A stretch of 52,324 nucleotides of DNA from SAR202 cluster bacterium (GCA_016872355.1 VGZY01000011.1:1-52324), one strand, 5' to 3'; counted from the first letter of the stretch, positions 1 to 52,324 are shown. A program made the numbers and translations. Notes: generated by a model not told the origin, from the letters alone.

Positions 1-2
1 AC

Positions 3-419
3 AGTGTGCTGTGCTTCCGATACCAGCGGACAGTGGCCGCGGATAACACGGTGAGCTTTGGTGGAGAGGACCTGCAGATCGAGCCTGACAGCGAGCGGAG
101 CACATACGCCAGGGCGACCGTAGAGGTACAGGAGCGGCTGGACGGGCGCATCGTGGTCATGCACAAGGGGCGTGAGCTGGCCAGCACGGTTGCTCCCCTG
201 AGGCCCGCAGTCCTGCGAGCAAGGCGAAGAAAAGCTCAGGCGGGCAAGCGAGGAGAGGGGCGTGCTGGAGACGGGTCCGTCTCCAGCACGCCCCTCTCCT
301 CGCCCAAGGATCGAAAGCCGGCTCAAGATCACCCTTGGAGATCGAGACTGATTCAACCAAAACCAGTGGTACTGACAAAATCACTGAGCAGTAAGACTGA
401 CAAAGTCACTGAGCATTGA
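3..419 (+). CDS. ISNCY-like transposase, C-terminal fragment (cut by window edge)
   Basis: The reading frame is open from the window edge, so this is the 3' part of a longer gene. The order of motifs (RTVAADNTVSFGG, a YARATVEV stretch, LDGRIVV, GRELA, and a final DHPW near the end) matches the tail of DDE transposases of the ISNCY type, where the C-terminal beta domain follows the catalytic core; the core itself lies outside the window. The tail contains an inserted-looking segment encoded by a perfect palindrome (249-302) that keeps the frame. The stop codon lies inside the second of two direct repeats at the element's end. Family assignment is by eye from motif order. Confidence 0.7.
   Translation, partial: SVLCFRYQRTVAADNTVSFGGEDLQIEPDSERSTYARATVEVQERLDGRIVVMHKGRELASTVAPLRPAVLRARRRKAQAGKRGEGRAGDGSVSSTPLSSPKDRKPAQDHPWRSRLIQPKPVVLTKSLSSKTDKVTEH
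249..302. repeat. Perfect 26-bp inverted repeat inside the transposase tail
   Basis: Arms 249-274 and 277-302 are exact reverse complements separated by 2 nt. The unit is 54 bp (18 codons), keeps the transposase frame open, and sits in the linker before the conserved DHPW end, which suggests a palindromic insertion or an internal hairpin of the element rather than conserved coding sequence. Confidence 0.9.
371..415. repeat. Two direct repeats at the IS end
   Basis: Copies at 371-390 and 396-415 share ACTGACAAA/G followed by TCACTGAGCA. They lie at the extreme 3' end of the transposase gene and overlap its stop codon. Likely transposase-binding subterminal repeats. Confidence 0.7.
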
Positions 420-442
420 CATAACTACAGAGGAGGTGCGAA

Positions 443-715
443 ATGCTGCGGAAGCTTCCCCTGCCCGTCATTGCGTTCATAATCATGGGCGGCGTGGCCC
501 TGACGTTCTTCGGCATGGGCGTCTACGCCTTCGGCGGGGACCCCGCGGGCGGCAACTTCGCCATACTATGGGGCGCGACGCTCGTCCTGGGCGCGATAGG
601 TATCGGCCTCTTGCAGGCAGACATGCGCACTCCCGGATACCTCACCCTCGCGGGCGCGGCGGTCTGCCTCGCATTGGCGCTGCTGGTGACGTATGTCCGG
701 TGGGCAGTGCCTTAA
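443..715 (+). CDS. Small membrane protein, function unknown
   Basis: A 90-residue protein beginning with ATG behind a strong AGGAGG at 431-436. It is almost entirely hydrophobic, with three predicted membrane segments (about residues 7-28, 41-58 and 67-87) joined by short glycine-rich loops. No catalytic motif is visible and I do not recognise a family. It starts only 22 nt after the insertion-sequence end, so its original upstream region may have been replaced by the element. Confidence 0.6.
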   Translation: MLRKLPLPVIAFIIMGGVALTFFGMGVYAFGGDPAGGNFAILWGATLVLGAIGIGLLQADMRTPGYLTLAGAAVCLALALLVTYVRWAVP

Positions 716-850
716 CCTGCTAGAATGCAGGCGGCGTACCGCAAGGGAGTCGAGGGAGTCGAGGGAATGAATTCCACACTGTGTGGCGGGGCGCCGGGCG
801 TCCGCCTTCGCGGACGCGGGCAGGTGGGACCTGAGAAGTCGAACGTCTTA
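716..850. other. Short intergenic stretch with hairpin
   Basis: No convincing gene. It holds a TGC-TAGAAT element (718-726) that resembles an extended -10 promoter but has no gene downstream on this strand, a doubled GGGAGTCGA, and a hairpin with 8-bp arms (798-805 and 810-817, TTC-containing loop) without a T run. The hairpin lies between the convergent small membrane gene and the MATE relic and could end transcription weakly. Confidence 0.4.
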
Positions 851-1987
851 CTAGATCGGAGCTGCCCCCACCGATTGCCGCACCCGAGCTTCGTCCAGAT
901 ACAATACCTTCACTAAAAACACCGAGGTCAGCATGGTGTCGAAGACGATGCCTAGAGCGAAAAGGACCATGATGCCCTCGAAGGTAACAGTCCAAATGCC
1001 CGTGATGTAGGCCAGAAACGCGGCCACATAAACGGTGCCGTTTACGATGATGGACTGATAGGCGAGGTACATTGTCTTCCCCATACCGTAGAAGAACGCA
1101 TCGGTAACCATGTTGAAGCAGAACAGAACGTAAGGAACGAAAAGCATGCCGAACGCGGTTACGGCGAATCTAACCGTATCTGAATCGTCATTGAGAAAGT
1201 GTGCGAATGGCGCATAGGCCGGTACGAGTGCAATCCACACCACCATAAATATAGCGACGGTCAGAATTGCCGTGTGCCACAATCGGCGAACGTGATTTAT
1301 GTCTCCCTAGGAGTTGGCTACCAGGGCCTTGGCAGAATCGGCAAACACCAGAATAGGCACAAGCATGAAGCTCCATAGGATATGCATCGCCAGGTAGTAC
1401 CCCCCGATCTCCGTTGCGCCGATCGTGTTGATAAGCATGATGACCATGAAGAAATAGAAGACATTACGCACTAGGCTGTCCAACCCGCTGCCGGCCCCAA
1501 CCCGTACGAATTCCCTCATACCGTTGAACGTGGGTCTTGAAAACGCCTGCGCAAGCGGGATCTTCAAGTTGAATGACAGTAACACCACTCCAATCAGGAA
1601 TAGCAGAGCGCTAGATATGAGGCTGGACCAAGCCGTACCGGCCACGCCGAGATCCAAGGAAAAAGAATGGCCGGCGAAGAAGAGCGTATCGAACACGAAC
1701 AGAAGCCCGATGTTGGCGCCGGCCATAACCAGCACGAGCGCGCGCTTCCGCAGGGATTCGAAAAGAACGACCATAGCAGCCGAGAGCAGGCTTGCCTTGA
1801 GCAGGTGCTCAGGAGGAATGGAAGGCCGGCCTCCGGCAGCGTACATCTCGTTGAAGGTGGAAGACAGTCTTGCAAGGGCGGCATCTGCAAGAGGCTTGAT
1901 CTTCCGGATGGGATGGTCCTTCGGGACAATGGCGTCAGGGGTGACTGCAGTCAGCATCATCGCTTGCCGGGCAGCTTCTTCGCGCAT
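851..1987 (-). pseudogene. MATE-type transporter relic fused to a transposase N-terminus and split by an amber stop
   Basis: Read leftwards from 1987, the first about 68 residues are the start of an IS5/IS1182-type transposase (DUF772: DHPIRKIKPLAD, GGRPSIPPEHLLKA). At about 1783 the frame runs straight into a hydrophobic polytopic protein resembling the central and C-terminal half of a MATE/multidrug or polysaccharide exporter (FAGHSFSLDLGVAGTAWSS; FADSAKALVANS). A TAG at 1307-1309 then interrupts the same frame, and the following codons (GDINHVRRLWHTA) continue the exporter to its end at 851. The N-terminal half of the exporter is missing. The gene is almost surely dead; whether the fusion is transcribed is unknown. 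Confidence 0.75.
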
Positions 1988-2075
1988 CTCGCTCTCCGAA
2001 GATCAGGCTGCTTGCAGTCTATCTGTTCCTAAGGTATTTTTCAGCCAGGAAAGCAGGGTGTTTTTCAACACCCGA
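1783..2075 (-). mobile_element. IS5/IS1182-type element remnant (transposase start and IS end)
   Basis: This fragment contains the first about 68 codons of a DUF772 transposase plus its 5' flank, ending in a stem-loop (2056-2073) of the kind found at IS1182-type termini. The rest of the transposase has been lost and replaced by transporter sequence at about 1783, consistent with deletion or recombination after insertion. Confidence 0.6.
2056..2073. repeat. Stem-loop at the IS remnant end
   Basis: Arms GGGTGTT (2056-2062) and AACACCC (2067-2073) around a TTTC loop form a perfect hairpin. It lies just outside the transposase start, where a terminal inverted repeat would be, and could also act as a weak terminator. 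Confidence 0.5.
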
Positions 2076-2117
2076 CTAGTCCGAGCGCATGGCGAACTTC
2101 TGGCCCTCCCGGGGCTA

Positions 2118-2126
2118 TGGTACAAT
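2118..2126 (+). promoter_or_regulatory. Extended -10 promoter candidate for the histidine kinase
   Basis: TGG followed by TACAAT lies 28 nt upstream of the kinase start. No good -35 is seen 17 nt upstream, as expected for an extended -10 promoter. It is the first strong element after the IS remnant. Confidence 0.45.
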
Positions 2127-2153
2127 CCGAGCTAGTTGTGATGGAGGGGTGTT

Positions 2154-4031
2154 ATGCCGACACGGGTAAGGACATCACGCGACTTAAGAACGCGCCCCAC
2201 CACGTCCGCGGACGCAGCGTCCAGGCGCGTCCCAATGAAGACCGCCCGAAACATCCGCCGCGGCCACCTTATCAAGGGCATCCGCGAGATCAACCGAATC
2301 GACTGGGACCCGTTGGAGAAGCTCGTTGCCGACGGCCAGCGCGTCGCCGAGTTCCAGAGGTTCAACCGCGAAAACCAGTTCTTCGACTACCTGAGCCGGG
2401 TTGAAGGCCTTCTGCGTGAAGTCCGCGTGCGCGAGCAGGAGATGCAGCGGACCAACGAAGAGCTGCTCGCCATCAACGAGGAGCTGCAGAGCACGACCGC
2501 CGAGCTGAAGACGACGACCGAAGAACTCGAACAGTCCAACGCCTACCGCAAGCGACTGACAGACCTTCTCCCCGACCTCCTGGTGACTGTGGACGTGGGC
2601 GGGAGAATCACCGAGACGAACAAGGCAGCGGAGCGGATCTCCGGGTACTCTATTGCGGAGCTAATGTCCCGCCGACTCCAGGACCTCTTCGCGGAGTCCG
2701 AGCGCGCCGCTCTCTTCATCCAGCAGGCCGCCAGCGGCACCGACGTAGCCAGCTACGAGCTGGAGTTCGTCACCAAGGCCGGCAAGCGCATCCCCGTCTC
2801 CTTTACTGCCGTCTCGCTCGTTGAGCCGGAAGGCGGCATACGCGGAGTGCTGGGCATCATCCGCGACATCACGGACCAGCGACTGGCGCAAGAGACCCTC
2901 AGGTACAGCGAGGCCCGCCTGCGCGCCGCCATGGACAACATGGCGGACGGCGTCATCATCATCGATAGCTCAGGCATTATGAACTCGTTCAACCTGGCCG
3001 CCGAAGAGATCTTCGGTTACGAGGCTGCGGAAGTCGTGGGCCAGAACCTCAAGATGCTGATGCCCGAGCCGTACCACAGCAATTACGACGCCTACATAGC
3101 CAACTACCTCAAGACCGGCGAGCGCAAGATGATCGGCATAGGGCGCGAGGTGATTGGCCGCAGGAAGAACGGCAGCACGTTCCCGCTGGAGCTCGCGGTC
3201 GGCGAGATCTACGTCGGGAACGAGCATATGTTCATCGGCGTCGTTCGCGATATCACCGAGCGCCGCAAGGAGCAGGAGGAACTGGCCAGGCAGGCGGAGG
3301 CACTGCGCCGTTCCAACGAGCAACTTGAGCAGTTCGCTTACGTGGCATCACACGACCTTCAGGAACCGCTACGCATAGTCACGGTGTATACCAAGCTCCT
3401 GGCCGAGCGCTACAAGGGCCGCCTGGACAGTGACGCGGATGAGTTCATCCAGTTCGCCGTCGGAGGCGTCGACCATATGCGGAACCTGATCAACGACCTG
3501 CTCCTGTACTCGCGCGTCATCTCCCAGGACCGGTCGCTGAAGGCCACGCCCTGCCAGACCGCTGTGGAGCAGGCCATGGCCAACCTGCAAATGGCCATCG
3601 AAGAGTCGGCCGCTCAGATCACCTTCGACCCGTTGCCCGTTATCAACGGCAACCCCACGCAGCTAGTCCAGCTCTTCCAGAACCTGTTCAGCAACGCCAT
3701 CAAGTTCAGGGGCCAGGAGAAGCCTCGTATCCACATATCCGTCCGCAAGAGCCTGAACGAATGGACCTCCATCGTTAAAGATAACGGCATCGGCATCGCT
3801 CCAGAGTACCACAACCGCATCTTCCAGATCTTCCAGCGCCTGCACGGGAAGACCGAGTACCCCGGCATGGGCATTGGCCTTGCCATCTGCAAACAGATCG
3901 TGGAGCGCATGGGCGGCCGCATATGGTTAGAGTCCGAGATGGGCAAAGGCGCGGCGTTCATGTTCACCGTCCCGGTTGATGAGCAGCTCCAGATGAAGGG
4001 CCGCGTACCACGCCCGCTGTCGAAGGGCTGA
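2154..4031 (+). CDS. Sensor histidine kinase with coiled coil and two PAS domains
   Basis: A 625-residue soluble kinase with no membrane segment or signal peptide. Order: basic N-terminus, coiled coil (about 82-130), PAS-1 (132-245), FixL-like PAS-2 (251-370), HisKA with phosphoacceptor H400 (ASHDLQEP), then the ATPase domain with N-box N510/N514, DNGIGI at 543-548 and GMGIGL from 571. PAS-2 matches heme PAS domains (MPEPY, IGIGREV, GRRKNGSTFP), but the position of the FixL proximal heme histidine is Tyr311; an offset His308 exists. Heme binding is therefore doubtful. No receiver domain and no adjacent response regulator; thiL starts one base after its stop. The start follows GGAGGGG. Its H-box region resembles the second kinase at 34-35.8 kb. 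Confidence 0.9.
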   Translation: MPTRVRTSRDLRTRPTTSADAASRRVPMKTARNIRRGHLIKGIREINRIDWDPLEKLVADGQRVAEFQRFNRENQFFDYLSRVEGLLREVRVREQEMQRTNEELLAINEELQSTTAELKTTTEELEQSNAYRKRLTDLLPDLLVTVDVGGRITETNKAAERISGYSIAELMSRRLQDLFAESERAALFIQQAASGTDVASYELEFVTKAGKRIPVSFTAVSLVEPEGGIRGVLGIIRDITDQRLAQETLRYSEARLRAAMDNMADGVIIIDSSGIMNSFNLAAEEIFGYEAAEVVGQNLKMLMPEPYHSNYDAYIANYLKTGERKMIGIGREVIGRRKNGSTFPLELAVGEIYVGNEHMFIGVVRDITERRKEQEELARQAEALRRSNEQLEQFAYVASHDLQEPLRIVTVYTKLLAERYKGRLDSDADEFIQFAVGGVDHMRNLINDLLLYSRVISQDRSLKATPCQTAVEQAMANLQMAIEESAAQITFDPLPVINGNPTQLVQLFQNLFSNAIKFRGQEKPRIHISVRKSLNEWTSIVKDNGIGIAPEYHNRIFQIFQRLHGKTEYPGMGIGLAICKQIVERMGGRIWLESEMGKGAAFMFTVPVDEQLQMKGRVPRPLSKG

Positions 4032-4032
4032 C

Positions 4033-5052
4033 ATGCTGGTCAGGGATACCGGCGAGTTCGCGCTTATAGATAGGCTCGCGAAGGTCATCGCCGCAAGACA
4101 GGCAAAGACGCCGGCTTCCGGGCACCGTCTCGAGGTGGGTATCGGCGACGATGCCGCCGTGTGGTCCGGCCCCGCCGGGGCGACAATCGCGACCACCGAC
4201 ACGATGGTGGACGGCGTCCATTTTCTCGAGGGCGAGGTGGAGTGGCGCGACCTCGGGTGGAAGTCGATGGCCTCCAACCTGAGCGACATCGCGGCCATGG
4301 GCGGCGCTCCCCTCTACGCCCTGATAACGCTTGGACTGCGCGGGGACCTGCCCGTAGACGGAATCGCCGCGATGTACGAGGGGATGCTGGACGCGCTCGA
4401 CGCGCACGGCGGCGCCATCGTTGGCGGGGATATCGTCTCTTCGCCGGTCTTCTTCATCACCGTCTCCCTCACCGGTGCGGCGCAGCTATCACCCGCAGGC
4501 GCGCCGCTGCTGCTCAGGCGGGACGCAGCCCGCCCGGGCGATCTCATCGCCGTGACCGGCCCACTTGGGTGCTCGGGCGGCGGCCTGCGGGTTGTGCTGG
4601 AAGGCCTTTCGCTCGACCCCGCGACATCGGCGCACCTCCGCGCCGCGCACTACCGGCCGACGCCACGCGTGCGGGAGGGCGCGGCGCTCGCCAGGCATGG
4701 CGTACTCGCGGGCATGGACATCAGCGACGGCCTTTTCGACGACCTGGGAAAACTGTGCCGCACGAGCGGCGTCGGGGCCCGCGTCCAGGCATCGAGCATC
4801 CCCATCGACGACACCCTCCGCTCAGCCTTCCCGGACCACTGCCTGTCCCTCGCCCTCTCCGGAGGAGAGGACTACGAGCTGCTTGTTGCCGCCCCAGCCA
4901 GGATTATTGAGTCCGTGATCAGGGCCGGCAAAGTGCCGTTGCACGTGATCGGGGAGATTGTCTCCCGGGAGCAGGGCGTGAAAGTACTCGGCCCTGACGG
5001 GCAGGACATTTCGCCCCGCCGAGGTGGCTGGGACCACTTCGACAAGAGATAA
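4033..5052 (+). CDS. thiL: Thiamine-monophosphate kinase
   Basis: ThiL phosphorylates thiamine monophosphate to the cofactor thiamine diphosphate with ATP. The 339-residue length is typical. The AIRS-type ATP-binding fold shows GIGDDAAV near residue 36, TTDTMVDGVHF near 54 for metal and phosphate contact, the SNLSDIAAMG helix, GGDIVSS, and MDISDGLFDDL in the C-terminal half. The start codon is one base after the stop of the kinase upstream (TGA-C-ATG), so expression probably depends on translational coupling. There is no other thiamine gene nearby. Confidence 0.93.
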   Translation: MLVRDTGEFALIDRLAKVIAARQAKTPASGHRLEVGIGDDAAVWSGPAGATIATTDTMVDGVHFLEGEVEWRDLGWKSMASNLSDIAAMGGAPLYALITLGLRGDLPVDGIAAMYEGMLDALDAHGGAIVGGDIVSSPVFFITVSLTGAAQLSPAGAPLLLRRDAARPGDLIAVTGPLGCSGGGLRVVLEGLSLDPATSAHLRAAHYRPTPRVREGAALARHGVLAGMDISDGLFDDLGKLCRTSGVGARVQASSIPIDDTLRSAFPDHCLSLALSGGEDYELLVAAPARIIESVIRAGKVPLHVIGEIVSREQGVKVLGPDGQDISPRRGGWDHFDKR

Positions 5053-5101
5053 AACCGACCCGTCAGACCCGTCCCCCAAACCACCCCGGCGGAGAAGCAA
5101 C

Positions 5102-5398
5102 TTGGACCGCGTAACCATAGAGATACGTACTGATGGGGAGATTCGCGCCAGCGAGATAATCGCCGACCTGCGCGCCGCCGCTGAAACGCTCTATTTCCCT
5201 ATGAAGCTGGTGGGGTTCTGGGACTATCGGCAGCGCCTGCACCTGTGCCCGCACGAGGAGCGCCGCCTGTCCTGCCCTCACGTCCTCCCGAAGGAAGACC
5301 CCGCCCACGTGCCGTACGAGACGACCGTCCAGCGCGACCGCAAGGGCAGCCTGGCCATCGACTTCCCGCATGCCGGGACAGTGGTGTACTTGCGGTAG
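5102..5398 (+). CDS. Conserved-looking hypothetical protein, about 98 residues
   Basis: The start is probably the TTG at 5102, preceded by a GGAG about 9 nt upstream; an in-frame start at 5024 would lie inside thiL. The protein begins with a basic-acidic strand (DRVTIEIRTDG), a helix (ASEIIADLRAAAETL), and a second half with HLCPHEERRLSCPH that has paired Cys/His but no standard zinc spacing. No family recognised. It may be co-transcribed with thiL, 49 nt upstream. Confidence 0.5.
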   Translation: MDRVTIEIRTDGEIRASEIIADLRAAAETLYFPMKLVGFWDYRQRLHLCPHEERRLSCPHVLPKEDPAHVPYETTVQRDRKGSLAIDFPHAGTVVYLR

Positions 5399-5433
5399 GC
5401 CCGGCGCCCGCCCTTGGGCAAACGGGGGCGTTC

Positions 5434-5442
5434 TGGTAAGAT
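5434..5442 (+). promoter_or_regulatory. Extended -10 promoter candidate for the RidA-like gene
   Basis: TGG followed by TAAGAT, 57 nt upstream of the GTG start. No clear -35. Same layout as the elements at 2118 and 8762. Confidence 0.45.
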
Positions 5443-5498
5443 GCACTCCGGGCTGGCGCACTGCCCAGCCCCACAATTCGATTCCACCGAGGTTTGCC

Positions 5499-6158
5499 GT
5501 GAGCAAGTACTACGACGAAGCCCCCATTCCCAAGGAGCTGCGACGCAACTTCAACGTGTATGACCGCATCAAGAAGATCGGCCTGGACCTGGGCACGTTC
5601 GAGGAGAACGTAACCTCCATCGCCGGCTCAGGCATTGCGCAGGCCGTCGTGCACGACTCCGGCCTCGTGTACCTGTCCGGCTCCTCCGGCGGCAAATACC
5701 CGATGAACGACGATGAGGACCGCATCAAGCACGGCCAGGAGGGTTCGCGGGATGTGGCGGACAAGCTCATCAAGAGGCTGCACTGGACGCTGGCGGCCGG
5801 CGGCGAGGGCGACCTGAACGACGTGCTGTACACGGTGAAGGCGCTGAGCATGATCGTCTCCCCCGGCGGCGGCGCGTTCGGCAACGCCCCCAAGGTCTCC
5901 AACGGCTTCTCGTTCCGCTGGCACTCGGTCTTCGGCGGCACAATGGGCGATTTCTCCACGAACGGCACGGACTCCGGCGGCTACGCGGGCGTGCACGCCC
6001 GCAGCGCCATGGGCGGCTTCGACGGCAAGTTTTCCGCGGAGCCGGAGATTATTGTGGCCATTCCGCAGGCCCTGGCCCGGGACATCATCATGAACCGCGG
6101 CTGGCTCTTCCCGCTCGTCCCGTCCATGCTGGACAAGGTGAAGGCAAAGAAGAAGTAG
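5499..6158 (+). CDS. RidA/YjgF-like protein with long C-terminal extension
   Basis: The GTG at 5499 gives 220 residues. The central region (about 35-140) reads like the RidA fold: an opening strand (GSGIAQAVVHDSGLVYLSGSSG), a helix with RDVADKLIKRLHWTL, and the GDLNDVLYTVKALSMI strand. RidA proteins hydrolyse reactive enamine/imine intermediates, but the usual C-terminal arginine and glutamate positions are not clear here and the protein is about 90 residues longer than the usual 130. The tail is rich in Gly and ends with a lysine cluster. Function is uncertain; an endoribonuclease-type RidA relative is one alternative. Confidence 0.6.
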   Translation: MSKYYDEAPIPKELRRNFNVYDRIKKIGLDLGTFEENVTSIAGSGIAQAVVHDSGLVYLSGSSGGKYPMNDDEDRIKHGQEGSRDVADKLIKRLHWTLAAGGEGDLNDVLYTVKALSMIVSPGGGAFGNAPKVSNGFSFRWHSVFGGTMGDFSTNGTDSGGYAGVHARSAMGGFDGKFSAEPEIIVAIPQALARDIIMNRGWLFPLVPSMLDKVKAKKK

Positions 6159-6186
6159 ATTGCGGGGCGATTGACGGCACAAAAGT

Positions 6187-6216
6187 AGTGGGCGGTCGGC
6201 ATGCCGACCGCCCACT
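6187..6216. terminator. Perfect 30-bp palindrome between convergent genes
   Basis: Arms 6187-6201 and 6202-6216 are exact reverse complements around GCATGC. It lies 29 nt after the RidA-like gene and 26 nt after the end of the oppositely oriented HNH gene, so it is placed as a bidirectional terminator, although it lacks a T run. A near-identical core recurs at 38966-38999. Confidence 0.6.
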
Positions 6217-6241
6217 GGCGTCTTCCAATGGTCGTCGTTGT

Positions 6242-6754
6242 TTACTGACGCACCCAGGGCATGAACTCCCGCCACTCTTCGAGGATATTCCTGTGGTGGA
6301 ACATGGAATATAGGTCTGGGCGGGGTGGGCCGGGTTCCCTGAGGAGCTTCATGTTGGCTTCGGCGGGGGTGCTACTGGCTTTGCGGTGGTTGCAAGGTAT
6401 GCATGCACTGACGACGTTCTCCCATACGTGCGGCCCCCTGCGGGACCTCGGCACAATATGGTCGAGGGTCAGGTTCTTGCTCTGCTTGCCACAGTACTGG
6501 CAGGTGAAGTTGTCGCGGTAAAAGACTGCCCGGCGCGAGAGCTTCCTCTCCATCATGGGCTTTTTGACCATGTACATCAGCCGTATAACGGAGGGTACCG
6601 TGTAGGCCTGGCTGATAGTATTAATATGCCCCCGACCATTCGACATCAACTCCGCTTTGCCTGCATCGAGCAGCACAATTGCGCGCCTCGCATTGCATAC
6701 GTTGAGAGGCTGGTAATTCTGGTTCAGTACCAGTACTGGGGCGTCGGTTAGCAT
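6242..6754 (-). CDS. HNH endonuclease family protein
   Basis: A 170-residue protein of the HNH type often found as a single copy in Chloroflexota and cyanobacteria. After an N-terminal beta region (VLVLNQNYQPLNV) come the zinc pair C85/C88 (CQYCG), the DHIVPRSRRG motif (D98, H99), and the second pair C118/C121 followed by N122 and H123 (CIPCNHRK). These residues form the beta-beta-alpha-metal nuclease site. It is a stand-alone gene with no methylase, terminase or intron around it, so a housekeeping or DNA-repair role is more likely than restriction; this is inference. CvpA-like gene lies 45 nt upstream on the same strand. Confidence 0.85.
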   Translation of the reverse strand: MLTDAPVLVLNQNYQPLNVCNARRAIVLLDAGKAELMSNGRGHINTISQAYTVPSVIRLMYMVKKPMMERKLSRRAVFYRDNFTCQYCGKQSKNLTLDHIVPRSRRGPHVWENVVSACIPCNHRKASSTPAEANMKLLREPGPPRPDLYSMFHHRNILEEWREFMPWVRQ

Positions 6755-6798
6755 ATCCTCTGTTGTGGACTCAGGCCGTTCGCCGGCCCGTCTGCGGC

Positions 6799-7437
6799 TT
6801 ATTTGTCTATATTAGTTTCCAGTATTTCGAGTGATGCTTTGAAATCCGAAGGCACAAAGCCCAGGGTGTTCGCCGGCAACGCGAACGCTATGTCGATAAA
6901 CATTGAAACCACCTGCGATCCGGTCAGCGTGCCCTCAAGTCCCGACCGCGCGCTTTCTATGCGGGCCACCTGGCCTTCGATCTGCGACACCTGGGCGTTG
7001 CCGCGGATCTCCTCCGGGATGGCCGCAAGCACGTCGTAAGTCTCGAAGTCGTAGGTGAGCCGCGCGAGCCCGATGATCAGCGCGCCGCCGATGGCGCCGC
7101 CGATGACCAGGCCGAGCACAGCCCCGCCCGCGCGGTCAACGACCACGGACATCCCCAGGGTGAAGACCTTCAGCAATAGCCTGACGACCCTGGCCACCAG
7201 CCCCACCGCCACGACCACGGCGATCATGATGACCGAATAAGCGATCGTTGTCACAAGCGTATCATTCTTGATATTTGACGAGAGCGCCGCGCCAAGGTCG
7301 TCCGCAAACTGCCCGGCGATCAACCACCCGATAAGGACTCCGAGCGCCATTATTGCGGCCCCAATCAGACCGAACCGGAAGCCCACGAACGCGGCCACAG
7401 CCAGTACCGCCAGGAGAACGATATCAAGCCAGTTCAC
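6799..7437 (-). CDS. CvpA family membrane protein
   Basis: The GTG at 7437 follows AGGAGGAAGA, giving 212 residues. There are four membrane segments in the first about 130 residues (starting with NWLDIVLLAVLAV), a conserved GLVARVVRLLLK loop and the DRAGGAVLGLVIGG segment typical of the colicin V production (CvpA) family. The C-terminal third is soluble and helical with no known domain. CvpA proteins affect envelope processes, but their biochemical role is unresolved. The gene is upstream of the HNH gene on the same strand. Confidence 0.75.
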   Translation of the reverse strand: MNWLDIVLLAVLAVAAFVGFRFGLIGAAIMALGVLIGWLIAGQFADDLGAALSSNIKNDTLVTTIAYSVIMIAVVVAVGLVARVVRLLLKVFTLGMSVVVDRAGGAVLGLVIGGAIGGALIIGLARLTYDFETYDVLAAIPEEIRGNAQVSQIEGQVARIESARSGLEGTLTGSQVVSMFIDIAFALPANTLGFVPSDFKASLEILETNIDK

Positions 7438-7534
7438 TCTTCCTCCTTGAAGTCGGCGAGGGTGAGCTCAGCGCGCCTTTACGCGGCGAATCTGGGTCAA
7501 GTCTACCATAGGGCTATTTCCTAACGAAAGTTCT

Positions 7535-8150
7535 TTATGTTAATAATCGCTCCGGCGCCTCAACCAAGTCTACAAACGTCTCCGCCAGGGCGAAAACGCT
7601 GGAGCTCCGGTCTCCCCCAATGCTCTGCCGCCAGATATCCCGCTGGTAGGGCTCGCCCTCTATGGACCTGCCGTCAATGGCAATAAACGCACCCTCTGTG
7701 AAATACAGGAGGGAAAAGACGTCGCGCGGGACTTCATCCTTCGGCCAGTATCCGCTCATGATCACTGGAGGCAGCATCTTCGTCCATGTCGCAACTATCC
7801 GATGGCCCGACGTGCGGATTCTCCACGACGGCGCAGAGCGAACGTCGCCGGTCCGAAGGAAGACGGCGTCCACAACCGGCAAGTCATGTCCGTACGGGGG
7901 GGTGGTTTGCCCCTTTGACGAGCTCTTCAAGCGCGAACCTGGCTACAACGTGGTTATCCGTGCATATAGCTTTGAAGCCGTTCTTCCCCGGGATGTACAC
8001 CCATGCCACATCGCCGTTTCCTACCTCGCTGTACGCTGTGTGGTAGAGGCTCACCATGCCGCTGTTAGTCTCTTCCCCTGGCCGCCGGATGTATGCGATC
8101 CAGTGCTCGCCGGTCCATTTGATGCGGCCGGTCTTGACGATATTGGACAT
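7535..8150 (-). pseudogene. Hypothetical protein gene split by a frameshift in a C7 run
   Basis: The first part starts at ATG 8150 (SNIVKTGRIKWTGEHW, with strands such as VAWVYIPG) and stops at 7884. A second frame, open from 7930 to 7535, continues with DLPVVDAVFLRTGDV and runs to a natural end. On the coding strand a run of seven C (7896-7902) lies in the overlap; reading six instead of seven joins the two frames as HPPYGHDLPVV. I infer one gene of about 205 residues. No family recognised. Its disruption could be real or a sequencing error. Confidence 0.55.
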
Positions 8151-8196
8151 TGGCGGACCTCCGGTAAACAGGATGGCTAGATTCTTCACTGGATTG

Positions 8197-8205
8197 TGCC
8201 ATAAT
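8197..8205 (+). promoter_or_regulatory. Extended -10 promoter candidate
   Basis: TGC followed by CATAAT, 41 nt upstream of the GTG start at 8246, in the divergent gap between the split gene and the membrane protein. Confidence 0.4.
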
Positions 8206-8245
8206 ACAGACCAAATGTAACTTACTCCGACCCCGCGAGGCGAGT

Positions 8246-8731
8246 GTGCGGATAGAGAATTACACAAAGCGCGGCCGCAGAATCTGGTCCATCTGGTTCT
8301 ACCTCTCGGGGTGGTGGGTCATTGCGATTATGGCCGTGCAGCTCACGTATCTCACCGCCACGCAGGGTCCCCTCTGGGACGCCCTTATTGCGGCCGCGCT
8401 GATGGCCGTTTCCTATGTGGTGGCAGGATGGTTAATCCTCAAGCTCATCGTTAAGCCCTGGCAGAAATGGGACGTGACGTTGCAGGGCGAAGAGCGCCAT
8501 ATGCTCCAGGTGACGGTGCACCCGGCAGCCGGGGACTACGACGTCACCTACAATGGCCTGCCTATACGGAAGGGCAGGAGCCTGAAGGTAGCCTTCGACG
8601 GCGGGGAGCGGATTCAGCTGCCCATACCGGACCTGGCGCAACACAAGTTCTCTATGGTGCTGCGCACCCCGTGGTTCGCCAGCATGAGGCTGTCTCTTGA
8701 GATGGACGGGAAGCGCCTGGCCCAGATCTGA
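8246..8731 (+). CDS. Membrane protein with two N-terminal helices, unknown function
   Basis: The GTG at 8246 gives 161 residues. Two membrane segments (about residues 16-38 and 47-68) are followed by a soluble beta-rich domain of about 90 residues (LQVTVHPAAGDYDVTYNGLPI; GGERIQLPIPD). The layout suggests a membrane-anchored beta-sandwich facing the cytoplasm or cell surface. No known family recognised. It lies divergent to the split gene and 92 nt before the TPGPW pair. Confidence 0.6.
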   Translation: MRIENYTKRGRRIWSIWFYLSGWWVIAIMAVQLTYLTATQGPLWDALIAAALMAVSYVVAGWLILKLIVKPWQKWDVTLQGEERHMLQVTVHPAAGDYDVTYNGLPIRKGRSLKVAFDGGERIQLPIPDLAQHKFSMVLRTPWFASMRLSLEMDGKRLAQI

Positions 8732-8761
8732 TTACGAAAACTTTCATACCGCAATGCGGGG

Positions 8762-8770
8762 TGGTATACT
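8762..8770 (+). promoter_or_regulatory. Extended -10 promoter candidate for the TPGPW pair
   Basis: TGG followed by TATACT, 54 nt upstream of the first TPGPW gene; no clear -35. Confidence 0.45.
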
Positions 8771-8823
8771 TCGCAAGGCGATTTTTTGTGGGCAGTCACC
8801 AAACATCCGGAGGATACGATTCG

Positions 8824-9063
8824 ATGTCCCTACCCAATTCCACGCCGGGCCCGTGGGCGATCAACGAGAAGAGCCCGCACAGGATCACCGGCCCCAAGAA
8901 CGAGACGATAGCCACCATATTCGGCGGCAAGCTCGGCATAGATACCCAGCGGTACAACGGTCGGCTAGTCTCGCTCTCCTGGTCCATGTACGACCTCCTC
9001 TCCAGGAAGGCCGCCGGCGGCGATAAGCAGGCCAAGGCCATCATAGACAGCATCAAGAAATAA
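8824..9063 (+). CDS. Small TPGPW-motif protein, copy 1
   Basis: The ATG at 8824 follows CCGGAGG and gives 79 residues. The start, STPGPWAINEKSPHRITGP, and the following TIATIFGGK strand are typical of short proteins common in phage and genomic-island DNA that begin TPGPW and usually end with an ANARLIA helix. Here the helix is diverged (SWSMYDLLSRKAAGGDKQAKAIID). The biochemical role of this group is unknown. The next gene is a paralogue 13 nt downstream. Confidence 0.65.
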   Translation: MSLPNSTPGPWAINEKSPHRITGPKNETIATIFGGKLGIDTQRYNGRLVSLSWSMYDLLSRKAAGGDKQAKAIIDSIKK

Positions 9064-9076
9064 CGGAGCCAATCCT

Positions 9077-9325
9077 TTGAGCAAGTCTCACGTAACCCCC
9101 GGTCCCTGGAAGCTTGAGGGCAAGAACCCAATACGGGTAACTGCGGCCAACGCCGGAAACCTGGCCACCATGTTCGGCGGACTGCCGGACGATCCCGAGC
9201 AACTGGCAAACGCCAGGCTCGCAGCGAATGCCTCAGTCATGTTCGAGTACGTAGAAAAGCTGGCCGCCGCCGGCGACCCCGAGGCCAAGGCCATCGTCGA
9301 CCGGTTCAACGCTCCAGTACCCTGA
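9077..9325 (+). CDS. Small TPGPW-motif protein, copy 2
   Basis: The TTG start gives 82 residues, preceded by CGGAG. It shares the layout of copy 1: TPGPWKLEGKNPIRVT, then NLATMFGG, then an ANARLAANASVMFEYVEKL helix that matches the classic ANARLIA form better than copy 1, and the same end (GDPEAKAIVDRF). The pair arose by tandem duplication and is likely co-transcribed up to the terminator 24 nt downstream. Function unknown. Confidence 0.65.
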   Translation: MSKSHVTPGPWKLEGKNPIRVTAANAGNLATMFGGLPDDPEQLANARLAANASVMFEYVEKLAAAGDPEAKAIVDRFNAPVP

Positions 9326-9348
9326 TCGGCCGGTCAAAAGCCCTTACT

Positions 9349-9382
9349 AAAGGCGTCCCATTGTCCGGGACGCCTTTGTTTT
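9349..9382 (+). terminator. Rho-independent terminator after the TPGPW pair
   Basis: Stem arms 9349-9359 and 9367-9377 (AAAGGCGTCCC and its exact complement) with a 7-nt loop, followed by GTTTTT. Confidence 0.85.
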
Positions 9383-9498
9383 TACCAGGAAGCGATTAGT
9401 CCAGCCTGACTATCCTCCTCCTCTGTAAGTGCGCCATCCCCGCGTATTTTCGCGATACCGTTTCATCGTGTGCCGTGCTAAGGTATTCCTATGGCTCG

Positions 9499-9513
9499 TT
9501 TACACGTTGTAAA
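9499..9513. promoter_or_regulatory. Short palindrome upstream of the flippase operon
   Basis: TTTACA and TGTAAA separated by CGT form a perfect 15-bp dyad 36 nt upstream of the TTG start at 9549. The position fits an operator for a dimeric regulator, but no regulator is nearby. Confidence 0.35.
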
Positions 9514-9548
9514 TAGGGCACAAACAACGGCGACCCCGAGGAAGCGAA

Positions 9549-10619
9549 TTGAACGGCGGCAAGAAATTATGGGTCGGGTTCGGGCTTAGCGCCCTCTTCC
9601 TGGCCCTATTCCTCTTTACCCTTGACCTTGAACACCTACTTAACGCCCTCGCGGACGCTAACTACTGGTATGTCATCCCCGGCATAGCCCTCTACCTTGT
9701 CGCGGTAGGTTTCCGAACGCTTCGCTGGCAGTGGCTCCTGCGCCACATCAAGCCCATACCGGTGGCCCGCCTCTTCCCCGTCGTCGTCGTCGGGTACATG
9801 GCCAACAACCTGCTCCCGATGCGCCTAGGCGAGCTGGTGAGATCGTACTACGTTGGAGAGCGCGAGCAGGTCAGTCGTACTTCTGCTCTTGTGACTATCT
9901 TCATAGAGCGCCTGCTGGACGCTCTCACCCTGCTGCTCTTCATTTGCACCATCGCCATATTCGTGTCGCTGGACACCGTGATTGAGGTGCTAGCCGCCGA
10001 GCTGAGCATCCCCTGGCCGCTCCTGATCGCGGCCGGCAGCCTCCCCTTCGTAATAGGCTTCGGCGGCCTGATGCTGATCGCCTTTGCGCCGGGCAGCGCC
10101 CGGTCGCTGGCGCGTCTCCTTATTCGCCCTCTGCCCGCGCGTTTCGAAGAGACGGCGATGCACATCGTGGACATGTTTCTCCAGGGGGTTGAGTCCCTGC
10201 GGAAGCCGACCGACATCCTGGTCCTCTTCCTGATGTCGCTCCCGATCTGGATATTCGAGGCCGGGCTGTTCTACATGATCGGCTTCTCTTTCGGCCTGCA
10301 CCACCTGTACGACAGCCAGCTCGAAATGATCGTCGCGATGGTGCTCGTTACCGCCATCGCCAACATCGGCAGCTCAATACCCGCCGCGCCCGGCGGCGTG
10401 GGCCTGTTCGAGATCATCGGCACGTACACCCTCGTCTGGCTGCCTCTGGCAGCGGTGGACAAGGAAGTGGCCGGCGCCTACATTGCGGTTGTTCACGCAT
10501 GCCTGCTCATCCCCATGATCGGCCTGGGCCAGGTCTTCCTCTGGGCGCAGCACGTTTCCCTCAGAAATCTCACCAGGGTCGGCAAGCAGGCGGTTACGGA
10601 AGGAGAAGAGGCAAGATGA
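9549..10619 (+). CDS. Flippase-like / lysylphosphatidylglycerol synthase transmembrane-domain protein
   Basis: The TTG start follows GAGGAAG. The 356-residue protein has about eight membrane helices and the signature NNLLPMRLGELVRSY with a downstream IERLLDALTLL helix, typical of the LPG-synthase transmembrane (UPF0104) family, including AglD2-like proteins that help move lipid-linked sugars. A second signature, NIGSSIPAAPGGVGLFE, is near residue 280. Its stop overlaps the start of the FAD oxidoreductase by 4 nt (ATGA), so the two are coupled and likely serve the same envelope glycan or lipid pathway. No glycosyltransferase is present in the window. Confidence 0.85.
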   Translation: MNGGKKLWVGFGLSALFLALFLFTLDLEHLLNALADANYWYVIPGIALYLVAVGFRTLRWQWLLRHIKPIPVARLFPVVVVGYMANNLLPMRLGELVRSYYVGEREQVSRTSALVTIFIERLLDALTLLLFICTIAIFVSLDTVIEVLAAELSIPWPLLIAAGSLPFVIGFGGLMLIAFAPGSARSLARLLIRPLPARFEETAMHIVDMFLQGVESLRKPTDILVLFLMSLPIWIFEAGLFYMIGFSFGLHHLYDSQLEMIVAMVLVTAIANIGSSIPAAPGGVGLFEIIGTYTLVWLPLAAVDKEVAGAYIAVVHACLLIPMIGLGQVFLWAQHVSLRNLTRVGKQAVTEGEEAR

Positions 10620-11989
10620 GAGTCGGCATCATCGGCGCCGGGGCGACGGGCCTGACGGTGGCGTACCGGCTGGCGCAGCAGGGCCACGACGTTGTGGTAT
10701 ACGAGCGCGCCCCATTCATCGGCGGGCAGGCCTCGACTTTCGACGTTGCAGGCGCGCGCCTGGAGCGCGGGTACCACCACCTCTTCACGAATGACACCGA
10801 TATCATCGACCTCATGGGAGAGATCGGCATCGGCCATCAGATGAAGTGGTTCCCCTCTAAGGTGGGCACTCTGTATGACGGGAAGATCTACAACTTCGTC
10901 ACGCCGATAGACCTTCTGAAGTTCAAGCCGCTCAAGCTCCAGAACCGCATCAAGCTGGGACTCGTCACCCTCAAGCTGCGCCGGCAGAAGGACTGGCGCA
11001 AGCTGGAGGGCGTTACCGCGGACGAGTGGCTCCGCAAGAACGCGGGGAAGAATATTTACGACGTATTCTGGGGTCCTATGCTCCGCGGCAAGTTTGGCGA
11101 GGACTTCTACAACCAGATCGGCATGGCGTGGATATGGGGTAAGATCAACACGCGTTTCGCATCGCGCGGCAAAGGCATGTCCAAGGAGATGCTGGGATAC
11201 CCCATCGGCAGCTTCGGCGAGATATTCGACGTGCTAGCCGACAAGATCAAAACGCTCGGCGGCGAGATACACATCAACCACGCTGTAAACCGCGTCATAG
11301 TTGAGAACGGGCGCGCTACGGGCCTTGAAATCTCCCCTGAAGGGCGCGGCGACAGCTTCACGGAGAAGTCCGATGCCGTAGTCTCGACGACTCAGAACTA
11401 CATATTCCAGAAGCTGGCGCCGGAGCTTCCCGAGGACTACCGCGCAAAGCTGGACAGCGTCAAATACCTGGCCGCCGTGCTTCTCATCATGGTCCTCGAC
11501 CGCCCGCTCTCGAAGGTGTACTGGCTGAACGTTTCAGACCGGTCAATCCCATTCGTGGGCGTCATTGAGCAGACGAACATGATCAATCCCAAGCACTACA
11601 GCGGCAAGCACATCGTGTACCTGACCAACTACGTCACCCGCGAGCACCCGGTTTACAAAATGACGCACGAGGAGCTGCTTACCTTCTACTTGCCTCATCT
11701 CAAGAAGATCAACCCCGGCTTCAACGCATCGTGGATAGAGACCAGCTACCACCAGGCGGTTAACGCCGCGCAGCCCATCATCGGCGTAAACTACTCGCAG
11801 CGCCTGCCGGACAACCGCACGCCCATAGCAGGTCTGTACCTTGCCAACACGACGCAGGTATACCCGGAGGACCGGGGCACCAACTACAGCGTACGCATGG
11901 GAAACAAAGTGGCGAAGATGGTTATGGAGGACGGCACAGTCGCAGATGGTGGCAAAGTGCAGGTCGGCGCGGAAAAGCAGTCGGCCTAA
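10616..11989 (+). CDS. FAD-dependent oxidoreductase (amine oxidase/desaturase/UGM-like)
   Basis: 457 residues from the ATG overlapping the previous stop, with a GGAGAAGAGG ribosome site. The N-terminus has the FAD dinucleotide fold (GIIGAGATGLTVAYRL then E30-type acidic end) and RGYHHLFTND for flavin contacts. The region LRGKFGEDFYNQIGMAWIWGKINTRFASRGK resembles proteins in polysaccharide clusters annotated as protoporphyrinogen oxidase-like or UDP-galactopyranose mutase-like. The substrate cannot be deduced; coupling to the flippase-like gene suggests a sugar or polyprenyl lipid. Its stop overlaps the end of the PIN toxin gene by 4 nt, tail to tail. Confidence 0.82.
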   Translation: MRVGIIGAGATGLTVAYRLAQQGHDVVVYERAPFIGGQASTFDVAGARLERGYHHLFTNDTDIIDLMGEIGIGHQMKWFPSKVGTLYDGKIYNFVTPIDLLKFKPLKLQNRIKLGLVTLKLRRQKDWRKLEGVTADEWLRKNAGKNIYDVFWGPMLRGKFGEDFYNQIGMAWIWGKINTRFASRGKGMSKEMLGYPIGSFGEIFDVLADKIKTLGGEIHINHAVNRVIVENGRATGLEISPEGRGDSFTEKSDAVVSTTQNYIFQKLAPELPEDYRAKLDSVKYLAAVLLIMVLDRPLSKVYWLNVSDRSIPFVGVIEQTNMINPKHYSGKHIVYLTNYVTREHPVYKMTHEELLTFYLPHLKKINPGFNASWIETSYHQAVNAAQPIIGVNYSQRLPDNRTPIAGLYLANTTQVYPEDRGTNYSVRMGNKVAKMVMEDGTVADGGKVQVGAEKQSA

Positions 11990-12429
11990 GTCTCGATAAT
12001 ACGCCGCCATTCGTTGAATCTCGACGGCTCCAGCCGCTCCAGACCGGGAATCCTGTCGAAGCCGGTGTCCGCAGAGACTATCCTCCTGGCGCCCAAGCGC
12101 TTAATTACCGCCGCGTGCAGCAGGTCGCGCGACTGAACATCCGGCAACGTGTCTGCCAATTCGGCGGCCAATTGCACGTCCCGGTAATGTACCGGCTCCA
12201 CCCGCCCCTCCATCAGGTCTGCAAACGCGGCCATTACCTGGCGGCCTTGAGCCCACCTGCGCAAGGACATAGCTCTGTGCATGATCTCTTGAAAGACCTC
12301 TACGTCCGTTACGAAGGACGCCGGGTGCTCGGCGGCGAGAAGTAGAATCAGCCTGCACGGCTCTTTCAAAGGGTGTTCGCCGCCGGCCGCGTATAGAGGT
12401 ATGTTGGTATCAAGGAAGACCAGGGTCAT
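11986..12429 (-). CDS. PIN-domain toxin, VapC-like
   Basis: A 147-residue ribonuclease of the PIN fold. The acidic residues of the metal site are in place: D7 (FLDTN), E44 (TDVEVFQE), D102 (SRDLLHAAV) and D121 (SADTGFD). VapC toxins cut tRNA or rRNA when freed from their antitoxin. The gene overlaps the end of its antitoxin by 20 nt, the usual arrangement, and runs tail to tail into the FAD oxidoreductase. Confidence 0.85.
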   Translation of the reverse strand: MTLVFLDTNIPLYAAGGEHPLKEPCRLILLLAAEHPASFVTDVEVFQEIMHRAMSLRRWAQGRQVMAAFADLMEGRVEPVHYRDVQLAAELADTLPDVQSRDLLHAAVIKRLGARRIVSADTGFDRIPGLERLEPSRFNEWRRIIET

Positions 12430-12661
12430 GAGCAGCGGCGAGCTCCTTGCTGAGGGTTTCCGGGTCCGGCAAGTCTTCGAGATTCATCTCACCCAACTCA
12501 AACGCCGCTCGCAGCCTGCGAGCTTTGAGAGAGTCCTCATAAGCCCGGTCTATTAACTGCCGTACGAGGTCTGATGCCGGTGTGCCGTGTTCTTCGGCCA
12601 GGACCTTGAGTCGCCGACGATGCTCGACGTCAAGCCTGACTTCAAGTCGTTCAGTAGCCAT
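12410..12661 (-). CDS. Ribbon-helix-helix antitoxin partner of the PIN toxin
   Basis: An 83-residue protein preceded by GAGGAGG. The N-terminus (TERLEVRLDVEHRRRLKVLAEEHG, then ASDLVRQLIDRAY) has the strand-helix-helix pattern of a CopG/VapB-like DNA-binding dimer, and the acidic tail (LGEMNLEDLPDPETL) is suited to cover the toxin. It should repress its own promoter through the dyad at 12683-12706. Predicted from pattern and context. Confidence 0.8.
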   Translation of the reverse strand: MATERLEVRLDVEHRRRLKVLAEEHGTPASDLVRQLIDRAYEDSLKARRLRAAFELGEMNLEDLPDPETLSKELAAAHDPGLP

Positions 12662-12680
12662 GAGAGGGCCTCCTCACAAC

Positions 12681-12720
12681 ATTGTACGGCAAAACTATGC
12701 CGTACACCAACGTCCGTACA
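12681..12720 (-). promoter_or_regulatory. Promoter and operator of the toxin-antitoxin pair
   Basis: Read leftwards: TTGGTG, an 18-nt spacer, then TACAAT at 12681-12686 as -10. A perfect dyad, TGTACGGC (12683-12690) and GCCGTACA (12699-12706), overlaps the -10 and spacer, and a third half site TCCGTACA lies at 12713-12720. This is the expected design for self-repression by a ribbon-helix-helix antitoxin. Confidence 0.65.
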
Positions 12721-12799
12721 CCACCCAGCAGCACCACCCATTCTAATTGTCGTTCCTAATCGGCATAATAGTCCCCACACTAATGGGGAGATTGCTCCT

Positions 12800-13114
12800 A
12801 TGCTTCACATGGTCATCGCCACGCACGGGCCGGAGACATGCTCGTACGCTTCAGAGAAGATACGCATACTCGCCATTGAAAGCGCCAAGCGCGTCGACGA
12901 GAGTGCCAGGGCCAAGGGCTGCAAGATCGTAGGCGCCTGGTCCAGCCGCGCCAACCACTCCCTTTACGTGGTCATCGACGGCCCCAACGCTCACGTCGTG
13001 GAACAACTACTCTTCGACCTGCGCTTCCACGAATGGCAGAGCACTACAATCCAGCCGGTATTCGATATGTCCGAGGCCGCGGGCGGGCTAGGAAACTACA
13101 ACGTCCTGGGGTAG
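12800..13114 (+). CDS. Small DUF3303/GYD-like protein
   Basis: 104 residues from ATG 12800, preceded by GGGGAG. The sequence alternates strands and helices (HMVIATHGPETC, then an ESAKRVDESARAKG helix, KIVGAWSSRANHSLYVVIDGP, VVEQLLFDLRF, TTIQPVFDM), a pattern close to ferredoxin-like alpha/beta-barrel proteins of the GYD or DUF3303 type. Such proteins are often of unknown function. Its promoter region is shared divergently with the toxin-antitoxin operon. Family assignment is tentative. Confidence 0.55.
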   Translation: MLHMVIATHGPETCSYASEKIRILAIESAKRVDESARAKGCKIVGAWSSRANHSLYVVIDGPNAHVVEQLLFDLRFHEWQSTTIQPVFDMSEAAGGLGNYNVLG

Positions 13115-13187
13115 GTCCGTGGGTTAGCTCGGATGAATCTAAGACGGCCCTTACTGGTGGGGCTGCCTGAGGCGGAATGCGCAGCAC

Positions 13188-15354
13188 CTAAACACTGCGT
13201 TGTCCTTTTGCCACGATCAGGGATTGGGCCAACCGGCCGCTCCAATGGAAGTGCAACTCGTGACGGGCCCGGGTGCACCCGAGATAGAGCAGGCGTGTGT
13301 CAAATTCTTCGTCCAAGTAATTACTGTCATTCACTCCTGCAAGAATGACCGCATCAAATTCCAGACCCTTTGCCACGATGACAGGCCCTACGACGACCTT
13401 AGAACGCATAGGTTCGCCGGATTCAAGGGTGGTCACATCCTCTACCCCACAAGCTGTCAGCCCTTTTGCGATAACTCCCCGATCCCGGGCCCACCTGTGA
13501 AGGACTGCAACCGTCACATCCCGACCGGGCCGAAGAGACTGGACTTGTTTGGCTATCGCTGAAATCATGGCCTCATTGTTCGGGGCCATCACAAACGTCG
13601 GCGCCAAGCCTTCGCGGTGATAGGCCTCCGGCGGATTGCTAGACCCTCCAGGTAGCTGCCTGAGGATGCGATTAGCGAATCTTGTTATTTGTGCAGTGCT
13701 TCTGTAACTGACGGGACTCTCATACTGAACGTACTCCGTTCTCTGGAAGAGGGTCGTTATTTCCCGCCACTGTTTAATGCCACGATGCGGAAACAATGAT
13801 TGCCGGATGTCCCCCATGATCGTAAACGACCCATTGGAGGAATCCTGCTTGAGCAGCAGTATCTCCATCGGCGACACATCCTGAGCCTCGTCCACAACTA
13901 TGTGTTGGAACCCCTGCTTGGGGTGTAGATTCAGGAGCCGATCCAAGTACAGTAGTGCAGGTAGATCTGTGGAGTTGAACGGTTCCGCGTCATTTCCGAT
14001 ACTCATTGCAAGCGCCGCCGCCAAATCGCTGTCCACGCTTTCCCGGCCAAGACTAATCAGTCTTCCGGTATTCTTTAGAAATCGACGGTATTCCTGCGCA
14101 AATCTGAGTTGTGGCCAGAAGGAAGCAATTGCGTTTTCAACTATTGGAGCCAGATCGATTCCGGTCCTCCCTAGCCCTGCTCGTTTCTGAAGCGCGTTGA
14201 CTGCATCATTCGCAAAAACGCGACGCGCACTATTCCACGGCCGATTTAAGGCTTCGCGGGCCAATTGAATAACATCCGCCTTTGGCAGAACTACTTTACG
14301 GTTCAACTCGGTGGTGGGGGCCAAAATGCTGGTGGCACCCTGCAAGACGTCTCTTTTCCGTTCATCAACGAAGCGCTCGAGCAACTCGGCCATGGCACGC
14401 GAACCTTTGTAGAGTTCGGCCCTTTCCTCCAATTGAGTCGGTTTTCGGTTCCTTGTCACCAAGCCATGAATGTGTCTGTCAGTCTGTGCAATAACCGTGC
14501 TCTCGGAGAGCCTGCTCTCCATCCAATCACGCAAAGTCATCTGCCTAATATTCCTGTGGCCCAGAGAGGGCAACAGATTGGTGACGTATTTCAGGAAGGC
14601 AACAGTCGGCCCAAACATAATGACATTTTGGGCCTCGGGCCGCGCGTTCTTGCCAATCTCGCTGTGGGGGGGAGAGCAGGTAGGCTATCCTATGCAAGCC
14701 CACCACGCTCTTTCCACTCCCAGCGGCCCCTTGGAGCACGACGACAGGCGTGTCTCCCGCTGATATATGCTCGTATTGGGCTGGCTGAATCGTTCTGACG
14801 ACATCGGTTAGTTCTGAGCCACCAATGCCACTAAGAGCTACCTCAATAGATGACGGCGGGGTCTTGCTTTCGATCGCCTGCGTCAACGTTGGAGGCATCA
14901 GCCGGAAAGGTCTATCACCGAGGTCAGCTTTGATCGTTCGATTTGGAACTGTCTTCTTAGTTCAACGGCCCCGCCATGGTACCCGTTGGGACTTTGATAA
15001 CCTTCAGCGCCTTCCTTGTGCCATAGAGCCGCAACCGGCGCCGTCCAACTGTGCACCTCATTAAGAATGCCAAACTTGCCAATGTAGAACCTCCCCGGCG
15101 CTTCGCGCCCATTCTCACGGAAATCTACACGTCCATGAAACGGAGCAGGTCGCGCCATCTGCAACTCAAGCAAGGCCTTGTCGTTGAGGGACTGTATGCC
15201 CCGCGCGCCCTGCACATACGCAGCGTGAGCGGGGGTGCGGGCATATATCTGCCCCCACAGTTCTGTCTATGTGTTCTATAGTGCGTTGCAGCTTCCGCCT
15301 TTCCTCTTCGACTTCATGCTCCGGCACTGAGGTCACGGTTACGCCGCGCGCCAT
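13188..15354 (-). pseudogene. HelD-like UvrD-family helicase, broken by three frameshifts
   Basis: Reassembled from four frames read leftwards from ATG 15354. The N-terminal coiled-coil (EHEVEEERRKLQR) is followed by FHGRVDF, YIGKFGI and the WTAPVAALW segment typical of HelD-like proteins, Walker A GAAGSGKS, DEAQD, GDIRQSLFP, YRSTAQITRF, KGLEFD and YLGCTRARHE near the end. HelD releases stalled RNA polymerase. Breaks: one extra base in a G5 run (coding strand, 15252-15256), one missing base near an A3 run (14929-14931), and one extra C in a C7 run (14666-14672). Base composition is lower in GC than its neighbours, suggesting transfer. Probably a pseudogene if the bases are correct. Confidence 0.8.
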
Positions 15355-15481
15355 GAATCGCCTCCTTGCTGACCACATACAGACCGATTGAAAACGATGC
15401 AGTTAACATATGGCGAGCATTTTAGTTTCTAGTTTACGAAATTTGCAAGATTCTCGTACGACGGTTGAACATTACATTCGA

Positions 15482-15510
15482 TTGTTGGTGCAATTCGCTT
15501 GTGCTATCAT
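15482..15510 (+). promoter_or_regulatory. Promoter of the NuoEFG-like operon
   Basis: TTGTTG (15482-15487), a 17-nt spacer, then TATCAT (15505-15510), which is also preceded by TGC as an extended -10. It is 35 nt upstream of the first gene, in an AT-rich divergent gap (15355-15545) shared with the helicase relic. Confidence 0.55.
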
Positions 15511-15545
15511 TGTGATAATTTTAGCAAGCGACAGAGGCCAGGCCT

Positions 15546-16046
15546 TTGACCGTAGCAAATACCTCCAACGAAGCCCTCAGGGAACGCATTCAGAAGGCGA
15601 TCACGCACCAGAAGCGGCCTACCGTAACAGTTCTCTCCTCCCTGCTGGCGGTCCAGGATGAGATAGGCTACATCCCCGACGTTGCGATCGAAGAGGTCGC
15701 GAAGTTCACCGACACCACGCTGAACGACGTTTGGGGCGTTGCCTCGTTCTACAAGAACTTCCGGTTCACCCCTCCTTCCGCGCACACCGTAGAGGTGTGC
15801 TGGGGCCCCACGTGTCACCTGGTGGGCGCGACGAAGGTCATGACGGAGCTCATGGGTCACCTGGGGCTCAAAGACGAGGGCGACACGGCCGACAAGAAAT
15901 TGACGCTGCGGTTTAACACCTGCCTGGGCGCCTGCTCTCAGGCGCCGGTAATTTCCGTTGACCACCACCTCTGGGGCAAAGTGACCCCGGAGAGGGCGTG
16001 CAAGCTCGCAGACAAGGCCCGCGAGAGCGGCCCTAAACATCATTAA
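15546..16046 (+). CDS. NuoE-like [2Fe-2S] subunit of an NADH-linked complex
   Basis: 166 residues from TTG 15546. Helical N-terminus, then a thioredoxin-like [2Fe-2S] domain with ligands in CWGPTC and CLGAC. The LSSLLAVQDEIGYIPDVAIEEVAKF and GVASFYKNFRF motifs are characteristic of the NuoE/HoxE/HndA family. These subunits pass electrons between the flavin subunit and other centres. It is the first gene of the operon; the NuoF-like gene follows after 53 nt. The gene symbol is withheld because the complex type is uncertain. Confidence 0.9.
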   Translation: MTVANTSNEALRERIQKAITHQKRPTVTVLSSLLAVQDEIGYIPDVAIEEVAKFTDTTLNDVWGVASFYKNFRFTPPSAHTVEVCWGPTCHLVGATKVMTELMGHLGLKDEGDTADKKLTLRFNTCLGACSQAPVISVDHHLWGKVTPERACKLADKARESGPKHH

Positions 16047-16099
16047 ACAGCCAGAACCCCCTCTGTAGCCTCCCCGCGCGGGAGACGGGGTGGAGAAGT

Positions 16100-17869
16100 A
16101 TGCCCACTTACGCGGAACTCAAAGCCCGTGCCGACAAGCAATGGCAGGACCTCACTGCCGGCGACAGGCCGTGGATAAGGGTCGGCACCGCCCTCTGCGG
16201 CCAGGCCGCAGGCGGCGTTGAGGTCGTTGAGGCCCTAAAAAAGACGGCCGAGGCAAAGGGCATCAAGGTCACCGTCGACGAGGTGGGCTGTATCGGCATG
16301 TGCTATGCCGAGCCCCTGGTGGACATCCAGAAGCCCGGGGAGTCGCGTCTCTTTTTCAAGAACGTCTCCGCCGATGATGTCCCCGCCCTGCTCGAAAGTT
16401 ACCTCGTCAAGAACCAGATCCCAACCGGCAAAGTCTTCGGCTACCTGGGCGCAAAGCCCATCGCCGGCGCGCCGAACATCGCCGACATGCCGCAGTGGAA
16501 GCTTCAAAATCGCATTGCGCTGCGCAACGCCGGCACAACCGCGCCGGACGATATCTTCCAGTACATCGCCAACAACGGCTTCGCCGCGCTCAACAAGGCG
16601 CTCACCGAGATGAAGCCGGCCGATGTTATCCAGCAGATGATCGACTCCGGCCTCCGCGGCCGCGGCGGCGCTGCATTCCCGACCGGCACCAAGTGGAGCT
16701 TCCTGGTCAAGAACACCAGCCCTGTGAAGTACATCCTCTGTAACTGCGAGGAGGGCGACCCCGGCGCGTACAACGACAAGGGCATCCTTGAGAGCGACCC
16801 TTACACGCTGGTGGAGGGTCTTCTGCTTGCCGGTTACGCCACCGGCTCCAGCAACGGGATCATCTTCGTGCGCCACGGCCACGACGGCCCTATCGACCGC
16901 GCGGAGATGGCCGTCAAGCAGGCGTACGAGAACGGCCTGCTCGGCAAGAACATCCTGGGCACCAGCTTCACGTTCAACATCGAGGTAGCTCTTACCGGCG
17001 ACTCCTATGTTGCCGGAGAGGAGACGGCCCTGATGGAGGCCATCGAGGGCCACCGATCGATGCCGCGCTCCCGCCCGCCCTTCCCCGCCGCCTTCGGCGT
17101 GTGGGGCAAGCCGAGCAATATCAACAATGTGAAATCGCTGTCATACGCCCCTGAGATCATCCTCAAGGGCGCGCAGTGGTTCTCCTCCATCGGCGTGAAC
17201 AAGAGCAAGGGCACGGCCATCGTTTGCCTGAGCGGGGCGATCAAGTACCCCGGCTGGTACGAGATCCCCATGGGACTCAGCCTCTCGCAGGTCATAAACG
17301 TCATCGGCGGCGGCCCGCCGTCCGGCAAGAAGGTGAAGCTCCTGCAGACCGGCGGGCCGCTCGGCGGCGTGCTGGACGCGAACAGCCTGAATATCAAGAT
17401 CGACTTCGAAGAGATGTCGGCCGCGGGTGCTATCCTTGGCTCCGGAGGCATCATCATCGCGGACGAGGATACCTGCGCGGTCGACCTGACCCGAGTCCTC
17501 GTCGCATTCTGCCAGTACGAGTCGTGCGGCAAGTGCTTCCCCTGCCGCCTGGGCATGACGCACCTGCTGGAGTTCGTCGAGCGCATAACCAAGCTGGAGG
17601 GCCGCCCCGCCGACCTGGCGATGATGGAGTCTGTGGGCAAGAACATGCAGGCCGGCTCGCTCTGCGGCCACGGCCAGCTCGGCTTCAACCCCATCAGGTC
17701 CGCGCTGAAGTTCTTCGGAAGCGACTTCAAGATGCACATCGAGCAGAAGAAGTGCCCCACCGGAAGCTGCGGTAAGCCGATAATATCTCCCAGGAACACG
17801 CGCCCATACGCCGAGATGGCGCGGGACGACAGGCAGCCGATCCAAGTCGCCAGCAAAGCCTCCAAGTAG
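16100..17869 (+). CDS. NuoF-like NADH-binding flavoprotein subunit
   Basis: 589 residues. An N-terminal thioredoxin-like segment (C33, C64, C68; TALCGQAAGG, GCIGMC) precedes the NuoF core: FMN/NADH loop GLRGRGGAAFPTG at about 185-196, CNCEEGDPGAYND near 214, and SYVAGEETALMEAIEG near 302. A SLBB domain follows, then the [4Fe-4S] motif ESCGKCFPCRLG near 473 with a later LCGHG cysteine. No C-terminal ferredoxin. It should oxidise or reduce NAD(H) in HoxF/HndC/NuoF fashion. Neighbours NuoE-like and NuoG-like on either side make a soluble three-subunit module; no other complex I subunit is in the window. Confidence 0.93.
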   Translation: MPTYAELKARADKQWQDLTAGDRPWIRVGTALCGQAAGGVEVVEALKKTAEAKGIKVTVDEVGCIGMCYAEPLVDIQKPGESRLFFKNVSADDVPALLESYLVKNQIPTGKVFGYLGAKPIAGAPNIADMPQWKLQNRIALRNAGTTAPDDIFQYIANNGFAALNKALTEMKPADVIQQMIDSGLRGRGGAAFPTGTKWSFLVKNTSPVKYILCNCEEGDPGAYNDKGILESDPYTLVEGLLLAGYATGSSNGIIFVRHGHDGPIDRAEMAVKQAYENGLLGKNILGTSFTFNIEVALTGDSYVAGEETALMEAIEGHRSMPRSRPPFPAAFGVWGKPSNINNVKSLSYAPEIILKGAQWFSSIGVNKSKGTAIVCLSGAIKYPGWYEIPMGLSLSQVINVIGGGPPSGKKVKLLQTGGPLGGVLDANSLNIKIDFEEMSAAGAILGSGGIIIADEDTCAVDLTRVLVAFCQYESCGKCFPCRLGMTHLLEFVERITKLEGRPADLAMMESVGKNMQAGSLCGHGQLGFNPIRSALKFFGSDFKMHIEQKKCPTGSCGKPIISPRNTRPYAEMARDDRQPIQVASKASK

Positions 17870-17920
17870 CCGAAGACCCCCTTTATGGTCTCCCCAGTTG
17901 GGGGAGGCGAGAAGGTTGTG

Positions 17921-20698
17921 ATGACCAACGAGATCAAGCTCAAGATCGACGACAAAGAGATAAAGACAAAGCCGGGTACGAACATCCTCCAGGCTGCCAT
18001 GGATGCGGGCATCTACATCCCGTACCTGTGCTACTACCCCGGCATGAAGTCCTACGGCGCGTGCCGCATGTGCGTGGTCGAGGTTGAGGGCGGCCGCGGC
18101 ACCCCCGCCTCCTGCACCACGCCGGTCGCCGAGGGCATGATCGTCCGCACAAAAACGGACAACATCGTCAACCTTCGCAAGGGCGTCATGGACCTGCTCA
18201 TCTCAGAGCACCCGCACGGCTGTCTGAATTGCCACCGCGTTGAGCTTTGCGGCCCCCAGGATATCTGCCTCCGCCATGTCGCCGTCAACGACAGGTGCGT
18301 GACCTGCCCCAAGAACGAGCGCTGCGAGCTCAAGGACACGGTCAGGTACCTCGAAATGGACATGGACACCAACCTGACCTACAACAACCGCCACATCCCG
18401 CTGAAGGTGGACGACCCCTTCTGGGATATGGACATGAACCTCTGCATCGTCTGCGCGCGCTGCGTGCGCGTGTGTGACGAAGTCCGCGGAGACACCGCCC
18501 TCACGCTCTTCGACCGCGGCGGCCGCACGCTCATCGGCACTTCCCACGGAATCTCGCTCCTGCAGTCCGGATGCGAGTTCTGCGGCGCGTGCATCGACGT
18601 ATGCCCCACAGGCGCGCTCGTGGAGCGCAACCACAAGTGGGACAAGGCCGCGAAGACGGTCATGACCACCTGCCCGCACTGCCCTGTCGGTTGCCAGATG
18701 AAGGTGGAGGTGGACAAGCGCAATCGCATTCTCCGCACCACGCCGGACATCTACGCCGCTGCGAACAAGGGCCAGTTCTGCATCAAGGGCAAGTTCGGCC
18801 TGGAGTTCGTCAACCGCAAGGACAGGCTGCGCAAGCCGCTCATCCGCACCGAGGGCGTACTCAAGGAGAGCGCGACGGTGCAGGCGCTCGACCTCGTCGC
18901 CGAGAAGCTCGGCAAGTACAGGGGCGACCAGTTCGCATTGATCACCTCGCCGCGCGGCACCAACGAGGACCAGTACATCGCCCAGAAGTTCGCCCGCGCC
19001 GTCATGGGCACGAACAACGTGGACGTGTCGTCCAACACTCGGCCGGAGCTGATGCCCGCCGTGGGCGAGATGCTCGGCTACCAGGCCGCCACCAACCCCA
19101 CTTGGGACCTTCTCGGCGCAAAGTGTTACCTGGTCGTCTCCAGCAACATCACCGAAGAGCAGACCGTCGCGGCGGTGCCCATCAAGCGCGCGCTGCAGGC
19201 CGGCGGCCCAACGCTCATCGTCATCGACCCGCGCGAGACCGAGCTGACCCGCTACGCCAAGACATGGCTTCGGCCTTTGCCCGGAACGGAAACCGCGCTG
19301 ATCGGCGGCATAATCCGCGTCATCATCGACGAGTCGCTTGACGCCCACGAGTTCCTCGCCGACCGCGTGGACGGCCTCAACGACCTGAAGAACAGCCTGT
19401 GGCACTTCGACCTCATCAAGGTATCGGGCGTCACCGGCGTCCCGCAGGCGAAGATCCAGGACGCCGCGCGCACGCTGGCAAAGCGTGGCCCCACCGCCAT
19501 CCTGTACGCCCTGGACACCCTGGCGCCGGAGCTACGGGACGCTTGCTCCCGCGCGCTGGTAAACCTGGCGCTCGTCATCGGCAGCGTCGGCAAGGCAAAC
19601 GCCGGCCTCTACCCGCTCTACCCCGGCGCAAATGAGCAGGGCGCGCGCGACATGGGCGCCACGCCCACGCTCCTGCCCGGTTACAGACCTGCTGCGGACG
19701 CAGCCGCCCGGTCCGCTGTGAAGCAGGCGTGGAGCGCAGCGAAAGACCTGCCGACCGGCAAAGGCCTTTCCATCAAAGAGATTGTCCCGGCGATTAACAG
19801 CGGCAAGCTGAAGGCCCTCCTGCTCCAGGGCAACAGCGGCAACTTCACGAACGGCGAGCTGGGCGAGTTCCTGCCTGCTCTCAGGAAGCTCGAATTCCTG
19901 GTCGTCCAGGACACGTTCGCGAGCGAGATCACAGAGATGGCGCACGTTGTCCTTCCCGCGGACACATTCGCGGAGCGCGAGGGCACCTACACGAACATGG
20001 AGCGCCGCGCGCAGCTGCTCCGCCCGGCCATCGGCCCGAAGGGGGATGAGGACGCATACTGGCGCACGCTCAGCCTCATAGCCCGGCGCATGGGCGCGCA
20101 GGGGTTCGACCACCCGAACGCCGAGAGCGTCTTCACTGAGCTTACGCAGCTGGTCGAGACCTACGGCGGCATGACCTTCGCCCGCCTGCAAAAGGGCGGC
20201 CTCCAGTGGCCGTGCCTGGCGGCAGACATGTCAGACACGCCGGTCCTGTACGTCACAATGGACGCGGCGCGAAAGCCGAAGCTTGCTCCAATGGCGCTGT
20301 CGGCGGCGAAGCCAGCTGCCGCCGCGACGGACTTCCCACTCACGCTCGCTCACGGCCGAGTGCTCCACCAGCCGGACCATGAGGGCGAGATCGTGAAGGC
20401 AGGTAAGATCAACGACATCCAGCGCGACGAATACCTGGAGTTCCACGAAGAGGACGCGCGCAACCTTGGCCTCAAGGCCGGCGAGTGGACGGAGCTCGTC
20501 TCCGACCGCGGCGACCGCTACCGCGGGATTGTCAGGCTGACGACGGACCACAAGGGCGTGGTCTCCCTGACAACCCTGTTCGGCGGACTGGCCAGCGACC
20601 TTGACCAGTCGCGCGAGCCGGACCCCATGCTCAAGGCGCCCGGCCTGCCGCTACTTCAGGTGCGCGTAGAAAAGGCGCTGGCCGCTGCGGCTGACTAG
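17921..20698 (+). CDS. NuoG/formate dehydrogenase-like large subunit lacking the catalytic residue
   Basis: About 925 residues from ATG 17921 (a start at 17885 is also open; GGGGGAGGCG precedes 17921). N-terminal [2Fe-2S] ligands C37, C48, C51, C65; HxxxCxxCxxxxxC at H97-C110; an extra CVTC near 126; two [4Fe-4S] clusters at C175-C185 and C218-C228; the molybdopterin-domain cluster C251, C254, C258, C287. The fold continues as a molybdopterin oxidoreductase to a DMSO-reductase-type C-terminal domain. Formate dehydrogenases carry Cys/Sec-His after VDHCARL; here the matching stretch (VDVSSNTRPE, from residue 367) has neither. It is therefore probably an electron-transfer subunit, not a formate dehydrogenase. 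Intact across 2.8 kb. Confidence 0.88.
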   Translation: MTNEIKLKIDDKEIKTKPGTNILQAAMDAGIYIPYLCYYPGMKSYGACRMCVVEVEGGRGTPASCTTPVAEGMIVRTKTDNIVNLRKGVMDLLISEHPHGCLNCHRVELCGPQDICLRHVAVNDRCVTCPKNERCELKDTVRYLEMDMDTNLTYNNRHIPLKVDDPFWDMDMNLCIVCARCVRVCDEVRGDTALTLFDRGGRTLIGTSHGISLLQSGCEFCGACIDVCPTGALVERNHKWDKAAKTVMTTCPHCPVGCQMKVEVDKRNRILRTTPDIYAAANKGQFCIKGKFGLEFVNRKDRLRKPLIRTEGVLKESATVQALDLVAEKLGKYRGDQFALITSPRGTNEDQYIAQKFARAVMGTNNVDVSSNTRPELMPAVGEMLGYQAATNPTWDLLGAKCYLVVSSNITEEQTVAAVPIKRALQAGGPTLIVIDPRETELTRYAKTWLRPLPGTETALIGGIIRVIIDESLDAHEFLADRVDGLNDLKNSLWHFDLIKVSGVTGVPQAKIQDAARTLAKRGPTAILYALDTLAPELRDACSRALVNLALVIGSVGKANAGLYPLYPGANEQGARDMGATPTLLPGYRPAADAAARSAVKQAWSAAKDLPTGKGLSIKEIVPAINSGKLKALLLQGNSGNFTNGELGEFLPALRKLEFLVVQDTFASEITEMAHVVLPADTFAEREGTYTNMERRAQLLRPAIGPKGDEDAYWRTLSLIARRMGAQGFDHPNAESVFTELTQLVETYGGMTFARLQKGGLQWPCLAADMSDTPVLYVTMDAARKPKLAPMALSAAKPAAAATDFPLTLAHGRVLHQPDHEGEIVKAGKINDIQRDEYLEFHEEDARNLGLKAGEWTELVSDRGDRYRGIVRLTTDHKGVVSLTTLFGGLASDLDQSREPDPMLKAPGLPLLQVRVEKALAAAAD

Positions 20699-20730
20699 AC
20701 AGGGCAAGACTCCAGTATCGGAGGCCCAGC

Positions 20731-21688
20731 ATGAAGTGCTCCAGATGCGGCCGTGAAAACCCGCCCGGCTCCAACTTCTGCGCTTCGTGCGGCACATCGC
20801 TAGCAGTAGCAGCAGCCGTCCGCTGCCCCACCTGCGGCCACGAGAACCGTCCCGGCGCGCTCGAATGCGCCATTTGCCACGCCGTGCTCGGAGCGCCTCC
20901 CGCCACTCCCACTGTCGAGTCTGTGCTTGGCGGGCTGGCCAAGGCAGGCGGTTTCAATCTACGGCGCGCTGCCCCCGCGCAACCTCGGTGAGCTCCTCAG
21001 CGAATCATTCACAGTCTACAGCCGCAACTTCGTGCCGTTCTTTGCACTCGCCCTGATCGCCGCGGCGCCGTCGATACTTGGGGCCCTGACTGAGGGCTCC
21101 AGCCGCGTGGTCCTGTTCATTGTGGGACTCCTCTTCAGTCGCTGCGTTTACACAAGCATCACCTGGGCGGTAGCGCAGCAATACATTGGCCGGTCCGTGA
21201 CTGTAGGGCAGTGCCTGTCCGTCGCGCTGAAGCACCTGGGCACAATCGTCGTCGCCGGCATCCTGGCATTCCTGATTGTCGCCGGCTCGGCGGTCCTCAT
21301 CCTCTTGATCATCGGCATCTACTTTTTCTTCTACTTCCTGGTCTCACTCTTCTTCACCACCGAAGCCATCGTGATAGACAGGACCAGCGCGACAGGAGCG
21401 ATCTCCCGAAGCATCAACCTGGTCAGGGGCTCATGGTGGCGTGTTCTCGGCATCGGCATCGTATTCGTGCTTGCCACGGGCCTGATAACGCTGGTGCTGC
21501 AGATACCGGCTGCAATTATCGGCGTCGCGAACGAGACTACGGGAGAGGTAATCTCGGCTGCGGTAGCGTCAGTGGTTGCTCCGATAATCCCTATCGGCAG
21601 GACCTTACTTTATCTGGACCTCCGCGTCCGCAAGGAGAACCTCACTCTGGACAGGCTCGCCGTGGAGATGGGACCTGCCCCCGCCTGA
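20731..21688 (+). pseudogene. Zinc-ribbon membrane protein, apparent frameshift
   Basis: ATG 20731 follows GGAGG and opens a double zinc ribbon (CSRCG, CASCG, CPTCG, CAICH). This frame stops at 20988, but another frame takes over with IYGALPPRNLGELLSESFTVYSRN and about five membrane helices to 21688, the usual layout of zinc-ribbon plus DUF-type (glycerophosphoryl diester phosphodiesterase membrane-like) proteins. Deleting one T of the TTT at 20952-20954 joins them (AGGSIYGALPP). Two overlapping genes remain possible. It lies between the NuoG-like and FNR-like genes on the same strand. Confidence 0.6.
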
Positions 21689-21763
21689 GTACGAAATTCG
21701 TACCCAGATACTTCCAAACCTCCGGTAGATGTGTAATCATTTGACGCGGAGGTATGCAGCACA

Positions 21764-22510
21764 ATGACACTGAGAGAAAAGAAGATTGCGGCCCTGGGTG
21801 AGGTAAAGATCATCAAGAAGCAGATGGTCACGCACGACCTGATGCTTCTGTGGCTGGAGAAGCCGGAAGGCTATACCTACAAGCCGGGCCAGTACTGTAC
21901 CGTCGGCCGAGACGGCATCGAGCGCGCGTACTCGATGGCCTCCGCCCCGCACGAGAATTTCATCGAGCTGTTCATTGAGGTGGTCCCGCCGCCCGAGGGC
22001 CAGCTCACCCCGAAGCTTGCGAAGCTGGAGATAGGCGACAAGCTCACAATCCGGCCGCGCGCCAAGGGTATCTTCGTCTTCAAGCCGGAGCTGCCCAAGC
22101 AGTTCCTGGTGGCCACCGTAACCGGCGTGGTGCCCTACGTCGCCTTCCTGCGCGACTACATTCACACAAACAAGTCCGGCCACCACTTCTACGTCCTGAT
22201 GGGCGCGAGCTACATGGACGAGTTCACCTACAAGGGTGAGCTTGAGAAGCTCGCAAAGGCGCGGCCCGACCTGCTGACGTTCGTGCCGACGGTCAGCCGC
22301 CCCAAGGAAGAGAAGAACGCCGGATGGAAGGGTGAGACCGGCCGCGTGAACGCCATCGCGGAGCGCCTGGCCGCCCAGTGGGGGATGACGCCGGCGGACA
22401 CGATCGTGTACGCCTGCGGCCACCCGGGCATGATCGAGTCGATCAAGGAGCAGTTCGAGCCGAAGGGCTACAAGTTCGAGGAAGAGCGCTTCTGGAAGGA
22501 AGACGACTAG
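21764..22510 (+). CDS. FNR-like FAD/NAD(P)-binding reductase
   Basis: 248 residues, ATG after GGAGG. The ferredoxin-NADP reductase fold is shown by the flavin motif RAYSMAS (residues 54-60), the KPGQYCTVG strand, a pyrophosphate loop (VATVTGVVPYVAFLRD), and the C-terminal nicotinamide-binding YACGHPGMIE near 210. It would transfer electrons between NAD(P)H and an iron-sulfur or flavin partner. It is in the same direction as the NuoEFG-like genes and may be its partner, but a zinc-ribbon membrane gene intervenes. Terminator 32 nt downstream. Confidence 0.88.
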   Translation: MTLREKKIAALGEVKIIKKQMVTHDLMLLWLEKPEGYTYKPGQYCTVGRDGIERAYSMASAPHENFIELFIEVVPPPEGQLTPKLAKLEIGDKLTIRPRAKGIFVFKPELPKQFLVATVTGVVPYVAFLRDYIHTNKSGHHFYVLMGASYMDEFTYKGELEKLAKARPDLLTFVPTVSRPKEEKNAGWKGETGRVNAIAERLAAQWGMTPADTIVYACGHPGMIESIKEQFEPKGYKFEEERFWKEDD

Positions 22511-22541
22511 AGGCGAGGTTTCGGGTCTATCAGGAGTGTTA

Positions 22542-22574
22542 GAGGGCGGCCCCGGCGGGCCGCCCTCAGTTTTG
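22542..22574. terminator. Terminator hairpin after the FNR-like gene
   Basis: Perfect arms GAGGGCGGCC (22542-22551) and its complement (22558-22567) with a 6-nt loop, then AGTTTT. It also ends the DinB-like gene read from the other side. Confidence 0.7.
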
Positions 22575-22578
22575 CGTC

Positions 22579-23055
22579 CTACTTCCCCTTGGCCGCCGCG
22601 CGGGTCTCGGTGATCTGCTGGGCGTGGTCGTTGAGGTGCTTGATGACGCTTGTCTCAACCACATCCAGCGGCGAGGCGTACCGGCCGGTGATCGGGCGGG
22701 TCAGGTCCTCAGGCTTCAGCTTCTTCATCGTATCCAGGCATTTCGCATTGGCGCTAAGGACGCGCTTTCGGATTACGTCGATCTTGTCCTTGCCCTGCTC
22801 GTCCACCACCTTCACTCGGCGGGCCTGCTCAGCCTCGTTGCGGGCCAGGCTGGGCTCCTTCGCGGCGTTGGCTACCTTCTCCATCCACATCGGCGCGGAT
22901 TCCGCCATGTGCGCGCAGATCTGCGCCACCGACCACTCGCCCTCCTTGGGGATGGTGTAGAGCTCCCTGTCGGTGATGCCGTCCATGGAGGCCACGTACT
23001 TCTTCTGCGCCTCTTCCATGCGCTTTACGAGGTCGGCGATCTGGTTGGTTGCCAT
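22579..23055 (-). CDS. DinB-like four-helix protein
   Basis: 158 residues from ATG 23055, preceded by AAGGAG (the open frame extends further but has no ribosome site there). The helical pattern with WSVAQICAHMAESAPMW and DVVETSVIKHLNDHAQQI matches the DinB/YfiT family, with histidines H68-type and H149/H153-type able to hold a metal. Members include damage-induced proteins and thiol transferases, so the specific role is unknown. No partner gene nearby; it is divergent from mutS. Confidence 0.72.
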   Translation of the reverse strand: MATNQIADLVKRMEEAQKKYVASMDGITDRELYTIPKEGEWSVAQICAHMAESAPMWMEKVANAAKEPSLARNEAEQARRVKVVDEQGKDKIDVIRKRVLSANAKCLDTMKKLKPEDLTRPITGRYASPLDVVETSVIKHLNDHAQQITETRAAAKGK

Positions 23056-23130
23056 TGTGATGCTCCTTGGAGTGCCTTTGGCGTGAATGGTACCCCCGCT
23101 GCCGACAGCGGTCAACGTGGCGGATTTTCA

Positions 23131-23161
23131 ATTCACTATTCACTATTCACTATTCACTATT
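23131..23161. repeat. Tandem 7-bp repeat upstream of mutS
   Basis: ATTCACT is repeated four times plus ATT, directly before the mutS start at 23175. Such short-tandem microsatellite stretches are typical of intergenic DNA in many bacteria. It separates the divergent DinB-like and mutS genes and could influence their promoters. Confidence 0.9.
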
Positions 23162-23174
23162 ACAATAGCCCTCT

Positions 23175-25787
23175 ATGGTCACTCCTGCGCGGAAGCAATA
23201 TCTGGATATCAAGAAGCAGCACCCGGACGAGATCCTCCTCTTCCGGATGGGCGACTTTTATGAAACTTTCGACGGCGATGCGCGCATCGTCGCGAAGGAG
23301 CTTGAGATCGCGCTGACGGCGCGGGAGATGGGCAAGGGCGGCCGCATCCCGCTGGCCGGCATCCCGTACCACGCGCTGGACGGCTACCTCGCGCGGCTCA
23401 TCAAGAAGGGCTACAAGGTCGCGATCTGCGAGCAGACGAGCGACCCCGCGACCTCGAAGGGTATAGTCGACCGCGAGGTCGTGCGCGTCGTGACGCCCGG
23501 CACGGTAATCGAGGACTCGATCCTTGACCGCAGGGCGAACAACCACCTCGCCGCGGTGATAATGGACGGCGACTCCGCCGGGCTGGCGTATGTGGACATC
23601 ACCACCGCCGAGTTCGCCACGAGCCAGTTCCCCGCCGCGCACCTGCCGGTCGAGCTCGCCCGACTGATGCCTGCAGAGGTGCTGCGCCCGAAGGACATGG
23701 ACGGCCTCCCCGCGCCGGACGGCGTGACGGTAACTGCCGTGGACGACACCGCGTTCCACCTGGAATGGTCAAGGGATGCCCTGCTGCAGCACTTCGGCGT
23801 CGGCTCGCTGGAGGCGTACGGCTGCGACAGGCTGCCGCTCGCCATCCGGGCCGCCGGGGCTATCCTGGACTACATTGGCCGCAACCAGAAGTCGGCGCTG
23901 GGCCAGCTAACGTCGCTGTACACGTACTCCACCGAGCAGTACATGGTGCTTGACCCGCAGACGCGGCGTAACCTTGAGCTGTACGAGGGCGGCCGGTGGG
24001 CGGACAAGCAGTCGTCGCTGCTCTCTGTCCTGGACCGTACGAAAACATCGATGGGAGCGCGCATGCTCCGCCGCTGGCTTGGCCAGCCGCTGCTGAGCGT
24101 GCCGGACCTGGAGCGGCGGCTCGATGCCGTGGAGTGGTTCCACCGGAGCGCCTTGCGCCGTGGCCGGATCATATCCGTGCTGGAAAACGTCTCTGACATC
24201 GAGCGGCTCGTCAACAAGGTCCGCGGTTTCTCCGCGACGCCGCGCGACCTGGTGGCGCTGGGCCGCAGCATGGAGTGCGCGCCGCACATTTGGGAGGTGC
24301 TGTGGGAGGACGAGGACGCACCAAAAGTGGAGTGGATAACGAAGGGAGTCGGCGACCAATCCGAAGTGGTGCAGCTTATCAAGAGCGCTGTCGCTGACGA
24401 TCCGCCACTCTCAGTAGGCGATGGCAAGACCATACGGCCCGGCTTCTCACCGGACCTGGACAACGTACGCAACTCCTCCCGGAGGGCGCAGGAGTACATT
24501 GCCTCGCTGGAGAAGACCGAACGCGAGCGCACGGGGATAAAGTCGCTGAAGGTCAGCTACAACAAGGTCTTCGGGTACTACATCGAGGTCAGCAACCCCA
24601 ACCTGGCGCAGGTGCCGTCGGACTACATCCGCCGCCAGACGATCACCACCGGCGAACGCTTCATCACGCCCGAGATGAAGGAGTACGAGTCGCAGGTGCT
24701 GAACGCCCAGGAGCGCGTGAGCGAGCTCGAGATATCGCTCTTCAGGCAGGTTTGCGGCCAGGTGGCCTCGCACGCAGGCGCAATAATTGAGGTCGCGCAG
24801 GCGATTGCTCACGTAGACGCGTTCGGGTCGCTCGGCGAGGTCGCATCGGTCCACGGCTATGTGCGCCCTGCGCTGAACGACGGCGAGGTCATCGACGTGA
24901 AGGACGGCCGCCACCCCGTGGTGGAGCGGACGCTCGAGGCGGGCGCGTTCGTTCCCAACGACATGCGCCTTTCTAACACGGACGACCAGTTGATCATCCT
25001 TACCGGCCCCAACATGGCGGGCAAGTCCACCTTCATCCGGCAGGCGGCGATTATTGTCCTCATGGCGCAGTGCGGCAGCTTCGTTCCGGCGGCGTCCGCC
25101 ACCATCGGCCTCGTGGACCGCATCTTCACCCGCGTGGGGCTGCAGGACGACCTCTCGACCGGCCAGTCCACGTTCATGGTGGAGATGGTGGAGACCGCCG
25201 CAATCCTGAACCATGCCACGCGGCGCTCGCTCGTAATCCTGGACGAGATAGGGCGTGGGACGAGCACCTACGACGGCCTGGCCATCGCCCGCGCCATAGC
25301 TGAGTACATCCACAGCCACCCACGCCTCGGGTGCAAGACGCTCTTCGCGACGCACTACCACGAGCTGATTGCCCTGGCAGAGACGCTGCCCCGTGTGCGC
25401 AACTTCAACGTGGCTGTCTCTGAGGACAGGGGCAACATCGCCTTCCTCCGCCGCATCGTCCCCGGCGGCGCGGACAAGAGCTACGGCGTGTACGTCGCGC
25501 GGCTGGCGGGGCTGCCGACGGCGGTTGTCAACCGCGCGTGGGAGGTGCTGCGTGAACTGGAGGAGCGCTCAAAGGAGAACGGCGCCCACCCCGGCGCGTC
25601 CTCGACTGCAGCCAGGGGCCCCTCCCGCCGCCCAAAGGTCACACCACCGCAGCAGCTTAGCCTGATGGGCAACACACCGCCCGTCCTGAGCGACCTCCTC
25701 TCCCTGGACGTATCCTCCATGACGCCCATCGAGGCGATCAACAAGCTGTACGGGCTGCAGGAAAAGGCGAAGAGGGGGAATCAATGA
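23175..25787 (+). CDS. mutS: DNA mismatch repair protein MutS
   Basis: 870 residues, full length. It has the mismatch-reading FRMGDFYETF (F and E of the FxE motif) near residue 28, the connector and lever domains, the Walker A GPNMAGKST near 611, and DEIGRGTSTYDG with the ABC signature preceding it. MutS binds mispairs and starts repair with MutL, which is not in the window. The long intact frame in a region with many broken genes suggests the sequence is reliable here. Its stop overlaps the zeta-like gene start by 4 nt. Confidence 0.97.
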   Translation: MVTPARKQYLDIKKQHPDEILLFRMGDFYETFDGDARIVAKELEIALTAREMGKGGRIPLAGIPYHALDGYLARLIKKGYKVAICEQTSDPATSKGIVDREVVRVVTPGTVIEDSILDRRANNHLAAVIMDGDSAGLAYVDITTAEFATSQFPAAHLPVELARLMPAEVLRPKDMDGLPAPDGVTVTAVDDTAFHLEWSRDALLQHFGVGSLEAYGCDRLPLAIRAAGAILDYIGRNQKSALGQLTSLYTYSTEQYMVLDPQTRRNLELYEGGRWADKQSSLLSVLDRTKTSMGARMLRRWLGQPLLSVPDLERRLDAVEWFHRSALRRGRIISVLENVSDIERLVNKVRGFSATPRDLVALGRSMECAPHIWEVLWEDEDAPKVEWITKGVGDQSEVVQLIKSAVADDPPLSVGDGKTIRPGFSPDLDNVRNSSRRAQEYIASLEKTERERTGIKSLKVSYNKVFGYYIEVSNPNLAQVPSDYIRRQTITTGERFITPEMKEYESQVLNAQERVSELEISLFRQVCGQVASHAGAIIEVAQAIAHVDAFGSLGEVASVHGYVRPALNDGEVIDVKDGRHPVVERTLEAGAFVPNDMRLSNTDDQLIILTGPNMAGKSTFIRQAAIIVLMAQCGSFVPAASATIGLVDRIFTRVGLQDDLSTGQSTFMVEMVETAAILNHATRRSLVILDEIGRGTSTYDGLAIARAIAEYIHSHPRLGCKTLFATHYHELIALAETLPRVRNFNVAVSEDRGNIAFLRRIVPGGADKSYGVYVARLAGLPTAVVNRAWEVLRELEERSKENGAHPGASSTAARGPSRRPKVTPPQQLSLMGNTPPVLSDLLSLDVSSMTPIEAINKLYGLQEKAKRGNQ

Positions 25788-26383
25788 CAGTGCGAAGCCA
25801 CGTTTCAAAACCGCCCTTGGTAGTAGTGGTTGCTGGGCCGAATGGAGCCGGAAAGACCAGTACGTCGAAAAAGCTTCTTCATGGCGCACTCGCAGTCAAC
25901 GAATACGTCAACGCCGACCAGATAGCATCCGGACTGTCTGCATTCCAGCCCGAGACCGCGGCCGTTGAAGCAGGGCGTGTGATGCTAATCAGATTGAAAG
26001 CCCTTGCAAAAGCTCGAGAGAATTTTGCATTCGAGACAACATTGGCAAGCCGGACGTTTGCGCCGTGGCTAGAGGTTCTCCGAGCGTCAGGCTACCGCAC
26101 TCATCTGAACTTCGTGGCGCTCCGTTCCCCCGAACTCGCCATTTTGCGGGTGGCGCAGAGAGTTAAGAATGGAGGCCACAATATACCGGACAATACCGTT
26201 CGGCGCAGATACGTCTCAGGATTAAGGAACTTCTTCCACCTCTATAGGCCCATTGTCGACTCATGGCAAGTGTACGATAATTCAGATAGGAGGGGCCCAC
26301 GCCTAATCGCTCATGACAACGCCGGCAGTGAAGCGATTTTGGATCTCGTTGCTTGGGATAACCTTTTGGAGCAGCAGAAATGA
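25784..26383 (+). CDS. Zeta-toxin/AAA kinase-like P-loop protein
   Basis: 199 residues, start overlapping the mutS stop (ATGA). P-loop GPNGAGKTST near residue 19, VNADQIASGL and FETTLASRTF resemble zeta-toxin-type kinases, which phosphorylate UDP-N-acetylglucosamine or related nucleotide sugars; the RVAQRVKNGGHNIP segment is common in this small-ATPase group. The next gene, a 59-residue protein overlapping by 4 nt, may be its partner. Function as toxin is inferred from similarity; many of these are plain P-loop kinases. Slightly lower GC than mutS. Confidence 0.78.
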   Translation: MTVRSHVSKPPLVVVVAGPNGAGKTSTSKKLLHGALAVNEYVNADQIASGLSAFQPETAAVEAGRVMLIRLKALAKARENFAFETTLASRTFAPWLEVLRASGYRTHLNFVALRSPELAILRVAQRVKNGGHNIPDNTVRRRYVSGLRNFFHLYRPIVDSWQVYDNSDRRGPRLIAHDNAGSEAILDLVAWDNLLEQQK

Positions 26384-26559
26384 CAATTAAAGAGCGTGAC
26401 AATCGCACACCTGCCGAACGCGTTCATGATATCCGCGCTATGGAAGCGGCCATGCAGGAAGCAGTCCGCGAAGAGATCGCCCGCCACAAGAAGCTCGGCA
26501 ATCCCATTGCCGTCTGGGAAGACGGTCGCGTGAAGTGGATTCAGCCTGAAGATATTTGA
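26380..26559 (+). CDS. Small partner protein of the zeta-like gene, 59 residues
   Basis: The ATG overlaps the previous stop (ATGA). The protein is a charged helix (TPAERVHDIRAMEAAMQEAVREEIARHKKLG) followed by a short beta hairpin PIAVWEDGRVKWIQPEDI. Short proteins of this pattern are commonly found next to zeta-like P-loop genes. I infer that it may be an antitoxin or regulatory partner. It is not covered by long-ORF methods because of its length. Confidence 0.65.
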   Translation: MTIKERDNRTPAERVHDIRAMEAAMQEAVREEIARHKKLGNPIAVWEDGRVKWIQPEDI

Positions 26560-26599
26560 GCCATCCGCCACACTCCTTCCCCTTCGCCCCCTCTTCCCT

Positions 26600-26691
26600 T
26601 ACAATCCCCCCTGACACGAAAACGGCTACCGAAGCGTTTGCCGTTTTCGAAGTATCCTCCCGTCTTTAGCGGGAGGCCGTGCAGGAGGAGC
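26600..26691 (+). promoter_or_regulatory. Structured leader before the TIM-barrel array
   Basis: A TACAAT at 26600-26605 could be the -10. Two hairpins follow: arms 26617-26626/26640-26649 (CGAAAACGGC and its complement) and 26656-26662/26670-26676 (CCTCCCG and complement). The CCTCC of the second hairpin is also complementary to the AGGAGG ribosome site at 26684-26689, so alternative pairing could control translation of the first TIM-barrel gene. Speculative but visible. Confidence 0.35.
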
Positions 26692-26698
26692 CGTCGCA

Positions 26699-27535
26699 AT
26701 GATAAAAATCGGATGCAACTTCCTCAGCCTCAAGGGGCCGAACCGCGACGTCGACCAGTTCATTAAGATGTCGTACGACCTGAGGCTGGACATCATCGAC
26801 TGGCATACGTCCGCATTCCCCACCAAGAACACGGATGACTGGCTCAAGATCAAGCGCAGGTGCCTGGACTGGGGACTTTCAATCGGCTACCTGGGCATCG
26901 GCGGCAGCTTCATGCGCCCCAACGAGCCGCCCAGCAAGCAGGTGGAGCGCTGCAAGGCCGGCATCGACATGGCCGCCTTCCTTGGCTGCCCGATGATCCG
27001 CACCTTCGGCGCGCCGAAAGACGTGAACGCCAAGGACGGCAACGACGCCATCTTCGAGGGGCTGGCCAAGGGCCTCCGCGAGGCGGCTGACTGCGGCGCC
27101 GACAAGGGCGTGATGGTCGCCCTGCAGAACCACAACCACGGGAACATCGCCTCCACCGGCAAGGACGTCATCCGCATCCTTGAGACGACCAACCACGCGA
27201 ACGTCACCCTGATCATGGACACCGGACAGTGGGCCGGCTCCATCGGCGACGAGGGCCACCCGGACCTCTACGACCCCAACACGCCGGTCTACGACTACAT
27301 GGAGCAGACGATCCCCTACTCCGGCTATATCCGCGCCAAGTTCTACAAGTGCGCTAGCGGTCACGAGGAGCATATCGACTACAAGCGCGTCGCGAAGATC
27401 CTCAAGAAGGCGAACTTCAACGGCTCCGTCTCCATCGTCTACGAGGGCCAGGAGGAGACCGACCGCGCGATCATCGTCAAGAACGCCGCTAACGAGCTGC
27501 GCGAGGTACTGCGCGCAGAGAAGGTGGGACTCTAG
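26699..27535 (+). CDS. TIM-barrel sugar phosphate isomerase/epimerase-like protein, copy 1
   Basis: 278 residues with an AGGAGGAG ribosome site 7 nt upstream. The AP-endonuclease-2/xylose-isomerase-like barrel is seen in the DIIDWHTSAF, IRTFGAPK, VALQNHNHGN, LIMDTGQW, YIRAKFYK and SVSIVYEG strands. In the family a Glu, Asp, His and Glu bind the metal; here the first is Gln143 and the His-strand reads RAKFYK, while D174 and E249 remain. The other three copies share these changes, so a different metal geometry or a non-metal role is possible. Substrate unknown. Heads a row of four paralogues on one strand. Confidence 0.85.
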   Translation: MIKIGCNFLSLKGPNRDVDQFIKMSYDLRLDIIDWHTSAFPTKNTDDWLKIKRRCLDWGLSIGYLGIGGSFMRPNEPPSKQVERCKAGIDMAAFLGCPMIRTFGAPKDVNAKDGNDAIFEGLAKGLREAADCGADKGVMVALQNHNHGNIASTGKDVIRILETTNHANVTLIMDTGQWAGSIGDEGHPDLYDPNTPVYDYMEQTIPYSGYIRAKFYKCASGHEEHIDYKRVAKILKKANFNGSVSIVYEGQEETDRAIIVKNAANELREVLRAEKVGL

Positions 27536-27537
27536 GG

Positions 27538-27578
27538 CAGCAGTCAGCAGTCAGCAGTGAGCAGTTGGCTAACAGCCG
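27538..27578. repeat. CAG-rich short repeats between copies 1 and 2
   Basis: Imperfect repeats of GTCAGCA (CAGTCAGCAGTCAGCAGTGAGCAG) directly follow the first barrel gene. Similar low-complexity TAGTTGG repeats follow copy 2. They look like intergenic microsatellite sequence and have no coding potential. Confidence 0.7.
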
Positions 27579-27611
27579 GAAGACTTAGGCAAAATCGGGG
27601 AGAAACGGTTC

Positions 27612-28448
27612 ATGATAAAGATCGGATGCAACTACCTCAGCTTCAAGGGCCTGCCGCTGGACATCGAGACCTTCATCAAGATGTCCTACGAAATGCGCCT
27701 CGACGTGGCAGACTTCCACACCCGCGCGTTCAAGCTGGGCGACAACGCCGCGATCCTCAAGCAGAAGGCGCTGTGCGTGAAGTACGGCCTGCCTATCGGC
27801 TACATCGGCGTCGCGGGCAACTTCTCGACCAAGCCCGAGGAGCAGCAGGCAGCGCTCCAGCGCTGCCGCGAGGGCATCGACCTCGCCGCGTTCGTCGGCT
27901 CGCCGCTCATCCGCGTATTCGGCGCGCAGAAGATCGAGGGCGCGGCCAGTCAGGACCAGGTGTTCGACGCGCTATCGAACGGCCTCCGGGAAGCATCGGA
28001 GTACGGCGCGAAGAAGGGCGTGATCGTCGCGCTGCAGAACCACAACCACGGCAACATCGCCTCTACCGGCGAGAGCCAGGTGCGGATCCACAAGCAGGTC
28101 AACCACCCCAACTTCTCGCTACTCATGGACACCGGCCAGTGGGCCAACGCCGTCGGCGACGAGGGCCATGTGGACAAGATCAACCCCAACACGCCCATCT
28201 ACGACTACATGGAGCAGACGATCAAGTACGCGTCGTACGTCCGCTTCAAGTACTACAAGATCGCCGGCGGCAAGGAAGAGCTCATAGACAACGACCGCGT
28301 CATGGGCATCCTCAAGAAGGCGGGCTTCAACGGCTCCATCTCCATCGTCTACGAGGGCAAGGAGAACGAGACCACGCCGGAGCGCATCGAGACGATCCGC
28401 AAAGCCGCCGGTGAGCTGCGGACACTGCTGGCGAAGCATGGGGCGTAA
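27612..28448 (+). CDS. TIM-barrel sugar phosphate isomerase/epimerase-like protein, copy 2
   Basis: 278 residues; ATG preceded by GGGGAG. It aligns over the full length with copy 1 and keeps the same motifs: DVADFHTRAF, IRVFGAQK, VALQNHNHGN (Gln instead of the metal Glu), LLMDTGQWA, YVRFKYYK and SISIVYEG. Acting presumably as a cytosolic isomerase or epimerase of small sugars or keto acids, or a related lyase; no substrate is implied by context beyond the nearby amidohydrolases. Confidence 0.85.
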   Translation: MIKIGCNYLSFKGLPLDIETFIKMSYEMRLDVADFHTRAFKLGDNAAILKQKALCVKYGLPIGYIGVAGNFSTKPEEQQAALQRCREGIDLAAFVGSPLIRVFGAQKIEGAASQDQVFDALSNGLREASEYGAKKGVIVALQNHNHGNIASTGESQVRIHKQVNHPNFSLLMDTGQWANAVGDEGHVDKINPNTPIYDYMEQTIKYASYVRFKYYKIAGGKEELIDNDRVMGILKKAGFNGSISIVYEGKENETTPERIETIRKAAGELRTLLAKHGA

Positions 28449-28449
28449 G

Positions 28450-28490
28450 ACGGTAGTTGGCTGTTAGTAGTTGGTAGTTAGCTGAAGAAC
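28450..28490. repeat. TAGTTGG-type short repeats between copies 2 and 3
   Basis: GGTAGTTGGCTGTTAGTAG followed by GTAGTTAGCTG is a low-complexity stretch with several near copies of TAGTTGG/TAGTTAG. Same class as the stretch at 27538. Confidence 0.6.
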
Positions 28491-28512
28491 AAAACCTACA
28501 AAGGGGGCGTTT

Positions 28513-29337
28513 GTGATCAAGTTAGGCATCAATTACACGAGCTATAAAGCTCACCCGATGACGGCGGAGAAGTTCATAGACCTTCACGCCGAGCTGAAGA
28601 TGGACACCATCGACTGGCATACGGGCGCGTTCAAAGGGATGGACAAGAAGGAGCTGCTTCGCCTGAAGAACAAGGCGCTGATGAAGGGCCTGCCGATGGG
28701 TTACATGGGCCAGGGCGGCTCGTTCCTTCGCGTCACCACGACGCCTGACCCGCAGATCCAGATGTGCAAGGACGCCATCGACCTCTCGGCGTTCCTCGGT
28801 ATCCCGGTCATCCGCACCTTCGGCGCGCTCCCGCCTCCGGGGTGGACGGTCGACCAGACATTCGAGGGGCTGGCGAAGGGCCTCCGCGAGGCGGCCGAGT
28901 ACGGCGCCGAGAAGGGAGTGATGGTCGCGCTGCAGAACCACAACCACGGCAACATCGCCTCAAAGGCGGACGCGATCATCCGCATCCTCAAAGAGGCCAA
29001 CCACCCGAACGTTGGCTACATCCTGGACACCGGACAGTGGGCGAACACCATCGGCGACCAGGGCCACGTGGACAAATTCGACCCCACGGTGGACCTGTAC
29101 GGCTACATCGAGAAGGTCCTCCCCTACACCTGCTGGGTGCGCGCGAAGATATACGAGGTCGCCAGCGGCACCGAGAAGGCGCTCGACTACGACCGCATCT
29201 ACGGCATCCTGAAGAAGGGCAAGTACAACGGCTCCGTCTCCCTCGTCTACGAGGGCTATGAGAAGGACGACCGCACCGAGCTGGTCACCAAGGCCGCCAA
29301 GCACCTGCGCGCCATGCAGGCGAAGCACGGGCTGTAG
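28513..29337 (+). CDS. TIM-barrel sugar phosphate isomerase/epimerase-like protein, copy 3
   Basis: 274 residues from GTG 28513, with GGGGG a few nt upstream. Same barrel layout: IDWHTGAFKG, IRTFGALP, VALQNHNHGN, YILDTGQWAN, WVRAKIYEV and SVSLVYEG. The region around PPPGWTVDQTFEGL is diverged relative to copies 1 and 2. The DUF262 gene begins 15 nt after its stop, which separates it from copy 4 about 1.9 kb away. Confidence 0.85.
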   Translation: MIKLGINYTSYKAHPMTAEKFIDLHAELKMDTIDWHTGAFKGMDKKELLRLKNKALMKGLPMGYMGQGGSFLRVTTTPDPQIQMCKDAIDLSAFLGIPVIRTFGALPPPGWTVDQTFEGLAKGLREAAEYGAEKGVMVALQNHNHGNIASKADAIIRILKEANHPNVGYILDTGQWANTIGDQGHVDKFDPTVDLYGYIEKVLPYTCWVRAKIYEVASGTEKALDYDRIYGILKKGKYNGSVSLVYEGYEKDDRTELVTKAAKHLRAMQAKHGL

Positions 29338-29351
29338 GCAGCGCGGAAGAC

Positions 29352-31203
29352 ATGAAGGAAATCGTCGGTAAAGCGAAGAGCATAAGGGACCTGATTGGTG
29401 CAAGCAGGTTCGCCGTCGACTACTTCCAGCGCGAATATCGCTGGCAGACGAAGCACGTTGCGGAACTCTTGGACGACCTAGCTTCCAAATTCAGAGAAAG
29501 TTATGAGGCGTCTGATGAGAGGTCAGCCGTCGAGACGTACGGTCACTATTTTCTAGGATCCATCATCGTCAGCGATAAGGATGGGAAGAAGTTCGTCGTT
29601 GACGGTCAACAGAGGATCACCTCCATCACGCTTCTTTTGATGTATTTGCACAGCGAACTGAGTGACACTCTGCAAAAAGGCGAGCTGGCGAACCTGATCT
29701 TCTCCCTCAAATATGGAACGCGGTCGTTCAATATAGATGTGCCTGAACGCGCCCGCTGCATGGATGCCCTCTTCCAGGGGCAGCCGTTTGACGACGACGG
29801 GAGGTCTGAGTCAGTTACCAACATTCTCGGGCGATATCGGGACATTGAAGAGAAGTTCCCAGAGGAGCTACTGGGCAACGCTCTCCCGTATTTCGCTGAT
29901 TGGCTGATAGAGAACGTCCATCTCGTTGAGATCACAGCATTCTCTGACGAAGATGCTTACACAATTTTTGAGACCATGAACGACCGCGGACTATCACTGC
30001 GCCCCACGGACATGCTGAAGGGTTACCTGCTGACAAACATTCTGGATGCCAACAGGCGAACGCTGTGCAGCAACACTTGGGTTAACATGGTGCAGGAGTT
30101 GCAGAAGCAGGGCAAGGAGGAAGATGCAAATGCGATCAAAGCTTGGCTACGCGCCCAGTACGCTTCTACGATACGGGAACGAAAAAGCCTCGCCGCTCCT
30201 AAGGACTTTGACCTAATAGGTACTGAATTCCACCGATGGGTGAAGACTCACGAGGATGACCTCTCCCTAAAAAAACAGCGAAGCCTTCGCGCACTTCATC
30301 GAAAGCAACTTCGCATTCTACACAAGAGTGTATCAACGGCTAAGACAAGCATCGACGCAGCTTGCATCCGGCCTCGAGGAAGTCTTTTTTAACGCACAGC
30401 ATGACTTCACACTCCAGTTCCCAGTCATTCTTTCCCCACTTTGTGTGTCTGACAGCGAGACTGAGCAAAATAGGAAAGTCCGAGTTACTGCCACATTCCT
30501 CGACATCCTGCTAGCCCGGAGGATATGGAATTTTCGGGCCATTGATTACTCCACAATGCAGTACGCAATGTTCCTTGTGCTCAAGGACATTAGAAACAAG
30601 TCTCTCGAAGACCTTCTAGACATCCTGACCAAACGACTAGCGTCCGATCCTGAGACCTTTGCAACGCGGGACAGATTTCGCCTTCACGGTGCGAACCGAG
30701 GGCAAGTACATAGGACACTTGCTCGTATTACGGCCTTCCTGGAATGCGACACGGATATCAGGGTCGCGGAAAGATTCAAGGAGTACCTCAACCGGCAGGG
30801 GAGAGATGGGTATGAGGTTGAGCACATATGGGCGAACCACCCCGAAGACCACAAAGCAGAATTTCCAAACGCGAGTGATTTCTTGGAGTCCCGAAACCGT
30901 ATTGGTGGGCTTCTCTTGCTGCCAAAGGAGTTTAATGCAAGCTACGGCGACCTGCCGTATGAAGACTTTGCTGGCAAAGAAGGCAAGTACTCCAAGTATT
31001 TCGGGCAGAACTTACTCGCTAAATCGCTGAATCATCAATGCTATGCCAACCACCCTCGCCTTCTAAGTCTCCGTAACTCCGGTCTGCCCTTTCGCGAGCA
31101 TCGGGTGTTTAACAAGGCGGACTTGGAAGAGCGGTCGGTGTTGTATCGGAAGATAGCAGAACGAATCTGGGATCCGACGAGATTAGCAAGTGCAGCCACC
31201 TAG
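29352..31203 (+). pseudogene. DUF262/DUF1524 (GmrSD-like) nuclease gene, frameshift in an A7 run
   Basis: Start ATG 29352. The first frame is a DUF262 domain: YFQREYRW (residues 25-31), VVDGQQRITS near 82 and FETMNDRGLSLRPTDMLKGYLL near 205. It stops at 30392, while a second frame continues with NFAFYTRVYQRLR and a DUF1524 HNH-like domain (YEVEHIWANH, SRNRIGGLLLLPKEFN, YSKYFGQNL) to 31203. Removing one A from AAAAAAA at 30269-30275 joins them into about 617 residues. Such proteins (GmrSD, BrxU, SspE type) cut modified or phage DNA. Lower GC than the array it interrupts, suggesting insertion. Real decay, slippage or sequencing error are open. Confidence 0.75.
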
Positions 31204-31267
31204 ACGAAGACGTTAACACGCCATCGCAAGACGTTGACATCCCGAGGCAATCGGAGAAGTACCGGCA

Positions 31268-32095
31268 ATGATCAAAATCGGTTGCAATTACCTTAGCTTC
31301 AAGGGCGCGGCGAATGAGCTGAGCGTCGAGGACTTCATCAGGATGTCCTATGACCTGCGCCTGGACACCATCGACTTCCACCACCGCGCGTTTACGTCGA
31401 GCGATCCGGCGTACCTGCTCAAGATCAAGCGCATGTGCCTGGACTACGGGCTGCCCATCGGCTACGTCGGCGTCGCCGCCGGCGGGACCGGCACCGTGGA
31501 GGAGCGGCTGAGGGAGCGCGTGAAGCAGTCGAAGGCGGCCATCGACGACTCCGTGCACCTCGGCGCGCCGCTGATCCGTGTATTCGGCTTCTCCGCCGAG
31601 CAGAGCGACCCCAACCGCGACGCGCTGTTCACAGCGCTTGCGAACGCCTTCCGCGAGATATGCGAGTACGGCGCAGACAAGGGCGTCGTCGTGGCGCTGC
31701 AGAACCACAACAACCGCAACCTGGCCGCGGACGCCGAGGGCGTGCTTCGCATCCTCCGCGAGGTCGACCACCCCAACATGGCATACATCATGGACACCGG
31801 CCAGTGGAAGAACTTCTACGGCTCCTCCGGCACGCCCAACCCGACCGACGACGGTTACAAGTACATGGAGCAGGTGATGCCGTACGCCTGCTACGTCCGC
31901 ACGAAGTTCTACGAGGTGGCGAGCGGCGTGGAGAAGCGGCTGGACTACGAGCGGATAATGCCGATCCTGAAGAAGAACAAATTCAACGGGTCGATATCTA
32001 TTGTGTACGAGGGCGCCGAGCCCGGCGACCGGGTGGAGATCATCCGGAAGTCTGCGGCGCACCTGCGGAAGCTGATTGTGAAACATTCGATGTAG
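31268..32095 (+). CDS. TIM-barrel sugar phosphate isomerase/epimerase-like protein, copy 4
   Basis: 275 residues, ATG after GGAGAAG. Same family as copies 1-3, with IDFHHRAF, IRVFGFSAEQ, VALQNHNNRN (Gln at the metal position again), YIMDTGQWKN, YVRTKFYEV and SISIVYEG. It is separated from copy 3 by the DUF262 gene. The stop overlaps a long inverted repeat. Same functional uncertainty as the other copies. Confidence 0.85.
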   Translation: MIKIGCNYLSFKGAANELSVEDFIRMSYDLRLDTIDFHHRAFTSSDPAYLLKIKRMCLDYGLPIGYVGVAAGGTGTVEERLRERVKQSKAAIDDSVHLGAPLIRVFGFSAEQSDPNRDALFTALANAFREICEYGADKGVVVALQNHNNRNLAADAEGVLRILREVDHPNMAYIMDTGQWKNFYGSSGTPNPTDDGYKYMEQVMPYACYVRTKFYEVASGVEKRLDYERIMPILKKNKFNGSISIVYEGAEPGDRVEIIRKSAAHLRKLIVKHSM

Positions 32096-32173
32096 CCTGC
32101 GCGATTCATCGCGCCAGAGTCGCTTACAGGCAGTATCGGCGAACGATACAGGCGCGATGAATCGCGCGGGCTA
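32093..32173. repeat. Inverted repeat with a nested hairpin between copy 4 and the amidohydrolase
   Basis: Arms 32093-32115 and 32151-32173 are complementary over 23 bp with one mismatch (core GCGCGATTCATCGCGCC). The 35-nt loop carries a second hairpin, GTATCG (32133-32138) and CGATAC (32144-32149). The left arm contains the TIM-barrel stop codon. Palindromes with this core look like dispersed intergenic elements; no second copy is in the window. Confidence 0.75.
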
Positions 32174-32190
32174 CAGAAAGCTGGAACCAA

Positions 32191-33027
32191 ATGATCATCG
32201 ATACGCACACCCACGTCTGGAGCGACGACTACGAGCGCTATCCCACCCCTAACGGGCGCAAGCACTCCATGCCAGGCTCGACTGAGTTCTTGCTGGAAAC
32301 GATGGCGAAGCACAACGTGGACCACGCGGTCCTCGTGCAGTTCATCGCGTACTGGTACGACAACAGCTATATCATCGACACGATGAAGCAGTACCCCGGC
32401 AAGTTCGCGGCTATCGGGCTCATCAACTGGTTCGAGCCCGGCGCGCCGGACCGGCTGGAGAAGCTGGTCAAGGAGCACGGCTTCGCCGGGCTGCGCTTCC
32501 ACACCTACCGCGCGCCCAATGGCCCGGCGAACTGGCTGGGGCCGCAGCAGCGCAATGTGTGGAAAAAGGCCCAGGAGCTTGGCTCCAGCTTCATCATCCA
32601 CGCCAAGCCGGAGCACCTTCCCATTGTGGAGCCGGTCATCGCCGCGTTCCCCGGCGTGAGCGTCACGCTGGACCACCAGGGCGGCATACCGCGCGTGGAA
32701 GACCCTCCCCACCCGATGCTCCAGAACCTGCTCGCCTACGCCAAGTACCCGAACGTGGTGGTGAAGTACAGCGTGGCGCGCGAGAAGGGGCGCGAGGACT
32801 ACCCGTACCGCGACACCTTCCCGATGTTCAGGAGGATTTACGACGCCTTCGGCCCGCAGCGAATCATGTGGGGCAGCAACTTCCCGGAGGTCTTCGACCA
32901 GACGAAGGGCTACGAGGAGGTGCTGGACATTTTCCGCAAACACCTCGATTTCCTTTCGAAGAATGACCTGGAGTAGATCTTCAGCAAAACGGCGCTGGGC
33001 ATTTACGACTTTACCAAACGGTCGTAG
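32191..33027 (+). pseudogene. Amidohydrolase (COG3618-like), split by an amber codon near the end
   Basis: ATG 32191. HTH near residues 6-8 (IIDTHTHVW) is the HxH metal pair; SVTLDHQGG and IMWGSNFPEV follow, with Asn in the place of the Asp of the usual WGSDFP. These enzymes hydrolyse lactones such as 2-pyrone-4,6-dicarboxylate. TAG at 32974-32976 ends the frame after FLSKNDLE, yet the same frame continues IFSKTALGIYDFTKRS to a stop at 33025-33027, matching the C-terminus of the paralogue at 33101 (WILGKTALGIYNF). So 16 codons are cut off; residual activity cannot be excluded. Confidence 0.75.
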
Positions 33028-33100
33028 AGACGCCCCACGTTGTCGAACAGGTGGCCCCGATATACAATCTCAGCAAATCAAACGGAGCGCAAAAACCGCA

Positions 33101-33928
33101 ATGACAATTGTCGATACCCATTTGCACGTGTGGACGAACGACTACGCCAAGTACCCCATGGAGGGCGGCAAGCAGGTCAAGGAAGACGGCACCGCAGAGT
33201 TTCTGATCGATACGATGAACAAGGCCGGCGTGGACAAGGCGGTCATCGTCCAGCCAATTCACTACCTGTTCGATAACAGCTACGTATCGGACACTATGAA
33301 GAAACACCCCGGAAAGTTTGCCGGCATCGGACTGGTCAACCACTTCGAGCCGGGCGCCCCGGAGCGGCTGGAGAAGCTGGTCAAGGACCACGGCTTCAGC
33401 GGCCTCCGAATCCACCTCGCCAGGCCCCCGCAGGCATCGGACTGGGTCCGCCCCGACCAGGACGCCATATGGAAGAAGGCAGAGCAGATCGGTTCCAGTT
33501 TCATTATCTACGGGCCGGCCAACCTTCTCCCCGCCGTGGAGCCCATCATCGCCCGCTTCCCCAAGGTCAAGGTCGCCCTCGACCACAACGGCGGCGCGCC
33601 GCGGGACGAGGAGTCGCCCTACCCCGTCCTGAAGAGCATCCTGGCCCTTTCGAAGTATCCGAACGTTTACGTTAAGCTCACCCCTCACAAGCACAAGGAG
33701 CCGTTCCCTTACAAGGACACGCACCGCATCTTCAAGGCCTTCGTCGAGACCTTCGGCGCAAAGCGCCTGATGTGGGGCACCAACTTCCCTGGCGTGATGC
33801 GTGAGACCGGCTACACCCCCGCCCTGGAGCTCTTCTCCAAGCACCTGGAGTTCCTGACAAAGGAAGACAAGGACTGGATCCTCGGCAAGACGGCTCTGGG
33901 CATCTACAACTTCGGCGGCAAAAAGTAA
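33101..33928 (+). CDS. Amidohydrolase, second paralogue
   Basis: 275 residues from ATG 33101. Same family: HLH at residues 7-9 (IVDTHLHVW), VALDHNGGAPRDE, and LMWGTNFPGV, again Asn where Asp is usual. It shares long stretches with the copy upstream, with an intact C-terminus (DWILGKTALGIYNF). The genes, near four TIM-barrel enzymes, suggest a pathway in which ring or lactone compounds are opened and isomerised; this is inference. A strong terminator follows. Confidence 0.85.
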   Translation: MTIVDTHLHVWTNDYAKYPMEGGKQVKEDGTAEFLIDTMNKAGVDKAVIVQPIHYLFDNSYVSDTMKKHPGKFAGIGLVNHFEPGAPERLEKLVKDHGFSGLRIHLARPPQASDWVRPDQDAIWKKAEQIGSSFIIYGPANLLPAVEPIIARFPKVKVALDHNGGAPRDEESPYPVLKSILALSKYPNVYVKLTPHKHKEPFPYKDTHRIFKAFVETFGAKRLMWGTNFPGVMRETGYTPALELFSKHLEFLTKEDKDWILGKTALGIYNFGGKK

Positions 33929-33947
33929 GCCTGCTGAAAAGGATCTG

Positions 33948-33992
33948 AACAACGGGCCTGGCGCTGGCAAAGTCAGGCCCGTTGTTTTCTTT
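33948..33992 (+). terminator. Strong terminator after the amidohydrolases
   Basis: Perfect 13-bp arms AACAACGGGCCTG (33948-33960) and CAGGCCCGTTGTT (33974-33986) with a 13-nt loop, then TTCTTT. It ends the TIM-barrel/amidohydrolase cluster. Confidence 0.9.
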
Positions 33993-34027
33993 ATGTTAAA
34001 CGCTCTCGCACGCTGTCTTTCGGGGGC

Positions 34028-35794
34028 TTGCGTCCACCTCAGATAATCATGGTGTCCGTCGAGCGTACTCAGAGTGTGACTGGTCGCACCATGCCTTACC
34101 AAAAAGACAAAGAGAAGACCACCCGGCTCCGCCTGCGCATCGAGGCGCTGGAGAGCGAAATCGCCGCGCGAGAACGCGTGCGCGAGCACGAGGCCACGAT
34201 CAATGCCTGGATAGAGAATGCGGAATTCTCGGTGTTCACGAAGGACGCCCAGGGCCGGTACGTGATGCTGAACAAGCACCACGAGGGGCTGTTGGGAAAG
34301 ACCAGGGACGAGGCACTGGGAAAGACCACGCTGGAGCTTATACCCGGCGACGTGGGCGGGCGGGTCCATTCTGAAGACATGCGCGTCCTCCAGGACGGTC
34401 ATGTAGACGAGCAGGAGCGCTCGACAACCGAAGGCGGCCAGACCAGGACCTACGTGGTGCGCAAGACCCCCATCCGCAACGAACGGGGCGAGGTCGTAGG
34501 CCTCTTTGGAATTACTCTCGATATTACCCAGCGGAAACGCACCGAAACGGAGATCCACCTCCTCCTGCGCATCACCCAGGCCATCGAGGAGGCCAGGGAC
34601 CTGGCAACAGCCCTCCGCGTGACGATAGAGGAGGTCTGCCGCTCAACGGACTGGAGTTACGGAGAAGCGTGGACGGTAAACGCTGAAGGAGCGCTGCAGT
34701 GCAGCAGCGCCTGGTACTGCCGCGATGAGAGACTTATGGAGTTCAGGGATATCCGCAGAAAGCGCGCCCTGGACAGCGGCGTCAGCATGGTAGGGCGTGT
34801 TTGGAAGTCCCGGCTGGCAGAGTGGCTACCGGATGTTTCCGCAACACCCGAAGTTGTGTATGTCGACAGGGCCGACGCCGCAAGGTTGGGTGTAAGGGCC
34901 GCGCTCTGTGTTCCGATTGTGGCGGGTGGCCAGACCGTGGCGGTCATGGCCTTCTACATGACCGAAGTGCGTGGCCCCGACGAGTACATGAAGGGGTTCA
35001 TCGCCTCGATCGGCACGCAAATTGGCGGAGCCATTGAGCGCAAGCGCGTGCAGGATATTCTCAAGGACAAGACGGAGGATCTGGCGCGGTCAAACGCGGA
35101 GCTCGAACAGTTCGCTTACGTGGCGTCCCACGATCTCCAGAAGCCGCTACGAATGGTCAGCGGCTTCGTACAGCTTCTCGCAAACAAGTACAAGGGTCAG
35201 CTTGACTCGGATGCGGATGAGTTCATATCCTATGCGCTTGATGGGTCCCAGCGCATGCATGCGCTCATAAACGACCTCCTCCAGTTCTCCCGGGTAGGAC
35301 GCGACGAGGCCTCTGCAAAAGAAGTGCAGATGGGGGAGGTCCTTGAGCGCGCCCTCACGAACCTCGGCGTCGCAATAGAAGAGGCGGGCGCAATAATCAC
35401 AGCAGACCCGCTTCCGTCAGTTGTTGGCAAACAGTCCTACCTTGTTCGGTTGCTCCAGAACATTATCGGCAACGCGATCAAGTTCCGTAGCAAGGCCGTC
35501 CCAAAGGTCCACGTAAGCGTGCGCCGGCAGGACGGCGAGTGGGTCTTCTCAGTGAAAGACAACGGGATAGGCTTCGAGCCGAGGTTCGCTGAACGGATAT
35601 TCGGCGTCTTCCAGCGGCTGCATAGCCACGCGGAGTACCCGGGGACCGGTATCGGCCTGGCCATCTGCAAAAAGATCGTCGAGCAGCACGGCGGGCGCAT
35701 CTGGGCGGAATCCGAGCCGGGCAATGGCGCAAGCTTCTACTTCACTTTGCCCGTTGTTTCAATGGACTCCGAAGCCGACGGCGAGAAGGTCTAA
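34028..35794 (+). CDS. Sensor histidine kinase with PAS and GAF domains
   Basis: 588 residues from TTG 34028 (an ATG at 34091 is an alternative). Order: coiled coil (about 30-60), PAS (62-170, ITLDITQRK), GAF (about 180-345, [12 protein letters not shown]), HisKA with SHDLQKPLR, ATPase with [17 protein letters not shown] and GTGIGLAI. No membrane segment. The GAF domain may bind a small ligand but lacks the chromophore cysteine pattern of phytochromes. Response regulators follow at 35806 and 36249, so this is a complete two-component set. Its HisKA resembles the kinase at 2154. Confidence 0.9.
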
Positions 35795-35805
35795 AGGCAG
35801 GTCAG

Positions 35806-36252
35806 ATGACGCAAGTGCCCGCTCCCAAGCTCATCGAAATACTTATGGTAGAAGATAACCCTGGTGACGTGCGCCTCACCTACGAAATCCTCAAGATGAA
35901 CAAGAGGATCGGCAATCTCACGGTCGCCAGGGACGGCGAAGAGGCGATGGCCGCCTTGAAACGGCAGGGGAGGTTCGCGGAGACGGCCCGTCCCGACCTT
36001 ATCCTACTGGATCTCAACTTGCCGAAAAAGAGCGGCCACGAAATCCTGGCCGAGATCAAGGCGGACCCGAACTTCAGGCGTATCCCTGTCATTGTGCTCA
36101 CGTCCTCCACTTCTGAGCACGATATTCAGCGCACGTACGAGATGCACGCGAACTGTTACATTTCCAAACCTTTCGAATTCGTAAAATACCGTGAGGTCCT
36201 CAAGACGCTCCAGACGCACTGGCTCGACACGGTTACCCTGCCCTCAGAGTGA
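35806..36252 (+). CDS. Response regulator (Rcp1-like single receiver)
   Basis: 148 residues, 11 nt after the kinase. Receiver domain: [11 protein letters not shown] (acidic pocket), [17 protein letters not shown] with phosphoacceptor Asp about residue 68, [13 protein letters not shown] and YISKPFEF (Thr/Lys switch residues). The NPGD-type start is the form found beside phytochrome-like kinases. No output domain, so it probably passes phosphoryl groups or binds a partner. Its stop overlaps the GTG start of the next regulator. Confidence 0.92.
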
Positions 36253-36263
36253 GGCCGGATAGT

Positions 36264-36982
36264 ATGGATATTTTCAAAATCCTGTTAATAGAAGACAATC
36301 CCGGAGACGCGCGCTTCATCCGGGAAATGCTCTCCCAGGGCCTGGGGGCAAACCACCGCGTCAAGTGGGCGCAGAAGCTCGGCGACGGGCTGACGCTACT
36401 GGCGAACGAGACCTTTGACGTGCTCCTTCTCGACCTGTCCCTCCCTGACTCCCATGGCCTCATGACACTGGAGCAGATCCACCCTTCCTACCCCAACCTT
36501 CCCGTGGTTGTGCTGACGGGCCTGGACGATGAGAAGAAGGGGCTTGAGTCCATTCACAAGGGGGCGGAGGACTACCTGGTCAAGGGCAAGACGGAGAGCC
36601 AGCTCCTCGTAAAGTCCATCCGTTACGCCATAGAGCGCCGCCGGACGGCGGAAGCGCTCCTGGTCAAGGAACAGGAGAACACGCGACTGGAGATCCTCCG
36701 GCAGACCGCCGTCGCCATGGCGCACCACGCCCAGAACGCCATCACGCCCGTCTGAATCATGGCCCACCTCTTCGATGCGAGCCAGCCCCAGGACGCCATT
36801 GAGTTGAAGCAGATCACGCTGGACCAGAGCCTGCGCATCGCCGCCATTATCGATGCGCTCGTGGAAATGGCGGAGACCGGCAACATCCCCACAATGCACT
36901 ACCTGAGCGACAACAACAAGAAGATGCTCGATATGGAGCCCCCCTGATCGAGCACTACCTGAAAAAGCGCCAGCAGGCCTGA
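36264..36982 (+). pseudogene. Response regulator with truncated histidine-kinase-like tail, broken
   Basis: The start is ATG 36264 or the GTG at 36249 overlapping the previous stop. A receiver domain (LLIEDNPGDARF, LLLDLSLPDSHG, VVVLTGLDDE, DYLVKGKTE) leads to a helix with AVAMAHHAQNAITPV that resembles a DHp helix lacking an ATPase domain. TGA at 36753-36755 interrupts the frame, which continues IMAHLFDASQPQDAIELKQ and IIDALVEMAETGNIP. A second break is a C6 run at 36939-36944, where one extra C would give LIEHYLKKRQQA and a stop at 36982. Either decay or a sequencing problem. Confidence 0.6.
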
Positions 36983-37051
36983 GGATGGGTGGGCGGACTA
37001 CGAATTTCGTTCGCCGCAACCGGAAAACGGTCGCTTCCGTGGAAAAGCGCG

Positions 37052-37060
37052 TGTTATGAT
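37052..37060 (+). promoter_or_regulatory. Extended -10 promoter candidate for typA
   Basis: TGT followed by TATGAT, 46 nt upstream of the typA start, then a small GC hairpin (37070-37085) in the leader. Confidence 0.45.
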
Positions 37061-37069
37061 AGGAGGGTT

Positions 37070-37085
37070 GCCCCGCGAGCGGGGC
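37070..37085. other. Short GC hairpin in the typA leader
   Basis: GCCCCG and CGGGGC around CGAG, followed by TTAGATTT. It lies between the -10 element and the ribosome site, and could attenuate or protect the typA mRNA. Confidence 0.35.
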
Positions 37086-37105
37086 TTAGATTTGCCTGGA
37101 GACTT

Positions 37106-38941
37106 ATGGATAACCTCACCAACACACACCTTCGAAACGTAGCCATTATCGCCCACGTCGATCACGGCAAGACCAGCCTCGTTGACACACTCCTCAAGCA
37201 GAGCCATACCTTCCGGGCGAACCAGGAAATGGGGTCGCTCATCATGGACTCCAACCCCCTTGAGCGCGAGCGTGGCATAACGATCCTTGCCAAAAATACC
37301 GCGGTGACTTACAAGGGCGTCAAGATAAACATCATCGACACCCCAGGCCACGCCGACTTCAGCGGTGAGGTGGAGCGCGTCATGAACATGGCGGACGGCT
37401 GCCTCCTCGTCGTAGATGCGGTGGACGGCCCCATGCCCCAGACCAAGTACGTCCTCAAGCACGCGCTGAACCAGGGGCTGATTCCCATCGTCGTCATAAA
37501 CAAGATCGACAGGCCGGAGGCCCGGGTCAAAGAGGTCATCAGCCTCGTGCAGGACCTTTTCCTGGAGCTCGCCACCAAGCCGGAACATCTCGATTTCCCC
37601 ATCCTTTTCGCCTCCGCCCGCGAAGGCTACGCCATTGCAGACATGGCAGCCCCGCGCGTGGACATGCAGCCGCTTTTCGAAGCCATCCTTGGCTCCGTGC
37701 CCGCCCCCCAGGGGGACCCGAACGCGCCGCTCCAGATGCTGGTCTCAGCGCTGGACTACGATAACTACATCGGGCAGATCGCCATCGGGCGCATTTTCCG
37801 GGGGACGATGAAGTCCGGCGTCAACGTGGCGCTGCTCAGCAGCGACGGGAGCAAGACTAACTACCCTGTGGAGAAGCTTTTCATCTTCAAAGGCCTGCAA
37901 AAGGTGCAGGTTGAGGAGACGCCGGCCGGCGAGATTGTTGCGATAGCCGGCGTTTCAGACGTCACCATCGGCGACACCATCGCCTCCATAGACAACGCGG
38001 AAGGCCTGCCCCGTATTTCCGTGGAAGAGCCCACCGTAATGATGAGCTTCATCGTCAACAACTCGCCTTTCATGGGCCGCGAGGGCAAGTATTGCACTAC
38101 GCGCACGCTGCACGCGCGCCTGCTGAAGGAGCTGCGCACCAACGTGAGCCTTAAGGTAGAGTCCACCGACAGCGCGGACGAGTTCCTTGTGAAAGGGCGG
38201 GGTGAGCTGCACCTCGCGATCCTCATAGAGACCATGCGGCGCGAAGGCTACGAGTTCGGCGTCTCCCGCCCCAAACCGGTACTGAAGGAGATCAACGGAA
38301 GGACCTACGAGCCTTACGAAATACTGATAATCGATACGAAGGACGAGTACATCGGCTCTCTCACGGAGAACCTGACCCGGCGCCTGGCCCAGCTGCTCGA
38401 TATGCGGAGCGACGGCCAGGGGAACGTGCACATAGAGTACCGCATTCCCACGCGCGGCCTCATCGGGTTCCGCTCGTTCTTCATCCGGCTCACGCGGGGC
38501 AACGGCGTCATGAACAGCCTCTTCCAGGAGTACGCTCCCATGGAGGGCGAGGTCAGGACCCAGTCTAACGGCGTGCTTGTTGCCTCTGAGGAAGGCGTGG
38601 CGGTAACCTACGGCCTCAACGCCGCCCAGGGCCGCGGCACAACGTTCATTGAGCCCGGCACACCCGTTTACGAGGGCATGATTATCGGCATGCACCCGCG
38701 GGACGAAGACATCAGCATCAATGTAACCAAAGAGAAGAAGCTGACCAACATCCGCTCCGCCACGGCTGACTTTGCTATACGCCTCACGCCCGCTGTGAAG
38801 ATGAGCCTCGAAGAGTCCATGGACTTCATCGCGGACGATGAAATGATTGAGGTAACGCCTCTCAGTTTGCGCCTGCGCAAGAAAGAGCTTTCCGCCCAGG
38901 CCCGCCAGCGGCTGCGGCGCGACGCGAAGGTCCGGGTCTAG
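37106..38941 (+). CDS. typA: Ribosome-binding GTPase BipA/TypA
   Basis: 611 residues from ATG 37106, with GGAG upstream. G1 HVDHGKTSLVD, G2 RERGITI, G3 DTPGHADF, G4 NKIDRPEAR, G5 SAREG are all present; the elongation-factor-like domains and the BipA-specific C-terminal domain follow. TypA helps assemble ribosomes and translation under stress or cold. A longer upstream frame begins at 36989 but lacks a ribosome site. Intact. Confidence 0.97.
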   Translation: MDNLTNTHLRNVAIIAHVDHGKTSLVDTLLKQSHTFRANQEMGSLIMDSNPLERERGITILAKNTAVTYKGVKINIIDTPGHADFSGEVERVMNMADGCLLVVDAVDGPMPQTKYVLKHALNQGLIPIVVINKIDRPEARVKEVISLVQDLFLELATKPEHLDFPILFASAREGYAIADMAAPRVDMQPLFEAILGSVPAPQGDPNAPLQMLVSALDYDNYIGQIAIGRIFRGTMKSGVNVALLSSDGSKTNYPVEKLFIFKGLQKVQVEETPAGEIVAIAGVSDVTIGDTIASIDNAEGLPRISVEEPTVMMSFIVNNSPFMGREGKYCTTRTLHARLLKELRTNVSLKVESTDSADEFLVKGRGELHLAILIETMRREGYEFGVSRPKPVLKEINGRTYEPYEILIIDTKDEYIGSLTENLTRRLAQLLDMRSDGQGNVHIEYRIPTRGLIGFRSFFIRLTRGNGVMNSLFQEYAPMEGEVRTQSNGVLVASEEGVAVTYGLNAAQGRGTTFIEPGTPVYEGMIIGMHPRDEDISINVTKEKKLTNIRSATADFAIRLTPAVKMSLEESMDFIADDEMIEVTPLSLRLRKKELSAQARQRLRRDAKVRV

Positions 38942-38965
38942 CTCCTCGCCTCGAATTGCGGATAG

Positions 38966-39007
38966 GCAATGGGCGGCCGGCATGCTGACCGCCCATTGCT
39001 TTTTTTT
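38966..39007 (+). terminator. Palindromic terminator after typA
   Basis: A near-perfect 34-bp palindrome (38966-38999, two mismatched pairs) with core GGGCGGCCGGCATGC, followed by eight T. The same core occurs at 6187-6216, pointing to a repeated palindrome used as terminator. Confidence 0.85.
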
Positions 39008-39200
39008 CGCACACCACGCAGTCGTTTTCTCCGGATGGCTCCTGCCGAAAGACTCCGCGCTCGACGCAATTGCGGGGCATACTTTCTAAGATATTCTTTG
39101 AGAATTTTGCTGCCGTGTCTCGGGAATTATCGGGAGATACGCCGGGGATTTCTCGTTAAACCGCACCTTGCGAAAGAAGAAACTAGGGATTAGACTATCG

Positions 39201-39230
39201 TTGACCCGGCGAAGAGTCACGACATATACG
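39201..39230 (+). promoter_or_regulatory. Promoter candidate for the AT-hook gene
   Basis: TTGACC (39201-39206), 18-nt spacer, TATACG (39225-39230). The leader would be short, about 15 nt. The rest of the 300-nt gap after typA shows no gene. Confidence 0.4.
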
Positions 39231-39250
39231 TTGCCCGCAGGAGGATGAAA

Positions 39251-39565
39251 ATGCCCAAGTTTGACCTGGTGCCATTGCAGGAAGCAATGACCATTACAGC
39301 AACGGGGAAGCGCGCCCAGATTACACACGAGTATATGGGTTTCATTAACCGACTGGGCAGTGGTGAAGCCGGAAAGCTTGAGGCGAATTCAAGTGAAAGC
39401 GTAACGGCGATCAGGCGCAGGCTGGGCGCGGCAGCCAAGGCGGCCGGCAAAGATATTGTGATCAAGCGTAACGGGGGTTCGGTCTTCTTCTGGGTGCAGC
39501 CCAAGAACAAGTCCGGCACCGGGCGCAGGCGCGGGCGGCCCCGCAAGAACGAGACGCTGGGCTAG
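39251..39565 (+). CDS. AT-hook DNA-binding protein, small
   Basis: 104 residues from ATG 39251, chosen because AGGAGG at 39239-39244 is optimally spaced; an ATG at 39245 is too close. The N-terminal part (LVPLQEAMTITATGKRAQITHEYMGFINRL) and the ESVTAIRRRLGAAAKAAGKDIVIKRNGGSVFFW section form a helix and hairpin layout of unknown type. The C-terminus GRRRGRPRK is an AT-hook for the minor groove. It may be a nucleoid-associated or repressor-like protein. No partner gene is obvious. Confidence 0.65.
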   Translation: MPKFDLVPLQEAMTITATGKRAQITHEYMGFINRLGSGEAGKLEANSSESVTAIRRRLGAAAKAAGKDIVIKRNGGSVFFWVQPKNKSGTGRRRGRPRKNETLG

Positions 39566-39590
39566 AATTTCACGCGAGCGCGCAGCTTAG

Positions 39591-41165
39591 ATGTTTGACC
39601 TGCTGATAAGAAACGGAATGGTGATCGACGGCAGTGGCAGCCCGGGCTTTTTCGCTGCCGTCGGCGTGAAAGACAACCGCGCCACCGTCATTCGCGGAGA
39701 CTCCATCTCGCTCCAGGCAGCGCACGCAATTGACGCAAAAGACCACGTGGTATGCCCGGGATTTATCGACCTTCACTCCCACGCGGGTCTAACGATACTG
39801 GGCGCCCCGCACCACGACCCGAAGGTCAGGCAAGGCGTCACCACCGAACTGGTCGGCATCGACGGAATATCCCACGCCCCGTTCAAATCGCAGGAAGAGC
39901 TCCACCGCTACATCTGGCTGGATTCCGGCCTGAACGGGTATCCTCCCATACCCGCGGACTGGCTGACAGTAGCCCAGCTCCTCTCCAAATATGACGGGAC
40001 GGTGGCCGTCAATATTGCCTATATTCTGGGCAATACTCCCCTTAGAATCTGGTCCGTGGGTTGGAACGATCGCCCCGCCACGAAGGCCCAGGTCGAAGAC
40101 ATGAAATCGGTCGCGCGGGAGGCGATGGAAGAAGGCGCTTGGGGCCTTTCTACCGGTCTCGATTACCCGCCGGGCTCCTACGCGAGCACGCACGAGCTGG
40201 TCGAAATATCGGGGACGGTTGCAAAGCTGGGCGGCTTTTATCACACCCACACCCGGTCCAGCCTGCTCGAAAAAGGGCACCTGGAGCCGTGGGAAGAGGC
40301 CCTGGAAATCGGCCGCCGCTCCGGCATTCCCCTGCACATGACGCACTACCGCCAGTCCCGGCAAGGGCTGGGCAGCCATCACGATTACATCGGCCTGATT
40401 GAGCGCGGGCGCGCCGAAGGTATGGATGTCACGTTTGACTGCTACACGTATCCGTACTCGGGCACCGCGTTGAACATACGCCTGCCTCACTGGGCCAAGG
40501 ACGGCGGCCCAGAGCGCGCCATGGCCGCCATGCGCGATAAGAACGACCGCGCCCGCCTGAAGCGCGAGATCCCACGCGACCATCTGGAGAACATCTGGCT
40601 GACGAATTTCCTCAGGCCAGAGAACCGCAAGTTCGACGGCAAGCTGCTGACGGATATCGCGGAGATGCGCAGCCAGGACCCGTGGGAAACGATGTTCGAC
40701 CTGCTACTGGAGGAGAACATGGGGGTATCGATGGTTGGGCTGGGCACGAACGCGCACACCCTGCACGCCTTCGTATCGCACCCATACGGTATGATCGCAA
40801 GCGATGCTCTGCTGTTCGGAGAGTACCCGAACCCACGCAGCTACGGCTGCTTCCCGCTGGTGCTCGCGGAGTTCGTGCGAGCGGAGAAGCACCTGAGGCT
40901 GCCGGAAGCCATACGGAAGATGACATCATTCCCTGCGCAGCGGCTGGGCCTGCCGGACCGCGGCCTGCTGAAGGACGGCTTCAGGGCGGATATCGCAATC
41001 TTCAACCCCAATACCGTCAAAACTCACGCCACTCGGGAGAACCCCAAACAGTACCCCATCGGCATGGATTACGTGATCGTAAACGGTACCGTGGTGATAC
41101 AGAACGGCGAGAACACCGGGGCGCTGCCGGGAAGGGCCTTGCGGCGGGGCCGCGCCGAGACCTAG
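39591..41165 (+). CDS. N-acyl-D-amino acid deacylase (D-aminoacylase)-like hydrolase
   Basis: 524 residues of the amidohydrolase superfamily. N-terminal beta lobe, then DLHSHAG (H62, H64) for metal, GAWGLSTGLDYPPGS, GFYHTHTRS, LHMTHYRQS and HPYGMIASDALL (Asp as base), and a C-terminal lobe that closes the barrel. D-aminoacylases usually carry a GNCG cysteine near residue 91; here it reads GIDG with Asp91, so metal binding may differ. It would release D-amino acids or carboxylate from N-acyl substrates. Preceded by the AT-hook gene with 25 nt between. The substrate is not certain. Confidence 0.82.
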   Translation: MFDLLIRNGMVIDGSGSPGFFAAVGVKDNRATVIRGDSISLQAAHAIDAKDHVVCPGFIDLHSHAGLTILGAPHHDPKVRQGVTTELVGIDGISHAPFKSQEELHRYIWLDSGLNGYPPIPADWLTVAQLLSKYDGTVAVNIAYILGNTPLRIWSVGWNDRPATKAQVEDMKSVAREAMEEGAWGLSTGLDYPPGSYASTHELVEISGTVAKLGGFYHTHTRSSLLEKGHLEPWEEALEIGRRSGIPLHMTHYRQSRQGLGSHHDYIGLIERGRAEGMDVTFDCYTYPYSGTALNIRLPHWAKDGGPERAMAAMRDKNDRARLKREIPRDHLENIWLTNFLRPENRKFDGKLLTDIAEMRSQDPWETMFDLLLEENMGVSMVGLGTNAHTLHAFVSHPYGMIASDALLFGEYPNPRSYGCFPLVLAEFVRAEKHLRLPEAIRKMTSFPAQRLGLPDRGLLKDGFRADIAIFNPNTVKTHATRENPKQYPIGMDYVIVNGTVVIQNGENTGALPGRALRRGRAET

Positions 41166-41173
41166 CACCCCGG

Positions 41174-41923
41174 CTACTTCTTCTTTCTCTCTTCCGGCCG
41201 CGTCTTGATGTGCTCCACTATGCCGGGTACTGCATCCCCGCTCTCAATCAGGGCGCGGTGCGCGAGTATTCGCAGCCTGTCGGAGTCCGAAAGGTGCTTT
41301 TGCACCTTGAGGACAAATTCCCTCACGGTCTGCTCGGGCGTCAGGTCCGAGTTATCTATCGTGAACTTCCGGCGGATGTGCGAGTTCGCGTATTCCTCCT
41401 CGAACCGCTTCAGGACGAATTCCACGTCCTTCTCCTTGAGAAGTCCCGGCCTCAAGCCTCGCTGGTCGCGCGGCTTGGGGTGGGTCTTCATCCGTTGCCG
41501 GATCGCCTCGGGGCGCGCCTTGAGCAATACCAGGATGGTCTCCGGCGCCACGCGCATCAACGCAGACTCGATCTCCCGGGCCATGGGCGACCGGGCGGCG
41601 TAATAGCCGTCGCCGCCGTAGCCGTAGTAGAGGGGCGCAAAGACGGCTTCCTCTATGTGGTAGCCGATCAGCATGTGGTCGGCGTCACCAAGGAACGCCC
41701 CGGCGCCGTGGTACTCGATCTGGTATCGCTGGAACCGCTCCTTGAAGGCCGGGCTCATCGCCATGAAGTGCGGGACATCCTCATCGGACAGCTCCGGCGT
41801 CGGGATCGTGAAGTGGTCGTGGAAAGTGCGACTGTTGCCCATAGTCTTCGAGATCCACTCGGATATGCCCTCGGAAAGCGTCGTCTTGCCAACGTGCTCG
41901 CAACCGACGAGGATGAGCTTCAC
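41174..41923 (-). CDS. P-loop kinase-like protein
   Basis: 249 residues from GTG 41923 behind GGGAGGG. The start LILVGCEHVGKTTLSE holds a Walker A (GCEHVGKT) with a deoxynucleoside-kinase or AAA-like appearance; a likely substrate lid follows with many aromatics and histidines (IEYHGAGAFLGDADHMLIGYH, YYGYGGDGYYAARSPMAREIE), a polar groove for an unknown substrate. The C-terminal part is helical with a lysine-rich tail. No family identified. Convergent with the hydrolase upstream. Confidence 0.6.
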   Translation of the reverse strand: MKLILVGCEHVGKTTLSEGISEWISKTMGNSRTFHDHFTIPTPELSDEDVPHFMAMSPAFKERFQRYQIEYHGAGAFLGDADHMLIGYHIEEAVFAPLYYGYGGDGYYAARSPMAREIESALMRVAPETILVLLKARPEAIRQRMKTHPKPRDQRGLRPGLLKEKDVEFVLKRFEEEYANSHIRRKFTIDNSDLTPEQTVREFVLKVQKHLSDSDRLRILAHRALIESGDAVPGIVEHIKTRPEERKKK

Positions 41924-41991
41924 ACAACCCTCCCTGGCTAACTGACATTACGACGCCGGCCACTAAACGGCTCCGCCCGGTCGAATCGTCT

Positions 41992-43521
41992 CTAGCTCGG
42001 CGGGGCCAGCCTGTTCACCTCCAGCCCCTCGGGGCGCTGGAAGTCCTTGTACCGCAGGTGCAGCTCCACGCCGGTCACCGTGCGCGTGAACGCCGCCAGC
42101 TTAGCCATCTTCCGGTCCGTGATCTCCAGCTTGTTGTCGCCGCGCTTCACCAGTGCGGCGTCCAGCTTCCACCGGAGCCAGTACGACCCACGGTGCGGCT
42201 CCAGAAGCTCCGTGGACGCGGCGGGCAAGACAGCTCCGTTCAGCTTGAACTCCACCTCGTCCTCAACGCAGTAGAAACGGAACGCCACCGTCAGCGTCGG
42301 GTCCCGCATTTCACCTTCCCTGCGGGCATTTTCCACGTCGTCGGAGACGACGACGTTCAGGGTCGTCGTCTGCCCCTCCTTGAGGTCCGTGGGAAGCTGG
42401 CGGCCGTCCGGTGCGGAGTACGAAGGCATCTTTTCGGTGCTGGCTATGAAATACCGCTTGTCCCTGCGGCCGGTCGCCTCGGGGAAGGCCATTTCTCGAA
42501 GCAAGCTGTACTCCCCCTCCGCGAACGGCCAGGGCAGGTATCCCAGAAACATTCCGGTGAACCCCTGGGCGAACAGCGTCTGGCTGGCGGCCCGGTACAT
42601 CTCGATATTGGCTATGTTGGTGCGGACATCGCTCACCTTGCGCGGCGTGCGGAAGTACGCCGCGGCGCCGGCGGCATTCGCGCTCTCGGCCAGCCATGCC
42701 GCCTCCCTGATTCCCGTGTCCATCATCTGGCCGGCAGGCTGGGCTACAACCATGTCAACGGACTTGCTTCTCAGCCACGACTCGGGGTCCAGCCCAAAGC
42801 GAAGGTTTTCTTCCTTCCTGCTCCACACCCGTGCCATGACAGGCACTTCCCTGCCCTGGCGCCCTTCCACTTCACTCGCCATTCGCTTCACTTCGGCCAC
42901 GAACTGGTTCATGATCGGGATGTTCTTCTCAGTGTCCGCCTCTTTGAAGTACAGGGGGAAGAACATGAAGTCGAGATCAATCCCCTCGGCCTGATAGTCT
43001 TCGAGGACCTCTCTCAGCAGCGCAAGCTTTTCGTTCCTTACCTGCTCGTTGGCGTAGTCGTAACACCACTCGGTCTTATAGTCCGGGAAGCGGCTGTCTG
43101 AAACGCCCAGCGTGACTTCTTTCCCCTTCGTCATCTTGAGCCGTCCACACCGCTCGTCGCCGGGCGCGGCAGGGTCCTGGAGCTTCAGGCTCGGGAAGAC
43201 GGGCAGGCGCATCTGGCGACTGCGGCGGATAACCTCCTGGAGTTGGTCTGTGCCCATAGAATGGGCGTCTTTGACCATCCGCATAATCCGCCAGTTAATG
43301 AAGCTCTTCCATGTCTCCTGGTCCTGGCCGATGATGCGCCCAATTTTCGTCTGGTGGAAAAAGACGTCGCCGAAACCGAGCCCGAAGGTGAGCATCTCGA
43401 CGCCGGTACCCAGGAGCTCGTCCACTGGCCACCGCATTTTGTGCATGTTCAGGGGCGGGTCAAGTCTCTTGCCGTGAAAGTGATGCGCATCGCTGTAGTA
43501 GATCAGCCGGGGGCGTCTCAA
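41992..43521 (-). CDS. Glycoside-hydrolase-like TIM-barrel protein, unknown specificity
   Basis: 509 residues from TTG 43521, preceded by GAGGAGG. The first about 350 residues have alternating strands and helices of a TIM barrel (IYYSDAHHF, FGLGFGDVFFH, GIDLDFMFFPLYF, VPVMARVW, VDMVVAQPAG, FTGMFLGYLPWPFAEG), reminiscent of hypothetical glycosidases or GHL proteins. The last about 150 residues are beta-rich (TTTLNVVVSDDVE, RFYCVEDEVEFKLNG) and may bind carbohydrate. No signal peptide is visible, which is unusual for a secreted glycosidase. Catalytic acids cannot be assigned. The 232 bases between its start and the FHA relic hold no gene. Confidence 0.6.
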   Translation of the reverse strand: MRRPRLIYYSDAHHFHGKRLDPPLNMHKMRWPVDELLGTGVEMLTFGLGFGDVFFHQTKIGRIIGQDQETWKSFINWRIMRMVKDAHSMGTDQLQEVIRRSRQMRLPVFPSLKLQDPAAPGDERCGRLKMTKGKEVTLGVSDSRFPDYKTEWCYDYANEQVRNEKLALLREVLEDYQAEGIDLDFMFFPLYFKEADTEKNIPIMNQFVAEVKRMASEVEGRQGREVPVMARVWSRKEENLRFGLDPESWLRSKSVDMVVAQPAGQMMDTGIREAAWLAESANAAGAAAYFRTPRKVSDVRTNIANIEMYRAASQTLFAQGFTGMFLGYLPWPFAEGEYSLLREMAFPEATGRRDKRYFIASTEKMPSYSAPDGRQLPTDLKEGQTTTLNVVVSDDVENARREGEMRDPTLTVAFRFYCVEDEVEFKLNGAVLPAASTELLEPHRGSYWLRWKLDAALVKRGDNKLEITDRKMAKLAAFTRTVTGVELHLRYKDFQRPEGLEVNRLAPPS

Positions 43522-43753
43522 TAGAGCCTCCTCAAAGGGGGTTAATTGTATGAGATCGGAGACTGGAAAAACTCATGGAACAGGGGTGACTGGGCGCCGT
43601 GGCTCGCTATGCGCTTTTCAGGACACGGCAACTCCCAATTTAATGGCACGGAGTGTATCTTCGCACAGCATGGTTGTCAACGATGGGCTTAAACATGGCG
43701 CGGAAAGGCAATCGCAAGGTGCAGAAAAGGTCAGGAAATACAATTCAGGAGAG

Positions 43754-44439
43754 CTAGTTCAGCTTATACCCGTAGCCGCGCACGGTGACGATGTACTTGG
43801 GGTTCGAGGGGTCCGGCTCAACGCGCAGCCGTAACCTGCGGATAGACTGCTCGATCTCCTGGTCGCCAACTGCGCCGCCGTTTCGCTCAGGCCAGCCGAT
43901 TGCGGCTATCTCGTCCTTGCTGCACGCCTGGCCGCGCTTCTGGAACAGCAGGTCCAGAACATCGAATTCCTTACGGGAAAGGGGCGGGTCCAGCTTGTCC
44001 GCGCGGATCCATACGTCCCGCGAACGCGAGTCCACCATTATGTCGGCCTCGCCCATGGTTGCAGCGCCTGAAGGCATTGTGAGCGTGGTGCCGCGCTCCT
44101 GGAACCGAAGGACAACTTGCCCTTCGGCAAACTCCACCTTGTCGCCGCCTTGCAGCAGGTATGTTTCGCTCTTGAGGCGCTGGCCGTTAACAAACGTGCC
44201 GTTCTTGCTGTCCAGGTCGCGAATGCGGAACCGCTCCCCTTCCTGCACAACCTGGGCTGCACCCTGGAAACGAACGGGTTGTCGATAAAGATGTCCGCCG
44301 TGGGTGACGCGCCGATCAACAGGACCTGCTGGTCGAGCGGCAGTACGCGCACTCCGGGTAAGCCGCGCTCCACAACGAACATCGAGGACGATTCGTCCGT
44401 TGTCTCTTCTTTCCTTGGCAGGTTGAAGTGCTGTTTCAT
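43754..44439 (-). pseudogene. FHA-winged-helix regulator, frameshifted
   Basis: Start ATG 44439 with GGAAGGA upstream. N-terminal FHA domain: LIGASPTADIFIDNPFVSR, then a frame change near 44264, then FRIRDLDSKNGTFVNGQRL. The C-terminal half is a PhoB/OmpR-type winged helix: LSRKEFDVLDLLFQKRGQ, QEIEQSIRRLRLRVEP, YIVTVRGYGYKLN. Inserting one base in the GGG (coding strand) gives SRxAAQVVQEGERF, the expected FHA strand. The design joins phosphothreonine reading to DNA binding without a receiver domain. Candidate binding sites (TTGTAAC repeats) lie upstream. Broken if the sequence is correct. Confidence 0.7.
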
Positions 44440-44555
44440 GCCTTATACCCGTTCCTTCCCGCCGTTGACGGATTCCTAGATTCTATCGCCGCCGCCCGTC
44501 CGAAAACAAGTAGCTTTGTATCGTCTGCTTTGCGTCTGCCCAAGCGTCCCTGGAA

Positions 44556-44573
44556 TTGTAACGACATTGTAAC
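44556..44573. promoter_or_regulatory. TTGTAAC direct repeats, 11-bp period (PhoB-box-like)
   Basis: TTGTAAC at 44556-44562 and 44567-44573, with 4-bp spacer, the layout of sites for PhoB/OmpR-type winged helices. They are 117 bp upstream of the FHA-winged-helix gene; complementary GTTAC copies occur downstream at about 44590 and 44615. Confidence 0.5.
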
Positions 44574-44686
44574 AACCCTTGAATCCACTGTTACTGAAAG
44601 GACACCCTGACAGATGTTACAAACTCTGCGTTATACGTTCGTAAGTCTTGCGGCCGCCTCGTCAGCTATGACTAGTCCGCACTAAC

Positions 44687-44725
44687 TGTCAGGAATGTGT
44701 CAGCTATTAGAGGGGTAATCGTCAG
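44687..44725. promoter_or_regulatory. TGTCAG direct repeats, 11-bp phased
   Basis: TGTCAG at 44687-44692 and 44698-44703, and CGTCAG at 44720-44725, exactly 22 bp after the second. Spacing of 11 and 22 bp fits cooperative binding on one DNA face, like a Pho box. They lie upstream of the zinc-ribbon gene at 44823 and may share the regulator of the divergent FHA gene. Otherwise the 44440-44822 gap shows no gene. Confidence 0.45.
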
Positions 44726-44822
44726 GAACTTTGGCTCTCGACCCTCTAATCTAGGGTTAGTAGTCTCCTTGGATTAGGCAGCCCGGACAAATGGGTAGTC
44801 GGTTGTGTCAGAAGGAGTGAAT

Positions 44823-45236
44823 GTGTCTACCAATACAACGACCGTTGAAATGACCGGCGCCGCAAAGGATATCAGGGTCCAGGCGCCGCCCGCGGTATCA
44901 CGCGCACGCTACGAGCCCACGAGGGCAGGAGGTCGTGGCATGATAAATCTCAATAGCTGCCCCCGCTGCAAGGGCGCCGTGATGGAGTCTATAAACCCCA
45001 GCTTCGATAGCGCCATGTGCATCACCTGCGGCTGGCGCAAGAGCGAGGTGTCCGCAGAGGTGCTTGCGCAGGTCCAGGCCCATCTGGGCGAGCCCTACAT
45101 GGAGGACCGCTACACGCACTCCCGGATTGGCACCGGCAAGCCGCCCCTAAGCGGTTGGGACCGTGTCAAGCGAAGCCGCGAGCGCGAACGCCTGAAGGAA
45201 AACGGTTCGAACGGCACGGAAGGATTACGCCTGTAA
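44823..45236 (+). CDS. Small zinc-ribbon protein
   Basis: GTG 44823 with GAAGGAG upstream gives about 137 residues. A disordered N-terminus leads to a zinc ribbon CPRCKGAV ... CITCGWRK (two CxxC pairs about 20 apart), then a charged helical tail (GWDRVKRSRERERLKENG). It may be a nucleic-acid or protein interaction module. No family recognised. The stop codon lies in a long hairpin. Confidence 0.55.
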   Translation: MSTNTTTVEMTGAAKDIRVQAPPAVSRARYEPTRAGGRGMINLNSCPRCKGAVMESINPSFDSAMCITCGWRKSEVSAEVLAQVQAHLGEPYMEDRYTHSRIGTGKPPLSGWDRVKRSRERERLKENGSNGTEGLRL

Positions 45237-45266
45237 GGCCGCCGAGTCATTGGCCGGCGGCCTTAC
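45233..45266. terminator. Hairpin between convergent zinc-ribbon and oppF-like genes
   Basis: Exact 12-bp arms GTAAGGCCGCCG (45233-45244) and complement (45255-45266) with a 10-nt loop; it includes the zinc-ribbon stop codon. No T run, but position between convergent genes suggests a bidirectional terminator. Confidence 0.65.
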
Positions 45267-45298
45267 CTCAGGGAATGCCGGAGGCTGCCCCCCGACGA

Positions 45299-46363
45299 TC
45301 ACGACTGCCTGGCAGTCTCCCCAAACAATGACGGTCCGGCTGGTGAGTAACCCTCAGCCCTTATACAAGCCACCCGATGCCCCTTATTGACTGACCGCAG
45401 CTCCGGCATTCCATCCCTGCATGCGTCTATCGCGATTGGACACCTGGTGCTGAACACGCACCCCTTTGGCGGGTTCATAGGACTCGGAAGCTCGCCCGAA
45501 AGTATTATCCTCTCCCGCCTGGATTCGACTGCCGGGTCCGGGATGGGAATGGCAGAGAGCAGGGCCCTCGTATACGGGTGCTGGGGGTTTTTGTGGAGCT
45601 CGTTGCGGTCTGCAATCTCAACAATCTTCCCCAGGTACATCACTGCCACCCGGTTGCTCACATGCCTCACAACGGCCAGATCGTGGGCAATGAACAGGTA
45701 GGTCAACCCCAGCCTCTGCTGCAGCTCTTTCAACAAGTTAATAACCTGGGCCTGGATCGATACGTCCAGAGCGGACACCGGCTCGTCGCACACGATGAAG
45801 CTGGGGCTCACCGCAAGCGCCCGCGCGATGCCGATGCGCTGCCGCTGGCCGCCGCTGAACTCGTGCGGATACCGGTCTACCATGAAGGGGTTCATCCCAA
45901 CAGTCGTCAGAAGCTCGGCGACGCGGTCCTGGTACTCGGCTTTCGTTTTCGTGAGCTTGTGGACTATCAGGGGCTCTCCGATTATGTCTCCGCAGGTCAT
46001 GCGGGGGTCCAGCGAGCCGTAGGGGTCCTGGAAGATTATCTGCATCTTCCGGCGGAACCCGCGCATTTCGGCGCCGGACAGCCCGCTGAGGCGCGTCCCT
46101 TCGAACGTAACGTCGCCGGACGTGGGTTTGTAAAGCTGGAGTATGCACCTGCCGAGCGTCGTCTTGCCGCTGCCGCTCTCCCCCACCAGGCCGAGCGATT
46201 CGCCCTTGTCGATCGACAATGTCACGTCGTCGACCGCTTTCACATCGGCGACCTTGCGCTGCATCACAATGCCGGAGGTCACGGGGAAGTACATCTTGAG
46301 GTTCTTCACCTCCACCAGCGCCTCGCGAGAGCCGTTTGCAGTCGTCAAAGTCCCCTCCGTCAT
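45299..46363 (-). CDS. Oligopeptide/dipeptide ABC transporter ATPase (OppF/DppF-like)
   Basis: 354 residues. Walker [10 protein letters not shown]-loop [13 protein letters not shown], signature FSGGQRQR, Walker B FIVCDEP, H-loop IAHD, and the oligopeptide C-terminal extension with [15 protein letters not shown] that binds an Fe-S-like cysteine cluster in some members. It powers import of peptides or other nickel/glycan cargo with partner OppD. Start overlaps the OppD stop by 4 nt. No permease or binding protein is in the window. Confidence 0.93.
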
Positions 46364-47361
46364 ACAGCGGTGGCGCGCGTGAGGTCAGGAAGCTCGGCCC
46401 AGCGCCAGCAGGCGGATGAGTGCGAGCCGTCCACATGGAGAAGCGGCGGGATCTCGGCCCGGCACTTGTCGATCGCGTACTTGCACCTGGGTGCAAAGCG
46501 GCACCCGTCCGGCAGGTGGGCCAGGTCCGGCGGGACTCCGTCTATCGGCTCCAGGCGAGAGCCTTCTGGAGAGTCCAGGCGCGGCACAGACCGCAACAGG
46601 CCGAGCGTGTAAGGATGTCGCGGCCGCTCGTAGATCTCCCGCGCATTGCCCTCTTCAATTATCTTGCCGGCGTACATAACCAGCACGCGAGATGCGTATC
46701 TGGCAACAACGCCCAGGTTGTGAGTGATGATAATCAGGGCGGTGCCCAGGTTGCGGCAGATAGACCGCATCAGCTCCAGTATCTGCGCCTGAATCGTCAC
46801 GTCCAGGGCAGTGGTCGGCTCGTCGGCAATGATGAGCTTGGGGTTGCAGCTGATCGCCATCGCAATCATCACGCGCTGGCGCATCCCGCCCGAGAGGTGA
46901 TGCGGGTAATCGCGAAGCATACGGTCGGGGTCGGGTATCCCCACCATCGCGAGAAGGTCGCGGGCGCGGTCCCTGGCAGCGCCGGGGCTCATGCTCAGGT
47001 GCAGCTCCAGCGTCTCGGTGAGCTGCCGCCCGATGCTGAGGACAGGATTGAGCGATGACATCGGCTCCTGGAAGACCATCGCCATCTTGTTGCCGCGGAC
47101 CTTTCGCATCTCGGACTCAGACAATGCGAGGAGGTCTCTCCCCTCAAACAACACTGAACCGTCGACAATCCGTCCGGGAGGGTTGGCAACAAGCCGCATC
47201 AGCGAGAGCGCGCTGACGCTTTTGCCGCAGCCGCTCTCACCGACAATGCCGACAATCTCGCCTTCTTCGATTGTGTAGCTAATCCCGTCGACGGCCTTGA
47301 CCACGCCGTCCTGAGTGCGGAAATGCGTGGAGAGGCCCTTCACTTCGAGAAGTCGTCCCAT
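46360..47361 (-). CDS. Oligopeptide/dipeptide ABC transporter ATPase (OppD/DppD-like)
   Basis: 333 residues. Walker [21 protein letters not shown], signature [25 protein letters not shown] (H-loop) and the C-terminal oligopeptide extension ([15 protein letters not shown]). Forms a heterodimer with OppF downstream. The genes for permeases and the substrate-binding protein are absent, so the importer is partly encoded elsewhere. The 150-bp region before the start holds no gene. Confidence 0.93.
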
Positions 47362-47530
47362 TCACTTTCCTTGACCGCCGGGATAAGGCATATGATATCA
47401 GCTTTTGCCCGGAATTCGCCTGGTTTAGGTACAGGCACGGGGGATCGCCACCAAGCTACCCCCATAGTATCGCTACGTAGTGCAAAGTTACTATTGAAAT
47501 GGTTTATTAGGTGGGTTGGGCCAAGCTATG

Positions 47531-47536
47531 TATAAT
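47531..47536 (+). promoter_or_regulatory. TATAAT element upstream of the coiled-coil membrane protein
   Basis: TATAAT at 47531-47536 with TG just upstream. A weak TTAGGT lies 18 nt before it. Transcription would start about 47543, which favours translation from ATG 47573. Confidence 0.5.
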
Positions 47537-47572
47537 ACACAGCAGTTTGGGTTAACGTTCACCGCACCAACT

Positions 47573-47851
47573 ATGAGCAGCGACAACAACGATCAATCCC
47601 GGCGCGGGGATAGCTCCGAAAGCTCGCAAGAGAAGGAAGAGCTTCGCCAGATGCGCATGCAGATGTTCGACGTCTCCAACCGCATCGCACTACTGAAAAG
47701 CGAGATTGCGGAGAAAGAGGAGCGCCGCGCTGCCCGGCACGAGCGCAGCCGCCGTCACCACCGCCGGAAAAAGATCGTACGTTTAATTTGGGGGGCTGTG
47801 CTGGTACTGGCCCTGACCGCCATTGTGCTCAGCATCCTCCTCTGGGTTTAA
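47573..47851 (+). CDS. Tail-anchored coiled-coil protein
   Basis: 92 residues from ATG 47573, chosen because the TATAAT lies after the earlier in-frame starts; starts at 47516 or 47528 are possible. An acidic polar N-terminus is followed by a coiled coil (about 16-55, with KEELRQMRMQMFDVSNRIALL), a very basic stretch (RRAARHERSRRHHRRKK) and a single C-terminal membrane helix. The basic run before the helix would place the coiled coil in the cytosol. No family recognised. Confidence 0.6.
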   Translation: MSSDNNDQSRRGDSSESSQEKEELRQMRMQMFDVSNRIALLKSEIAEKEERRAARHERSRRHHRRKKIVRLIWGAVLVLALTAIVLSILLWV

Positions 47852-47887
47852 GAGGCCCCTCCTCCTGAAATGTAACGAATCGCCCAG

Positions 47888-47908
47888 GCGGGCGGTTATG
47901 CCGCCCGC
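47888..47908. terminator. GC-rich hairpin after the coiled-coil gene
   Basis: GCGGGCGG (47888-47895) and CCGCCCGC (47901-47908) with a 5-nt loop, no T run; weak terminator or mRNA 3' stabiliser. Confidence 0.4.
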
Positions 47909-48008
47909 GCGACCCCTCTGCATCCCCGCTGCCGCCCCGTCCCCTTGACACCCCAACCCCCGCCTCTACAATGTCCCCATAGGCAAATTCCGCCGCCAGG
48001 AGCCCGCC

Positions 48009-49082
48009 GTGCCCCATTCCGCTTCGCCCTTCGCAACGTACGTCGTCGGCAGTCTGCCCCGCCCTCAATGGGTGCGCGATGTCATAGAGGACCGCAAGGC
48101 GGGCCGGCTTTCTGAGGCCGATGCGGACAAGCTGCTGGACGGCGCGGTTCTTTCCGCCGTGCGAATGCAGGAGCGCGCAGGGGTCGACTACCTTTCCGAC
48201 GGCGAATGGCGACGCGAGAGCTACGTGAAGGTGTTCACCGAGGCGGTAGCGGGCTTCACCCCGGACCTCACCGTGGCCGCCCAGGGGGTTGCCTACCCCG
48301 CCGTCACCGGCAAGCTGAAGCCCCGCCGCCCAATGGCCGTGGAGGAGGTGCGCTTTCTCAAACAGAACACCGCCTCAAAGGTCATCGCAGCAGTTCCCTC
48401 GCCCTACACCGTCGCAAGAAGGATGTGGTCTCCCGACCACTCCCGCAAGGCGTATCCCACCCGCGAAGAGTTTATGGACGCGTGCATCCCAATTGGCCGC
48501 CAGGAACTGGTAGCCCTCGTGAAGGCCGGGGTGGACGCCATCCAGCTCGACGACCCCTGGCTCGCCCTCCTGGTAGACGCCGACTACCGCAAGCGCGAGG
48601 GGATCACGAGCATCGACAGCGAGGCCACGCTCTCCGTCAAGGGCGTGAACGAGTCCGTCGCCGGCTTCTCCGGCGTGCCCGTCAGCGTCCACCTCTGCCA
48701 CGCCCACTTCAACCGCCGGCACGCCACAAAGGGCGCGTACGACCTGATCATAGGCGCCCTGGGGCAGATGAACGTCCAGCGCTTTGCAATGGAGTTCGCC
48801 ACGCCCGACGCGGGCGGCCTGGGCGCGCTGAAGCACTTCCCGAAGGACAAGGTCCTGGGCCTCGGCGTTATTGACCACACAGACCGGCACGTGGAGACGC
48901 CGCAAGAGGTCGTCGATCGCACGGAGCGCGCCATGGAGTACGTGCCCAAAGAGCGGCTGACCCTGAACCCGGACTGCGGATTTGCGCCTTCCAGCATCAA
49001 CCCCATGGACTTCGACGAGGCGTACCTGAAACTCGTGGCCCTGAGCAAGGGAGCGCGGATGCTGCGAGAGAAGTACGCATGA
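48009..49082 (+). CDS. MetE-like cobalamin-independent methyltransferase, catalytic domain only
   Basis: 357 residues from GTG 48009, preceded by CAGGAG. It is the C-terminal-domain-only form of the MetE/UROD superfamily. Signatures: VGSLPRP near the start, DYLSDGEWRRESY, DAIQLDDPW, and zinc sites HLCHAHF and NPDCGFAP. Full-size MetE is about 750 residues; these short versions are thought to transfer methyl groups to homocysteine or other thiols from alternative donors. The stop overlaps the DUF6883 gene start (ATGA). Confidence 0.85.
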   Translation: MPHSASPFATYVVGSLPRPQWVRDVIEDRKAGRLSEADADKLLDGAVLSAVRMQERAGVDYLSDGEWRRESYVKVFTEAVAGFTPDLTVAAQGVAYPAVTGKLKPRRPMAVEEVRFLKQNTASKVIAAVPSPYTVARRMWSPDHSRKAYPTREEFMDACIPIGRQELVALVKAGVDAIQLDDPWLALLVDADYRKREGITSIDSEATLSVKGVNESVAGFSGVPVSVHLCHAHFNRRHATKGAYDLIIGALGQMNVQRFAMEFATPDAGGLGALKHFPKDKVLGLGVIDHTDRHVETPQEVVDRTERAMEYVPKERLTLNPDCGFAPSSINPMDFDEAYLKLVALSKGARMLREKYA

Positions 49083-49435
49083 AGCTGCCGAACGGCGAGA
49101 ACTGCACCGTTGACCGCGACACCATCGCCGATTACCTCCTGTCTGCCACGCACCCGACCGGCCAGATAAAGGCGAAGTCCTTCGCGGCATTCGGCTTCGA
49201 GCGCGTGGACCTGGATGACGTTGCGGCGAGCCTTTTGGACCTTGGGCGCAAGGGCGAAGTCGCCGGCGCCACAGAGACTAGCCACGGCGCGAAGTACTTC
49301 GTGGACGGCGCGCTGGAGTCCCCCGTCGGCATCAAGATGTTCATCCGCACCGAGTGGGTCGTGGACAGGGGATCGGATATCCCCGCCTTCTCGGCCGTCT
49401 ATCACCACGCACCGCCGCCAAACGCCGGAGGGTAA
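49079..49435 (+). CDS. DUF6883-like small protein
   Basis: 118 residues, start overlapping the previous stop. The motif series KLPNGENCTVDRDTIADYLLSATH, TGQIKAKSFAAFGF and YFVDGALESP is typical of the DUF6883 group, usually paired with a DUF4926 gene. Such pairs look like toxin-antitoxin or polymorphic-toxin derived modules, but the activity is unknown. The DUF4926-like gene follows immediately. It is co-expressed with the MetE-like gene by overlap. Confidence 0.72.
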   Translation: MKLPNGENCTVDRDTIADYLLSATHPTGQIKAKSFAAFGFERVDLDDVAASLLDLGRKGEVAGATETSHGAKYFVDGALESPVGIKMFIRTEWVVDRGSDIPAFSAVYHHAPPPNAGG

Positions 49436-49660
49436 ATGTTCAGAGAGCTGGAGCTCGTAGTCCTCACCCGAAACGTCCCCGAACACCGCCTCCTTGCCGG
49501 AGACGTGGGCACCGTGCTCCACTGGTACAAGGACGGCGAGGCCTACGAGGTGGAGTTCCTGACCGGCGACGGCCTCCCCGCCGCCGTCGTCACGCTCTCA
49601 AAGGACGACGTCCGGGAGATCGACTCCGCAGAAGTGCTCCACGTGAGGAGGATACGTTAG
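49436..49660 (+). CDS. DUF4926-like small protein
   Basis: 74 residues, start directly after the previous stop (TAAATG). FRELELVVLTRNVPEHRLLAGDVGTVLHWYKDG and YEVEFLTGDG are the SH3-like beta barrel of the DUF4926 group. Probable partner of the DUF6883 protein. The cinA-like gene starts 6 nt downstream, suggesting an operon of MetE-like, DUF6883, DUF4926 and CinA. Confidence 0.75.
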   Translation: MFRELELVVLTRNVPEHRLLAGDVGTVLHWYKDGEAYEVEFLTGDGLPAAVVTLSKDDVREIDSAEVLHVRRIR

Positions 49661-49666
49661 CATCAT

Positions 49667-50944
49667 ATGCCAACCGCTGAAATCGTCGCCATCGGCTCCG
49701 AGCTGCTGCTCGGCCAGATCGTAGACACCAACTCCGCCTGGATGGCCCAGCGCCTCTCCAACCTGGGCATCAACATGTACTTCAAGACCGTCGTCGGCGA
49801 CAACCCAAAGCGCATGAACGAGGTGATCACCCGCGCGCTGGAGCGGTCGGACATCGTCATTACCGGCGGCGGGCTCGGCCCCACGCAGGACGACCTCACC
49901 CGCGACATCGTCGCCGAGGTCACTGGCCGCAGGCTCATGCTCGACCCCGCGCTGCTGGACCAGATAGAGCAGCGCTTCCGCAAGCGCGGCTTCATCATGA
50001 CCCCGAACAACGAGCGCCAGGCCTACGTGCCGGAAGGCGCAATTCCCGTCTCCAACCCCAACGGAACCGCGCCGTCCTTCATCGTGGAGGACCCACGCGG
50101 CGTCGTCATCTCCCTCCCCGGCGTCCCGTTCGAGCTCCAGTGGCTCTTCGAAAACGAGGTGGTCCCCTACCTCCGCCGCAAGTTCAACCTGAACGAGGTG
50201 ATCTGCTACCGCGTGCTCAAGGTCTCGGACATGGGCGAGAGCGCCGTGGACGACCGCATCGGCCACCTCATCGCCAACTCCAGCAACCCTACCGTCGGCG
50301 TCCTGGCCCACCCCGGCCAGGTGGACGTGCGCATCACCGCCAAGGCGGCAGACACCGCCGAGGCCGCGCGCCTCATGGCCCCGCTGGAGGCCGAGATACG
50401 CCGCCTTCTGGACAACAAGGTGTTCGCGGTGGACAACGAGACGATGGAGGACGCCGTCGGCAAGCTTCTTAAAGCGAACAAGAGCACGATCGCGGTGTAC
50501 GAGGACCTCACCTGCGGAATGGTGGCGGAGCGCCTGCTCCAGGCCGGCCGCGAACACTTCGCCGAGGGCGTAATCGGCAACAGCCTCACCTCGGTCCGCA
50601 GGCTCCTCGCCTCCGCCGGCCGCGGCAAGGTCGAAGACGTGGCAGACCCCGATCAAATAGCCGTGGAGCTGGCGAAGGCCATCCGCGTCGCCTCGGGCGC
50701 CGACATCGGCTTCGCCGTCCACAGCGTCCCCGACTACACGGACGGCGCGCAGAACCTCGCCCGCGGCCAGACCTACATGGCGATAACCGACGGCTCAGGC
50801 GTGAGGAAGCGCACGTTCAACACGGCGGGACGCGGCCGCCCGGACCGCACCCGCACCAGCATGCACGCAATGGAGCTCGTCCGCCGCGCTCTGACAGAAG
50901 GCTACCCGGACAGGATTGCGCCAGTGGCCGACCCGAGTAACTGA
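49667..50944 (+). CDS. CinA-like protein, MoCF domain with degenerate amidase domain
   Basis: 425 residues. The N-terminal molybdopterin-binding-like domain is well kept (EIVAIGSELLLGQIVDTNS, TGGGLGPTQDDLTRDI, SLPGVPFE). The CinA C-terminal domain, which in PncC deamidates NMN using an AESCTGG-type active site, reads AVYEDLTCGM at about 276-285, so Ser and one Gly are missing; the GNSLTS part remains. It may be an ADP-ribose pyrophosphatase without PncC activity. Last gene of the MetE-like operon. The convergent HpcH gene is 309 nt away. Confidence 0.82.
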   Translation: MPTAEIVAIGSELLLGQIVDTNSAWMAQRLSNLGINMYFKTVVGDNPKRMNEVITRALERSDIVITGGGLGPTQDDLTRDIVAEVTGRRLMLDPALLDQIEQRFRKRGFIMTPNNERQAYVPEGAIPVSNPNGTAPSFIVEDPRGVVISLPGVPFELQWLFENEVVPYLRRKFNLNEVICYRVLKVSDMGESAVDDRIGHLIANSSNPTVGVLAHPGQVDVRITAKAADTAEAARLMAPLEAEIRRLLDNKVFAVDNETMEDAVGKLLKANKSTIAVYEDLTCGMVAERLLQAGREHFAEGVIGNSLTSVRRLLASAGRGKVEDVADPDQIAVELAKAIRVASGADIGFAVHSVPDYTDGAQNLARGQTYMAITDGSGVRKRTFNTAGRGRPDRTRTSMHAMELVRRALTEGYPDRIAPVADPSN

Positions 50945-50946
50945 CG

Positions 50947-51118
50947 AAAAAAGAGCAGGGCCCCCGGATTGCTCCAGGGACCCTGCGAGGAAGGTGCCAT
51001 AGGGAACACCTACCTACCGCACCTCCGACTGCTACTATCCAAAACCTAGCCTCCTTTCCAGAGTCCCCAAAGAATTTTAGACTATCATCTGCCACACTAC
51101 GGACTCTGAGTTTCATTA
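50947..51118 (-). ncRNA. Candidate structured small RNA
   Basis: Read leftwards from about 51118: TATAAT at 51130-51125 as -10 (weak -35 TTAATT), then a hairpin with arms CAGAGTCC/GGACTCTG (51118-51111 and 51066-51059), a second stem around AGGTGC/GCACCT, and a terminator whose arms 50986-50974 and 50967-50955 pair at 11 of 13 positions, followed by six T at 50952-50947. About 170 nt, no open frame. It sits in the gap between convergent cinA and the aldolase gene. A long 3' UTR of the aldolase is the alternative. Confidence 0.45.
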
Positions 51119-51253
51119 TAACCACGAAATACAGAGAAATTAAAGGGCTTTTCCGCCGATCGCCCCGCCGGCGGCTTCACACAGCCACAAACAGATTTCC
51201 AGAGAAGCGCGAGGGCAACATTCTCCCGCTTACGCAGGTCCGTACTTCCGCCC

Positions 51254-51976
51254 CTACCCTTTCGCCTTCTCCGCCTTCACGAACTCCTGGCCGGCGTTGA
51301 TGAACAGGTCCCACACCCGCGCGTTCGACGTTATCTCGTCGTACATCCTCTTCCCCGCGCCGTGCACCCGCTCGCGCACCTTCGCCTCGAACTCCTTCAC
51401 CCTCGGGTGGTTCGGCTGGCCGAGCAGGCCCATCGACTGCGCAATGTCGTTCGGGCCGGAGGTGTAGTAGTCGATGCCCTTCACCGCCAGTATCTCGTCG
51501 ATGTTCTTGAGCGACTCCACGTCCTCAAGCTGGGCGATGACTATTATGTTCGCGTTCGACCACTGCATGTACTCCAGCGCGGACTTGTGCCGGCCGAACG
51601 TGGCGGCGCGCGAAGAGCCGTAGCTGCGCTTCCCCTCCGGCGCGAAGCGGCACGATTCCGCCAGCTTCCGCGCCCGCCCCCCGTCCGTGATGTGCGGCCC
51701 CATGATCCCCAGCATGCCCCTGTCCAGGAACCGCAATATGGTATCCGGCTCAATGTTCGGAACCCGTGCGATGGGCGTCATGTCCACCATCTCGCAGATG
51801 CGCACCAGATCATCGAGGCTCTCCGGCGTGAACGGCCCGTGCTCGCTGTCGAACTGCACAAAGTCGAAGCCCGCCAGCGCCATCAGCTCAATGACGGTCG
51901 TGGACGACCACGTCAGCGTGAATCCGTGGGCCCGCTTGCCCTCGCGGGCGAGCTCGATAAGCTTGTTGGGTTTCAT
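51254..51976 (-). CDS. HpcH/HpaI aldolase family protein
   Basis: 240 residues from ATG 51976, with GGAG upstream (the open frame extends to 52204 through the repeat region and is not likely used). The class II aldolase barrel shows FVQFDSEHGPFT, PIARVPNIE, VIAQLEDVESLKN (metal Glu) and SGPNDIAQSMG (metal Asp). Members cleave or condense 4-hydroxy-2-oxo acids and related compounds. The substrate here is unknown; similar proteins are abundant in SAR202-type genomes, which is knowledge of the family, not tested. Confidence 0.85.
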   Translation of the reverse strand: MKPNKLIELAREGKRAHGFTLTWSSTTVIELMALAGFDFVQFDSEHGPFTPESLDDLVRICEMVDMTPIARVPNIEPDTILRFLDRGMLGIMGPHITDGGRARKLAESCRFAPEGKRSYGSSRAATFGRHKSALEYMQWSNANIIVIAQLEDVESLKNIDEILAVKGIDYYTSGPNDIAQSMGLLGQPNHPRVKEFEAKVRERVHGAGKRMYDEITSNARVWDLFINAGQEFVKAEKAKG

Positions 51977-52066
51977 GGCATCTCCACCGGTCAAAAAGTA
52001 GTGCGTGGAATTGTAATGGAGTGGAGTGGGAATGTGTAGTTTAGAGCGTATTCCTGTAGGGGCGGC

Positions 52067-52324
52067 AACGCTCTGAAGGAGCGTGTTCCCTGGGTCCAGC
52101 CCAACGGGCTGGGTAAGGTCCGACATACCAGACGGCCTGAAGGGCCGTGTTAAGTCCACACCGAAGGATGCCCCCGAGAACACGTTGACATGGCCGGGTA
52201 ACACGCCCCTTCAGGGCGTTTCGTGAATTGGTCTCTTTACCCAGCCCGGTGGGCTGGGCTCAGGGAACACGGCCCTTCAGCAACTGTCTTGGAAGTCAAT
52301 AGAGATTCTGGCTCTTTCAGCGTT
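52067..52324. repeat. Nested palindromic repeat cluster at the right edge
   Basis: Palindromes of the form AACACGNCCCTTCAGGNCGT recur in both directions: 52067-52087, 52132-52151, 52200-52220 and a partial one at 52266-52280; GCTCTTTCAGCGTT at 52311-52324 may begin another. Between them are CCAGCCC/GGGCTGG hairpins at 52096-52112 and 52240-52258. A longer inverted repeat (52084-52116 against 52237-52270, four mismatches or so) encloses the middle copies. No gene is present. It resembles dispersed extragenic palindromes and probably continues past the window. Confidence 0.8.

Follow-up and report, generated by a model that had tools for sequence, protein, structure and literature searches.

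The characterised sugar isomerases, epimerases and eliminases of the xylose-isomerase-like family PF01261 that we compared here are divalent-metal enzymes, and we take COG1082 to be the COG that contains the PF01261 isomerases. D-tagatose and D-allulose 3-epimerases, IolI, IolO and IolE carry a Glu-Asp-His-Glu metal tetrad, distributed over strands 5 to 8 of the barrel. The eliminase AgCGD2 binds Mn2+ through Glu147, Asp179, His269, Lys271 and Glu305 and uses His149 as base (PMC8563793). In AtOGE, a strand-5 His is a Mn2+ ligand and His134 is the base, so the strand-5 position may be His in a working enzyme. Fucose, rhamnose and the corresponding lactones and acids improve the growth of cultured SAR202 bacteria, and Lim et al. 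proposed COG3618, COG4948, COG0667 and COG1028 paralogues for the fucose and rhamnose pathways, while COG1082 is absent from the main text of their study (PMC10444878). The fold, superfamily, type of pathway and kind of amidohydrolase partner described below are all already known. A function for the clade reported here was not found in the SAR202, sponge-symbiont and Poribacteria literature searched, and a doubly substituted metal site marking a multi-phylum clade was absent from the papers and families searched.

Genes and active-site residues

The window, i.e., the whole stretch of DNA that was analysed, spans a complete 52,324-base contig from a SAR202 cluster bacterium, probably of the class Dehalococcoidia in the Chloroflexota. 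Four intact ORFs on one strand scored above the PF01261 gathering cut-off (31.1 bits), with pairwise identities of 48-56%, and two amidohydrolase genes follow them. The codons listed for paralogue 1 were computed from its ORF start, with the site residues assigned by alignment.

26699..27535, + strand: TIM-barrel paralogue 1 (278 aa; PF01261 67.8 bits)
27125-27127 and 27131-27133: strand-5 codons of paralogue 1, Q143 and H145
27218-27220: codon of D174 in paralogue 1
27332-27334 and 27338-27340: strand-7 codons of paralogue 1, R212 and K214
27443-27445: codon of E249 in paralogue 1
27612..28448, + strand: TIM-barrel paralogue 2 (278 aa; PF01261 77.1 bits; Q-D-R-K-E)
28513..29337, + strand: TIM-barrel paralogue 3 (274 aa, GTG start; PF01261 72.7 bits; Q-D-R-K-E)
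29352-31203: split GmrSD-type gene
31268..32095, + strand: TIM-barrel paralogue 4 (275 aa; PF01261 77.4 bits; Q-D-R-K-E)
32191..32976, + strand: Amidohydro_2 gene 1, COG3618/LigI-like (PF04909 127.3 bits; Asn in WGSNFP)
33101..33928, + strand: Amidohydro_2 gene 2, COG3618/LigI-like (PF04909 140.4 bits; Asn in WGTNFP)

The initial annotation described four tandem TIM-barrel paralogues. Four PF01261 ORFs are indeed present, but they are not contiguous, given that the GmrSD-type gene interrupts the array between copies 3 and 4. Rfam gave no match over the whole window, and terminator- or promoter-like sites around the operon did not exceed their count in shuffled sequence.

In copy 1, the columns of the canonical E-D-H-E metal set hold Q143, D174, R212 and E249, and the site in full comprises Q143, H145, D174, R212, K214 and E249. 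All four copies have Q-D-R-E where the outgroups have E-D-H-E. The Gln of the VALQNHN motif, invariant among the window copies, falls in the strand-5 metal Glu column when VVALQNHNNR is aligned by hhalign on vlglenhdgg of a canonical homologue, and HMMER placed the same column opposite VENHG of 4OVX and IEVHN of the C-glycoside eliminase 7BVR; this agrees with the earlier assignment of Gln to the metal Glu position. The Asp (DTGQW) and the last Glu (VYEG) were retained in all four copies, also as first noted, and the profile alignment with the canonical homologue set the last Glu on Glu. The strand-7 ligand had been read as a lysine-containing strand in place of the usual His. The His is absent, but its replacement is an arginine: hhalign set YVRTKFYEVA on hvhaklydld, with Arg212 in the metal-His column and Lys214, two residues away, as the usual Lys of the H-x-K motif. 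Lys214 as a substitute for the His was thereby ruled out. No alignment restored the normal Glu and His ligands, whose columns hold Gln and Arg.

Predicted structure and nearest folds

AlphaFold2 modelled copy 4 (59 sequences) with a mean pLDDT of 95.6 and a pTM of 0.92, a confident prediction of the TIM-barrel fold of the PF01261 superfamily, to which many epimerases matched with Z values of 25-27. In this model, Q145, D176 and E248 sit at the C-terminal ends of strands 5, 6 and 8, with E248 just after its strand, and strand 7 contains R211 and K213; all of these site residues are predicted on the catalytic face.

The best solved relative of the copy-4 model in VIA-align 2 was 4OVX (Z 31.2, rmsd 2.2 over 259 residues), an uncharacterised xylose-isomerase domain protein of Planctomyces limnophilus that was also the top PDB sequence match (73.7 bits). 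It shares the fold and the E/Q-N-H, A-K and Y-E-G motifs with the window copies but retains its own strand-5 Glu, and its His column holds Ser instead of Arg. Art22 (Z 28.7), DgpB-C (Z 27.5) and D-allulose 3-epimerase (Z 26.6) followed. Tagatose/allulose 3-epimerases, IolI, IolO and IolE resemble the window copies in fold (Z 25-27) and in the strand positions of the site, but their tetrad is not kept. Matches to NCBIfam equivalog models (IolO, IolE, psicose epimerase, Hyi) lay far below their cut-offs of 200-300 bits, with 17-28 bits for the IolO, IolE and psicose epimerase models and a best score of 28.2 against a cut-off of 300.

The eliminases DgpB-C, AgCGD2 and AtOGE are alike in fold (Z about 25-27), in the position of the base His, and in the Asp, Lys and last Glu; H145 of the Q-N-H motif aligned with the E-V-H histidine of 7BVR. 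Their Mn2+ ligand set (Glu/His, Asp, His, Lys, Glu) is nonetheless not that of the window copies, in which Gln and Arg take the places of Glu147 and His269, and their gene neighbours differ.

A clade with a substituted site in five phyla

The genome that contains the window (3.07 Mb, 133 contigs) has 31 PF01261 genes, 15 of which belong to the substituted group (strand-5 Gln or His, strand-7 Arg), arranged in arrays of four, four, three and two plus two singletons. Gln or His (rarely Cys or Arg) together with Arg was common to these 15 copies and to their relatives, with Met as the lone exception to Arg. With 15 copies in one genome and the same changes in ~120 relatives, the pattern is far beyond chance. 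In a 129-row alignment that includes some duplicates, columns 143/174/212/214/249 read QDRKE in 97 rows, HDRKE in 16 and EDHKE in both outgroups; a few degenerate copies, from this genome and others, read HDRKM, CDMKK, RDRKL or QDRKN/D/Q. Across 59 sequences from several phyla, the Asp, Lys, Glu, His145 and many glycines were at least 90% conserved, H145 being invariant.

The clade occurs in five phyla, mostly uncultured: Poribacteria, Latescibacterota, Gemmatimonadota, Spirochaetota and, within Chloroflexota, SAR202. A scan of genome contigs with LQNH/DTGQW patterns, which is biased to the Q type, found 78 loci across these phyla. Profile searches of whole genomes, which do not depend on that motif, detected the clade in 54 of the 58 sampled Poribacteria genomes; the threshold gave 56 matches, of which two, at 138-141 bits, were discounted because they scored like an E-type homologue. 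Of 41 Latescibacterota genomes, 24 had a member. For the window's own class the figure was 8 among 294 sampled genomes, after the E-type match in genome G115 had been removed from an initial nine.

Since the pattern scan favours the Q type, the coupling of the two substitutions rests on the whole-genome profile searches and on comparisons with E/H proteins. In eight genomes, all matches of at least 280 bits read Q/H-D-R-K-E, while matches of about 150 bits or less that aligned at the site columns carried the strand-5 Glu, except for one poorly aligned DDRQE protein at 34 bits. A score gap thus separated the group from other PF01261 proteins inside every genome searched. The other alignable PF01261 proteins of two genomes (G000 and G212) had Glu or His and Asp at the strand-5 and strand-6 columns and mostly His on strand 7, with two Gln, one Lys and no Arg. 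Given this gap in eight genomes and the lack of Arg in the other PF01261 proteins, the gain of Arg and the loss of Glu are coupled.

In a PMSF tree of 83 rows, the Q/H...R proteins formed one clade against E...H homologues (support 100/99), with the His form basal and recurring inside the clade and the Gln form in the majority. The four window copies grouped with five orthologues from other phyla (99/96). Copies 1-3 arose by local expansion (100/99). Copy 4 grouped not with them but with orthologues (97/63), a cross-phylum set of loci (L038, L042, L041 and L053). The tree and the clear score gap uphold the initial view of a distinct enzyme group: as judged from sequence, these xylose-isomerase-like TIM barrels form a well supported clade of their own, whose divalent-metal site appears to have been rebuilt. 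That the four paralogues have a chemistry of their own, as was also suggested, is plausible.

Amidohydrolase partners and pathway setting

The two amidohydrolases share 55% identity. The start of gene 2 was set by homology (its ORF opens at 32963), and gene 1 is missing its last ~20 residues, given that homology continues beyond one in-frame TAG. Both are Amidohydro_2 proteins with likeness to LigI, fuconolactonase and Gli, and had 40-65 bit profile matches to PDB entries 4I6K, 2FFI, 4DLF, 4MUP and 4D8L. Gli, LigI and L-fucono-1,5-lactonase, all of COG3618, are only distant relatives, and NCBIfam equivalog models stayed below their cut-offs (L-fucono-1,5-lactonase, 49 bits versus 400). The catalytic Asp that ends strand 8 in lactone hydrolases is Asn in both window copies and in most amidohydrolase relatives linked to Q-type genes. 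2FFI and 4I6K have WGSDWP, with Asp, unlike the window proteins, whereas 4MUP has WGTNWP, with Asn as in the window's WGTNFP. We take 4MUP to be the Agrobacterium galactaro-delta-lactone isomerase (Gli), whose isomerase rather than hydrolase activity Bouvier, in 2014, is said to have ascribed to the absence of a general base. Gli turns a 1,5-lactone into the 1,4-lactone, downstream of uronate dehydrogenase (PMC6353982).

The initial annotation proposed that the paralogues work with the two amidohydrolases that follow. This holds as a genomic linkage across phyla: an amidohydrolase lay within 5 kb of 11 of the 32 TIM islands in 11 genomes against 0.76 expected, with a Poisson P of 6e-10 that indicates an order of magnitude, as the genomes are related and the test assumes independence. 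The pairing is non-random; neighbourhoods vary, and no amidohydrolase lies close to over half of the islands.

Recurrent neighbours of the clade were a galactonate-dehydratase-like enolase-superfamily gene (26 loci), Amidohydro_2 (25 loci), SDR (16 loci), Ldh_2 (8 loci) and AKR (8 and 6 loci), with UxuA-like and PhyH proteins also recurring. The SDR neighbour was most like Azf (126 bits). In four Poribacteria loci (L064, L067, L070 and L071), the gene order was AKR, UxuA-like | dehydratase, TIM, amidohydrolase, Ldh_2. The enolase-superfamily neighbour is weaker evidence, given that such genes are very common, with up to 46 per genome in the genomes examined. The clade repeatedly sits beside sugar-lactone enzymes, and its pathway setting is well supported.

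Proposed function and alternatives

On balance, we favour the reading that this clade has a rebuilt, metal-free arginine site acting on a sugar acid or lactone by proton-transfer isomerisation or epimerisation. Its parts differ in strength. The substrate is probably a sugar acid, the corresponding lactone or an oxidised sugar of a non-phosphorylative pathway, in which sugars or uronates would be oxidised to lactones, which would then be isomerised or opened by the amidohydrolase, and dehydration by an enolase-superfamily enzyme would follow. The residues suggest, with somewhat less assurance, that the site is independent of metal. The strand-5 Glu has given way to Gln (or His) and the strand-7 His to Arg, and the other site residues (Asp, Lys, last Glu and the E-x-H histidine) are retained; the guanidinium of Arg212, held by Asp174 and Glu249, could then assume charge stabilisation in place of the metal. 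The formal charge would be equal, at -1 for E-D-E plus M2+ and -1 for D-E plus Arg. The reaction itself may be a proton-transfer isomerisation or epimerisation, an assignment we hold at a little under an even chance, with His145 as the putative base in a position that matches His149 of AgCGD2 and His134 of AtOGE. Copies 1-3 were born in this lineage, and differing substrate preference is therefore the likely reason for the array.

The main structural rival is a metal that has been retained and re-ligated. A Q/H-D-K-E site could form, because Gln and His can ligate metals, as the strand-5 His of AtOGE and Lys271 of AgCGD2 illustrate; Gln143 (or His), Asp174, Lys214 and Glu249 would then hold a divalent metal, and Arg212 would grip a substrate carboxylate. 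The near invariance of the Asp, Lys and Glu across the clade is consistent with this arrangement, but nearly every member has a cationic Arg in the His-ligand column and has lost one acidic ligand, and none of the known PF01261 metal enzymes searched has a Q/H-D-K-E set. We regard a retained metal as unlikely, though it deserves serious weight.

Beta-elimination is the main chemical rival: like CGE/OGE, the clade would act on 3-keto-glycosides as a beta-eliminase or hydratase, with His145 taking the C2 proton. The second His of the E-x-H or H-x-H motif is the base in CGE/OGE, which corresponds to Q/H-N-H145, and both the DgpB-C fold match and the Gfo/Idh/MocA genes near some copies, including those on contigs C48 and C16 of the window genome, point the same way. 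Against it, two of the five Mn ligands are altered, the window operon has neither a Gfo/Idh/MocA oxidoreductase (sugar 3-dehydrogenase) nor a CGE beta subunit, and lactone and sugar-acid enzymes are the most frequent partners, which makes elimination improbable. No paper matching levoglucosan or xylose-isomerase-like lyases was found in the literature search. A retained role in binding, regulation or scaffolding, with catalysis weakened or lost, is very improbable, because the site and its glycines are conserved across phyla and all four window copies are intact, even though further losses occur in the same genome (H-D-R-K-M in the C16 pair, C-D-M-K-K on C48, and a C39 copy interrupted by two stop codons).

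Returning to the metal-free arginine site, we suggest, tentatively, that this branch of the family, in which Arg would stand in for the cation, works with an amidohydrolase of the lactone-isomerase type and catalyses a previously undescribed step on uronates or on aldono- or aldarolactones. The branch would then belong to core sugar-acid metabolism in Poribacteria, Latescibacterota and some lineages of SAR202. If true, this would be a natural conversion of a metal site into an arginine site in a clade spanning five phyla, and it would fill an unassigned role in the non-phosphorylative sugar-acid pathways that have been proposed for SAR202.

Surroundings of the TIM-barrel array

The following features precede or interrupt the four tandem TIM-barrel (PF01261) genes.
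25784-26559, P-loop kinase resembling zeta toxin (PF06414, 49.8 bits), together with a 59-aa ORF
26613-26676, two strong hairpins in succession (fold z-score -2.6), directly 5' of TIM copy 1
29352-31203, GmrSD-type gene (DUF262 plus HNH), between TIM copies 3 and 4

The 59-aa ORF (MTIKERDNRTPAERVHD...) overlaps the end of the kinase, and the two look like a small toxin-antitoxin-type pair. The hairpins, which had no match in Rfam, could be a leader or attenuator; the genome contains a single instance of the second, CCTCCCGTC-TTTA-GCGGGAGG. The GmrSD-type gene begins 15 bases after TIM copy 3. Its N and C domains lie in different frames, possibly owing to a frameshift close to a run of seven A at ~30270, which points to either a broken gene or an error in the assembly.

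Related TIM genes at other loci

Elsewhere in this genome, two clade copies have lost more of the site residues (columns 143/174/212/214/249, copy 1 numbering), reading H-D-R-K-M in L118 (contig C16) and C-D-M-K-K in L117 (contig C48). Gfo/Idh/MocA genes adjoin both, with four near the C48 copy. In the array on contig C39, the fourth TIM gene (L022, 2838-3686) contains two in-frame TAA codons and is a decaying member. Among Latescibacterota and Gemmatimonadota, genes from several clusters, labeled phytanoyl-CoA-dioxygenase-like by sequence resemblance, repeatedly flanked the TIM genes (loci L073, L078, L087, L092, and others).

Amidohydrolases downstream of the array

Two amidohydrolase genes follow copy 4.
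32191-32976, + strand, amidohydrolase 1
33101-33928, + strand, amidohydrolase 2

Amidohydrolase 1 terminates at an in-frame TAG (32974-32976), where the neighboring amidohydrolase has Trp. Since homology extends ~18 residues beyond this codon (IFSKTALGIYDF), the protein is slightly truncated or read through. In both amidohydrolases (32191-33928), the strand-8 catalytic Asp is replaced by Asn. Amidohydrolases linked to Q-type TIM genes (Gln in the strand-5 metal-Glu column) mostly carry Asn, whereas those linked to SAR202 H-type genes (His in that column) carry Asp. This residue pattern suggests a possible hydrolase-to-isomerase switch in the amidohydrolases, which would track the TIM type.
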